Shown: positions 1 to 64,000 of the stretch, piece after piece
Position numbering within the stretch: the stretch's first letter is position 1
Layout: every line of letters starts with the position of its first letter
Origin: Paralichthys olivaceus
Taxonomy: Eukaryota > Chordata > Actinopteri > Pleuronectiformes > Paralichthyidae
Length of the DNA: 64,000 bases
Assembly: GCF_024713975.1 (NCBI RefSeq)
Contig: NC_091095.1
Span: 3,322,001-3,386,000 of the forward strand
Direction of reading: 5' to 3'
Translations under genes and position numbers: made by a program
The notes under the pieces: generated by a model
Databases searched by the model: none
Seen by the model: only the letters and a program-made list of their open reading frames with translations
What the model was told of the DNA's origin: nothing

Positions 1-1850
1 ATGACTAACAAACTGATCTCTTTATTAGCTGCTGACTGGAAACCACAGCTCAAAGTTTCCCTCAGGCAAACTGGAGCAGATTAATGTGCTTTGGAACAAG
101 GGATGTGTGTTTATTTATTTGTTGCAAATGTTAAACTGTGTGAAATTATAATTTTCCAGGACTCTTTCTTTCTTTTCGTGGAGTTCATCACCAGCAGATT
201 ATTTTCTTTCCATGTTCTGTTCTGGTTTTGCACACTGAGCATAGATCAAGTGAAACAAGTTCCTCAGAGTTACTCATCGATGTTTTAAACTGTGTGAAAC
301 TGAAACCACGAAAGTTCACTTAAATAATATTATACCAATAACTTTATGGTTTTATTGTACCACATGATAAATATGATTATGCAGTTTTTAATTCATTCTC
401 CTACATGATTATTTACATTGGATTGATCTTTTAAACAGCTGTTTAACTAATCTAAAGCTGCTATTTAACAGTAAATCATATAAAGAATGAGAAGCGACGT
501 CGTGAATAAGTCAGAAGATGATCCAATGGACAGTTCAAAATGTAAAGGTCTCCATTCTATTGTAAAATGGACACAACCTAAATATGTGATAATGTTTGAC
601 TTCAATCAATAAGACTTGAGATGTGATTTACAGATTATTCAGATAAACCAATCATTCTAAATCTTACGGTATAAATCATGTCCACATGACGTCCTCATGA
701 AATGTCTCCATTAGAATGTAAACAAATAGAATAAACTGTTTGGTGTGTATGCAGCTCGTGGAGGACGGTGAACAAAGCACAGGACAAGTTTGTCACAGGA
801 GACCAGGCGTTGCTTCATGGTTATCGTATGTGGATCAAGGTTTAGGAAATCTTTTGTTTGCTTAACGCAGAAATACGTCTTTGTGTCTTGACTGACAGGA
901 AACACGACGGACATTAGTTTTATTAACTCCTTTCTTTGAACATTTTACCATCAGCCTTTTCCATTCTCACATTCTCCCTTGGACACTAGGGGGCATAGTC
1001 CCAGGAAATGTCCAGAGCCACTGACTTGGACATTTGTGTCCTCACATACTGTGCAGCCCTTCAGGAACAAAAGTGTTTCGGAGTCTTTGCTTTGAAATAA
1101 TAATTGAATAAAAGTTATTTGTAACAATGTGCTTCATGGATATGTTTTCTGTTGGAGAACATTTTCTTCAGAACTGAGAAATGAAGGACCTGGTGAAAAA
1201 CTAGCTTCGTCGTATGAAAGTTTGATCCGAACAGAAAAATAAGAAGTTTTTTTATCGCGTCATCATCAGAATGTGATTCCTCCGACCTTGTAAAGTTCAC
1301 TCAATATAAATGTTACGTAAAAAAAACATTAAAAAAATCAAAATACAGCAGCAGTGAAAATGTCAGACTTGTTTTCTGTCCTTGAGGCCATCGACTGATA
1401 TTGTGACATTGAAAACTGAAGAGCGAGTTTAGATTCGATTGAGTTTTTCGTGTCCAAACAACTTCCGGCTCCTTCTGACGCCCACGTGTCGTCAGAACAG
1501 CATCAGCGGCCATGAGCTCAAATCCCACAACAACTGTGTTAATGTTTCCCTGAAGCAAACTTGTGGTTGTGTAGCGCGTGTTGAATCAAACAGTTGCACA
1601 GCAAACTAGTAAAAAAGAAAAAAGACAAAAATAAATAAGAATAAAGCAAAAGGAACTGACCTTTTTCATTTAAATTCATTTAGAAAATCAAAAACAAGAT
1701 GTGAATGAGTCCTGGTGCTGTTTACACTCTGGTCCTGGATCTGTTGCTTAATTGCTTGATGCTTAATTGAAAGTTCAAATCAAAGGAAGGCTCACATCTG
1801 AAATCCCGCCCTTCCTCTGCGCGGCCCCTCGGCTGCACACACTCCAGTTT
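1..1850. other. Upstream intergenic sequence, no gene recognised
   Basis: This AT-rich stretch precedes the rgs5 promoter. I see no exon with splice sites, no tRNA-like sequence and no repeat I can place. The few frames of 60-80 codons have low-complexity or unrecognisable translations. It may hold distal rgs5 regulatory DNA, but nothing in the sequence alone shows this. Confidence 0.5.
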
Positions 1851-1900
1851 TATTGGCTTGAAGCCGCTGGCCCAGAGCCCAGAGGGCGGTTCTGTATAAA
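1851..1900 (+). promoter_or_regulatory. rgs5: rgs5 core promoter: inverted CCAAT box plus TATA box
   Basis: TATAAA lies at 1895-1900, about 116 bases before the rgs5 start codon at 2016. ATTGG (CCAAT on the other strand) lies at 1852-1856. The purine-rich 5' leader that follows fits transcription starting near 1925. The same order of elements, with similar spacing, precedes rgs4 on the opposite strand. Confidence 0.65.
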
Positions 1901-2015
1901 ACTCCTCATGTGCTCGAAGCCGGAGTCAGAAAGAAAAAGCGACTGAGACTCACAAGTGTGAAAACAAGACAACGAATTTCTATCTAAAAGTGCTGCAACT
2001 GAAAGCAACGGGAAA

Positions 2016-3960
2016 ATGTGTAAAGGATTAGCTGCCTTACCCCAAACCTGCCTGGAGAGGTGAGTCCTGCACCATCACAATGTTTCCTCATGTCTTTAAA
2101 TAGAGAATTCATCTGGTGTGGAACTGGAACTGTTCTGTAAACTTCTGAAGACTTAACAGAAAGTCTTGAAAAACATTTTAAATCCACGCTGGTGTCACAG
2201 ATGAACAGTTTCCATCTAAAAGAGCCTTAAATTCTACTTTGTCAAGTTTGTCTAAATTAATTTCTGCTTCTAACAACGTCTGTCTCACCTCAAGAAGAAT
2301 ATTTCACATGTTACACAGGTTTTCTGATGTGCTTTTATCTTTACAAACATTTGAGCCGATACACAAACACATTTACAATAAGAAAATATAGTTTCATAAC
2401 GTTTTGAATGTAACTGTAAAGCTGGACTGAATTGGATATGATTTGAGATGTAGTGAGCTGCTTCTCTTCTCTCTTCTCCCTTTTCACCTCTTTATTTGGA
2501 GAAAACAGATTCTTGTCGCGTTTGTAGCAAACTAACTTTCAAACTTGACAAATCTGACTTCTGATTAATTACAATTACTCATATAAATACAGCCGCGTTG
2601 GAAAGAGGATGATAAATACCAGGAATTCTTGGATAAACACGGCTGAGTTATTATTACGTTCACAGCCGAGAAGTTGTCACACGGGCCTGTTTTCTGTCAC
2701 GCAGGGCCAAGGAGATCAAGTCGAAATTGGGAGTTTTGCTGCAGAAGCCGGAAAATGCCATCGACCTCATCATCCCGTACCCGGAGAAGACGGAGAAGAA
2801 GCCGGAGAAGCTGCAGAAGTGAGTAGGAGAAGACGTTAAGCAGATTTAGTGATGGTGAAAGAGCAGAGGCCCCGAGCAGGTAGAAAATATGAGGATTAAA
2901 AGGACGTGTAAGGTTTCCAGACACAGACCATCCGGTCAGAGTGAGAACGGACGTTATCTCAGAACAAAGATGAATAAAAAAACAAACAGGCAGAACTGCT
3001 TTGCTTCTGTTTTACCCTGAAATAATGTTATGTAAAGCAAAATGTGTAAATTGGTCTTTTTCCACAGAATGGAAAACTCTCTTTGGTTTGAGTTTAGCTC
3101 ATACTGCACGACAATAATACCCATTTAAATTTCTTAAAGAAACAAACGGCAGGTTCTAATCAATTAAAAGCCTCAGTGTCATTGCCCAGTGTCCCAGTGG
3201 TGCAGAGAGACAGTGAGACACAACAAGAAGACAGCAACATGCAACAAATAAATCAAAATACCAGTAAAAATAAAATAAAAACGTTGAAAACAAGACTCAG
3301 AAATCTGCAGAAGAGACGATCAATACGTTCTGTCCTTTACAGAGACGCTGGTTTAATGATTTGACCGAGCAGCCACAGTCCTTACATCCTCTTTGACTCC
3401 GTCTTTTAAATCGTGTTTGGAGTCCAGAAGCTCCGCATCATCGCTCGGACACACACTCACAACCAGATGTGATCCGTCTCACAGAACGTTTTCCAGATGT
3501 GAGAGAAGTTAAAATGACGCCGTCTGGCTCTGAGAGCTCGTAGCACACACGTGTGGATATTTACCGCTCGTTGTTGGAAGCTTTAAACACGTAGAGGATG
3601 ATTTACAGGCTCCGTTTGTGGCTTGTTGACGATGAAAACATGTTGTAGATCATAAAATAAGACTCATTCACGGTCTGAGATCAAAAAGGATGCGACAGAA
3701 GTTTTTGTTGATGCCACTTATTCGTCACAAAAATCTTAAATCTTTGTGGATCTTCAAAGTGTTTTCATCTGACAGTTGTCAAAGTGTGCTCGACTTGAAT
3801 AACTCTGGAGAAAGATTCAGCATTTCAGTTTGTGTTTGGATGAGTTTTGAACAGTTTTGCTGATCTGAGGTGTTTTGTGCACAGACCTGCTCCTGAGGAG
3901 GCGGCTCAGTGGCGCGAGTGTCTGGACCGAGTCCTGAACAACAACTGTAAGTCTACCTCC

Positions 3961-3991
<31 letters not shown>

Positions 3992-6900
3992 TCACTTGCT
4001 CTCAGACACACACACACACACACACACTCACACACACTCAGTTCCCTGGTGATTAACCAAAATAATATCCTGCCTTTAAAAAATGAGCAGCGTCTCCATA
4101 ATGAGACGACATTAAAAGATTCATCATAAGAGATGAACGACACGTCTCAGCTTCTTGCGTATTTACAAAATTGAAACCAAAATATCTCGGATGCGGACAC
4201 AGCCATCTTGCTTTGGTGACATCATTTGGAGTCTGTGCAGTAGAGATTGTGGATTGGCGCCACAGGATTTAGCGAGTCTCAGCTGTCAATCATGACGTTT
4301 CAACTCGTTTTAATAGCATCAAACAACTCATTAAAGCCGAACTTATCCGAGACACTTGAACCAGCATCAGGGCGATACCTAAAATGACAGAAAAAAATAT
4401 ATATTTAATGTACATTTTGCTTCAGTTACTTGGTCCATGTCCCATCTGCTAACATGGAGGAGGGGAAATGTATTACCTATACGGCAGCCAGCCACCAGGG
4501 GGTGATGAAGATGATTTGGCTTCACTTTTGGGAGCCGTCACATCATCCACTTCTACACAAATCGAATACAACGGATCAAAGTTTAATTCCACTTGAAGCC
4601 AGGCTGTGTTTTTTTTCTCCACAGGAAGGTGAGGTGAGGGTTTTATTCGCTCGCTCGCACAGAGTGGAAGTGAAGCTCTTCCTGTTGACTCTTAATTATA
4701 GCTTTGATCTAAAGTCCTTAATCTGTATGAAATGATTCAGGAGTTTTCTTAAAGCCGGCAGCACATTATCACAGAGTTGACGTGTACACAGGCGTTGAAA
4801 CAAACCAGGAAATACAACTGCAGGTGGATGTTATTGTTCTGATAATGTCTCTCTTACAAATACTTGAAAGAGATGGCGTCACACACACCCACACACACAT
4901 ACACACACACACACACACACACAGTCCAATGCAAACACTGAGGTATAGACACAACAACAAAGCAGACAAACAGGGCCTCATTATTTTACACTATGTGCCC
5001 GAGCTTAATGATGCGACATGCTTGACGTCCGGTGTTTGTCCAGAAGACTGTTCAAGGTACAATACACTCGTCAGTATCTGGTTTCCATAGCAACAGTGCA
5101 AGATGTTTGCTCGTTCTTTACTCGTATTGTGTGTCGATGTTGAGTTGGTGTCAAGGAACTCGGCACACACGAGCAAACACGTCACCAATCAGCTTTCAAC
5201 AGGTTTGATTTAAGAATTTCGGACCGAAATGAATCAAATCTAAGAGCTTTGAAGAAGCGAGAGCATAAACTACACATGCTCGATGAAATTTAAATTTTAA
5301 AGCCCAATAGAAGAAGCGTTAATGAGCTTTTGTGTAACAAAGACCTGAATGTACTTAAGATGCATATTTAAGACTTTGTAAGATCACATGAAAACCTCCT
5401 AATAACGTGTTTTTCACCTGAAACGTTTGATTTATATCAACTTTCAATTTTGATTATGCGTCGAGAACGTTGAATCTGTCACATGAACAGATCCAGAAGT
5501 GTCCTGTCAGTGTGAAATAGTCACAATTATAACTTTCAGGAGATGAGTTTCTATCTAACTTGGTTTAAACTAAGCAGCAGCTCCGGTGTTTACTTCACAA
5601 AGTGCAAAGAAACTCCACCAACAAGACTGATGATTAACTCCTGACGGTCAATGGTGTTTAGTGCTGCGTGTGAATCCTGCTGCTAATACTTGAAAACAGA
5701 CCCGAGTGCAGATGGTAGCGAGCGGCCGACACATGTGAACGGAGAACCAAGCTCGCTGGGTGGCAGGAGAACTTCCTAAGTGTCTCCTTCAGAGAATTCA
5801 AATGCAGCTGTGTGTGAGAGTGAGTGTGTGTGTGTGCTGGGCCGCAGAGGTCATGTTATGGTAACCTCTCCGGGGAAAAGTCTAAATGATTCCACAACGG
5901 TGATTTATTACGCAGTTGCCGCAAACTGCCGCCACAGAATTATTCATCTACATGAGACTTTACATTAACATGATTCTTTATTGCCTCTTTCTTGTCGATT
6001 CCCACGAGAAGCTCGGTGAGTTATTGCCCCTCACATGTGGACCTGCCCCTCCACCTCCACTCTACAGTAAAAACAGCAAAGTGTAATGTTGCAACAACAA
6101 ATGGCTTCTGTCAGATAGAAGACCGCACTTGTAAAATAATGTTATGTTATATTATACTGCTATAAATAGTACTATCTCTATTTTATTACACCAATATATG
6201 TGTATGTTTGTGTGTGTGTGTATATGTGGCACAGTTTATTATCACATGAATGACACATGTTGAAATCACAATCATGAGGAGAAGCTACATTGCTGACGAC
6301 TCTTTTTTGTTATTTCTGCTGTTTTTATTTATTATAATAATAATAATAAACATTTAATTGTTCTCATAGTTGCAAAGTACTTACGAGAAAGAAAAACTTA
6401 ATTTAGAGATTAGCGATTAAAAGAAAAGCAATCAAACAAATAAACAAACCGAACTCTGGAGCATCCCCTGGTTAAAGCGTGTTCCACAAAACTGCGTCTC
6501 CATCAACTGTAAATAAATAAAGATGGACGTCACGTGTCCGCGCCAAAATATCCTGGATTCAAACGCTGCCATCTTGTGTATTTGGATCCAGAGTTTGCAC
6601 AGTAGCGATCAGAGGGTGGAGCCACGGAATCGTGGTCCTGCCGACACACACAGTCGACCAATCGCAGGTCAGTCTCAGATTTTTATAGATTTTTTTAAAA
6701 ACCCAAAAAGTGGAAAAAAAACTTGATTGACTAATCTGTCCCATCCACTTACATGGAGGAGACGGGGTTTACGACCTTTTTCTGTGGCCAGCCACCAGGG
6801 GGAGATGAAGATGTCATCCATCTTTATATACAGTCTTTTTTTTTTCTTTCCCACTCTCTCCTATTCATTTCTAATAATAATGAACAATTCTGTCTAAAAC

Positions 6901-9371
6901 TCAGTCAAAGTCACATTAAAACACGGTTTAACTCCCTCGACAGTTTAGAATCACAAAAGAATTCCCCGTACAAGAGGCTCAGTTGTGGGTCTGATACACA
7001 CACAGGATCGTCATTAGCGTGTGTGTCCTTGCACTGAAGGTCTTTTAAGGAAAAAGCAGCTTGATTGCGACTCGGTTCTATTTTGAACCAAAGTAGTCGT
7101 TTAGATTGGAGATAACAGCCTGAGGCTGCAGCTTATCATGTGCAGCACATGCTCATTCACACAATGAGACCTTTCTCTGGCATTGTGTCCAGCTACAAAG
7201 GTTCCAGCTGAAATGAGAGATTGTTTTCATCAAACCTTATTTTGGGGATAAACACTTTGCTTTTGTCCAAACAGAACTTTTGTTTTATTTCCGCACACAT
7301 TCTGTAGAATGTAATCGTCTTCTTTTGTTTCACTGAAATTCAGTTTAATTATTTTTCACTGGATATTTTTTACTTCTTTAAATTGCTTGTGAGGTTTTAA
7401 AGGGGTCTCCGCCTTCTTTTCTTACGTTTTACCATGGTAACAATACTTTTACTTTTATCACATAGCACTTTCATCACTACAAACATGATTATCATCACAG
7501 TTTTATTACTCTGTTGTGTTTCTGCTTTTGTTTTCCGATGTTCACATCTGTAATAAAAGCTTTCAGACATACATGTGTTAGAAAAACTCCTCCTCCGGCC
7601 CGGTCTGTGTTATAAATGATCCGTAATGGCTTTGTTCAAACATGACAGGACTGTTATGAAGAGAGCCACAGTGCCCACGCGTTATTTGACATCCAGTACG
7701 TGAGAGGCGGCAGGAAAACAGGTCTGAGTGTCGTCGGTTCACTCACACGCAGAATCGAGGAGGAATTTTAAAGACAAGAACTTTGTGGAGAGTCACTTCC
7801 TCCAATCAGTGGATCCTCTGATAAAGATTCTTAATGTCATTTAGTGTGAAGAATAAACATTTGACTGTCTGTAAAAATGGACAATATACATATATATAAA
7901 TGTTTGTTAGTGGTTGGGAGGATTTCCGTTATCACACTGATGTTTGTTTTTAATTCGTTATTTGATGCTTTAAAGACGTGAGTGACAGCTCAGGCTCCTG
8001 ATTGGTCGAACGCGTGTGTCAGTGGAACCTTGACACCACGATCATGACTGAACCGACTGTAGCTGTGTCAGTCAGAGGCTGCGTTTGAAAACAACAGAAT
8101 TCGTCCCAACAGCCCGATCTATCCCAGGGTTCATCGCGCTTTAGTGACAAACAGTTTTTCAAAGAGGTGATGACACCGGCGAGCAACAAGTCGCCCGATG
8201 TGAGTTATCAGGCTTAGATTCAACTGAACAGCTAAAGCTGCACACCTTAAAAAAACCAAGGGGCATTAAAACTTTCTTATCAAGTTTAACTTCAGCTCTG
8301 TGGCAGCAGCCATAAGTCATCACGTTGTGACACACTCTGTTATCTGCTCTTCCTCCCTCCGTCAGACGGCCTGGCCGCTTTCCGTAGCTTCCTTCAGTCC
8401 GAGTTCAGTGAGGAGAACATCGAGTTCTGGATGGCCTGCGAGGACTTCAAGAAGACCAAGAACCCGGTGAAGATGGCCGCCAAGGCCAAGAAGATCTATG
8501 AAGACTTCATCCAGTCTGAGGGACCCAGAGAGGTCAGGGGCTCAAATTAATCCCATGTCGTGCAGCTCAATACGATTTCAATTTAGAATCCTCACTTTAA
8601 TCTTGACCGTTAGTCGACTACAAACTCTGAAGAGCGTGCAACACAAGGAGAGATTCCTTATTTAGAAAATTATTGATTTGAGCACAAACTGCAGCAACAA
8701 AGCAGTTTACAGCTCCTCATTGTATTTGAATCATTATCATCGAATCTGAGTCTTAACATGTAGATATTAAATACACACACCTTCAGTTATACCCCCAGTA
8801 TGTTGGAAACACAAAAGAGACTTTATCAAGAAACGTTTCCCCCCCCCCGACTGACTAAAAGTGTATTTAAAATAAAAAACGAGCCAGTGAATGATGCTTA
8901 TTCAACAGTTTCCCTTCAGAGAGAGTTAACATCTTTTATCGGTGTGCAGTGTGTAGAGGAGAAATACAGGCGTGCTTGAGTGTAAACAGATGAGGTCACA
9001 GACGGAGAATGTTCTGAGACGAACAGCACGATGACACAAAACATGAACACACATGACGTCTAAAGAGGAAACAGAGACAGTGACCTGACACCTTTTAGTT
9101 TCTATATTTCACAAAGTTAAAGAAAGTTTGAAAGTTGAGAATAATTGAGCCTTAACAATGACCGATGGATGTAAACTAAACATGGGAACTTCATTTAAAA
9201 CAGTGTGGTGTCAAAACAAGATTCTAAAACCAGTCTGAGCTAATGTGCCTGCAAAGAGAGGAACCATAAATATCATCATCACCATCATTCGACCACAGAT
9301 GATGAAGGACTTTGACACTGCAACAAGGTGTTTTGAGTGACGGCAAATAAGTGCGTTGATAAAGGTTAACG

Positions 9372-9406
<35 letters not shown>

Positions 9407-9842
9407 CCATAAACAAGCCACGGCAATAAAACACAGCTTGATACCATCATGCATGAGGGAGTGCAAACACACGTAAAGGAAGGAAAGTGGAAAGTCCGAC
9501 TGGAAACATGTTTATTTCCGTCATCTCTCCGCTGGATTCAGAAAGATTCATTCTACTGTTAATACTAATCTTTACGTTTTAATTCAAATGTACGGTTTTC
9601 CTTATCGTCCTCCTCGTCATCCCTCCTTCCTTCGTAGTCGTCTCTGACAGCAGGTCTTGTCGTTCCTCCTCCCACAGGTGAACATCGACCACTTCACCAA
9701 GGATGTGACCCTGAGGAACCTGGTCGACCTCTCCCCCGCGACCTTCGACCTGGCCCAGAAGAGGATCCACGCCCTGATGGAGAAGGACTCCTTCGGCCGG
9801 TTCCTCCGGTCCGACCAGTTCCAGGAGCTCCTGGTCAACTAA
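2016..9842 (+). CDS. rgs5: Regulator of G-protein signalling 5
   Basis: RGS5 is a GTPase-activating protein for Gi/o and Gq alpha subunits, best known from pericytes and vascular smooth muscle. Five coding exons join in frame: 2016-2059, 2705-2818, 3885-3946, 8366-8532 and 9678-9842, all with GT/AG borders. The product is 183 aa; human RGS5 is 181. The N terminus begins [19 protein letters not shown], an amphipathic membrane-binding helix. Cys2 is the known oxygen-sensitive N-degron of this subfamily, and Cys2 and Cys12 are likely palmitoylation sites. The RGS box spans about residues 60-180. It keeps the G-alpha contact residues equivalent to RGS4 Glu87/Asn88 (Glu90/Asn91 in SEEN), Asn128 (Asn131 in VNID), Asp163 (Asp166) and Arg167 (Arg170). 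The basic, Lys/Glu/Pro-rich segment near residues 42-53 replaces the human NEKPEKPAKTQK region. Whether this is the rgs5a or rgs5b copy cannot be told here; linkage to rgs4 is the useful clue. Confidence 0.93.
2060..2704 (+). other. rgs5: rgs5 intron 1
   Basis: The donor GTGAGT follows GAG AG at 2059, and the acceptor is CACGCAG ending at 2704. The intron is phase 2, like the first intron of rgs4 in this window. Nothing else recognised inside. Confidence 0.8.
2819..3884 (+). other. rgs5: rgs5 intron 2
   Basis: The donor GTGAGT starts at 2819 and the acceptor GCACAG ends at 3884, splitting Lys53. No repeat or RNA gene recognised. Confidence 0.8.
3957..4038 (+). repeat. (CT)n-(CA)n compound microsatellite beside a splice donor
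   Basis: A run of CT dinucleotides from about 3957 to 3984 is followed by CA/CACT repeats to about 4038. It begins roughly 10 bases after the rgs5 exon 3 donor at 3947. CU-rich and CA-rich RNA are known ligands of PTB and hnRNP L, so an effect on splicing is conceivable; that is inference. Confidence 0.9.
4165..4550 (+). repeat. Dispersed repeat family 1, copy A
   Basis: Ordered blocks are shared with other copies in this window: GCCATCTTG, TTTGGAGTCTGTGCAGTAG, AGCTGTCAATCATGACGTTT, CCTAAAATGACAGAAA, GGTCCATGTCCCATCTGCTA, and GCCAGCCACCAGGGGG. Other copies lie near 6.5, 24.4, 34.8, 37.5, 60.4 and 62.9 kb. This is a typical fish interspersed repeat; I cannot assign a family name or an encoded protein. 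Confidence 0.75.
4875..4923. repeat. (CA)n microsatellite
   Basis: Interrupted CA dinucleotide array inside rgs5 intron 3. Confidence 0.9.
6498..6838 (+). repeat. Dispersed repeat family 1, copy B (internally deleted)
   Basis: It starts with the block around GTCACGTGTCCGCGCCAAAA and GCCATCTTG, keeps GCACAGTAGCGATCAGAGGG and GTGGAGCCAC, then jumps to CATGGAGGAGACGGGGTTTA and GCCAGCCACCAGGGGG. It ends at CATCCATCTTTATATACAGT. The middle module present in copies A and C is missing. Confidence 0.75.
8533..9677 (+). other. rgs5: rgs5 intron 4
   Basis: The donor GTCAGG follows codon GAG129 and the acceptor CCCACAG precedes GTG130; phase 0. It carries a (CA)n array at about 9375-9404. No other feature seen. 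Confidence 0.8.
9375..9404. repeat. (CA)n microsatellite
   Basis: Pure AC dinucleotide run in rgs5 intron 4. Confidence 0.9.
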
Positions 9843-9955
9843 GCGGGGAATCTGAGGAGCGGGGGAGGGGGGGGTGGTTGGGGGAGGCGTCGAGGTTTCA
9901 AACAGCAGTTAAATGTTTGGAAAGTAATTCCATATATTTTAATCTAAATATTTCC

Positions 9956-9961
9956 AATAAA
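9956..9961 (+). terminator. rgs5: Candidate rgs5 polyadenylation signal
   Basis: AATAAA occurs 114 bases after the rgs5 stop codon at 9840-9842. Mammalian RGS5 transcripts have longer 3' UTRs, so further sites downstream are possible. Confidence 0.5.
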
Positions 9962-10095
9962 CAACCATTGTGTTTGAGCGCATGAGAACCGAAGACCTTT
10001 ATTTTACAAACCAAAAAAATTGTGTATGAAAAAAATCATGTTTGAAACTGAGCTTAAAGGACCGACTGCCATTTAGAATAACCCCACCCCCCATC

Positions 10096-10138
10096 CACAC
10101 ACACGCACACCCACACGCACACACACGCACACACACAC
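10096..10138. repeat. Interrupted (CA/CG)n microsatellite
   Basis: CA dinucleotide array interrupted by CACG units, just past the rgs5 3' end. Confidence 0.85.
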
Positions 10139-11004
10139 TTACCAAATGAGGATATTATTTAAACCTCAAAGGTTGAAATAGAGGAACTAACTAACTAAAC
10201 CTGTAAAATCCACATCAAAACACAGAAAATTCTTTTTTTAAATCATTTTATCTTTTGATTTAATTGAGCGAAGGCTAGTGCACAGCAAAGGTCTGCCCCT
10301 CCCCCCAGGTCCCTTATGGCTAGGGCCCCATTTTATCCACAGGCACATCACACTCCTGAGAGATTCTTCCCCCCCCCCCCGAAAACAAAGAAACGTTTAA
10401 TTGGAGAGAAAAACATTCAGCTGCTTTGTGAAATATGATTAATGCACAGACATGTTCAATCACTCTACAGCAAAACAAAAACAAGCTTCCCTCTGATGTC
10501 AGCTCGACTTTTAGTGTCAGCGTGACTTTTAAGTGCCTCGTGCTTTTCTCAAGAACTCATAGATGCAGTGTCAAGTGGCTGGGATGGAAATTATCTGAGA
10601 GAATAAGTGGGAAAACTCCAAGTAGTGATAGATTTCCCCAGACGAGCTGTTTGTAAACCAGTCGATTCCTCAAGTAAACTCCAGCAAAGATCGGATACTT
10701 TGTCATTTTAATAAAACAACTCAACACATCCCGGAATATCGTCGCATGAATAACAATTCCACTCTCTCCCACTCAGGTTTGGATTTTCACCAAACCCCTT
10801 TTTTTTTTTTTGGTTGGCGCGGCGTCCTGCGAGAGCGCTCCCTGAGAACAGTGGCTCGGCTGCCACTCATAACTGCAAGTCGCTAAGATGGGAAATTCAA
10901 GTGGAAGGGGATCTCAGAAAAAGAAGTGAACAGAGCTGTGGTTTTATACAAAGAAAGTTATTTTCCCATGTGATACAGTGGTACTGTACGTATGTGTGCC
11001 AAAA

Positions 11005-11550
11005 ATAATCACTCAGTGGAGCGCAAACCTCCGCCAAAGCCCGACTGTCTCCGTAAATACCCTAAATATGCATGTTTTTATTATGATTATTATTAATATT
11101 ATTATAAGGATCACATGTCACAGACTTCCTTTACCTGTTTCAAACTAAAAGCACTTTCGGGTTACTGTTGAATCCCCTCCATTCGTTTTTTAGGTTTTCG
11201 TTGTTATTGCTCGGAAGTAAAGAAGTCGTACCAGAAGCCTCACGCAGCAGCTCCACAGCAGCCGTGAATCAAATCAAGAAATGTGTTTGAGAAGCAGCAG
11301 GTCACCCAGTTCGGCCCGGACGTGACTCGCAATGTCAAAGAACGTGACAACAAAAAAAATCTACGAAATCCTGGATCTGCCCCCCACCCCCCGCCCCGGA
11401 TTCACGCCAAAACATTTAACAAGCTCGTGTTTCATCCTTCTGCCAAGTTTCATGATAATTTGTAGTTGGCAGGATTTTACTTAAAATCAACAAAGACAAA
11501 ATAAACACTGGAAATAGAAGAATAACGTCCCTGGCGGAGGTGATATCGAC
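11005..11550 (-). mobile_element. Dispersed repeat family 2 with inverted ends (reverse orientation)
   Basis: The left end contains CAGTGGAGCGC and ACCTCCGCCA; the right end reads CCTGGCGGAGGT. The two ends are therefore partly inverted. The left end is the reverse complement of the end of another copy at about 47980-48030, which reads GGCGGAGGCGGCGCTCCACT. No coding capacity is evident. This looks like a fish interspersed repeat, probably non-autonomous; the class is not established. Confidence 0.55.
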
Positions 11551-12555
11551 CTGGTTCTAGTGCTAATTTACGAGTAAAAAAGAAACAGGGGAAACAGAAC
11601 CTGCAGGTTTCAGTGCAACACTGGTTTAATCTGAGCTCATTTTATTTAAAGTCTAAAACCGGAAGTTTAAAACCATGAAGGAAGTTTAGGGAACTCGTAG
11701 CATCACAATCTTACCATTGCAAAAATAATCACACATTTAATAAATCCAGTATTTTATGTAGTTTTCATATTATTTTCAACACTTTACAACCACAAGTTAT
11801 TATTCACGAGTATAAACTGTCACGAAACACTGATGTTCACTGTATCTACACTGAGCTGAGACGGATGTGATGGAGGAGTTGGAGTTTGTGCAATGTTGAA
11901 AAGTTTTAAATATACACATGAAGTCCAATGTAGCAGCCATGATGATATTCACTCTGTCAATGCTTTAATTTTCTTACATTAAATGAAAGCATATATCTAA
12001 ACGAACATTATCTCGATATTCAGCATTTTTTAAGCTCTTATTGTTCCCGTGACTACAAATAATTAAAAGGGGGGGGGGGTGAAAACACGCAGTCTGTCAC
12101 TGGAATGAACGAGAAGTGTCACAATCTAATGTTTGAGCTGCGTTGAGGGTTTAATGTGACACAGATCGACCAGTCTGGTGTCTCGACCCTCAGCGTCACG
12201 CGCTCACCAATAAGGGCTTCAACAGTGCTGAGTATTCTTTAACCCATGTAGCCTCACGTGTATGTTTTGGAGTCGACCACATAAAAAAAAATATATGCAT
12301 ACAATTCCTGAAGATGTATTTATTCTTACGTGTAAATATCGACTGTGTCTCTGAAGCTGTTCTTAAATACACCAATGGAAGCCGTGATTCTTTGAGCTGG
12401 TGCGGACTCTGCCCGGAGTCTGTTCTCTGTTATAAAAGCGGAAACATCTGATTTTCAATTGTCACTTTGTTTTTCTTCATGAGATTCCTGCGAATATATA
12501 TTGTGTGTAATAGAAGAGGAGCTGGTTCACGCAAGAGAGCGCACATGACGTAATT

Positions 12556-12700
12556 CTTGGCGGGCACGGTGGCACAGTGGTTAGCACTGTTGCCTCACAG
12601 TGAGAAGGTTCTTTGTTTGAACCTGCCGGCCTTTCCTTGTTCGGAGTTTGTATGTTTTCCACATGTCTGTGAAAACACATGGTTTCCTCCCACAGACATG
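12556..12700 (+). mobile_element. Short interspersed repeat with tRNA-like promoter boxes
   Basis: TGGCACAGTGG at 12570-12580 fits the A box of an RNA polymerase III promoter. GTTTGAACC at 12615-12623 is a slightly degraded B box, with tRNA-like spacing. The following text (GGAGTTTGTATG, TTTCCTCCCACAGACATG) matches a repeat I remember as very common in fish genomes. It is the head of a SINE-like element, not a functional tRNA, because no cloverleaf forms around it. Confidence 0.7.
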
Positions 12701-13149
12701 TTCCTGAAACTTTCCTCAGGGGCTGAACGTCAGAACACAAATGTCTGATTTAGATGCTTCGGATATTTTCCCAAATTTTTTCTGCCAGCTCCACAAAAGT
12801 GAACAGTTAACACAAGATTGGGAGATTGGGTGATGAGGGCTGACGTCGTCGTGGTGTGAACAAAATTAGCAGTAGCAGAATTTATACGTCAGTCGTAAGG
12901 GCTGCTGCACACCAGAGAATATTCGGGGCGCGTTTAAACTCGACAAGCGTGGTTCATTCCTGACTAGAGGCCCCGGTCGTTCCCCCCCTTATCTGGAATT
13001 GTGAATATCAAACATGTTTCTTTTCCACGCTCCAGTTCAGAAGATGTCGGTAAAGTTGTTTGGCAACTGCCATAAAAAGACTGAAGAAGAAGAATCTGTG
13101 GAATCGTCCCTGTGGGTTGTGGTTTTATATTCCGGGCCAAATCATCCAG

Positions 13150-13178
13150 TGTGTGTGTGTGTGTGTGTCTGTGTGTGT
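13150..13178. repeat. (GT)n microsatellite
   Basis: GT run with one CT interruption. Confidence 0.9.
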
Positions 13179-14138
13179 TCTGACAATTATAAGATTAAAA
13201 ATAAGTTAAATCAAGTCATCATGTCTGTGGTCTCTCGTTATTGAAAACCGGTCAAGATTTGAAAATCCTCTGTGCACCTGCTCCCGAAACCAAAGCGACA
13301 CAAGCAGGAACCTTGATTGAGATTCCAGCGAATGTTGGGCGTTCATCCAGCGATGTTTGAGGACAACAAACCGGAAACTGAAAACAATAGCTCATAAACC
13401 TTCAAGGAAAGTATCCGAGGAAAACCAGATGAGTCTCTGAATCTGTCTCTGCACTGCCTGAAGTGTCCTGGAGAACAAAAGAAGAGTCCACCGCTAAAAC
13501 GAGGGTGAAAAACCGAGTGGAAACAGATGCAGCTGAGGAAGCGGCTGCCAACACAAACACTGTCAGAGTTGTGCACGGACGCATCCGTTACTGCACTTTC
13601 TACAAATAGACGCAGAGAGGTCAGATGCTTTCGGTCCCTGAAGGATGTTGGTGACGTTTCTTACGAACGTTTTGTTGAGTTTAAGACGATGGATGCTTTT
13701 CCACGCACCAGTACGTTGTCACATTTACAGAGTAAAACTTTAAAACTGTGTCACGCAAAGTCAATCCTCTGTTTCATCGTATTTCTTAAATCCTGCCAAC
13801 TGTGTTCCAGCTAAAAAACCTTGAATGCTTGTTTTATTTTCAGCTGATTTTCTTCCAAATGTGCCGGAAGACAAAGAATTTCTTCGTGAGGTTTTCCTGG
13901 ATCATGTTTTTCCAGTATAATCCATTTCTTCTGCCTTTGGCTGCCGCCCAGAGAAGCTGAACCAGTCATCCGCCGATGACGGAGACGTCCACACAGATCA
14001 TGCAGACATGTTGGCATCGGGACTTTGGGAAAGAGCTGATTCGTTCTCCACAGAGACTCAAATACTTGTGTTGATGGATTAAGATCATTAAACTATGAAT
14101 CACTGTTTATGTTCACTGGAGCGTCAATAAAGGCTGAG

Positions 14139-14140
<2 letters not shown>

Positions 14141-14171
<31 letters not shown>
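14141..14171. repeat. (GT)n microsatellite
   Basis: Uninterrupted GT dinucleotide run. Confidence 0.9.
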
Positions 14172-14173
<2 letters not shown>

Positions 14174-14796
14174 CGCTGCAGGAAGCTGAAAGCCCAATTA
14201 GCCCCTCGTTAAAAACAGCAGCTCTCAACAGGTGGCTGATGACGGAGTTCTCAAAGCTTCGGGGAATTTTATTTCAGAGAAAGAAAAACTCTCGATCTTC
14301 TAATGAGAGGAAATAAAAGAACAGTCCGACATTTCCCCAGTGACATCAGCAGCTGGCAGCAACATCCTCGGGGATGAGGCCGCAGTCCGTCCCCCGAGTT
14401 GATTAAAGTCACATCAGTCTGAGCCGGCAACAAATCTGAAGTTTTATTAAAACAACATCAGTCACTGATGTTCTCGTCAGAGAGGAACTAAATGAACTGA
14501 TGTTGTTTCTCGGACATGAGAACCAGCTTCTTTTTAAGATGCTGGATTTGTGTTTGTTCAGTGCGTTCGTGGGATGGATGATGATGATGGATGAATCCTG
14601 CACAGAGACGAGAGCTCGGCCTGAGTTCACCTCACAGCTGCAGCTCTGACCAGATCTGCAGGGACGATTTTATTTTCCACACCGGTCGTCCCTCACCTGT
14701 CGACCAGTCAGTTTGTCTCAGCTGTCTTCATGCTCGCTATCAGCTTATCGCCTGCTGATCTGGTGCCTGCAGCTGCTGCTCCTCTCATCAGGTCTC

Positions 14797-14800
<4 letters not shown>

Positions 14801-14829
<29 letters not shown>
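14801..14829. repeat. (GT)n microsatellite
   Basis: Uninterrupted GT dinucleotide run. Confidence 0.9.
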
Positions 14830-14830
<1 letters not shown>

Positions 14831-17800
14831 CTCATCAGACGCAGTTTTACAGCTTTGTTACGTCCACGTCTTTCTTATTATCATCATTTCACCTGCAATA
14901 CTCTGAGGGTCTCCCGTGAATAAAGTGAACAAAGTGTGATGTTCCCTCGGCTCCTTTCGCTCTTTGCTGCGATTAACAAGCTGCTTTCAAAGAGAACATA
15001 TGACTGAACCAGCAAATTCATTAAAGACAGAGGAGGAGTCGATCCTGTGGCGTAATGAGGTTCTCTAACAAAAGACAAATGAGTCTGAGGCGTTAGGTTT
15101 AATGAGCGGCAGCATGATTAGAGACTCTCATCAGTTAGGACGACATAGTTCTGTGAAACAGTTTGTCTCTTCTGCATCAAACTGAAACACGTCTTGGTTT
15201 ATTTTATCTACAAAGATCGGATTTCGGATCACGCTGCTGTTGATCGGAAAAAGAAATAAGAACTGGAACAACAAAGGTTATTTAAAACACACCTCGAATT
15301 TTAGACTTAAGATGAGGAAACAGATTTTATCAGGTGTTCTTATAAATACACATATATCCTCCATCTTTCCATTTATCCAACCACTCCTGTATTGCATCAA
15401 TGCATTGAACAACTACTACTAAATTTGAAAACATGCATCAGCAGCAAAACATTGAAGGAAATAGATTGAAACTACATGTGTCAGCTTTTATTCTGAAAGC
15501 ACATTATCGTAAAATGAACCTTTGTGTTATCAAAGGTCACAACAACAGAAAACAGACAATGAGATAAATCATTTTAACTCAATTATCCAAACTCCTCTCA
15601 GACAAACCAGAGATCCAGACGTGCATTAAGTTTTGAGTGTGTGCACGTGCTCTGCACATGCATGTGTCTGTATACGTGCTTCCTCGCAGGCATGATCCCA
15701 TTAGAGCACCAGATCCTCCTGTCAGGTTTTAATTTGCTGCTCCTGCTGCTGCCGCTGGGCGTTGGGGCGACAGGAGGGACCACGGAGCGATAAGCAGGTT
15801 TGAGGCCTGAGAGTCTGAACAGACTGTGCGTTGCAGCTGCAGGCAGAGTAAAGTACACAAACCCAGGAGTTGTGTAACATAACAACTACACAAGATGCCC
15901 TAGATTGGTTTCTTTTCTATGAATTTAGAATTAAACGTCCTGTGGGGATAATGGTGAGATGCACCATGCACACACCCACACTGATGAGTCTGAACACATG
16001 AAGACCATCATCACTCGGTGGGATTAATTTCCTGTAGGCACAGAATGTCTGGGTGGTTCAGAGGTGTATCAAATTAATATAAAGTGAGAACCTGAGAAAT
16101 TTTAGTTACGAAGAAAGAAGGCGTTGTGGTGAAATACGCTTCTTAATGAGACGTTTCTTAATGAGACAGATAATTAGACGTTGAGGGTAAAAGGTTTTCA
16201 GAAAATGCCTCAATAAAGGACTCAAACAACACTTGAGGGAGAAGTTTGCCGTCAGTGGTTTAGTTTGCAAAACAAAACTAGTGTAAATAATAAAAGACAT
16301 TATAATCTTGGTTCAGACTTTGGTGTGAAAACGCTCTAAATCCACATCATCCCTCCTTAATGAGCTCCGACACCATCAAGAAGATTCATATCCTTTATTT
16401 TTCTCTTCATGTCATCGTACTCCTCAGAGTAACACACCGGATTTACCACCTCGTCATCATCTACATGGCAGTTTGACGTCCGAAACATCCTCCAGATTTA
16501 TCACTCTCCTCTGGCCTCCTGCATTCGAGCTGCAGCTGCAGGACATCAGACTGAAACAAGAATCTGATCCCGTGTGCACACGTGAACATGCATGTTTTCG
16601 TCCCTGTTGCGTATGCATGACTTCCTTGAGAGCAACATTTTCAACAAACGTCTGCGTCACCTCTGTTTTCAAAGATTAACCCATTTTAGATCTGCGTGGA
16701 AAAGCTCCTGGAGCACTGCCTCACCTGGAAGCCCCACAATGAGGCTGCTGGTGAATTATTAACCCAAGATTTTACAGATCCAGCCTCAATAAAACCATCA
16801 AGACATTTCTGTTTCTACTTCTATGGCTTTTCTCAGCAGCAAAGCATGCAGCCACTAAACATTATTTAGTAAATATTTAGACGTGTTTAAGTTTCTTCTG
16901 CTCGTCAAAGTCCGATGTGCACAAGATTAAATTTGGCTTATTTACTGTAAAGTGAGTCATGATTTTTTAAATGTGTTGCCCTTAAATAGGCATGAAGTTC
17001 GGCTGTGAATGTGCATCAGGCCGCGGAGGTGAATCCAAACACAGGAGACTTGAACTGTTGCAGATGAAAACAAATTTAGCATTTTAATGGTCGGAGATCT
17101 CGTTCTGACAGTAAAGTTTTTAAATTTCATGAGAAGAAAAGTCATCAACGTCTCTCGTTGTGTATTTTCCTGGAAAGCTCCCTGCTCTATTCTCACGCTG
17201 ACGTTTTCTGGACCTTTCCACAGAGCGACTGACCCAGACGTTCGAGTTCTCCAGCAGCGCTGGTCTGAAACCTGCTTAAGATTAGAACTGCTCATTCTTA
17301 ACACACGACCCGTCAAGATTCAAATATTCCTTTCCAGCTTTTCATAATCTGTTACTGACTCTGGGTCTGAGAATATTTGAAACAAATGACGAGGGCTCTG
17401 TCACCAGGGTTCAGAGAGAAATCTATGTGGTTCACATCAGGAAGGTTCCTTCGTCACTATGGTTACAATAACAAACACAGAGTTAAAGGTTGCTGGGCTG
17501 ATCCCCAGCCGCATCCTGAATGCCAACCATTAGCCTTTTATATGTTTTACTGCGAGCATGTTAGCATACATGTGTTCTCGGCTGAGTTCAGCCTCGTGCT
17601 AACACGTCTGCAGAAGCTTGAAACGAACCTATAAGCAGCCGCAAAGTTCAGATTATCCATCACATGATTTTATTCGCGAACAGTCACAGATTTGATACGA
17701 CAATATTTTCATTTAACACAAATCTACGTAGGAGAGTTTACATTCTGATAAAACATTTAAGTGTGGCCATCGAACTGAACAGGTATTTTTACATTGTGCC

Positions 17801-18015
17801 CCCCCCACCCCTCGCTCAGATCGGGTGTGAACGGGAGGAGGGAGGTCGACCACTGAAACATTTACAGATAAATCACAAATCTAAAAGACATGCGACAGAA
17901 AGTCAAGATCAACATTTGTGCAGCCTGTTGTTACGACCAGGACTAAAGACTCTGACAATATTGTTAGAACGAATAAACATGTACACATCAGCTGCTCTGG
18001 TTTAATTATATTCTT

Positions 18016-18021
18016 TTTATT
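18016..18021 (-). terminator. rgs4: Candidate rgs4 polyadenylation signal
   Basis: AATAAA on the - strand, about 615 bases beyond the rgs4 stop codon. Another - strand AATAAA lies near 17669. Which is used cannot be told from sequence. Confidence 0.35.
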
Positions 18022-18635
18022 TTTAAAATGTATAAATATCTTGGTACAATCTCATAAATACAACATTTTAACACTGATGGGTAAGACACTGAACATTCGG
18101 CGATGCTGGCGTTCTCATCACGCACAATCAAGTTGGGTCATTCTTTAAAAAATAGAACTGGTTTACATTTCACAGAGACGTAGTTGTCATCGGGATACAA
18201 ATGACCGCAGGGTTGAATGGAGGCGTCTCCGTTGGGTGGAGGTAGCGTTAGATTGTTTTCTGTCGTCAGCGTCAACATGACCTCGACGTGACCGGAGAGC
18301 AGGTCGGGTTTTTGCAGAAGCAAATGTTTAAAGCTCACAATGCAAATATTTAAAACCTCATCATATTTATATATCGTAAACTGCTCAAATCAGACAAAGG
18401 GGGCGGGATATATAGACGCACAGACAGTCGGCATAGCACGGAACCTCAAATGACCAACAACATCCAGGAATTAATGCAAAGTATCAAAAAAGAGAAATAA
18501 AATCTTCACCACATCCCACATGAACCTTTTTCACGTCACCTTCTAAACCACAGATTCTTCCAAACTCTAAACCGATCTCTTCCAGCTCCTCTTGTACATT
18601 TGCAGCCTCGTCTTCGTCCCTTCTTTCCTTCTCGT

Positions 18636-20842
18636 TTAGGCGCCGCCAGTTAACGTCTGCCTGTTCTCCACACAGTCACAGTTTTTCATCTCTTTATTCT
18701 GAGACAGATCCTGGATCAGCTTGGAGACGAGGAAGCGTCTGTAGGAATCTTTCTCCATCAAGACGTAGATCTTCCTCTGGGCCTCGTCGAAGCAGTTCGG
18801 GCAGGCGTTCTCCACGCCCTGCCTCGTTTCTTCTCTGGTCGCCCCGTCCAAGTTCACCTGGAGAGAACGAAGAAGACGGAGGGTAAATAAAATGGAGACG
18901 GCTTTAAGAAGAATCGAAAATAGTATTGATGCCGGGTGAATTTTGTGAAATCACAGACATAACATGCAGTTTTAATGTAGTTTCCAAGGTCTAGCAATTA
19001 TCATGTTGTTGTAATTGCAAAATACATATTGAATGACTGAAATAATCAATCTAATTTCTGAAACAGATTTAAAGTTAATTAATCAATTAATTAACTACAC
19101 ATGAAGAGCTTTAATCATGTGATGTGTATTGCTTTTATTATCTGATCTATTATTTTTACATTCTGACTGTGAGCTTCATATTGTCTGTTGTCGCTCGTAT
19201 TGAAAAGTGCTGTAGAAATAAAGTTATTATTATAATTTTTTTAATTTTTTATAAAATATATCCGGTTATATTGAAATTTCACAAAAACTGTAGATTATAG
19301 GAGGTAATGAGAGAGAGAAAATGCATATATTTATGTAAGAATACTTATATTCTTGTATATTATTAACCCTTGTTAGGCCTGTTAGTAATTAATTTTCAAA
19401 AACACAAATGATCAATAGTTTTATTAAGGTCTCTGGTGTTTTGTTCAGTTCCAGTTATAAGAAACATATGTTTATTTTAGATCTGTAGTTCTGAACACCC
19501 CAGGATTTTCTGAGAATTGATCCTTCATGTTAAAACGATAAAGGATGAAAAATGTATGAATATAAATAAACATGAATAATTTGTAAATTCAGGTGGGAAG
19601 TCTCTTTATCCATGTTTTGCATTCCCGCGACATTGATGCAATCCCAGAATGAAAACCTTTTTTAATGAGGCAGCTCAGTGAGAGGTCATTAGCGCTGCAG
19701 CATTATTCATTATATCCAAAGACTCAAGTTCCATTCACTGAAGTGGAATGTGTGAGCGCATTAATACGATTATAAAAAATGCCTTTAGAAGTGTTTGTGT
19801 GTGTGTGTGTGTGTGTGTAGTTTCAACATGACTTTAATTAGTTGTCTCTCTCTAGTTCATTCACATTCACCATGATAGAGTAATCACCTCATGAGGGGCG
19901 TCGGCCTCCACGTATTGCCGGTAGATCCGCTTGGCTCTGGTTTCCAGTTTAGACGATCCTGTCTTCTTGTATTCCTCACAGGCGAGCCAGAAATCCATGT
20001 TCTCCTCGCTGAACTCTGACCTCAGGAAGCTGCTGAAGACCCGACGACCCGCTGACGAGGGAAGAGGAGAAAAAAAAAAAATGCTTCTGTTAAGTGAGAA
20101 AGCAAATGTCTGAATCTCTTGCTCCAGACTTTTTCTACAAGCTCTCCTCCCACAGCAGGAAAATATGCAGCCGTTTCCCAGCAGGCTCGAGGACGTGTTG
20201 ATGACACAATGGAAGCTGGATGATTACAAAAATATCTCAGGATGAGAAAGAAGAGCTGCGTGTTGGGGACAATGCAGACAAAGACGTCAACTTGGAAAGA
20301 CGACGAGATCGAAGAGCAATTAGGAGATAATGGTCGATGCTGTTGTGGATGGGAACAAAGACACTGATCTTTATGTGTCATGTCTGAAAACAGAATCAGT
20401 GCCATCGCTCTGATTTAATAATGATGCATTACATTTTAGGTTTCGTGTCCCTGGATCAGAGTCGGCAGATGTGATCTCAGTGTCCTTGTTATGTTATATT
20501 ATATTATAAAGTAAACTGGATTTTATCCCAAAAAATTAGTCACAAAATCCAGCAGCGATAACTGCAACCTGTCTTTTTGGATAAGAAAAAAATGATTTTT
20601 GACAGCACACACAGATCTGAGGCTTAGTTTGAAACCCTACACGATCCCAAGAATTGATGGACGACACTTCTGAGACCACGACGAGATAAAGAGAAGATCG
20701 GAAGAACGAAGACATGACGATGTAAGAGGTCAGCGAATGAGATCATGGAACGGAGGAGGTCAGCACCCAGCATGTTCCCGCAGGGCCATTGCTCCTGTTT
20801 TGTGTCCATACACACACACAGTGTAATTCTCTGAGGGATTGT

Positions 20843-20881
<39 letters not shown>

Positions 20882-22940
20882 AACACACACATATATACAC
20901 AGTACTGCTCAGCATGTCCTGAGGGGCCTCTGACGAGTGTCTCCAGACACGTAGCACAAAACCAGGGCATGAGAATGCATCAGAGAAAGTGTGTGTGTGT
21001 GTGTGTAGATAAAGTCGGTGCTCAAGATGTGTTTCCTGTTTCAGTCCCGTTAACTTTTCTCTAACAACATTATCAAAGCCGTTCTGTGCAGGTGGATCTT
21101 TGCAGGACGATGCTGCTGAATGTGCAACATTTCAAACAGCAGCTTTTGAAATCTCTGAACCCTTCCAGCGTCCATTAGCGAGGAATTTGAAGGTCGAGGC
21201 CTCGTCTGATAATATTCCCATGACTGCAGCAGCATCATGTCACATGAGAATTTATCATGTTTAGATTTTTTAGATATATAAATCAGCCCCTGGAGAGACT
21301 TTGCAGATGAACTAATCAGTCAAGCATTTTCCTCACAGTTAATCAGTGTTATTAGAATCAGACCAACTTCTGTGGGATTCACTTTGGACGCAGCCTCATT
21401 AGACACGGTTTGAATAATTACATGTTATTGAAGGTGTGAGATCCGTGTTCAACACTTACTGTCACTGTTCATGACGTGGCTGAAAGACTCTTTCCACTTC
21501 TTCACCTCAGTTGCAGTCGGAACCCTAAAACACAGATAAACAGGTTTTTAAATGCAGTTGCATGAAGCTGTGTGCATGTAATTATTTTTATATGCACTGC
21601 ACAGAGACCTCACACAATCTGAATTCAGGGTGTTTGATCAGATTTCATTCCAGGTTTTTATAATTTGGAGTTTTTATCCCCGGCTGGGGGAACTCACATG
21701 TATAAAACATTATCAATACAGTTTATTAAAGAAGAAGATCAGGGCAAGAGACGTCAGTTCTAACCAGCTCATGAAGAAGAATGAAAATCTTCCAGAGGGA
21801 ACCTGAGGTCACTGAGGGCTGGACCGAGGCCACAACACGACATAATGTGTTCCTACGCAAACCAGATCCGATATCAGGAATTACACGACTTCCAGAAACG
21901 ATAATTAAGTTTCAAATTAATATCATGAGAGCCATTATGGTTGTTTTTTTTCCCCCATGGTAACAAAAACCTGCACCTGCTACTGCAATTACAGCTCGAA
22001 ACAAAGCGTCACAGAGCCTCAGAACACAAAAAGGAAGGTAGAGGAAGCAGGAAATGATCTGTTTCCTGTTGAATTAATTGACTTTTAAGCTGCAGTTTTT
22101 CACTGTGAGCGTCACGTCCACCCGTTCACCTCTTCTCTCATCATCCCTTCATCTCAACAAACTGAGACGATCAATAAACCGATTCGTTCAGGGACACGTC
22201 ATCGTGACACCGGACAAGATTTGAGCAGGTTTTGAGTCTTGAGCAGGAAACGTAAAACACAAATCTTCTCAGAGGCTGCGAACACAAACGCCTTCCAGGG
22301 TTTCAACATTTAAGACTTGATCATAACGATTCAAATTTAAGACATTAGTCAAGTCCGACAGATGTGAAGATCGGTTATCAGTTCCACATTGGTCTTGTTT
22401 GTAGTTTTATCACACTGTGCTAATATCTGTAACAGTGAGAAAGAACTACGACACGCAGAGACAATACATATGCATGACGCCGACAGAGGCAGTGTTCAAT
22501 GGATGTGGTTAAATTAGCTTCTTGCAAATTATTTTTATTCAATAAACCCAATCAGAGCAAGCATTTCAAACTGTGCACAGTGAGAGAGTAGTTCCTCTGA
22601 CCTCTTCACAGCAGCAGCAGCAGCGTTCTTCTCCTTCATCTGCTTCTGATCTGCAGCTTGAGGTTCAGGCTTCTGCAGTAAGAAGCTTATTTTGTGCTTG
22701 ATGTCTTTGGCACTGTGGAGAGGCAGGTGACAGGGCGGGGGAGGGAGGGGGGAGGGGGGACATGGCATTTTCAGAAGAGTTCAGTTTGCTTCTAATCAAC
22801 AATTCTTGACCTGTTGATGTCAAGTCGGAGACTGATTTAAAATCGTTAAAGTTTCGTTTAAAAATGACAAAATGTGTGCAGACTGGATTATCTTACCTTT
22901 TCAGGCATGTCGCAGGAAGTGTGGCGAGTCCTTTACACAT
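18636..22940 (-). CDS. rgs4: Regulator of G-protein signalling 4
   Basis: RGS4 accelerates GTP hydrolysis by Gi/o and Gq alpha subunits, mainly in neurons and heart. On the - strand five coding exons join in frame: 22940-22897, 22712-22602, 21524-21460, 20051-19888 and 18857-18636. All borders are GT/AG. The product is 201 aa; human RGS4 is 205. The N terminus begins MCKGLATLPATCLKSAKDI, giving the Cys2 degron and Cys2/Cys12 palmitoylation sites. The RGS box keeps SEEN (Glu90/Asn91), VNLD (Asn130), and EKDSYRRFL (Asp165, Arg169), so GAP activity is likely. CFDEAQRKIYVLMEKD and the short Cys-containing tail favour RGS4 over RGS8 or RGS16. Oddities are five alanines near residues 45-49, GRRVF where human RGS4 has GLAAF, and Gly142 where human RGS4, RGS5, RGS8 and RGS16 have Asn. 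Confidence 0.9.
19195..19240 (+). mobile_element. Possible LINE 3' tail remnant
   Basis: GTGCTGTAGAAATAAAG plus a TTA repeat resembles the end of retrotransposons such as those that finish with GTGCTATAAATAAAG and short tandem repeats. Only the tail is left; the call rests on memory of such tails. Confidence 0.35.
19797..19818. repeat. (GT)n microsatellite
   Basis: GT dinucleotide run in rgs4 intron 4. Confidence 0.85.
20052..21459 (-). other. rgs4: rgs4 intron 3
   Basis: The acceptor TCGTCAG precedes CGGGTCG on the - strand, and the donor is GTAAGTG after GAC A. It contains a (CA)n array at 20843-20874 and a short GT run near 20990. No other feature recognised. Confidence 0.7.
20843..20890. 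repeat. (CA)n microsatellite
   Basis: CA run followed by CAAACA units inside rgs4 intron 3. Confidence 0.9.
21525..22601 (-). other. rgs4: rgs4 intron 2
   Basis: The donor GTCAGAGG follows AAG AG, and the acceptor TTTTAG precedes GGTTCC on the - strand. Nothing recognised inside. Confidence 0.75.
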
Positions 22941-23060
22941 GGCGACAGAGGTACAGATCCAAAGTCAGAGCTGTTGGAGAAGGAGTGTGACAGCGAGCAG
23001 CAGCGTTCTTCAGTACTCGACAGCAGGCTGTTGGTTGTCTCCTCCCACTAGCACACATGG

Positions 23061-23102
23061 TTTTATACCTCCAGGGTGCACACTGACAGGAAACCGACCA
23101 AT
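23061..23102 (-). promoter_or_regulatory. rgs4: rgs4 core promoter: inverted CCAAT box plus TATA box
   Basis: On the - strand TATAAAA occupies 23067-23061, about 121 bases before the start codon at 22940. ATTGG occupies 23102-23098, 30 bases further upstream. The orientation and spacing mirror the rgs5 promoter. Confidence 0.65.
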
Positions 23103-24354
23103 CACACCAGACATGGAGGAAGGGGCTCAGCAGCAGAGAGGATGGAGGGAAAGTTACAGCGGATGGGATCATGTGCAACCAAAACAAAAGGTGTTTTCCA
23201 CTGAGGGAGGAATGACTGAAGAGGACGTGCAATAAAACAGAATCAACGAGAAATCATTATTTTTATCCGTTTCTTTCGGTCCCACTCCAGCAGATTAAAA
23301 CTTTAAATTCATCTTTCTCCCTAAAAAATATGATATATTTAAAAAAAATTCCCCTTAAAATGGTTTGAATGTGACTCCACCGTCACAGCGCCCCCTGCAG
23401 TAGAGCCTGAGCCCTGCCTACAAGTTGACATGATTGGTTTTCTTAGGTTTGTGACATCACAACTCTTGGCTGTTTGGATTCGGTTTCTCATTTACACCAG
23501 TGAGACACTTTTACATTTCAGCAGTAAATAAATGATCTTAATGAAAAAAAAAACATCAGGTACATTTAGGGAGCTGATTTGCAGAACTGAATAAAAATTG
23601 TGGTGCTTTTAAACCTTGAAAAAAAATAGGAGGTTGATAATAAAAGACAGAAAAACAACAATAAGATGGAAGTACTGCTACAATATCTATTTACAAAATA
23701 AATATTCAATGATAAAATAGGAATAAATGTAAGAACAGTTAAAGGCCAGATTAAACATATTTGTGTGTCTGTGTGTGTGTTGAATGTTTGCACATCTGTT
23801 GAACTGCTCCACCATCTCCATAAAAATCGTCTTTAGTTTGTTTTTATCCTGTAAGAAATGAAATAAAACTGCATAAACTGTAACCCGATAGATTTGATTC
23901 CAAAGTCCTGCAGATCACTTTTACGATAAGTGCATGAAAACAAACATGACCTCACTCAGTCCGTCTCTTTTCCACATGAACTCATATCTCACATCTGTCT
24001 GCCTGAACACGTTTCCTTTGATTCGACGCCTAAAAGCAGCTTTTCCTTCTATCTCACATTTTAATCGTGGACGACCCCTAAAGAGAGAGAGAGAGAGAGA
24101 GAGAGAACTCAGACTGTGGCCAGTTCGAAAGAGGATCGATAACAATCAGCGATGAGGTCACAGCGGAGGTTTGAGTTCCAGTCCTCTGACAGCTCATGGT
24201 GCAGTTTCATCGCCTTTGGACGACATTTTGGACGTCAGGGACGCGACGCCGTCCACCGGCCAACGACCGGTGACATGTTGTGTTTTTAATGCGTAAAGTG
24301 TAAAACAAATCCAGCCTGTTGATGATGTCACCATGTTGAAAATCATCGGCTATG

Positions 24355-24575
24355 ATTAAAGATGAACGAACGCCATCTCACGCTGATGACATGATTTGGG
24401 GTCTGTGCAGTAGTGATCAGGGGGTGGAGCCACTGTGGTAAGCTGTCAATCATAACGTTTCACCCCCATTTCTTCACATCAAGAAAAAACTAATTAAAAC
24501 AAAACTTATCAGAAACGCTCAAACAAACATCAGTGTGACAAGAACTTTACCTAAAATGACAGAAACCATCACATT
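24355..24575 (+). repeat. Dispersed repeat family 1, copy C
   Basis: Contains GATTTGGGGTCTGTGCAGTA, GTGGAGCCAC, AGCTGTCAATCATAACGTTT, and CCTAAAATGACAGAAACCAT in the same order as copy A. The GCCAGCCACCAGGGGG block is missing. Confidence 0.7.
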
Positions 24576-24904
24576 ACAAGACAGTTTTCCATTTTCAAAT
24601 GATTTCAAAAGAACATTTAATTCAATGTGAACCACTAATATCGATCAAATCATTCCTCAGTATTTTATCTTACGTATTTATTCCTCACCGACATTTGCTG
24701 TGAGCTTGTGCTCGGTTCGACCCTTTGTTTCTCCATCATCTTCAGCAGCAGTGAGGTGCGACATGTCAGGCAGCTGCAGAGCGAGTGAACCTGAATGTAC
24801 AGAAACATGTCGTCCTCTCATCACAGTTTGTTTCTCTGGACAATGGCAGGAAAATCACTGTGCTTGGTTTCTGTCAACGAGGAGCTGATTAGGAGAAGCA
24901 GAGG

Positions 24905-24906
<2 letters not shown>

Positions 24907-24938
<32 letters not shown>
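24907..24938. repeat. (GT)n microsatellite
   Basis: Uninterrupted GT dinucleotide run. Confidence 0.9.
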
Positions 24939-25876
24939 AGCAGGTCTTTTCAGCCTCCGACAGCTTCTCATTAAGCTGCAGCAGCTAAACCCAAATTTAC
25001 GCCTGCATCAGATGAGAGAGGCTGCAACAAACAACACACACTAAGATTAAAACATAAAACGTATGATAGAAAAATAAAAAGACGACAGCGTGAACTTCAA
25101 ACAAATATTTTATTATCTCACAACACCCTCATCCTGTGGCTCGGATCATCCTCCGGTGTTGACATCTGTCAGATCGTCGAGTTGTTTCCAAAGCAAAACA
25201 TCTCAAATCCCCTCCGCTCCTGTTTTCACCAAAACAACAAGTGAAACCGGCAACACTGGAAGTTATTTGTGGTAACAGGTCGGGGGAAGGCAAAAAGACA
25301 AACAACCCAAAAAAACAATGTGTTTAAAGGGAGCGATGTGCATCACGTTTGGAATTCAAGTCATGGCTCCACAGGTCAGGAGGGGTCACCGGCGTCACAG
25401 CAGAGGACGCGGACGCATCAGTTGACAGGAGGTGGAGCTCGGCACCGTGGCTCAGCTCTGGATAAACATTTGCTCCTCACGCCTGCTTTAAACCCCACTG
25501 ATCTCTCCGCTCCTCGGAGGAGCCGACCACACACTCATCAGTTTGGCAGAGCAGCGTTAGCGAAGGATAATTGCGTCTCTGGTGTGGTCAAGAGCTGCAT
25601 CTGTCATGCGGAGAGACACTCAGCGTGACGGTTGAATCTGTCAGGTTGTGGGGTGGGAATTAAACTCTGACATCATTAGCGCTTTGACTCGGCCTGTTTT
25701 TGAGTGATTACATCATTCATTTAAAAAAAAAAATCCACTTTAGAAACATGACATTCACAATGTGAAGGACACGTCCCTAACCTGACCTGAGATCAGTGAT
25801 ATTACAGTGAGATCCATTTACTGGGGTCGATGATGTGTTCATGGGAGAAAATAATGTGAGGACGGAAGAGGGATCT

Positions 25877-25927
25877 TATCTGAGCTGATAATATCTTATC
25901 TTATCTTATCTTATCTTATCTTATCTT
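25877..25927. repeat. (TTATC)n pentanucleotide repeat
   Basis: Imperfect start at about 25877, then consecutive TTATC/TATCT units to about 25927. Confidence 0.9.
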
Positions 25928-26081
25928 AATTCATCCAATCTCGTCTCGTCTGAACTTAACTTAAGGGACTGCAGCACTCCTACTGGCCAGGGGCTGTATC
26001 TGCAAGTAAAAGATGTTCATAAAACTAATCACTTTCAATTGTCTCTTTTAATAAATGATTTTTTTAAAATCATATTTGATT

Positions 26082-26519
26082 TTATTCTACAACAGCCAAT
26101 GTATTTTCTGATGCACAAATGTTGTAGACCTTGTTAGGTGCAAACTCAAGTAGTTTAAAATGTTGTCGGACAAATTTTAATAAGTGCAAACACCATGAAG
26201 CTGCATTTAATACGACATAAACATAAAATCGACGCTGACCCTGACTTCTAGCGTCTCTGCACCGACATGACGAGAGCAGCTGTTCTATGAAAACATCCCA
26301 TGTGGTAACTTTGCAGAGTTTTTTTGTGCCGTGACAGTTTGAGCACCGACTGGCTCCGACAATAAAGACTTGCTCAGGGATTAGAACGAAGACTGCTTTC
26401 ATCTCGTCCCCTGAGCCGTGGCGGTTAGCATATCGAAGCCAAGCGAAGAGTTTTGTAAATGACCCGTAGCACAGAACTGGCGGCGGAGGCGAGACGAGGT
26501 GATTGTTCACAGTCCTCAT
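26082..26519 (-). other. Uncharacterised 145-codon open frame
   Basis: This is the longest non-repetitive unexplained frame between rgs4 and the fetuin-B-like gene. The translation starts MRTVNNHLVSPPPP and has several Cys and His residues (SRCSNCHGTKKLC), but I recognise no domain. On the - strand an AATAAAA overlaps the end of the frame and runs into an AT-rich palindrome (AAAATCATATTTGATTTT-like, near 26065-26085). A processed or transposon-derived fragment is as likely as a gene. No function is proposed. Confidence 0.2.
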
Positions 26520-26672
26520 CGGTGAGTCGGCCCTGGTTCTCCATAATGAGCTGGGAAGAGGCTACGTGTGGAGCTGCAGGTTCAGATGAATATCAGGACC
26601 ACGGCTGCTGCTGTTGGGAGGCCACAGTCACAGCTCCGCTAAAAGGTGGAGACAGTGATGGATGACTCACTG

Positions 26673-26675
<3 letters not shown>

Positions 26676-26713
<38 letters not shown>
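26676..26713. repeat. (GT)n microsatellite
   Basis: Uninterrupted GT dinucleotide run. Confidence 0.9.
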
Positions 26714-26714
<1 letters not shown>

Positions 26715-28224
26715 TTGCCTACATGTATTGTTTTGTGTTCAGCTGTGGAGAGATAAGAGAGTGTGTGTTTTGTTAAGACTTTATAACCTGGGTTAATAAA
26801 AGCTAAACTGACCCTGGGACACAGGGACACACACTTTTCCTTTTATTTTTTGGTTTGATGCCGTCTCTGTCTGATTTACAACATTTCGTTAGACACACAA
26901 TTCGAGCAGAATTCCAGGACCAGCATGTTGACACTCTGACCCATCAACAAAGTCTCATTTTCACGTTGATTATTTGAACCATTGTTATTTTACATCACTT
27001 TCCTAATACTGTCCATTGCTGCAGCTCCCCTTTTCAGCCTCTGTCTCAAACTCTTGGTTTTACCTCATGTCTCTTTAAGACAGCCGGATCCTCCGAGGTG
27101 GTTCGATCAAAGTGTCCTTGAATAAAACCGTGAACTGTCCCTGATGCTGAACCATCAGTGGCTGAATCAGCGAGCTGGAAAACTCACTGTAAATACAGCC
27201 CATTAACATTCTCCTGTGATGACACACACACACACTCACAGAGACTCACAAGGTGAAAGCAGAACCTGGACAAAAGAAACTCAACTATGTGTCCATTTAA
27301 CCTAGTTTACAAATAAAAGAAACAAACTCTGGATTCTGTCGCCTCGTCTGCTTTGACAAAATAATTACTCGTTCAATAACGACGCCTTGTCGGCCTTCGA
27401 ATAAAACAAATCTGCTTCTATCAAAGCTTCACCTCAGCACAGATCTATCGTCGGAGGGCTCGACGCCTCTCACATTCATTGTCCCTGGAAAGTTTATTCA
27501 CCACAACTCTCTTCACCCGTAATGAAAAAGTCCAAATTACCACTCAGAGAAAATCAATTTAAAACGAGGAGCGTGCTCCCTGAACAGCAGTCGATCCCCT
27601 TTTGTAAACACACACATGTGCTCAGCTAGTTGTCATTGTTGTATTTATCAAGACGCACAAATCAAGCTCTGATGGTGATAATTGCTCGTCAGTGAACTTG
27701 AGCAATGTAATTGATCCTGAAGCAGCTTATGTATAATGTGGTGTAAACATAAAAACACAGCTTCCTACAAATATCATCACATCTGTGGTTGTGTTATGTA
27801 AACACTGTTAGCGACAGTTTGACCACGGGCGCCTCTGGAGACGAACTTTTCCAGATTGCGAGTCCGCAGACGGCCTGCGAGTGATTCCGTTATGTGACCA
27901 GCAGACGGTCGTGCTGCAGCCACAGACCACAGCTGGTGCACCGGGGGAACTGTCTGTGTAATGAGAAACGTCAGGGTTTCACACGACGGAGAGAAAAAAG
28001 GGAACATCCGCCTGCGGTGATAATGTCAGAGCACATATGTTTTATAACTCCAGCCAATTTGTTTTTAATATCAGCTGAGAGCCTGACGCACCTTGAGTTT
28101 CTGCTTTCCAGAGCAATACATCACCAGGGTTCCTGATGGGGAAGCAAACAACACAGTGATGTATTGTGGATGTGATGATGACACATGTACCAGATCCCAA
28201 CCAATCACACACAAGAGGGTGTCA

Positions 28225-28285
28225 AGTAACGTCGGCCGTCCAGGGTGAAGCCCACCTATCGGCTCCAGCTCCCCCACAATGAATG
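28225..28285 (+). mobile_element. Degraded interspersed-element tail
   Basis: GCCGTCCAGGGTGAAGCCC, CGGCTCCAGCTCCCCCACAA and GAATGGGTGGATG are a degraded form of the well-known fish element ending (CCAGGGTGAACCCCGCC, GGCTCCAGC, ATGGATGG). Parts are deleted. Confidence 0.6.
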
Positions 28286-28324
28286 GGTGGATGCTGTGGT
28301 CACATTCACTGACCTTTATCTGCA

Positions 28325-28425
28325 GGAGGTTATGCATTCCACTGCTGCCACGTTATTGGACTATTGCATGAATTAGCATGGAACAGCCATTCCTAATAAA
28401 GTGCTCAGTCAATGCATACATCTCA
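28325..28425 (+). mobile_element. Interspersed repeat fragment ending in TTCCTAATAAAGTGCTC
   Basis: CCACGTTATTGGACTATTGC and CATTCCTAATAAAGTGCTCA match a repeat end I remember as common in fish genomes (GTGTTCCTAATAAAGTGCTC). Only the terminal part is present. Confidence 0.6.
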
Positions 28426-29939
28426 GGTTGTTCAGATGTTGCACGTTGAGATGTTTATGAAGTTTTTCTAAATTGCAAAATTCAATCACAGCACAGGATT
28501 TTTGTTTTTTTCCACTTCAAAAAATGTCTTTTTATTTACATTTATATTCCGTTACCTTATAGTTCAAATGCATAACAACGGCCCTCCAAACGAAAACAGT
28601 CTTCCTGTGATGAAATCTATTCACACTCAAACCGAATCCAAGTAAACAACTCGAGAGAAGGATGGAAAAACAGTTTCCTCTGCTTTGCATCAACAAGTAC
28701 ATTTTTACCATCCCCCATGAATTATTCAAGAACTCGCTGTACTGTTCTGCTCAAGGTTCATTAACATCGGAGCAGAGGAGGAGCATCTTCATCCCTCCAA
28801 CGATGAATCACTGCTTTTTATTGGTTGAGGAAGTTACCACATACTTCCTTGTATTAAAAGTACAATTTTTACAAACGTCTTTATGTTCTTGTCAAGTATT
28901 TTTGAGCCTAAGTTCTAAAAAACGAGTACTTAACCATTTAAAAGCATTTAAAATCACCAAAGACAGTTTTTACATTTCAAATAGATGCATCTTCAGCTGT
29001 TCATGTTTCAGATGAGTTTTTAAGAAGTGGTGAAGTGTCGTCCATCTTTTTATAGTCTCTGATGGAGAATAAACAATAGAGTAAAGGTAACAATAAAAAG
29101 CAATATTCTAAAATAATTTGTGAAATAATGAAATAAAAGTACTCAATATTAAAATTGTCTGCAGAACTATTGTTCAGTCTCATAACTCATTGTTTGAACA
29201 AGCGTTTCAAGCTGGTGTTTTGTTATTGAGAGCTGGTGGAGGACGTCTATCGAACATAGATTCTCATATTTCTTCTCCAAATAATCAAAAGAACATCTTA
29301 TATCTCACTCATAAGAGGGTTGTGTGGTTTACAGAGCAGCGCACGAAGCACTCATTGACCTGCGCTGTATTTCCTCAAGGGTGAACTGACTCACCAGCAC
29401 AGAGAACACTTCATCTCGGAGGATCAGCACAGAGCAGCGATCCTGGAGATTGAAGGATAAACCCACATAAACCGCTTCTTATCCACATGATCTCTAATTT
29501 AACATCATACCAATGTGAAACTGAAGATGAGGAGAGGAAGAAAACATCAGCTGTCTGTTCACAAACACTGTTGAGGTCTGAGTCAGTGCAGAAGGTCTAT
29601 AGAAGTGAACATTACCCTAGAACACAAAGGTTTAACTGCCCGTTAAAAACACAATTAAGTTTATTGGTTGAATGCATCGTGTAAATATTGCAGTGTTGTT
29701 TGCAGTGGCCTGATTTAGAAAATAATCTTTAGACACTTGTGCAGCAAGTTATTTTGACACTCATGTCGATTAACCTCATTAAATTAATTAAACCACATAT
29801 AATTTTTTATTCTAGGGAACATATGACCTCCTCTTTCTCTCTGAATAAAAGTGAAGCTAACATATTCTGGATACAGGGGCATTTGTCAAATTAGTAGATT
29901 AAGTTTTGTAATTAGCGTTATGTAAAAATGATGTGGAGC

Positions 29940-30120
29940 CGGGGTATCGAGGTCTCGACCAATCAGTGAAATGAATCAGAAACCTGAACACAGAACTACC
30001 TCAAATCTTTATATCTAATGTGTACTTTTACTTTTTAGTGTCCCATCCACTAACACGGAGCAGGTTTCTCACCTGTACTGTACCTGCATGAGTACGACTT
30101 CCACTAGAGGCCACCAAACA
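29940..30120 (+). repeat. Dispersed repeat family 1, degraded copy I
   Basis: AATGTGTACTTTTACTTTTT and GTGTCCCATCCACTAACACG are followed by GGAGCAGG and AGAGGCCACC. This follows the order of the 3' half of family 1, but with much divergence. Confidence 0.4.
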
Positions 30121-30522
30121 ATGAAAATGGTTCGTAATCGCCTGCTCGCTCACACACGACCTACCGTTTGTGCTCGTTCTTCACAGGGGGACAAACTCTG
30201 GAATCTAAATGTAACACATCATAAACCATAAACACAGTCCAGGTCTGACACACACACTGAAGTGGGTTTTTACACGTTACCCCCGGAGCAGCAGGACCTG
30301 AGACTGAGACGAGATAAACAGAGTCATGACTCTTAAGGAGCGTCGTTCATCATCCTCCACCTTAACTCTGTTTGTGGCTCCTGCTCGTAAACGGTGAATG
30401 TGTAGTTTTGTCTGTGTAAATGTGTATTTATACCTTCATTTTACATTACTGTAGTTTTACTTATCTTATTCGGAATCCGTTCGTTCTCCACCTCACACTT
30501 GTAAACAACTTATTTTGCACCT

Positions 30523-30838
30523 TTAAAGGTTCAGCGTGTAGAATTTAGTGGATTTGCATGTTGCGGCTGAATAGCCCTCACCTCCCCCTCCCCCTCCCTC
30601 TTCCAAACATAAAAATGACCCTTAGCCTACAATTTTTATGAAAACTCAAAAGGCGTTTAGTTTGTCCAGTCTGGACGACTGTAAAAAACATGGCGGCCTC
30701 GGCCTCTGCCTCCCAGTGAAAGAATTTAAACAACAACTTGTACAGTTTAGACACCAGTGAGAACATTGCTAGGATTAATTTATATTCAATTTCTGCCAAT
30801 AATCCCTTTCACCTAAATCTTACATGCTGGACCTTTAA
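30523..30838. mobile_element. MITE-like non-autonomous DNA transposon, about 316 bp
   Basis: The left end TTAAAGGTTCAGCGTGTAGA (30523) is an imperfect inverted copy of the right end, whose reverse complement reads TTAAAGGTCCAGCATGTAAG (30838). Internal text such as GACTGTAAAAAACATGGCGG matches a very abundant fish element as I remember it. There is no coding capacity. TTAA at both edges suggests TTAA target preference, as in piggyBac elements; the superfamily is inference. Confidence 0.8.
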
Positions 30839-31825
30839 GTGAGTCTGTGTGTGCTCTGATGTTACATTATACTGTAGCACCACCTAGTGTCTGATATGAG
30901 ACCTGTCACACTGAATCCCCGAGAGCTGACTCAGTATTTCTCAGAACTTGGCTAATTTTCAACCTTATCTGTATAGACCTGTCGTACATCATCATGATTA
31001 TACAACATGTATTCACTCAACATAAACCTGTGGTCAGAGGTCCGAGTTTATTTTCTTATTCTTCTGCTCTAACTCTTTTCTATTTTATTCCAGAGTAGAG
31101 TCGTGTAAATGTACTTTTGTATTAAAGGTTAATATATTTCACTGTTAAGACGACAGATCGATGTACGTGTAACTCAAACCTGCAGGGGGAACATGCCCTA
31201 TATACATTTTCACCTTTGCCCTTTGCTTGTGATTGTGCTGTGTTTGCTTTATCAGCAGCTACTCTGCTCTGTTAATAAGATACCAAGATATATGGATGGA
31301 TATGGATAACAAGATATATGGATTATTTCATTATTGTACTGATTTCACCCCCAAACAAACAGAGAGTACAACCTCCATCACGACTCCCGTCTGTACGACT
31401 GGGTGCCATCAGTGTGAGGCCCTCTCATTCAGATCAGTATCTCCGAGAGCGGTCATGTTCAAACAGTTCTGAGGTCAGTGTACCTGACAGAGGTTGCAAA
31501 ACAGCAGCTGCACGAGAAATATAGATTTTCTGCATTTCAGACATTTCCATGGATTGTCTATCTGGTCATGACAAAGGTCAGTATGTTTCACCGCTCGTTA
31601 GAAAACAGTTGCGTCTATTTACCCTCAGACCAGATGTTGATTGGTGAAGACTCAGAATAGGTAAAAGTTCAGAAAATGTGCTGAAGCATCGTCTCCCTCA
31701 GTTCGTGAGCTCTTCTTACATCTGTTGTCTTACACCCACAGACTCCAGCAGGCCGTTCACAGATGTTTGTGCAAGGAGACGCCTTAAATATACAAACACA
31801 TACAAAGCAGATGCTTGATATTTTT

Positions 31826-32020
31826 ATCTTCCTCTGGTTACATTATGTTTTTACCTCTGTCCCTTTGTGTGTTGGTTGGTTTGTCTGTTTTTGAACAAGA
31901 TTACACACAAAAAAACAAACGTATTTTCATGGAAATTGGTGGAAACACGCAGCGTGAGTCAGGAAAGAACCCTTTAAATGTTGGTGCAGATTCAAATCAG
32001 GGAACGGATCCACGGATGTT
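31826..32020 (+). mobile_element. Dispersed repeat family 2, 5' part
   Basis: Blocks TTATGTTTTTACCTCTGTCC, TTGGTTGGTTTGTCTGTTTT, CATGGAAATTGGTGG, GTTGGTGCAGATTCAAATCA and GGAACGGATCCACGGAT follow the order of an abundant fish repeat. A related copy is at 46525-46830. Confidence 0.65.
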
Positions 32021-32571
32021 TGGTTAACTTACCTGAACGTTACTAGATCAGACATTTCTCAACATTTCAGCAGCAGTCAGAAGAAAGTCTGCGGTCACGA
32101 CCTCTGCCCTCCTCTCTGCTTCACTGTGATACAATCATGGATCGTTTCCCCCTCAGATGTGTCGCAACGGCCCCCTCACGCAGCTTCAGGACCAAAGTGT
32201 TTACATAGACCTAAAATACTGAGTTTGGACGTTGTTCCTAGTGGCGATCCAGTGGATCCTGGCGAAGCTGCATGTCTTTAAACGAGGATCCAGCCTTTAG
32301 TCTTGGATTTGACTGAAATCTGTTGTGTTGAGTGATTTCTGACCTTTTCCGCTCCGATCACAGATGGATGACGGATCACAGTTCGACTGCTCATTATCTC
32401 CCGACTGATAAGCTCCATTGTGCAAGTCTGTACAGTAGCTGAGTGGTCAGCAGATGTAGATGGACAGATGCAGCATTCTTTGAAGGGGCCCTGTGTTTTT
32501 AGAGGGGTTCGGGGGTCAATGGTTATATTTACCTGAGGTAACATGAGGGGAGGGTAAGGGTGTGTGTGTTT

Positions 32572-32587
32572 GGGGGGGGGGGGGGGG
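32572..32587 (+). repeat. G16 homopolymer beside the fetuin-B promoter
   Basis: Sixteen consecutive G follow GGGGAGGGTAAGGGTG. The run ends 12 bases before the TATA-like box at 32600. The tract can form a G-quadruplex and its length is likely to vary. Confidence 0.9.
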
Positions 32588-32599
32588 TTGCTTACATGA

Positions 32600-32605
32600 T
32601 ATAAG
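32600..32605 (+). promoter_or_regulatory. fetub: TATA-like box of the fetuin-B-like gene
   Basis: TATAAG lies 93 bases before the chosen start codon at 32693, which fits a TATA-driven liver secretory gene with a short leader. Confidence 0.5.
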
Positions 32606-32692
32606 AGGACACCCTATACCTCTCTGCTCATCTCTCCACTCAGTGTGTGTCTGTGCGTGAGTGTCTGTTTGGACTCATCTCAGGCCTTTACC

Positions 32693-35600
32693 ATGAAACA
32701 CTGCGTGCTGTTGTTGCTGGTGTTGGGGTGCGCCCACGTCCGCGGCGCTCCGGTGGAGCAGGGAGGCCTGGAGCAGGGGTCGTGTGAAGACCCGGCAGCG
32801 AAGGGCGCTGCAGGACAGGCTCTCAAGAAGATCAACCAGGACCGGCAGGAGGGCTACATCTTCGCTCTGCACCGTCTGTCCAACGTGCACTTGGCAAAAC
32901 ATGTAAGACACTGACCAAACACCCGATCCTGTAATATTGTTAATTCTACATTTTCTACAGTCTTCATCCAAACCTCTGCTGACTGACCACATCTGATATC
33001 CGACATTTGAATCTATATCTGCATGTGACAAAGCAAGTTTATAAAAGCAATTTAAAACAAGAAATAAAAGTAAAGTTTAAAAATATAACAATGAAATGTA
33101 AGACCTGGGTCATTATTTGATTCAGCTAAGGCCGCGAGACACAGGAAAGACTTCAGCATTGATTTAAAGGAATAGAACTAGTACCAGTAGAAGGATGTTT
33201 GGGTAAGAAAAATTATGGAAATGATCCAGATTTTACTTTCACCAAAGCCAAGCAGCATTATTTCCTCCTCTCTAACTGAACACGTAGGACTTTTAATCCG
33301 GGACACTCTGCTGTGAAGAGTTTGTGAATAATGTTTTAGGTTCAAAATTCATTTTAATGTTGCGATAGAAGATAATCTCATTTTGGTTCATTGTTGTTTG
33401 TTGACTTCCGTGACACATTTTAGAGGAAAGAGGCTTTTCAAGGTTCAGTCAAAAGAAAAACCAACCTGGCAAAAAGATTAATGAAGCGTCTCTGAGTAGT
33501 TAACAGCAGATACGTTTAGACTGGATGATAACGGACAGTGACAACTTCGTCAGTCACATGGTTTCCTAAACAAGTTTTCTTCAACTTGTAACCGACTGTG
33601 ATTGTGTGTGTGTGTGTCACAGGGAGAAAATGGCGTTGTTTTCTACCTGACGCTGGACGTGGTGGAGACCAACTGCAGCGTTCTCAACAGGAACGTTCAG
33701 AAAATCTGTGAGGCTCGTCCCACCCACGATACACCGGTCAGAAAACACACTCACACACACTTTGTCAGACATGAACAACGCATCTACATTCATTTATCTT
33801 CATTGCATATTTCAAATATTGTGTTTGTCTCTGCAGGTGTATGGACAGTGTAAGGCTGCCATCTTCATCAATAGGGTGAACAGAGTGGTGCGTCTCTACA
33901 AATACAACTGTGCTCTCAGACCAGGTAAAAGAAACAACAACCAATAACTTTGAAATGTCTTTTAATTTAGATTTCTCTTTTCTTTTGAATTAAAACTATA
34001 ATTTCTCAGACTGAGATTCAGTGATGTAAACTCACTCCGACCTGCTTTTCTCTCTCATAAGCTCCTGCAACCAGGTTGACTGAAATCTGCCCCGACTGCC
34101 CGACTCTGACCAGCAATGACGACGCTGATATTCAGAAGGCTGTGTCCGCCTCTCTGGAGAAGTTTAACAAGGAGAGCGGACTGGCCAAGCGTTTCGCTCT
34201 GCTCAATGTCACCCGCGCTACTGTTGGGGTCAGTTCTCCAAAACACGAAGATGTCATTTTTACAAGCTGTGTCCTCCCTCTGTCTCATATAATCTGAACC
34301 ATGCAGAGAACACGGTGGCTGTGAACAACACCACTAAACCTTTGTCCAGCTCCTGACCAAGTAAATATATTGTGATGCTATTATTTGTTTTCCTTCACAA
34401 ACCTTTCTTTGGCGTGTTGCATCCAGATGGGCATGGCCACATTCTACAATGCTGAGTTCACCATCCATGAGACGACCTGCAACAAGGACACGGAGGCTGA
34501 TAAGTGCCCCATCATGGACTGCGAGTTCGCTGTGAGTCCTGACAGATTGTTTGTTGTCTCTGTATTTTTTTCTCCAACATTCTCATCACGGTCAAATTGA
34601 TCATTTCAAATTCCAGGATCTGTTGAAAGAGACATTGGACAATCCTTTAAACATTCACTCTCTGCCTCTCGTAAATATTATAAATTAAATAGCAATGTTT
34701 GAGTCTCAAACAATTGTATATTGGTCTCAACTGTCAATAGTGATGTTCCACCTTGTTTTGGCAGCATCAGAAAACCAAATAAAACCAAACGTATCGGATA
34801 CATGAACACTTGAACAAACATCGATGTGAAAAGAACTTCCCTAAAGGACATCTTTGAGAAAAAATATTTATTCAACGTGCACTTTGATTTTTGGAGTTTG
34901 GTCCATGTCCCGTCTGCTAAAATGGAGAGAGCAGGGTTTACGACTAGCCAGCCACCAGGGGGCAATCAAGATCATGTGGCGTTAGTTTTGTGCTGGTAGC
35001 TCTGCCACCAGTATATTTTCAATTCAATTAAAAAAGTGGGAAATAGCAGATAACTTTATGGATGATTTTGATTTTAAAGTTTATTATATTCTTGGAAATC
35101 CACAGTTGTCTTATTGGTTTCTCTTGTTCCGTCCTCAGCACAAGGGCTTCTGTAAGGGATCCCTGATCACCCCTCCCACTGGTGACACTGAGACCACTGT
35201 GGAGTGTGAGATCTATGAGCCTGAGGTAAGACTCTCACTGATTATTTTACATGTCACCCTGGAATTAAATGGAAATGGAAGAATTCCTCGCAGCAATGAT
35301 GACATATTATAATATTATTCTATAGAATGACCGTTGTAGAACTGAGACTTGGACTCAAGTATTTAAAAAGGTCATTGGTTCAATCCCTGGACCAGCAGGA
35401 TTAAATCTAAATTGGTTGTGTTAACGATATTGTTTCGACTCTAAGTGCCGGAACCTCTTAGTCCCAGGAGCATTTTTCAAGAAGGTAAAAGGTTCCTCCA
35501 GATTGTTGACTGTATTTCCAAAAGAGTGAAGTCTTGCGTGGAGAAGTGCTCTGGTATTAAAGCACATTCAAAATAGAGCGACAGATCTTTAAAATGGCTG

Positions 35601-36602
35601 ACATGAAATGCTGGAAGCCCCCCCTCAAAGCTTCCTGCACTTTTGGAAAGTAGAAACCAGGGGTGTAAAAACCTGATCCTCCGCAAATTAATTTAGACCC
35701 GAGAGTTCCTGGACAAAGTTACGGAAAGAAAAAAGAAGAGGAAACAAAAACCAACAAATATATGATCCAGGCTAAAATTGGAAATAAACTTAACAACATG
35801 TCTTTATGGTTTAAAACCAATATTTAAACCCAGACACTTGATGAATCCTAATTATGTGTGTTTGCAGGCTGCTGACAGAGAGAAGAAGCTCCACCTGCTG
35901 GGCGGAGAGGCTGACCACAACCACAACGACACACACGCACATGACCACGCCCATGACCACGCCCACAGCGCCGACCACTCACACACACACGACCACGAGC
36001 ATGACCACACTAAGGGCCACGCTCATCACGACAAAACCCACACACACGCTGACAACGCAGAGCACCACCACACTCACGACCACGAGGCAGGCAGCGCCCA
36101 CAAGCACGCTCACGATCACTCCCACGACCACGGGCACGGCCACGATCACGTGCATGCCCATCATGCCAAAGCACATGAACACACCGGTGACTCGCCAAAC
36201 CAACACCACGACTACAAACACACCAGTGGTGAGCACACCCACGATCATGACCACGAGCTGGCCCTGGACCACGACCACAAGCACCCTCACCTGCACGCAC
36301 ACGAGCACCACCACCATCACCACGACCACCAACATGAAAATGCACACCACGACCACCCAGAGGGCACGGTGAAGATGTTGCCCGCCATCGACCGGCCCGT
36401 GACCCTGCCTTACTTCCCTGAAGTCCCTGAGGTTGGAGTCACTCTGCCCGCAAAGCCCGATCCCCAGATCCCCGAAGAGGTGGAGCCCACAATTGTGGCG
36501 TTCCCCACCTCAAACTCCGCGCAGTGCACCGCCCCAACGGGAGAGCTCACACTGGTGGACAAACTCTTCAACGAGGACCCTCTGTTCAAGCCAGCCGCAT
36601 AA
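32693..36602 (+). CDS. fetub: Fetuin-B-like secreted cystatin-family protein with His-rich tail
   Basis: Fetuins are liver-secreted plasma glycoproteins; fetuin-B inhibits astacin-type metalloproteinases such as ovastacin. Seven exons join in frame: 32693-32902, 33623-33736, 33837-33924, 34062-34228, 34427-34531, 35139-35225 and 35868-36602, coding 501 aa. Residues 1-18 form a signal peptide (MKHCVLLLLVLGCAHVRG). Cystatin domain 1 spans about 27-137, and cystatin domain 2 about 152-257. Between them is CPDCP (147-151), the linker known to block the astacin zinc site. VYGQCKA, YNCALRP and GFCKGSL match human fetuin-B closely. NCS (Asn87) and NVT (Asn186) are possible N-glycosylation sites. Exon 7 adds a tail unlike human FETUB: 63 His in its first 163 residues, mostly alternating X-His, then a Pro-rich end. 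This recalls histidine-rich glycoprotein (HRG), so an hrg-like name is possible. A second terminal exon lies downstream at 38026. Confidence 0.85.
32903..33622 (+). other. fetub: Fetuin-B-like gene, intron 1
   Basis: Phase 0 intron with donor GTAAGA and acceptor GTCACAG. Nothing recognised inside except a short TG run before the acceptor. Confidence 0.75.
34532..35138 (+). other. fetub: Fetuin-B-like gene, intron 5
   Basis: Phase 0 intron with donor GTGAGT and acceptor CCTCAG. A family 1 repeat copy fills its middle (34735-34985). Confidence 0.75.
34735..34985 (+). repeat. Dispersed repeat family 1, copy D
   Basis: Contains AAATAAAACCAAACGTATCG, ACACTTGAACAAACATCGAT, GGTCCATGTCCCGTCTGCTA, and GCCAGCCACCAGGGGG in the family order. 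It sits in intron 5 of the fetuin-B-like gene, in the sense orientation. Confidence 0.75.
35226..35867 (+). other. fetub: Fetuin-B-like gene, intron 6
   Basis: Phase 0 intron ahead of the His-rich exon. It contains scattered GGTTCCT/GAGTTCCTGG motifs (35485-35720) that hint at an old MITE-like repeat with inverted ends, but the match is weak. If the distal exon at 38026 is used, splicing would run from 35225 past exon 7. Confidence 0.6.
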
Positions 36603-36779
36603 GTAGGAACTCAACTAGAACCTGAATGGATCTGGAAGAACTCACACAAATGCACAGACTGTTGTGAAGTAACAGGAAACTTCTTTAGTCACATCTCGGC
36701 CGTTTCCTCTCGGTCAAAGTTGGTTTGATGTAAGAACAAAACATCTAACTGCTCCTGTGTCTCTTCACTTCCACCATCT

Positions 36780-36785
36780 AATAAA
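36780..36785 (+). terminator. fetub: Polyadenylation signal after the His-rich exon
   Basis: AATAAA lies about 180 bases after the stop codon at 36600-36602. A second AATAAA is at 36940-36945. Either would end the transcript before the distal exon at 38026. Confidence 0.6.
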
Positions 36786-37220
36786 GGTTGAACACATCTA
36801 ACACAAAGGGAAATGTTACATCAACCTGTTTTATTTTCACATTTTCATCGGTCATGTCATAAAAAAATAAAAATAAACAACAGAAACTGTCGAGACCTTC
36901 AACCTTTGTTCAAACATTTTCTGTGTTTGGCAAAAAACCAATAAACTGTACTGCAAATACTCATCTGGTGTTTGATCAATGACCAGGAAATCCATTGTGT
37001 GTTGATTCAATTCACTAAATGCACAAAATCTGTTCCCCTGTGTTTCCTCTCACTGCTACTGACGTGGAACAGAACATGAAAAATAATCTTTAATCCAACA
37101 CTAACTGAAATTACACAAAGATAAAATGAGCCAAAAGTTGTTTTAAAAGACTTTTTTCTGATCATATCAATGCACAAACACTCACAGTAGCAAACAATCA
37201 ACATTGAAAACTCCATAAGA

Positions 37221-37235
37221 ACATATATATATACA

Positions 37236-37269
<34 letters not shown>

Positions 37270-37291
37270 TATATATATATATATATATATC
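37221..37291. repeat. (TA)n repeat with two ACAGT interruptions
   Basis: About 70 bases of TA interrupted twice by ACAGT, largely self-complementary, lying between the two alternative terminal exons of the fetuin-B-like gene. Confidence 0.9.
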
Positions 37292-37447
37292 GTCTGCAGT
37301 GATGCTCCACACATCAGGACTGTACGTGTCGGATCTTCATGATTTTAACAGTTAACTAATTCTTTAAATGCAGAAACTATTTACAGCATCTCCTAAGTCC
37401 CAGTTTTGTTTTATAGTTGCTTTTAAATAATATTTCGTCAAATTTCT

Positions 37448-37560
37448 TGAGCGCCCCCTGGTGGCTTGCTTCAATGTAGTTCATAAACCCTGCCTCCTCC
37501 ATGTTAACGCACAGGAGATGGACCAAGCTGCACATTAAAGATGGTTTCTGTCATTTTATG
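37448..37560 (-). repeat. Dispersed repeat family 1, copy E (reverse orientation)
   Basis: GCGCCCCCTGGTGGCTTGCT, CATAAACCCTGCCTCCTCCA and TTTCTGTCATTTTATG are the reverse complement of the family 1 3' half. Confidence 0.7.
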
Positions 37561-38025
37561 TTGTTCACTTTTCCTCTATGTTTTTAATTAGCCACAATCA
37601 CAACTTTCAGACTCCGGCTCCAAATAATGTCAAAGGCGCAAAATAATAATATAACAATAAACTTAAGTTGTTTTCGATTAGTTCAATTACTTATATTTGT
37701 ATTTAAAGTTTGTTGTTAAGTGATAAGAAGAAATGAAACCTTTGCAAAAATGACTAAAACAAAAATAACAAGTTAGTATAAATGGAGGTTTTGAACCAAA
37801 ATGAATATTATTATTATTATATTATATATTTTAGCGATGCGTTGTCTGTCTTTATATAAAGTCAAGAATACAACCAGATTCTGCAGCTCCAAGGAACTTC
37901 GATGAGTCTTAATCTCACTGTTTTTGGTTTTAAGCTTCATGTGTGGTTCAGCGTCTTATAAACATGTGTGTTTACCGAGGCTGAGCCAGCTCCTCACGGT
38001 GGCTCTTCTCTCTCCTCCTCTGCAG

Positions 38026-38280
38026 GCCGCCGCTGTGGAGGAGCAGATTCATGCACAAGCAGAAACTAAACACAACGGGCATCAGCACCACATCCACACA
38101 CACCTGAAACCCCACGAGCACGTCACAGTCACACCGAGCCCTAACGTCACTGTCTCCAAACCACGGGGCTCCCTGGGGACTGTGGTGTATAAACCTGCTG
38201 CTCCCAGATCTGCTCCGGCTGCCAGCTCCTGCCCCGGCCCACAACGGCACTATCTGAACATATTCGGTGTCAAACTCTGA
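38026..38280 (+). CDS. fetub: Distal alternative terminal exon of the fetuin-B-like gene
   Basis: A strong polypyrimidine tract and TGCAG precede GCC at 38026. From there 84 codons stay open to TGA at 38278. The phase is 0, the same as exon 7, so exon 6 (ending 35225) could splice to either. That would give a 341 aa isoform instead of 501 aa. Both terminal exons begin Ala-Ala. This exon has 9 His in a short stretch (residues 10-32 of the exon), then NVT, then a tail ending SSCPGPQRHYLNIFGVKL. CPG plus a basic, aromatic C terminus resembles the human fetuin-A (AHSG) end CPGRIRHFKV. No second set of cystatin exons lies between 36603 and 38025. It is either a true alternative last exon or the surviving end of a lost tandem copy. 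Confidence 0.6.
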   Translation, partial: AAAVEEQIHAQAETKHNGHQHHIHTHLKPHEHVTVTPSPNVTVSKPRGSLGTVVYKPAAPRSAPAASSCPGPQRHYLNIFGVKL

Positions 38281-38430
38281 CCGGCTGCACACACAGGGCC
38301 ACGTCTATTTCCTGTATGTTGTAGATAAATAAGACAAGAGATTGTAACTCAGAAGTAAAATGAAAGAAAATGTTGAGTTTTACCAACAACAATCCTTTTT
38401 ATGTAGTAATCAGGTTACATTTACTGTTTG

Positions 38431-38436
38431 ATTAAA
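38431..38436 (+). terminator. fetub: Candidate polyadenylation signal for the distal exon
   Basis: ATTAAA, a common variant signal, lies 151 bases after the TGA of the distal terminal exon. Confidence 0.4.
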
Positions 38437-41400
38437 GCATTTATAAAGCTGGAAGTCGTATTATTATTATTTCCTTCTCACGTGGGAACTGGTTCGGAAG
38501 TTGCGTCAGTTTAGTCTTTCTGTAGAAACATGTTTTCTTGAGTTTATACAAGAAAACAATATTGGTGCATCAGAAACAGCCACATCAGCGTTGAACCGTC
38601 CGTTATCAATCACCTCTTTTCATTTCCTCGGGTCGATCTCTGTAACAAAGCTGAAGACTCACTTTCTTCCTTGGCAGCCTGAGGAGACTCTTTCACAAAC
38701 GAGTAATTGAAATTGTTTTCAGGCAGCTTCCTCCAGAGACCGAGGTCAGATTGGTCCGTCGTTCTCCCCTCCACCACCGGGCAAGTCGGCCATAACGGGC
38801 TCATGAAACAGTCGCCACAAATCACAGCAGAGCTCCTGTGTTGTGGGCCTCTTGACTCAATGTGCTGCCCAACACGCTGCAGTAAACCCATCGAGAGGTA
38901 AGAGGTGTAATGAATTTTCAGTCTGATATAACAGCCCCCAACGGTTTGTCCACACACACACACACACACACACAATAGCTCCAGCACAGCGAACACTCAA
39001 ACCTGTTGCTGAGTTGTTTCATTCACACGACACCCTGACAAACCATGAGACTTCCAAGGCTTATTTAATTGTTTTAACACTGAGGATTCTGCCAATTAAT
39101 TTCCTGGACCTCAAAGGGAAGTTTTGTTTACCAACTTTTTAATTCCTATCGTTTTTTAATTATCATTTTTCCGGTTTTCACTGAACAAAAATTGGTGAAA
39201 AACAAAAACACGTGCCATCTGCAGCTGTAACTGAAGTCCTGCCTGACGTCATTTCAATGTGAGTACTGTGTTTTAGTTGCAGATCGACAGTCTTCACAAG
39301 CATTAATGTAAAAGGTTGAATGAGAAGCACTCTGTTATTCACGATGGCTCCACATGATGTCACCCTAGCTTTCATTTTCACTCTCCTGAGCTCATCCAAA
39401 TACTAAATATAAAGACAAGGAGAAATATAAGATGCAATAATTGAAAAACTCTAATTAGTTTAACGAAGACAGAAGCACAACAATCATGTTTACTTTATTG
39501 TAAGCGAAGATAAAAATACTTATAATAACAATTAATTTAACTGGTGTTGTGTTTTTAACGGAGCTCAGAGACAATTATCATGGTTATAAAACAGAGAAAG
39601 AAAACAAAAAAGCAAATAATTAATAACCAGACATAATTAGAAATCTGACAGAAAAACCTGACGCTTGCTGTGATAGACTTTCAAGAAGCTGCTGTTGTAC
39701 AGTGTGTTCATTTGCTCACAGGTTTTTTCTACACAGTCACTAGTCTGTGTGATTCAGCATCACAAAACAATGTTTTTACATTTTCTAATAAAATATTCTG
39801 TCCGGACATATCGAATACTTCCAGATCGTGTGGCTTTTAAACTCTCATTTTTAATTACATCCGCAAATGATGGTTTTAAATTAACATGCTTTTGACAAAG
39901 AGTTGTTTAACTGCAGAGCTCAATCATCAATTCACTGCTACTAGATTATATTCATGCTAATCTCCCTCTGACAGTTTCTCTGTGAGGTTAATGTTCCATG
40001 TTGTCACACAGTTATATATGATATGATATGATATTGGATACGAAGCCCATCATTTGTTCCACCGCTTTCGTCTTCTCTCCAACTCTCTGAGGAGAACTGC
40101 ATCGAGTTCTCGTGCAGTGTGTCCCACATTCTGTGAAAATCCCCATTATTAATTAAGAGGCCCTCAAGATGTGAACGACTTTGTGTGAGTGTGTGTGTGT
40201 GTGCGCGTAGACACAAAGAGAAACACACACACACACCCAGAGTCGTGTGTTAAGAGTCGTAATTCTGTGGTCGAGACAGACCCCACAGGGAGGGAGGGTC
40301 CCTGAGGTCCTGCCGACACCCTGACCTCACCCTCAAAACAAAAAGCACCAACAGAAGACGTTAGTGGTGCGTTTGGATTAAGAGACAAGGTTCAGTATGT
40401 GACAACACCAGCAGCCGCTGATAACCACTGCTAACTTAACACAAATCTGAAGGCAGAGTACTGTGAACAAAGTAGAATACACATGTTTATCATTGCTGAG
40501 GTTGGAGAACTTCACGCCACAGTATTGCAGCCATTTCCACCTCCACCGAGGAAGTTGTGTTTGAAGAAATAACGACATTTTCCCTGGACACAGTTGATGG
40601 ATCTTGACTTTGAGTTGATATCTAAGAGTGTGTGTGAAATCTGGTGCAGCTTGATTGACTTTAAAGAGATTACATTGGACCTTGGCAGGTATGAGCTCCA
40701 GCGAGTGCCTTTCCATGTTGCAGGCTGTTTTAGTGCACTAATCTCCAGGACCTGCCTCCCGTAGTGGGCATATGCTTTCAAAGCTGAAGCTCTAATCAAA
40801 AGATCACATGTATTTGAGGACCTGGCCGGGATTAAGTTGCTCTCTATCCGTTTTAAGAGCCTTAGGAGCCACGTAGGGCCCCGGAGAGCAGAACTGGCTG
40901 CAGTCAGCAATAATTCCTCATGCAGAGACGGCAGCTGGTCTCGTCTGCCTCTTTGCTGTTTTGCTGCCATGAGGGGAAGACAAGCTAGGAAATATCCTTG
41001 AACATGCTCTGTCCAGAATAAAAAGTGGGAATGCTATGAGTGTCGTGTGGGCCTCAGTGTCCACACCGAGGCTGGAGACTGTCCAGAGCTGTTCCGCTCA
41101 AACTGTTCGGCCACACATCTTTCAGAAGCAGTGGCTAGACGAGGCAGTTAATTTTTGATGACTGGTGATTGTGTGTTGTGTTTTCCATGACCTGTATAAA
41201 GCGAAGACGCTAATCGAGAGCAGGGGCTGAATAGCACGCAGCAGAATCCGGCAGCCAGATGCCAGTTTTGAACCCACGGAGAGGAGATCACATGCAGAAT
41301 CATCCTGTTATAAACCCCGGAGACACCATTAGCAGCAGCAAGCAGCAGCACTTTATATATATTTCCAAAGAGGTGGTGAGAATGTGAATTACTGCTGCCC

Positions 41401-42690
41401 CACTTCCCCCTCCACTCCACGGCTGGGACCACCTTAAAGGGGAGCGATGCATCCTCACTCCCAGGGTGACACAGATGGTGTGTGCATTATACAACGTGAC
41501 AACTGCATTATGCATTAATGCAGCTCCACTGTGTCGGCTGACCACAGATCGCCGAGGGTCGTAGGAGGCCTCTCACACTGGAGATGTTCTCAACGACAAT
41601 TTATCATTATTCTACATGTTGGTTTCATCAACTGCAGGATGATGTTTTGACCAGGATGCATTTATGTTGGTTTTAGTTTTGATATTTAAGTTTCGACTCC
41701 TGACCCTTAAATAACTAATTTTTCTAATAATCTATATTATTTTTATGACCCTTTTTGCTAGTTTATATATTTTGTTTTGCATTCAGTAATAATTGTAGGT
41801 TATTGATCTGTACCTAAAAGCAAAAAAAATTAAAATTGTAAGTGCCTGCCTATGATGCGAAAGATAAAATATGAGGAATTACAATGAGACATTTAAGTGG
41901 AATTACTTAATTAACTGAGAACACAACATTTCTGCTTTGAAATAACTTAAAACTTTGAAATTCCTCGTGGAAGGTTTTGTTTTCCACTTTATGATCGAGT
42001 GGATTCTTTTGCCAGAGAAGGAAAAACAGAGACAGTAAAGTCTTATGATTTCTTAATCTTACATTTTCTAATAACTCAGCTGCAGGAGTTGCACACAGCC
42101 CAGGTGGGTACAGATGTGGCCACTAGTTGGTAGTCTTTCCCTTTTTATTTGACCTTATTCAGATTCTGGTATTTGTCTACAACAGCCTGGGAAAACACAT
42201 TCATATCCTGTTTTCGTCATCAGGATCAATTTCTGGGATGCGAATGAACCCTTTGATTCTCACTTATTTAAATACGACACCATCATAAACAGAGTCCACG
42301 CGATGTGATTTACAGAAATTAAAGCATAAAAAACAACATTTAAAAACAAAGAATAAAAGCAGTGTAGAAAAAAGTATAAAATCAAGAACTGATAAAGTCT
42401 CATGACGTTTATTTGATTCCTCTGTATCATTGCAGGATTCAGTGATTGATATAAAATGTTTGCGTGTGCATGTGGTGTGAGTTCATTTATCACCGGCAAA
42501 GGTAAAAAAAACTAATGTTTACATAGTGAAGTCGGCTGCACCACTCCTCAGTCTGACATTCAGGTTACTCAGGAGAGTGTGTGTACTTTATCTTTGTGAG
42601 GACCATGTTTGAGAGAACTATTTGAGGGCTGATATTTGCCTTTTTACTTGATTATTGTTTATAAAGCACTGACCGGTTATAATATATATT
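38437..42690. other. Intergenic region between the fetuin-B-like gene and nos1ap
   Basis: No exon recognised. A (CA)n run lies at 38950-38974. A 152-codon frame on the - strand (40512-40970) has no recognisable domain and no start context. A perfect 8-base inverted repeat with TAAT cores sits at 41503-41523. The stretch 40690-41560 is free of obvious repeats and could hold nos1ap regulatory DNA; that is inference. Confidence 0.5.
38950..38974. repeat. (CA)n microsatellite
   Basis: Uninterrupted CA dinucleotide run. Confidence 0.9.
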
Positions 42691-42694
42691 TCTG

Positions 42695-42948
42695 ATCTGC
42701 AGCCACGTTCTGAAGCTTCCAGGCCCCTCAGGTCGTCAGGTCCGTCCCCAGAGTCAGAACTAAACACGGAGAAACTTCTTCAGCTTCTAGGAACATTTAT
42801 GGACCGAGCTCCTGGAGACCTGCAGGTCATTTTATTCTGTTATTTAGAATTTAACTCTTTTAATTTCGTTTTAAATGCTCTTTTGTTTTGTCTCATGTTG
42901 CTTTTACAATTTGTCACGATGCCTTTTGTATTTTATTTAAAGCACTTT
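42695..42948 (+). mobile_element. LINE 3'-end fragment
   Basis: CCCCTCAGGTCGTCAGGTCC and GTCCCCAGAGTCAGAACTAA, followed by AACACGGAGAA and a TTTAAAGCACTTTGAA tail, resemble the last codons and 3' end of a common fish LINE. In the reading PLRSSGPSPESELNTEK the frame is still partly visible. The TG array starts exactly at its tail. Confidence 0.5.
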
Positions 42949-42949
42949 G

Positions 42950-42990
<41 letters not shown>

Positions 42991-43232
42991 TGAGTGTACG
43001 TGTGTGAGTTTGTGAAAATGTGTGTGAGTATGTGTGTGCGTGTGTCTGTGTGTGTGTTCCTGTGTGTGTGTGTGTCTGTGTGTGTGTGTTCCTATGTGTG
43101 TGTGTGTGTGTGTGTCTGTGTGTGTGTGTGTGTGCGTGTGTTCCTGTGTGTGTGTGTGTGTCTGTGTTCCTGTGTGTGTGTGTGTGTGTGTTCCTGTGTG
43201 TGTGTATGTGTGTGTGTGTCTGTGTGTGTGTT

Positions 43233-43263
<31 letters not shown>

Positions 43264-43282
43264 CTGTGTGTGTGTGTTCCTA

Positions 43283-43313
<31 letters not shown>

Positions 43314-43415
43314 GTTCCTGTGTGTGTGTGTGTGTCTGTGTTCCTGTGTGTGTGTGTGTGTGTTCCTGTGTGTGTGTATGTGTGTGTCTTCCTGTGTGTG
43401 TGTGCGTCTGTGTGT

Positions 43416-43449
<34 letters not shown>

Positions 43450-43519
43450 TCTTGTGTGTGTGTTCTTGTGTGTGTGTTCTTGTGTGTGTCTGTATGTTCG
43501 TTCCTGTGTGTGTGTGAGA
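42949..43519. repeat. Large TG-rich compound satellite, about 570 bp
   Basis: TG dinucleotides are punctuated by TTCCTG, CTGTG, TATG and GCGTG variants in a recurring order. TTCCTATG starts at 43089 and again at 43277, and the following GCGTGTGTTCCTG pattern recurs 174 bases apart (43141 and 43315), so longer blocks have been duplicated. All long open frames here, on both strands, are products of this simple repeat. Confidence 0.95.
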
Positions 43520-43559
43520 GAGAGGGGCGGGTACCACACCTCGCGGCTCCTCCTCCACG

Positions 43560-44045
43560 GGGCCCCGGTGCCTCTCTGCTCCAATAGAATCACGTGGGAC
43601 CTGCGGGCTCCTCCAATCACACCGGGGCTCCGGGCGGGGGGGCGGCGGCAGCAGCGGGGCCGGGGGCGGGGAGTCCGGTCCGGGAGCAGGAGGCAGGAGA
43701 ACTTCCACAGTGTCCACGGTCCTCCACGGGGAAACTCCGCTAAACATCTGGCTCCTTCCTCTTCCTCCTCCTCCGCTTCCTCCTCCACCTCCTCCTCCTC
43801 CATGTGTTCAACTCGGACACGGTAGAGACGTTACCGGGGAAGACAGCAGCGGTGCTCCGGGGCCGTGTGGAGGTAGTTACCGGGGTGTGGAAGCCTCGCA
43901 GCGCCGGGACGGGACGGGACGGTTCTCCGCGATGGAGACCACGAAGTGAACGTCTCTGTTGTTCCCTCGCCTCCTCTCTGGATTTACTCCCCCCCCTCCC
44001 CTCTGTTTCCCGGTGATTCTTTGATCGGTGCCACTTTTAAACAAA
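43560..44045 (+). promoter_or_regulatory. nos1ap: nos1ap GC-rich promoter and 5' UTR
   Basis: A sharp rise in GC and CpG marks a CpG-island promoter without a TATA box. CCAAT boxes lie at 43581-43585 and 43613-43617, an E-box CACGTG at 43591-43596, and an Sp1-type GGGGCGGGG at about 43663-43671. The 5' UTR then runs to the ATG at 44046. A CTCCTCC-rich stretch lies at 43755-43800. Confidence 0.7.
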
Positions 44046-44808
44046 ATGCCCGGAAAGACCAAATACAACCTGGTGGATGACGGACACGACCTGAGGATCC
44101 CGCTGCACAACGAGGAAGCGTTTCAACACGGGATCAACTTCGAGGCGAAGGTGGGTTCAAACTTTTCACATCAGCCTCTCCACGTTTCTACCACCTGAGA
44201 AACTGATCACAGACTTTTATTAGTTTAACTGTCTCCCGGTGGGAATGATTTACTCACAAATATAAGTTATTGCTTTATTCTTACATGTGTATATCACGAT
44301 AATTACAGCCTACCTTCTAAAAAAACCCCCCAATATATTATTATTATTATTATAATATTCCACCAAACACATGTGAAACTACAGTTCTGTCTGTCATCAT
44401 GTTGTCATTCAAATGATTAGAACAGGGGCGGATCTAGGATTTTTCTGGGGTCAAATATAAGTCAAACAACCTGTGCACAGTTCCTGATGCAGGCAGGTGG
44501 ACATTTAAGTCACATTATTAAGTTCTTATTCAAGTACATTGTGTTTGAGACACAAACTTTCAACAAATCGTCATATTTATTGTTAGTAAGGACAGGGGCA
44601 CGTCAGGGGCCAATCAGATTCCACCTGCCCCCCTGGATCCGACCCTGATTGGTCAACATCTAGGATACGTGGTAAAAATATTGCAAAGTAAAGAGGTTAA
44701 TTGTGTAATTGTGCTGTTTCACCCTCCTCACAACAGTACATCGGCAGTCTCGATGTGGCGCGGCCGGGCAGCCGGGTGGAGATTGTGGCTGCAATGAGGA
44801 GAATACGG
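44046..44808 (+). CDS. nos1ap: NOS1 adaptor protein (CAPON), first two coding exons, gene continues past window
   Basis: NOS1AP links neuronal nitric oxide synthase to partners such as Dexras1 and synapsin, and in humans its variants affect cardiac QT interval. Exon 1 (44046-44150, 35 codons) reads [20 protein letters not shown] and continues to FEAK. Exon 2 (44737-44808, 24 codons) reads [20 protein letters not shown] then RRIR. These match the human start ([40 protein letters not shown]) almost residue for residue. Exon 2 opens the phosphotyrosine-binding domain. Both splice junctions are phase 0 with GT/AG borders (GTGGGT, CAACAG, GTGAGT). The remaining PTB domain and the C-terminal PDZ-binding motif lie beyond 64000. 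Intron 1 is only 586 bases. Confidence 0.93.
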
Positions 44809-46524
44809 GTGAGTGGACGCTCGGTTAAACTATTATTATTGCAAATTCTTTTTGGCCCCCGTCTGTCAGACTGCTGGGACCTGCCGTGTTCCAGGGTTAA
44901 CTGCAGGGGAATGTTATATCACAGCAAAATGTATCTGGAAAACATCAAGCTTTTCAAGTGGGTTGAGTTTCCAACCTGGTGAAGTTCATGTAGATGGAAG
45001 ACTGTGGGAACATGAGCCAAATATGTGGATTGAAATATCTTACCTATCACTTTCCTTGTTTGGTCCAGATCTTCAGACTTTTTTCAGTTTGGTCTGATCC
45101 AAAATATCAGGTGTGAAAAGTTCCTTGGAAAAGTCTGGATCCATTTTTTTTTTAGATATTTCGACGACAGGAACTCGAGACACATTTATCCCGCGGGCTC
45201 ACTCTGATATTTTCTGGATATTTAACAGGGGGGGCTGGCAGGAAAAAGTTCAGGAGACTGAGCAGAGCAGCTCTCTCTGACATGCGCGTCGTCACAAACA
45301 GCCCCTCTGGATAATTTAAGGAGAACATCTGGAGTTCGGTGGTTATCTAAAAATCACTTTGTTGACCTTTCCCACCAAGAGGAGGCGTAAACCAACGACC
45401 AGACAGGATGGATAACACGGTGTTTTTATTTAGTCATCGCTGGTGTGTTGGTTATGAAAGATTCTCAGAGTTAAAGTGTGCAGACTTTGTTCTGTCTCTG
45501 AATCAGGTTTTCCAGAGGGAGGTTTTGGTTTCTCTCCCATGTGGTCCGTCACTGTTTTGAAGTTCCCTTTGAGGTAAAGCATTGGAGTGTGATCTCTCTC
45601 CCCCTCCTCACTCCCTCTCTCTCTCTCTCACTCACTCACTGTGTAAACCTAAGATTTACAGCTTCTTTTTCTCCGGCTCCAGAAAGTAAACTTCATCTTC
45701 ATCAGTGACTCTGCCAGCTCGGCAGCAGTTGGTTTAGCAACCTATCAAAGGCTGTGGACGGGGTTTGGAGGTATTTAAGGATCGTGGTGATGAACTGGTT
45801 GGTGTGCCGCCGTGTTAAATAGAAGATCCCATTGAAAACCATGTGCAGCAGCACACATTTAATTCATATGTTCTCCCTAATAATACTTAACTAGTTCATA
45901 AGTTCAATTTAAAAAACAAAACGAGAGTAAAATATAGCTTTTAAGGGATTGATGCACAATCATTTCACTTTTCCTTAACTTTTCTTTTAAATACCAGCCA
46001 TAGATTATTTCACTTTTCAAAGCCTGTGTCTGGATGTTCTGCTAAAAGTTCCCTCACATTCAGATCCTGTGTCCGTGCACACGTTGAGCAAAAGGTGCAA
46101 ACTGTTCTTATTGCCCTTTGCAGAGGAGTGACCGGCTCCTATAAAGTGGACCTCCCAGTGTGCTGCCATGGCAGCTGCTGTTGTTGCTGGCGGGAGAAGA
46201 GGCTTTGGTTTGGCTCCTCCAGTGTGAAAATGGTTTGACACTGGCCTGACAACACAATCGAGGGAAACCACGGGTATCTCAGCTGGAAGGGAGGTCACAC
46301 TGGGAAGCATGGGGACCGCTGGAGCTGCTCTGGAGGCATTTGTTTTACTTGGGTAGAAAGTGAGCTGAAGCAAACGCCTCTAAATGTTGGTTTGAGAAAA
46401 GAAGAGCAAATAAAACTGTGCTGGTGTTTTAGCAAATTTGAGTTGGATACCATGTTTTTTCAGAGTCTCGCTCTCCTGGTGTAAACCCTTTATCTCTGTA
46501 GCACGTCTACAACTGGAGGCATCA

Positions 46525-46830
46525 GAGGGAGGTTATGTTTTCACCCTGTGATGGTTCATTCATAAGCAGGTTATGCAAAAACTACAAAACGGATATCCTG
46601 AAAACTGCGGTGGAATAATGAGACGAGGGTCAAACAAGAACAAACATTAACATTTGGGGCTGATCCAAGATTTTCTTCTTTTACTTTTTCAACTTTATAG
46701 ATAAGCTGCTTTTTTGACAGTTTCACCGATTTCCTAGAAATAACTCAGCTACAGAAAGTGTTGGAGAGTTTGATCAATCAGTAGAATTAGAGGCGTTGAC
46801 TTCTCTCAGGAATAATTTTTACACACTCAT
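46525..46830 (+). mobile_element. Dispersed repeat family 2, degraded copy
   Basis: GGGAGGTTATGTTTTCACCC, GCAAAAACTACAAAACGGAT, TTTGGGGCTGATCCAAGATT and TCTCAGGAATAATTTTT are degraded blocks in the family order also seen at 31826-32020. Confidence 0.5.
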
Positions 46831-47351
46831 ATGATGGTCAGCAGAAAGAATAGGGAGCTTTTCCACACTTCACAACCCCTGTTATAAACATATAATTTAT
46901 TTTAATCAAATTATTCTGGCAGAAGCTTCATAACACCGCAGCAATGTCTTCCCTTAAAAATAAATAATCTGTGACTCTGCTGTCGTTTGCTCGGTGTTTC
47001 TTTCCCCATTTGAGGAAGAACGAGGCTTCATCAAGCTTCTGGTTTTTTGCTTTCATGTAACTTTTGATGCCTCGCGCAGTTTCTAAAGGAAAAGTTTTTA
47101 TCAAAAATGAAGCACCCCGCGGTGTCTGGTCTGTTCCAGGACTTCTGTCAGCTCCTTCTGCAGAGTCAGTGGGAGCTGTGCTGGTTGCCAGGCGACCCGT
47201 AGATGCATGTTGTCATTGTTCATTGTGTGCATGAGTCACCTGTAAGCCTTTGGCTGATAACAATCTAATGGCAAGTAGGAAATGGCTACCTGCAGCGGAG
47301 AAAAGTGCAGTAGGAGCTGATGGGGTTTTGTTGCTCTTGTATGTATGCAAT

Positions 47352-47379
47352 GACACACACACACACACACACACACACT
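47352..47379. repeat. (CA)n microsatellite
   Basis: Uninterrupted CA dinucleotide run. Confidence 0.9.
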
Positions 47380-47899
47380 CTCTGTGAGTGGTGCATGCTG
47401 TTACAGCTACATTACACTGTAACTCCATCAAAGGTCAAAGTCACGGGCTCCTGGCTGAATGCTTATGGAAAAAACATACGTACACAATTGAGATGATCTT
47501 TAATTCATTTAGAGGTTGTGTTAATACATATGTACATGTGTACTTCAGGGATAATCAGGAACTTCACAGTTGAATGTGGTTGTAGCGTCTGTCTGCTGAG
47601 ACTGAATGATTAATTATTGTTCCCTGAAATTAATGAGGAAACACACTTTATCAAACGTGGAACATTTTAAGCTTCACTCTGTAAAACCTCCTGCAGGAAA
47701 AAAAAATGATTGCTTAAAATTGTTGTTTACTTGTTCCTCAAGTGAATCTGAGTCGCTCAATATTTTTTGACCTTTTTAGAAAAGTATTTGTATTCGAAAC
47801 TGACGGTGAGAGCAGTTTCTGCTTGACGAATCAATTAAGAGATGATACGATCGACAAACGGATGGATTAATTGTTGTGGACAAAAACATAATTTATTTA

Positions 47900-48045
47900 C
47901 TCTAAGTGAGTGGGTGCAATTTGGTGTGATTCCAAAAAAACAATCTGGATCTAGTGGATTTGAATGTGGTTTCATAAAGGGACTGCTGGGCTTCGGCGGA
48001 GGCGGCGCTCCACTGGGTGCCAGTCTAGTTTTCACACTGTGAGCT
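47900..48045 (+). mobile_element. Dispersed repeat family 2, 3' end
   Basis: GTGCAATTTGGTGTGATTCC, GATTTGAATGTGGTTTCATA, GGGACTGCTGGGCTTCGGCG and GAGGCGGCGCTCCACTGGGT form the 3' end of family 2. The 11005 copy shows the same end in reverse complement. Confidence 0.65.
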
Positions 48046-50214
48046 GGGGTCCTCACAAAGGTGAACACGTTGTACAGTGTAATTCAAAGATCTTCCTAAA
48101 TTGAATTTATCATTATAATTGTCTTTCAGAGTCTGGAAGCAGCTTATCTGGTTAAAAGGAGAGGAGATCTTTACAGTGAATTAAAGGGATGGATTTATCA
48201 GTAATCGGCCTCCGCTGGGTTAAATGACGGTGGGGCGACTGAGCAGCATGAGGAGATTAGACGTGTCTGTGGAGACGTCTGTGGAGGCTGAATGAGCACA
48301 GCCGTGGTGCTTAGTGGGAAAAAGAGACAAATAGAAACAACCTTTGTTTCTAACGAGTATTTTTTAATTAATTAGTGATGAGAAAACACAGTGTTTGTCT
48401 GGATTTCAGCGTTCACTGGTTTCACACAGCGCAGCGAGCTAAAGAAATGTACAGACAGTCGGATCGTGTCAGTTTAACGACGCGTCAGTGGAGAGCGATA
48501 ACACGAGCGGTGACTTTGCAGGTAGTTTCTCTCTGGTAGGTGGGAGCTGTGATCTGTGCAGTGTTGATGAGCCATATCACACTCAGTTTATAATTATGTC
48601 TCCAGTGATGTATGCTTATCTGCCCCCAGGACTTCACCTCGCTCACACAACACATGTACAACAATGTGATGAGAGGTTGTCGGGATCATGTGCGTGTTAA
48701 TATGAGGTTTGAACTACGTCGATCAAATTGTCTCGTGATATGTCGTTTCATTTTTTAGAATTAGGCTTTTTTTCATCACGGATTGATTGACAACTGTTTT
48801 GATTTAATGATTACTTAAGAATGAGGATAAATATGATGCCATATTCTGAAATGAGGAAAAAAGGCTTTAAATGATTGAAACCCAGTGTTTGAATCCATAC
48901 AAACATTATTTTGTATTTGATCTGTCCTTCTTCAAAACCACAGCTCTCTCTCTAGCAGGTTTAGATGTGGTTTCACAGGGGTTAGGCTCACTCAGATTCA
49001 GTCTCTGTGTATCTTCGAACTACGTCCAATCCAACGTGATGGATTTCAGGTGGAATTTAAAGAGACTGTTGGGTTTTGACGTGTTTGCTCCTCTAGTGTG
49101 TGCAAGTAACATGAAGAAAGTTAGACTGTAACTAATTTACTTTAAAAGCCACTGAAGACAAGTTTCATCCATCTTATGAGAAGAAGCTGCAAGAAAAGCA
49201 TCTTTTTACAGAACCAGCATGTGAAAAATGTCCAGAGCCACAAATCCTGCAGCCAACAACCCAACAGGAACACAGCCAACCCCAGTTTATTAAGAGCTTG
49301 GCAAACCTGCCTGTCTCTCTCCATACATGCTTGTGTACAGTCCCCGCTCACCACAGCAACACTGGGGCAGCAGCTCAGTCTGTTACACACATCTGAGGAA
49401 CAGGCGAGGCTGAATCACGTCAGGCCGAGGGAAACGCACTCACGAGCCTCTAATGCTGCTTCTCTCTGTACCTGTCGTCTGCCCCACGTCCGCTCCGTGT
49501 TCCACCTACAAAGCACGAGATGAAGCGTGCGGAAGAAAAGATGCTTGATATCTGTTTTTGTGGCTCTTGACTAATGGAGCTCTCAGCCTTTTTCTTTTTA
49601 AAGTGCGGCGCTTTAAAGGATGGCGCCCTTCACTTGGAAGCAGAGAGGTTATTCTCTCCCTGAATTAAACCCTGTTCACTGTCCTCATCCGGCAGCAACA
49701 CTGGGCGGCGTTTGTCATCGGGTGAATTAAATTTTGCTCCGCACGCCGAGGCTTCATCTTGATTTCAAAACAGGAATCTGAATTATTGACACAGCTTGTC
49801 AAAGGAAAGCTTTTTGCTGCTTTAGTTCAATTGTTTGCTCTCAGACATGAATGCTTTACAGATCCTTGATATTTGCCTTCTTCCCCCCCGCCCACCCCAC
49901 TGCGTCTGCTCGAGCTGTTACTTGCTCATCTACTTTCCTTGGCTTTAAAAAAAACTTGTTAGGTGAGTTTTTTTGTTTACAGTTACATCACAATGATAAA
50001 ATAGTGATAATATCTTAGCGTCACACATAGTTCACATGAAACATAATAGAACGTAATAAAACCACAGCAATGAGAGAATGAACGTTTTAAACAAACCATA
50101 TAAAAAATGTATAGAAACCCACAAACAGAATAAAGACTCAAATCTGATGAAATCCGGAAAGGCGTGTTGATAAAAGGACATTTTAAACTGAGATTCAAAA
50201 GAAGCCACTGACTC

Positions 50215-50715
50215 AGCGTGCCTTTTTTCTCGGGCAGGGTGTCCCAGAGCCTCTGGGCTGTTATTTTCAAAAGCTCTGTCGCCCTCAGCCTTCTGCTGCT
50301 GAGAGTTTGGAACAGAAATCAGGCCCCTGCCCCGAGGATCTCAAAGTGCAAGCAGGGTCGTCTGGGGAAAATAGATCTGAGATACACCGAGGAGTTAGAC
50401 CATGCAGTCAGGGCCTTGTACGTAATTAAAAGATTCTTATAATAGATTCTAAATCATATGGAACACAGTGAAAACAATGGAGATGTGCTTAAACCTGTTT
50501 ATTCTACCTAAGAGCCTTGCAGCTGAGTTCTGTATTAGGATTCACTGACATACTGTGTTTACTGCACCTAATGGGGACATACAAGTGTGAGTTGTCAGCA
50601 CAACCAGGGATAGTAAATGATACCACCTAATGGGAGAATGTAGAACCAGAAGGCAATTGGTCCCAAAACTGACCCCTGAGGTTCCCCATACTTGATTGAA
50701 ACAAATGGTGACAAA
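50215..50715 (+). mobile_element. Degraded LINE-associated interspersed fragment
   Basis: CAGGGTGTCCCAGAGCCTCT, AAGCTCTGTCGCCCTCAGCC, ATCTCAAAGTGCAAGCAGGG, GAGTTGTCAGCACAACCAGG, ACCTAATGGGAGAATGTAGA and CTGACCCCTGAGGTTCCCCA match, in order, a long repeat I remember as frequent in fish genomes. No intact frame is left. Confidence 0.5.
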
Positions 50716-52978
50716 TTGAATGGATAATGATTAATGGATGCACATCATTTCCTGTTGGCTGCTCTGAGTTACTACCACGACATTAGCATTCAAATGTATT
50801 CAACCAATCAGGATGCAGTTTTCTCACTTTGATATTCAACTTACGGGAGAATAAGAAAACTATAATTCCAATTGTGATATAATGAATTATATAGTTTAGT
50901 AATTTTCTGCAGATCGACTGACTGAGTGCAGTTTTTCATCATCTACTGACATTTTATAGTCGAGTCAAGATTATAATCAACAATTCTTTTTATCGACAAT
51001 TAAAACAAAAACGTATTTTTCAGCCCTGACTCCAGAAACGTAGAAAAAATATTTAAGAGCTTGGCGGCGCTGACTGAGCTCAACTCAAAATGCTGTTGAT
51101 GTAGAAACAGGGTCACCTCGCCTGGGGTGTGTTTCTGAGGGAGCCTTAAATCCACGCTCAGTGGGCAGTTATTGTGTCGGAGAGGATGAAAGAGAATAGA
51201 TGAAGGGGCATGAATTCACCCATATTTGACTTTGACGGAGGGAAACAGACCAAATGAAACCGTTTGTAGATGGAAGAAAAAGAAAAATCCTCATTTTATT
51301 AGTGAGCCATTCCTGCCTCATTCAGAAATTTCACTTCTACAGGACTTTAAAAACATGAATGACAGTCGTGCAATTATCTCACAGTAGGAACCAGAGAGCA
51401 GGAGCATCTGTGAGGCCATAAAGGTTATCGCCACACTTTTTCAAACGTGGACGACCCCCAGGGGCCTATTAGAAACGGCCGTTCCTGGTACATCAGTGCA
51501 TAAAGGGGCCTGCTTATGTAGCATCTGTGCATGATAGCGAAATGTGTTTTCCAGTAAGAAAAACTTCAATCGTAAACAGGCGGTCGTGCGGTTTGTCTGA
51601 AAGGAAGATGCTCTCGAATACTTTATGTTCCTTCTCCGCCCTGCTGTTTGGAAGTGCATCAATGTTCTTGCTAAAGTTTTTATTGAATAGAGTGTTTTAA
51701 AGCATGTCTTTGTGTTCTTTGAGCTCTTTCACTTTTCTGCCCTGAGCCCGGAGACATTGTTCACACTTTTTATTCAACTTAAGGTCACAGTTGAAAGGTC
51801 AAAATGTGAGCCAATAACAACCCAGGCATGGCTCATTACCCTTCCTCCCTTTTGTTCTGCTTCTCCTCATGTGCACTGGCGGTGACTGTATTGGTGGATC
51901 ATTAAAGCATTTGAGGCCAGCTCTTAATCCCACATGTCTCACCGAGCGTGAGCCAAAGTAGAAACCGCTAAACTCTGGAAAATTGTGTCTCTTATACAAA
52001 AGCCACTCATGACTTATGACCGACCACTACAGGATGCAATGTGAGGACTCTTATAGCTGAAGGCAGAAGGATGCAAGGCTTAATTAAAAGTGTTAAGTGA
52101 CTCCGTTTTGAATTAAATATGATTCATGCAAGTTGTGACCGGAGGAGGGAAACTTGCACGCCAACACATCTTAGAAGCAGTGAGAGGTAAATACAGGAGC
52201 TGAAAGGAAGTCGTAACTTTAGGAGAACACTCACAGGTGATGTAAGGATGGAAGAGTTGGAAACGTTGATCTCACAACAAACAATTAATCCTTAAGATGC
52301 AATGTTTATAAAGCGTTTAGACTTGTCAGGCCGTTAATTTGAGTTTGAGGCCGCATTCACACTCGTACATTTTAGTTTTAAAACACTTCACTGTTGCTAC
52401 AGTTACGCCCACTACTCCAGAGATTCCATTGTTTCTGCGTTTTCTCCGTTAGTATTAATACTTAAAGATTAAAAAACATGTTGAATGACAAACTTTAAAC
52501 GAACTCACCATATAGTGATTAGTAGCACGTTCCTGTCGGGTGTGCGTGAACATGTGTTTTCAGGTCTGTTCGTATGGACGGAGATTATTTTAGATACAGA
52601 GCTAAAATGTTTGTCTTGACGGAGATCCTTCACACAGTTCGAAAGCTATAGCGTGTTAGTAGTTGTTAGATGTTTGAGCTAATCATCCTGTCACCAAGGT
52701 GTTTCGGTCACTAACCTACTGCTCGTGACCCTGAGTGAAGAACTGTTGATTGGAGGCTTCATCTCTTGGTTTAGTTCCCTCATAATAATAAACAAGAGAA
52801 TTACAGATTTTTCCATTGTTGCCTATGAACATGATTAACATGCTCTGTGCGAAATGTAGATGAGAGTGAAACAGGGAAAGGGAAAAGGTTTTAAAGGAAA
52901 GGTCGCTCTGATTATTAGGCTGTTCATATCCTTTGTCAAAGATTTGTGTGCGTCGTCTCTCTACATAAGTCGTACTTG

Positions 52979-52981
<3 letters not shown>

Positions 52982-53035
<54 letters not shown>
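52982..53035. repeat. (CA)n microsatellite
   Basis: About 52 bases of uninterrupted CA. Confidence 0.95.
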
Positions 53036-54175
53036 ACACCTCCTGGTTTCCACTGTGAAGCTCAGGACTGTAAATTAGCCATTAATACATTTTTGTTCCT
53101 GTCCCCCACAGCTTTAACATTTTCCCTTTCTCACCAGTCCCACCTTGTTTTATACTTTTTTGCACCTCTTTACGTCGTCTGTCAGATTAGGCCCCTCCTC
53201 TTCACCCCACTTTGTCCTTTACCTTATATAATCTGCTGAGCATGTCGCACTGACCTGCCCTTCTTCGCCGGCTCGAGTGAAACTTTGGCTGATTCACTGG
53301 TTCTTTTCTCTGAAACAGCAGGACCTTTGTCAGCCTTTGTCTAATGGAGACAGAGGCTTAATTCGATACCCTCCCTTCTTATAATTAACGTCCGATGTGC
53401 TGCCGAATTTCCTCTCCATGCAGAATTCCTTCTATCGTTTTTTAACATTTTTAATCGAATATTAAATAACCCTAGAGATAAATATCCAGAAACCATGTCC
53501 TTCAATGTACCCCCGGACAAGAGAGGAGGAATTATGTTTAAGATAATGCTGCGGTCGACATGGAATCAATTAGTTAGGGAAGTAGAAATATCCATAGATT
53601 TCGACATTGTGAATATATGTAACTGATACATGAGGTTTTACCCTTTACTGTAGCGTTGTGTCTGTGTATCTGCTGCTGTTTAAGTCAGGGAATTAATACT
53701 GATCCCTTGAGGTTTAGAGTTTAATGCATGATGAAGATATCCTCCTGTTTCGGGGGAGCGCACACACCACCATCCTCACCCTCCAAGCGGGCGATGACAA
53801 ACTAGGCAAACAGCCTCAAATTGAGTTGTCAGCAATATTAACTGCAATCCAATTACATCTTTACTTCCTTCCGTCCCCACTTCCATCTTTTCATTTTTGC
53901 TTGTATTCCTGAAACACTTCTGCTGTTCACAACCCGCCGCCTCACTTACTCATCTGTGTTCTCTGACAAGAAAATGTAATAGCGGACGATGCTGCAGGAT
54001 CACCTCACAGCGATTCATTTCAAATCTTTTCCCCCACTGCACACAGCACCACAGGAGCATCACCCAGCACATCCCCTGATTGCCCACCCCCTCGTGTAAA
54101 TGTCAGGACTAAATTGGGGAATATGTCTAGGTTGTGCCTTGAGCCAGGAGGCGAGACAGTGGCGATCTAGGAGTT

Positions 54176-54192
54176 GGGGAGGGGGGGGGGGG
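54176..54192 (+). repeat. Poly-G run
   Basis: About 17 consecutive G inside nos1ap intron 2. Confidence 0.9.
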
Positions 54193-54659
54193 CCCTACTT
54201 TGGCCCTACAGCGTCAACATGGGAAGGTGCCGTGAAGAGCTCTGAGAAGTAGAGGAAAGGTCAACTTCAGCAGATTATCTGTGTCTTGTCCATCTTCAGA
54301 AGTAAAACACAGAACTGGGTGTGGCTGAAGGTTCGATTTGCTCTATGCCTTTTCATTGAAAGGCAAATTTTATGAGGAGAAATACTTTTTAATTGACTCT
54401 CCTGTCTGGGTTGTAGTTTTGAAAAAGTTTGAGTTGAAAAACCTGCGCATAGAGAAACCTTTGCTGAGATGCAGCACGGATCACCTGTCAAACTGCAGTG
54501 GGTACCCCGTGAGTGGTGGTGACTTTATTGCTTTATCTTTCGTTTCACAGTCTGAACAGGACTTTGGAGAGAAATTGTCCGGTGGATTTCTGCTCCTATT
54601 GTATTTTGTGTGTGTTTAACATGAGATATGATCCCGTCAGCGTCATGAACACTTAACAG

Positions 54660-55065
54660 TGGTGAAAATGTAATCTCTTGACTTCCTGATTGGCTTCATC
54701 TGGCTTCTTAAATAAATACACCAGGATGTCATCTGCATTCCCAAAGGAAGCATTCATATGTTGAAAAGTATTTGCCCTAGCATAGAGCCTTGTGGAACTC
54801 CATGACTAACTTTTATGTGCATGGAAAAGTCATCGTTAAAATAAACAAATTTAAACATGTGTAGTGCGTTCAGCCTTTTAAGGAATTTTGGAAATGACAG
54901 GGGGGTTGGATATTTGGCTGAAACATCTGGGTCAAGAGCAGGTTTGGACAGTCTTGTTCGAAAAGATAAAGAAACCGACGTAGAAGGAGAGAAGCAATTT
55001 GAATCAGGCATTAAACTTTATTTCGATGCCTCAGAACCAGTTGTGGGAATGATGTGATATTTTTT
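54660..55065 (-). mobile_element. LINE reverse-transcriptase fragment (reverse orientation)
   Basis: On the - strand the frame 55011-54754 reads KPALDPDVSAKYPTPLSF, then SHGVPQGSMLGQILFNI. These are the diverged KPxLDPxxxxNYRPIS and GVPQGSVLGPLLF motifs of non-LTR retrotransposon reverse transcriptases. The segment between them is shortened, removing the catalytic region, so it is a dead fragment. The + strand text GAGCCTTGTGGAACTCCATG is typical of this family in fish. Confidence 0.75.
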
Positions 55066-56279
55066 GGATTATAATTTAATGTGTCTGAGAGTTATATTCT
55101 CCTGATCTCAATGCTCCTTTATTCTATTCTTTGAATAAAATGATGCTTCGAATTTAGAAATGTTGGAACAAGATTTTAGCCTCTAGCACTTTTAAATATC
55201 CTTCCTCTCCCAGTGTGTTACCTAGATGTTCACATTATTGTGAAACCAGCGTTTTTATGTGCCTGTAATGGGATGTAAGGTTTGTTTTTGATTTTAGCCC
55301 GGCGGCAAAGTGTTTTTTCTACAGAGCAGAAAATGGATCGAGACAGAGTCGGAAATCCAAGTTCTTCTTGAAATGAAGCAATGAAGAAAGAGGTTGTTTC
55401 GCAGCATCATTTCCTCTCCATGTTTTAATTGAAAGTCAGGGATGCACTATAATCCTGGCTGCAGTTTGTGTATTTTGTCCACTTTCTCAGTTAGATGTGT
55501 GGCTGAAGAGTAATTACTAACAGATTTTATTAGGGTCTTAACTGTATGTCACACTGCATTAAACTTAAATACCAAATATATTGCGGTTTGTTCATTTGCT
55601 GCCTTTCTCTGTTGTTTTATCTCTGTAATTTGAATTTCTTTGGTTTTCGGAGTGTGGGTTGGAAAACAGCATTTTAAAGGCAACACTGGGGATTTTTACT
55701 AAATAATTTATCAATTAACTGGAAGAGTGATGAATGCATAATGCAGATTATCACCATCACTGTGGAGCTCTCCCAATAACTGTCTTGTCACCAACCATGG
55801 TGGTCTGTGGAGGAGAGAAGGGTGAGGTGTCCCTGCTGAGGTGTCACAGTGCAGACGGTCGGTGGCTGGAGTTTAATTGTTCTTGCCGTCTGGATTGGTT
55901 GTGCTTGGGGACTTTCACCACGTCCTCTTGACCTTCTGTCTCTGGCTGGAATTAAAAGTTGCAGACTCTGCTTCTTCTTCTGCAGTTTTTCAGCACATCT
56001 AGCAAACACAGGCCAAGAAAGCAAGATTGATGGAGGACAAGGAGTCAGATGGAGATTACAATCGGATTTTGGCTCCTGCTATGAGAGATCTGCAGGATTA
56101 CAAACCAGCAGACCAAAACACAGGATTCCTCCTGCAGCCAGCCTCACTTATAACCGGCCTCTTTAATATCTGCACAGCATCTACTTTACAGTTTAAAGTG
56201 GACTGTTTATGAGCGTCTCCTCTGTGGAGAATGAAGACGTCCAGAGACGTGCAGGAACAGACTTCTCCCTCTGGTTGCT

Positions 56280-56640
56280 TCACCTCCTCTTTAACATCCT
56301 CTCATCCTGTCTTCTTATCATCTCCTTAACTTACCTCTCTGGATTTCTGTTCCTGGATTTGTCTTCCTCTCAACTCATCTTTTAGCTTCCCCTCTCCTCC
56401 TCCTCCTCCTCCTCCTCCTCCTCCTCCTCCAGTCCCTTCACTTTATCTTTTCTACCTCCCCTTTTCATCCATATCCCTCCCCCGCCTCTCTCTTTTCCAC
56501 TTTCTCTTCATCCCCTCCGTTCCCTTCCCCCTTTACTCCTCCCAATTGTATTTTTCCCCTCTCCTCTTCATTCTCCTTTAGTCCTCTTTCTCTTCATTAT
56601 CTTTCACCTCCTCTCCTCCCTCGCCCATTCTGCATACTTT
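56280..56640. repeat. Pyrimidine-rich tract with (TCC)n core
   Basis: About 360 bases are dominated by C and T on the + strand. A perfect CCT/TCC trinucleotide run lies at about 56394-56430. Confidence 0.85.
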
Positions 56641-57639
56641 CAATCATTGTTGTCTTCTCTGAATACTTCCTGCATACTTAGCATAGCTCATGGTGAGAGT
56701 GTCTCTTCTCTATACACACAGAGCATACTCGTGTTTATATCAGTTTAAAGTGCACAGAGTAACTGAAAATGTAAAGACGTGAAACTCTGTTTAAATGTAC
56801 TAGCTCATAGTTGAAGACGTAGTGATTCTGTAACAGAGGCTGAAGCCACAAATTAAACTTCCACCAACTTAAAGTGCAATAGTGGACAATGAAACAAGGA
56901 TACCAAACAGTTTAATACCATTTAAGGTTCAGCCTGTTGAGCTCACACTACTTTACCGCTGTACCAAAACAGTAATCGAGAGATCACGCCTGGTGATCAT
57001 AACTCTGAGATTGCAGAACTCCCCCAGGCTCATTAAAGTCAGCAGTGTGGGGATATTCTTGTACTACCCTTGTCGATTTAGAGAACCCACTCCATATATT
57101 GCTTTAAAATCATTTTAGCCGACACACGCTAAATTTAGCGAGTCAGCAATTCTGAGAACTGGTTCTTAAAACACTCAGAAAGACTAAAAATGATCCCAAA
57201 ACTGATCCAACGGTTCCAGATAATACGAAGCCAAAAGTGTCTCTTTCTCTAAATCACTGAGGGCTGAGCATTGTGAGCGGAGAAAGGAGGAAACTGTTTT
57301 GACTTGTCCCCACAGAACACGACTGTCTCATTGAAACTGGTTTTGAAACCGGTTTGTGGTTTTGAGGTTGCTCTTGATAAATGATTATTGATAATCAATG
57401 ACATTTTGAGTTGGAGTGAAGTGAAGTTGAATTCACCTCTGAGTCCAGGTTCGTCTTCTGTCTTCTGCTTTGTCACGTTGGTACTTTGCCCTGAAGAGCA
57501 TACTTTGCATTCACCACTTATAGATCCATACCTGCTCAGATATATATTTATACATATACATACGCTCACAGATGTAGGTATACGAAGGTGCAGGCTCAGC
57601 GGCACAGTGCTGACTGATAATGTTATGCAGTCATCTGCC

Positions 57640-58000
57640 GCTCCCAGCTTGACCTTGGAGCTGCCCTCATCTATCAGCCCCGGGCCCCAGCGTTATCTTC
57701 ACACAGCATCCATCCCTCCTCCCAGCTCCTCTCTGCGGCTGCTTCCCTCTGCCGTATCTTAATGCTGCCAGCGGCCAATCCAAATACTTCCCCTAACCTC
57801 AGCTTAATTTCAGGGCTTCCAGTTCTCACCCCCGCTGTCCTCTGCTCCAACTGACCCCCTTGAATCATATGCATTTCCTCTAATCAAAGTCAACCCTGCC
57901 AAACAGTGATCCCCATTTTCATTAATCCCTTTAACCCTCTGAAATCGGACGTCCTGCAGGCGGACAGAGTTATTTGCATGATCCCGTTCAAATTGATCTA
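57640..58000. promoter_or_regulatory. Possible regulatory element with an octamer motif
   Basis: This balanced-composition, repeat-free stretch contains ATTTGCAT (57972-57979), the POU-factor octamer. It also contains CATATGCATTTCC and AATCAAAGTCAA near 57868-57892, which resemble POU and TCF/LEF sites. Conservation cannot be judged from one genome. Confidence 0.25.
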
Positions 58001-58709
58001 ATATAAAAAACGGAATATTTTGAACATCCATTATGTTTTATGCTTGTGACGATGCCATAAGGTTTCGTTACCCGCGGGGGAAAACTGTGTTGGTAGAGAG
58101 AGGAGAAAAATGGGTCTTTCAAACAGCAATGTTTCTAAGTTTAATGTACTTAATCTTTTTTTTACTATTTTGCACATTTAATTACAATTACAGTGCTTTT
58201 CTTAGTTATGGTGGTTTATTGGCCGACAGAACCTTTTAGTTTATAGGATTAGGTGAGATTTTTGGGATGTGAAACATTTGAAGATCCTCCCAAGAAATGA
58301 CATCACAGATAGAAAATAGCACGAAGACACTGGTGGACAATTTCTGTTGCAGAGTTCGAAATGTCACACAGGGGTTTGAACCAGATGTTAGCAGGAAATG
58401 AAGCCTTCATCTCTTGTGTACATCCAAGGCGCAATAAAAAGATATTATATATTATAATGATATAGAGCTGTCTCACATTTTTGTTCTGTTCCTTCACGGT
58501 GAAGGTTTCCTCCTCCGGCCGTAACTGCTGCCGCACGGGCTGCAAAATGTTTTTATGAAAAAAAAAAAAAAAAAACTGGACAAGCTGAGGAGAGTATCTG
58601 AGCACATCAGCCCAACAACGCTTCAAATGAATCTCTTGCTTTTTAGATCAGCGCAGATGAAAGGGCGTCAGGGAAATGGGATAGGGAGGTTACAGAGATT
58701 GTTGGCTGT

Positions 58710-58830
<121 letters not shown>

Positions 58831-59269
58831 CTGCAAGGATGAAATGATGTTGCCCTCCAATATGGTTTTAATGAAAACTTTTTCCTCCTCAGATATTTTC
58901 ATTAAAGCTGCAGGCTGCTGCTGTCAGCCCGACTCTACCCACAGCCGTCGTGTGGATAAACTCCTCCTCTGAAACTTTCTTCATTCCGTTATTATTCTTT
59001 TTCTGTCTCTGTCTTTTGTCTCGCTTTGTTTCGGCCCTCTCTCTGTCTCTCTGTCTCACTTTATTTCTCTGCCCCTCTGTGAGCTCCGTGGTCACATTTC
59101 CAACAAAATCAGTTGTAAAAACCAGCAGTTTAATGTTAAATTCACTGAGATGATTAGACAATTTTAATACCATCTGATTAAAAATGGACGACATGACCCT
59201 GAACTATTACTCCACATCCAATAAATGTTTCTAGAGAATGTTCTAAGAAGTTATTTTAGTGAGTTCTTA

Positions 59270-59360
59270 TCACACATGTCCTCATTTTTCAGATAAGCTT
59301 GGTTTTAATTAGTTATATAATGATATCAATCTTGGCAAAACATCACGATTGACAGCTAAG
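59270..59360 (-). repeat. Dispersed repeat family 1, copy H (fragment)
   Basis: AGATAAGCTTGGTTTTAATTAGTT and ATCACGATTGACAGCTAAG-type text repeats at 62990-63060 and is the reverse complement of the AATTAAAACCAAACTTATC module of family 1. Confidence 0.55.
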
Positions 59361-60239
59361 AATAAATAAATAAAAATATTCATATTTTAATATTTTATTG
59401 ATCGCTCGATAACCTGATGACTGCATGTTTTCACTCCAAATACAGAGAATATTCTCGTCCACGTTTCAAAACATGTGCGCATGAGGCTGCTGCTTGTCTC
59501 CACACAGTACACACAATGTGCAGTCAGCTGCTTTGGAATCATAAGATTGTTTCTGGTTCACAGTATTTCAGAAAAAGCTTATCACAAAAATAACATCACA
59601 AAATACTTAAATGTCTCCCAGGTACAATGCTCAAAACTATTACTACTTGTATTCATATCAAGTATGCCAACAATAATATATCGACGCGTCCTTCCCCTAA
59701 ATTCAGAAACTCTCAGAATCTTCGTTATTCCCATTTGTGTTTATCTGTGTTTGTATTATTAATCATGTGAGTAATACTGTGGGGAAACAAACCAGCTGCA
59801 TCCAGGCCATCCAGTCCCAAACAAGTGGCTGAATAATTCATCGACAACAATTCTCATCATTTATTTTAATTCACCAAACAGAAATGCCAAACATTTGCTG
59901 CTTAAAGGGGAGAAGATGACGTGTCTCTCCCGTGATCGTCTCATTTACAGTTCAGAGGAGAGCAAGGCACTTAATTGATTACGGTTTAGTTTCAGAGGTG
60001 GCGTGGACACCATTCATCACTGTCGCCATCATCCATCATCCCCCGGTGCTGGAGGTAGAAAAACTGAGAAAGTACACGGTCGAAGCGCAGAGGTTAGAAT
60101 CACTAAATCAGTGTCGCCCCCTCTTATGTCTTCTCATCTCCTCCCTGACTCACCACATTTTATCCTCTATGTCCTCACTGTCCTCAAAACACACTGTAGA
60201 GGAGACTTTAATACCGGATTGGTTGACATTACTCAGAAA

Positions 60240-60590
60240 TAAGATGGAGGACGTGACTCCAACTTCCCGGCACCATCCAGATATGAAGCCAAAATATCCA
60301 CAATCTTGTTTCAGGCATCTTGCGCCAATGACGTCATTTTAAACCAGAGTCGATCGTGACGTCATTAGCATTAAATAACTAATTAAAACCAAACTTTAAT
60401 GGCAGTCAGTAGAGCGCACACTGCCCGACAGTCTCCTTACATTCAATTAAGAAAATTTCAAACACTCATATATACTGTATATCAGTTCTGTGGTTTCCGT
60501 GTAATCATACTTGCAAACAATCTTTGAGAATAATTTATTTACATCTACTTTGACGTTTTAGCTTGGTCAATGCTAACACGTGTTTTTGGA
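60240..60590 (+). repeat. Dispersed repeat family 1, copy F (degraded)
   Basis: AGATGGAGGACGTGACTCCA, GCCAAAATATCC, ATCTTGCGCCAATGACGTCA, AACTAATTAAAACCAAACTT, and TTGAGAATAATTTATTTACA then CTTTGACGTTTTAGCTTGGT occur in the family order. Confidence 0.55.
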
Positions 60591-61330
60591 GCGTGTTTTT
60601 ATTTTTATGCACAGTCTGTGTCTCATCACTCCAAACAACCCTGGAGCGATATCAGAGGAATCATTTCCATCAGTCAATATATCCGCATCAGACATTTTTT
60701 AGTCGGTGATATTGGTATTTACATCAAGTCCCAATCATCCCTGTCAGCCCGGCTCTAGCGTTGATCTCTTCCCTCTAAATTTGTTTGCCGGTTGCGCTTT
60801 ACTTCTCTAAATCATTTGAATAAATGTATTTTCTGCTGTCACCTCGGTGTCCCGGGAATCGCTCACAGTTTAAGTTAATCATTACGACTGACACTTGGAA
60901 CAGCAGCCAGGAGCTGGTGCCAGCCTCAAGTGATGTCGTCAGATCTGATTTAGAGAAGCGCGGGGGGCACAGGTCGAGATGGAGTGAATTTATTGATCAG
61001 TTGTCGTTCAGTGAATCGCAGAGAGCTGTCAGTTACTCTGCTGTTAGTGGAAATCTGCATTACGCTTTATTCTGGCAGCTCCTCAACAGTGTCACCTTTT
61101 TAAATGCTCCTCCTCTGTGGCACCAGAGGTTGGTTCAAAAAGAAGGAGTTGATTCTAAAAGTACTGGAATACTTTTTTCTTCATGATATTTTGATAACCA
61201 CACTTATACCAGGCAGAATGAAATTTAAAACAGCTTTCAGGGAAACATTTAGCCAAGGAGCTAGTTGGTTAGTCTGAAGGGCTGTGTACTTCAGAGAACA
61301 AGTACCAGAAGTTCTACTGATTAATTGTGT

Positions 61331-61405
61331 GACAACAGTACTTTATTTAACTATTGTAACAGCAGTTTATTTAAATGTATAACAACAGTACTTTATTTAA
61401 CTATA
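61331..61405. repeat. Three-unit AT-rich tandem repeat
   Basis: ACAACAGTACTTTATTTAAC, AACAGCAGTTTATTTAAA and ACAACAGTACTTTATTTAAC follow each other at about 26-base spacing. Confidence 0.8.
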
Positions 61406-62834
61406 GATGTATGTCATTTACTGAAAAGACCATGTTATTTAAAATAGATAGTATATGCTCTGCTCACTTGGGAGTTTTTGAAATGTTAAAATAATTCTGC
61501 CAAAATAGAAACCACATATCCTCTGGTGGCTTCTTAAATAAAAAGTTAAAATAAATAAGTTAATAGAGGAGGTGATATGGTGACAAATTTGCTAAGATAA
61601 TAAGAATAATTTTGCATAGTTACTAGGATACAAGGATTATTCCTTAATCCTGTAAAATCATGCACCAGCCAAACCAGGTGTATTTTCAGCATAATGAAGC
61701 ATGACTAAGCCTCATTAGCTCTTGAGCTATCGCTGCTAATTATGTGAATTTGTCGCAGTGCCTTTTCAGTTCAGGAGAAATGTGTCTCTCACAAGCAAAT
61801 TAACATAAATGGTTCTCAGGTGTTTTTATGTCACAGACACTTTGCTGAGAAAAGCCACAAAACCACTTTTGATGAAAGTTTGTCGAACGAAGCCGCACTT
61901 AAGTGTGTGAGAAAAGATCAGTGTCATCAACTATGTGTTTTGTGGCTCCGCAGTTTGCTGAATATTGTTTTACTCTAAATGGGTCGATTTGGCACTTTCA
62001 GTCAAGTTCACGACGGTCACAGTTTTATATCCAGCGTTTCTCTCGGCCAGCGTTTATTATCTGGCATTACGTCTCAAAGTGGTTGGCAAAGTTCTGTTTT
62101 TTGAGCTGAATGAAATTATGTTTCTGCGATAATAAAATTCTGGGTTAATACACTTGGAGAGAAAACACATGGCTTTCAGTGGCATTGCAGTTTCTTTTGC
62201 AATAATTTAATTGATACTTCAAGAAAAAATGAAATCTTGTTATTGAACGGCACTGACCTCTTCAGCAGATTAACCATTAAACGATTTCCCCTGAATCTGA
62301 GCCGTTGGCGATTATTCAGAGTTGTAAATCTTCACAACACCAGTTCATTTTAAGTGGTTGTGTCCTGTCCCCGATTTTTTTGTGTCTCCAGTCCCATTCC
62401 TGAATATTCCTTTGACACTGTGAACAATTCCTCTTTTGACGTGCTGAATTACAGAGCATCGCCCTAAGCTGTACAGGAGGTCAGAACGACAGTATTTCCT
62501 GTTAAAGTAGCTCCTGTCTGCCCGGGCGTAGACATTCACATAAGTCGTCCAGATCAATATTAGCAGACTTCATTCTGCAGAGTGCTTTTCACTCTTAGTA
62601 GATTTTTAAATATTTAGGTAATTCTGCTTTTCCTCCACATCCAGCCGTCCCGTTGTCTGTGAGAGCAAAGATAAATTATTCACCTGATTTTATAAAGTTT
62701 AAAATGAATAATTACGAACAGGAGAAATTCACACTTAATTATTTCAAAACGACTGGACCAGAGAAGGAGCAGGACATTGACGGTGTGAGAGTTGGACGTT
62801 CGGTCGTCCTATGAGAGCTTCATCTTACATGTTG

Positions 62835-63110
62835 CAGTTTTACAGTTGGAATGGAAGACATCCCAAGAAGTGATGCCAAATCACCTTGATCACCCCCTGG
62901 TGGCTGGCTGTAGTATAGATCTTAAACCATGCCTCCTGCATGTTAGCAGATGGAAAATCTTATCATCTTTGTTTAAGTGTTGATTTTACAGATAAGCTTG
63001 GTTTTAATTAGTTGATGCCAAAAAAATCGTGATGAAATGACTGACAGCTGAGACCGACTCCTGATTGGTCGTATGATATCAACCTGCTCCACTAATTAAA
63101 TTAGAGACTA
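62835..63110 (-). repeat. Dispersed repeat family 1, copy G (reverse orientation)
   Basis: ACCCCCTGGTGGCTGGCTGT, CATGCCTCCTGCATGTTAGC and GATAAGCTTGGTTTTAATTA are reverse complements of family 1 blocks, in reversed order as expected. Confidence 0.7.
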
Positions 63111-64000
63111 AGTCAAACCCTTTTGAAGCCTGTTTCTGCCATAGTGATCTTTTTTACCACTGTTACAGCAGCTAAAGCCCGACACCAACATGTGCTCACA
63201 TTGTTAAATTACAGCCTGAAGACTCTTTGACGTGCTGCGTGTCTGCCGTGACTTTTCCATCTCGGACTCGTCACACAAATGTGTGCTGCTCGCAAAGCAG
63301 CAGGATGAAATTTCGTCAGGATCCCTCTCTCGGCGCTCCTGTCCTGCTTTCTGAGTCAGAATAACTGCGGGGGCAGATTCAGACTGCACTTGATTAACCT
63401 CGGCAAAAGTGGATCATGTTGTGCTGCGGATTCGGAGTCAGGCCGGATTCTGAGTTGATAAGGCAGCATCAGAGAGCCGAGACATCCCAGTGCCGGAACA
63501 CACAAGGAACATGCATGATTATAAAACCCTGTTTGGCGGATTTAGTTTTACTGAACTGGCTGCGTGATCTAGTGATGTGGATTTTTTCTCATTAGCTGGT
63601 TTGGAAAAACCGGAGAGGGTTGAGAGGAGGATGTGCCTGAATATGAGAAGGAAAGGAGGGAGGACACAAACAAAACAAGCAGGAGGAGAGAGAAACTAAT
63701 GAGGGAAGAAGAACCTGGGAACAAATGAGGATATAAACCCAAGATTTTTCTGGATATCAGAAGGTTATGACTCAAACTCAAATCCGTGGGTCAGAAGACA
63801 AACTGAATTTTGCAGAGTAATGACGTCTGAGCAATTACCAGCACACCGTTTATTTATTTTCAGGCTTTACTGTTTTCAACTTTTCTGTTTTTTTGCTTCA
63901 AGAAGCAATTAGTCCCCAGAGTTCACTGTATACATTTATCGTGGGGATTGTTTTGTCTCCCAGATTTCTGCAGAACCCTAATAAGTTTGGTTTGTCGGTT

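Follow-up and report, generated by a model that had tools for sequence, protein, structure and literature searches.

A fetuin-B-like gene with two candidate terminal exons, one His-rich and one of the canonical fetuin type

The closest precedent for the locus described here is KNG1, the gene of HMW and LMW kininogen. As excerpted in PMC9382879, either all of its exon 10 is kept, giving the long form with the His-rich domain 5, or exon 11 is attached, giving the short form. An excerpt of PMC3835742 reports the HMW form to be absent from teleost kininogen. HRG combines a pair of cystatin-type domains at its N terminus with a His-rich region (PMC10388577, in excerpt). For fetuin-B, the excerpted crystal structure of the human protein has a disulfide between C36 and C368 that joins the tail to cystatin domain 1, and the human protein deprived of most of its tail still inhibits astacin-type enzymes (PMC6789097). 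Carp fetuin truncated to the cystatin domains alone inhibits such enzymes as well, and the same excerpted source reports two fetuin-B genes in zebrafish, the number that is also present among the three fetuin genes found here (PMC6346019). Among the titles and abstract beginnings of the open-licence matches listed, we recognised no account of a fish fetuin with alternative C termini; the isoforms of the present gene may already be in public annotation.

The DNA analysed is a 64,000-nucleotide stretch (C3:3322001-3386000, hereafter the window), and the genome searched comprises 588 Mb in 25 contigs. Six exons spanning 32693-35225 on the + strand encode a 257-aa, two-cystatin, fetuin-B-like core, with all introns bounded by GT and AG:

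32693..32902, + strand: exon 1, encoding the signal peptide and the beginning of cystatin domain 1, phase 0 out
33623..33736, + strand: exon 2
33837..33924, + strand: exon 3, phase 1 out
34062..34228, + strand: exon 4, carrying the CPDCP trunk at residues 147-151
34427..34531, + strand: exon 5
35139..35225, + strand: exon 6, the last shared exon, phase 0, with donor GAG/gtaaga

Splice sites were scored with simple, untrained pyrimidine-tract and site weights taken from general knowledge. By these home-made weights, the exon 6 donor is strong, with only 0.07% of the GTs in the window outscoring it. The assignment to fetuin-B draws on several features. Pfam Cystatin (PF00031) matches the core in two stretches at 58.6 bits, and the core joined to exon 8 has fetuin-B chains as its best match among solved structures (159 bits, E 1.7e-45), although the list of matched chains contains no fetuin-A chain and so separates A from B weakly. 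Together, these matches identify the two tandem cystatin-like domains expected of fetuin-B, and the CPDCP linker trunk of that family is present in the core as well.

Beyond exon 6, two exons could each complete the reading frame:

35868..36602, + strand: exon 7, a His-rich alternative terminal exon of 244 aa with 63 His, one Cys and no CPG..R
36369..36370, + strand: possible internal phase-0 donor ACG/GTGAAG where the His tract of exon 7 ends, weak
36780..36785, + strand: proximal AATAAA, with further copies at 36866, 36872 and 36940
38026..38280, + strand: exon 8, a canonical-type fetuin terminal exon of 84 aa, ending SSCPGPQRHYLNIFGVKL
38431..38436, + strand: distal ATTAAA, a possible polyadenylation signal for exon 8

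Joined to exon 7, the core makes a protein of 501 aa and about 54 kDa that is 14% His, and joined to exon 8 one of 341 aa and about 35 kDa; the latter mass is computed after removal of an assumed signal peptide of 18 residues and before glycosylation. Exon 7 contains 43 HxH motifs, while the 10 His of exon 8 fall mostly within its first third. On re-translation, the coordinates, phases and lengths given for exon 6 and the two downstream exons by the initial annotation proved exact, as did its description of the latter two: each has an AG acceptor, phase 0, a frame free of internal stops and a polyadenylation signal of its own, AATAAA after exon 7 (the first of them 178 bases past the stop) and ATTAAA after exon 8. 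The gap between exons 7 and 8 is 1.4 kb.

We consider it fairly probable that a single fetuin-B-like gene has both terminal exons as alternatives, exon 8 being inherited and the His-rich exon 7 added. The polarity of that reading follows from exon 8 carrying the CPG end of the family, which makes it, on the best reading, the usual last exon of a fetuin, with exon 7 the addition. By the pyrimidine score, the acceptor of exon 8 ranks first among the 4032 AGs of the + strand and that of exon 7 ranks 198th of the same 4032, with the acceptors of exons 2-6 at ranks 18 to 483. An acceptor and an open frame prove little by themselves, because the combination is not rare in the window: acceptors scoring at least as well as that of exon 7 are followed by a phase-0 ORF of at least 84 codons in 8 of 200 cases on the + strand and in 7 of 209 on the - strand, and exons 7 and 8 are two of those 8. 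The terminal motif is more distinctive. Exon 8 is the one ORF with CPG..R among 828 stop-to-stop ORFs of at least 40 aa in the window, and the motif arises in 40 of 200,000 shuffles of exon 8, both counts being for a motif that was picked after it had been seen. Codon periodicity, by a model whose training set was the core of this gene and the second fetuin-B-like gene described below, is reached by 4 of 2000 shuffles of exon 8, but the second half of the exon scores -2.0 and has no in-frame signal.

The lack of periodicity there would fit a former terminal exon that fell silent when the His-rich exon, which has a poly(A) site of its own, replaced it, and that has yet to decay. The recognisable features of exon 8 are inherited family features, and a proximal AATAAA lies 178 bases past the stop codon of exon 7. 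We regard this as unlikely, for an exon long out of use should show erosion, whereas the frame and the CPG..R of exon 8 are intact and its acceptor is the top-ranked one on the + strand of the window. Under the reading of two alternative terminal exons in one gene, exon 8 is presumably used in mRNA.

The rest of the genome bears on whether exon 8 belongs to this gene. Two further fetuin genes were found, each with a single recognised phase-0 terminal exon ending in CPG..R. The first, L019, lies on C3 at 1.56 Mb from the gene in the window and is a second fetuin-B-like gene (143 bits against fetuin-B chains), with a terminal exon ending RSCPGPARYTTV; its exon lengths are 225/111/88/167/108/87, compared with 210/114/88/167/105/87 here. 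The second, L032, is an AHSG-like gene on the minus strand of C16 (77 bits against the same chains), and its phase-0 terminal exon ends ACPGRVRYFS. The intron phases of both match those of the gene in the window, the exon 5 donor of L032 being uncertain and chosen to preserve frame. With L019 as query, matches were also obtained on C16 (L032) and at C3:1.85 Mb. The number three refers to the fetuin genes found; Pfam places cystatin-type domains on C14, C17, C9 and C18 as well, and these are outside the count.

The end of exon 8 resembles that of L019, the similarity score of their last 30 residues being matched by 5 of 2000 shuffles. The last 30 residues of exon 7 are unlike those of L019 (about 1130 of 2000 shuffles). 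Over its whole length, the exon 8 peptide has no significant similarity to the terminal exon of L019, with about 45 of 500 shuffles reaching the local score and about 42 of 500 the global one. Elsewhere in the genome, no match to the exon 8 peptide has an E-value below 0.087. The stretch 36603-38500 does have DNA matches elsewhere, by way of an interspersed repeat near 37437-37585, and of the 41 matches listed (40 scored of 878 candidates) none other than the self match covers exon 8.

Exon 8 might instead be part of another gene, or the terminal exon left by a tandem fetuin copy whose cystatin exons are gone, the latter having been offered as an alternative by the initial annotation. Its separation of 1.4 kb from exon 7 would suit such an origin. 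Yet the search with the cystatin core finds a single exon set at this locus, its weaker matches being 1.56 Mb away at L019, and the Pfam search likewise finds one cystatin place within the window. L019 and L032 own their terminal exons, exon 6 joins exon 8 in phase so that no other upstream partner is needed, and the acceptor is the best of 4032. We therefore give very little credence to either origin, and the tandem remnant in particular falls away.

A duplication relating the two terminal exons was also considered and rejected. Once His is masked, the score between exons 7 and 8 is equalled or exceeded in 387 of 2000 shuffles; for the parts past the His tracts it is 313 of 2000, and for the first 16 residues 70 of 2000. 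The unmasked comparisons score better (4 of 500 local, 0 of 500 global, and 0 of 300 for DNA), which is probably driven by His codons.

An exon like exon 7 was sought at the related loci by scanning stop-free 50-aa blocks, in steps of 5, for at least 10 His. No His-rich exon was found in any frame of the 10 kb scanned at each of L019 and L032, the scan at L019 reaching about 1 kb past its terminal exon. At a separate kininogen-like locus on C3 (L033), 10 kb gave His-rich blocks on the + strand only; these are translated CA repeats, and the coding strand gave none. This locus carries RRRPTGWSPLR, which we take to be fish-type bradykinin. Along with the zebrafish-like pair of fetuin-B-like genes among the three fetuins found, this peptide suggests that the DNA is from a teleost fish.

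The possible donor at 36369 affects how exclusive the two C termini are. It scores 1.23, comparable to the weaker donors of this gene (0.76 at 33737 and 1.30 at 34229), and this weak site would permit a third form, exon 6-7short-8, of 508 aa. The His tract could then be a cassette: splicing from 36369 to exon 8 would yield a 508-aa protein with the His tract in its middle and the canonical end, and the full exon 7 would be a read-through product or second form. The site is in phase 0 just where the His tract ends, and HMW/LMW kininogen likewise splices inside its exon 10 (PMC9382879, in excerpt). Against this, 4.2% of the GTs in the window outscore the donor, and the 77 codons beyond it (36369-36599) are strongly coding-like, with 0 of 2000 shuffles matching their periodicity, which fits a full-length exon 7. 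We find the cassette rather improbable. The initial annotation had the two C termini as mutually exclusive. The alternative terminal exons are strengthened by the paralogues; the exclusivity is unproven, given that phase-0 donor.

The short form had been called fetuin-A-like, which is a mislabel. Judged from the sequences compared, CPG..R is a general fetuin C terminus and not one specific to fetuin-A, since it is present in the fetuin-B-like L019 as well as the AHSG-like L032, and human fetuin-B, in our alignment, has CPGPAQ at C368, that is, the CPGP core without the R. Exon 8 has this CPGP with C326, and a C31-C326 bond would be expected in the short form, the counterpart of C36-C368 in human fetuin-B. 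Exon 7 has its single Cys, C477, outside any CPGP. Each tail thus has exactly one Cys, which in either case might form the tether bond with C31. In the mature core there are 12 Cys, compared with 11 in human fetuin-B and in L019, the extra one being C225. One Cys is therefore left unpaired in either form, and an argument for a tail disulfide from parity is not clean.

The mechanism proposed for a gene with these two alternative last exons is as follows. Splicing to the proximal acceptor, with use of a proximal poly(A) signal (AATAAA at 36780 or later), would produce a long secreted form bearing the 244-aa His-rich tail. If exon 7 is left out, splicing would run from the strong donor of exon 6 to the strong acceptor of exon 8, giving the 341-aa standard short fetuin. 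The cystatin core and CPDCP trunk are common to both forms and would probably provide astacin-protease inhibition in both, and the tail would determine metal or surface binding. Inhibition of astacin metallopeptidases by both forms is the probable outcome because the tail-less carp and tail-trimmed human fetuins still inhibit. We infer metal binding by the long tail and a choice driven by polyadenylation, and the splicing and binding proposed for this gene are likewise read from its sequence. Should both forms be produced, RNA processing alone would equip a plasma protease inhibitor with a large metal- or surface-binding tail, and a long and a short fetuin could be compared directly. Annotation of the gene should include the distal exon, which encodes the canonical end of a fetuin.

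Compared with the known systems, the gene is like fetuin-B (FETUB, a type-3 cystatin) in its two cystatin domains, its CPDCP trunk and the C-terminal CPGP of exon 8 with its candidate tether Cys. It differs from fetuin-B in having a second terminal exon, whose 63-His tail lacks CPG, and the extra core Cys C225. Like HRG, it combines two N-terminal cystatin-type domains with a His-rich region, but its long form would lack a CPG end unless the donor at 36369 is used; an HRG-type union of His tract and CPG end in one protein occurs only in the hypothetical 508-aa form. The resemblance to KNG1, a type-3 cystatin relative with a long His-rich form and a short form, is here one of genomic architecture alone. 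Unlike KNG1, the gene has two cystatin domains rather than three, and its forms would split mainly after exon 6 rather than inside an exon, as KNG1 does in exon 10. A bradykinin motif of the RPxGxSP type, a feature of KNG1, is absent by eye from the 501- and 341-aa translations and is present at the separate C3 locus L033. We suggest, tentatively and with rather less than even confidence, that teleost fetuin-B independently gained a kininogen-type two-tail switch in a lineage whose kininogen lacks the long form. With fish reported, in the excerpt of PMC3835742, to be without HMW kininogen, this would, if true, be a second origin of the HMW/LMW switch within one protein family.

The core of the window fetuin-B-like gene carries an additional cysteine, C225, in the second cystatin domain, encoded by exon 5 (34427-34531). 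It has no counterpart in human fetuin-B or in L019, the second fetuin-B-like gene of this genome; because of it, both predicted forms of the gene have an odd number of cysteines.

At 37437-37585 lies an interspersed repeat with at least 39 other matches in the genome. By eye, a stretch of intron 5 near 34900-34990 seems similar to it. Elsewhere in the window, RGS-domain exons probably belong to two neighbouring genes that encode regulators of G protein signalling:

8290-8550, plus strand, RGS-domain exon
18636-18950, minus strand, RGS-domain exon
19867-20223, minus strand, RGS-domain exon

The same contig, C3, also carries a kininogen-like locus, L033:

C3:1847500-1857499, minus strand, peptide RRRPTGWSPLR and cystatin matches

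A His-rich block was sought on the coding strand across the 10 kb of this locus, and none was found. The kininogen-like gene and the two fetuin-B-like genes, at 1.85, 3.35 and 4.92 Mb, span about 3.1 Mb of C3, while the AHSG-like gene sits apart from them on contig C16. The C3 grouping is reminiscent of the human chromosome 3 cluster described in PMC10388577.
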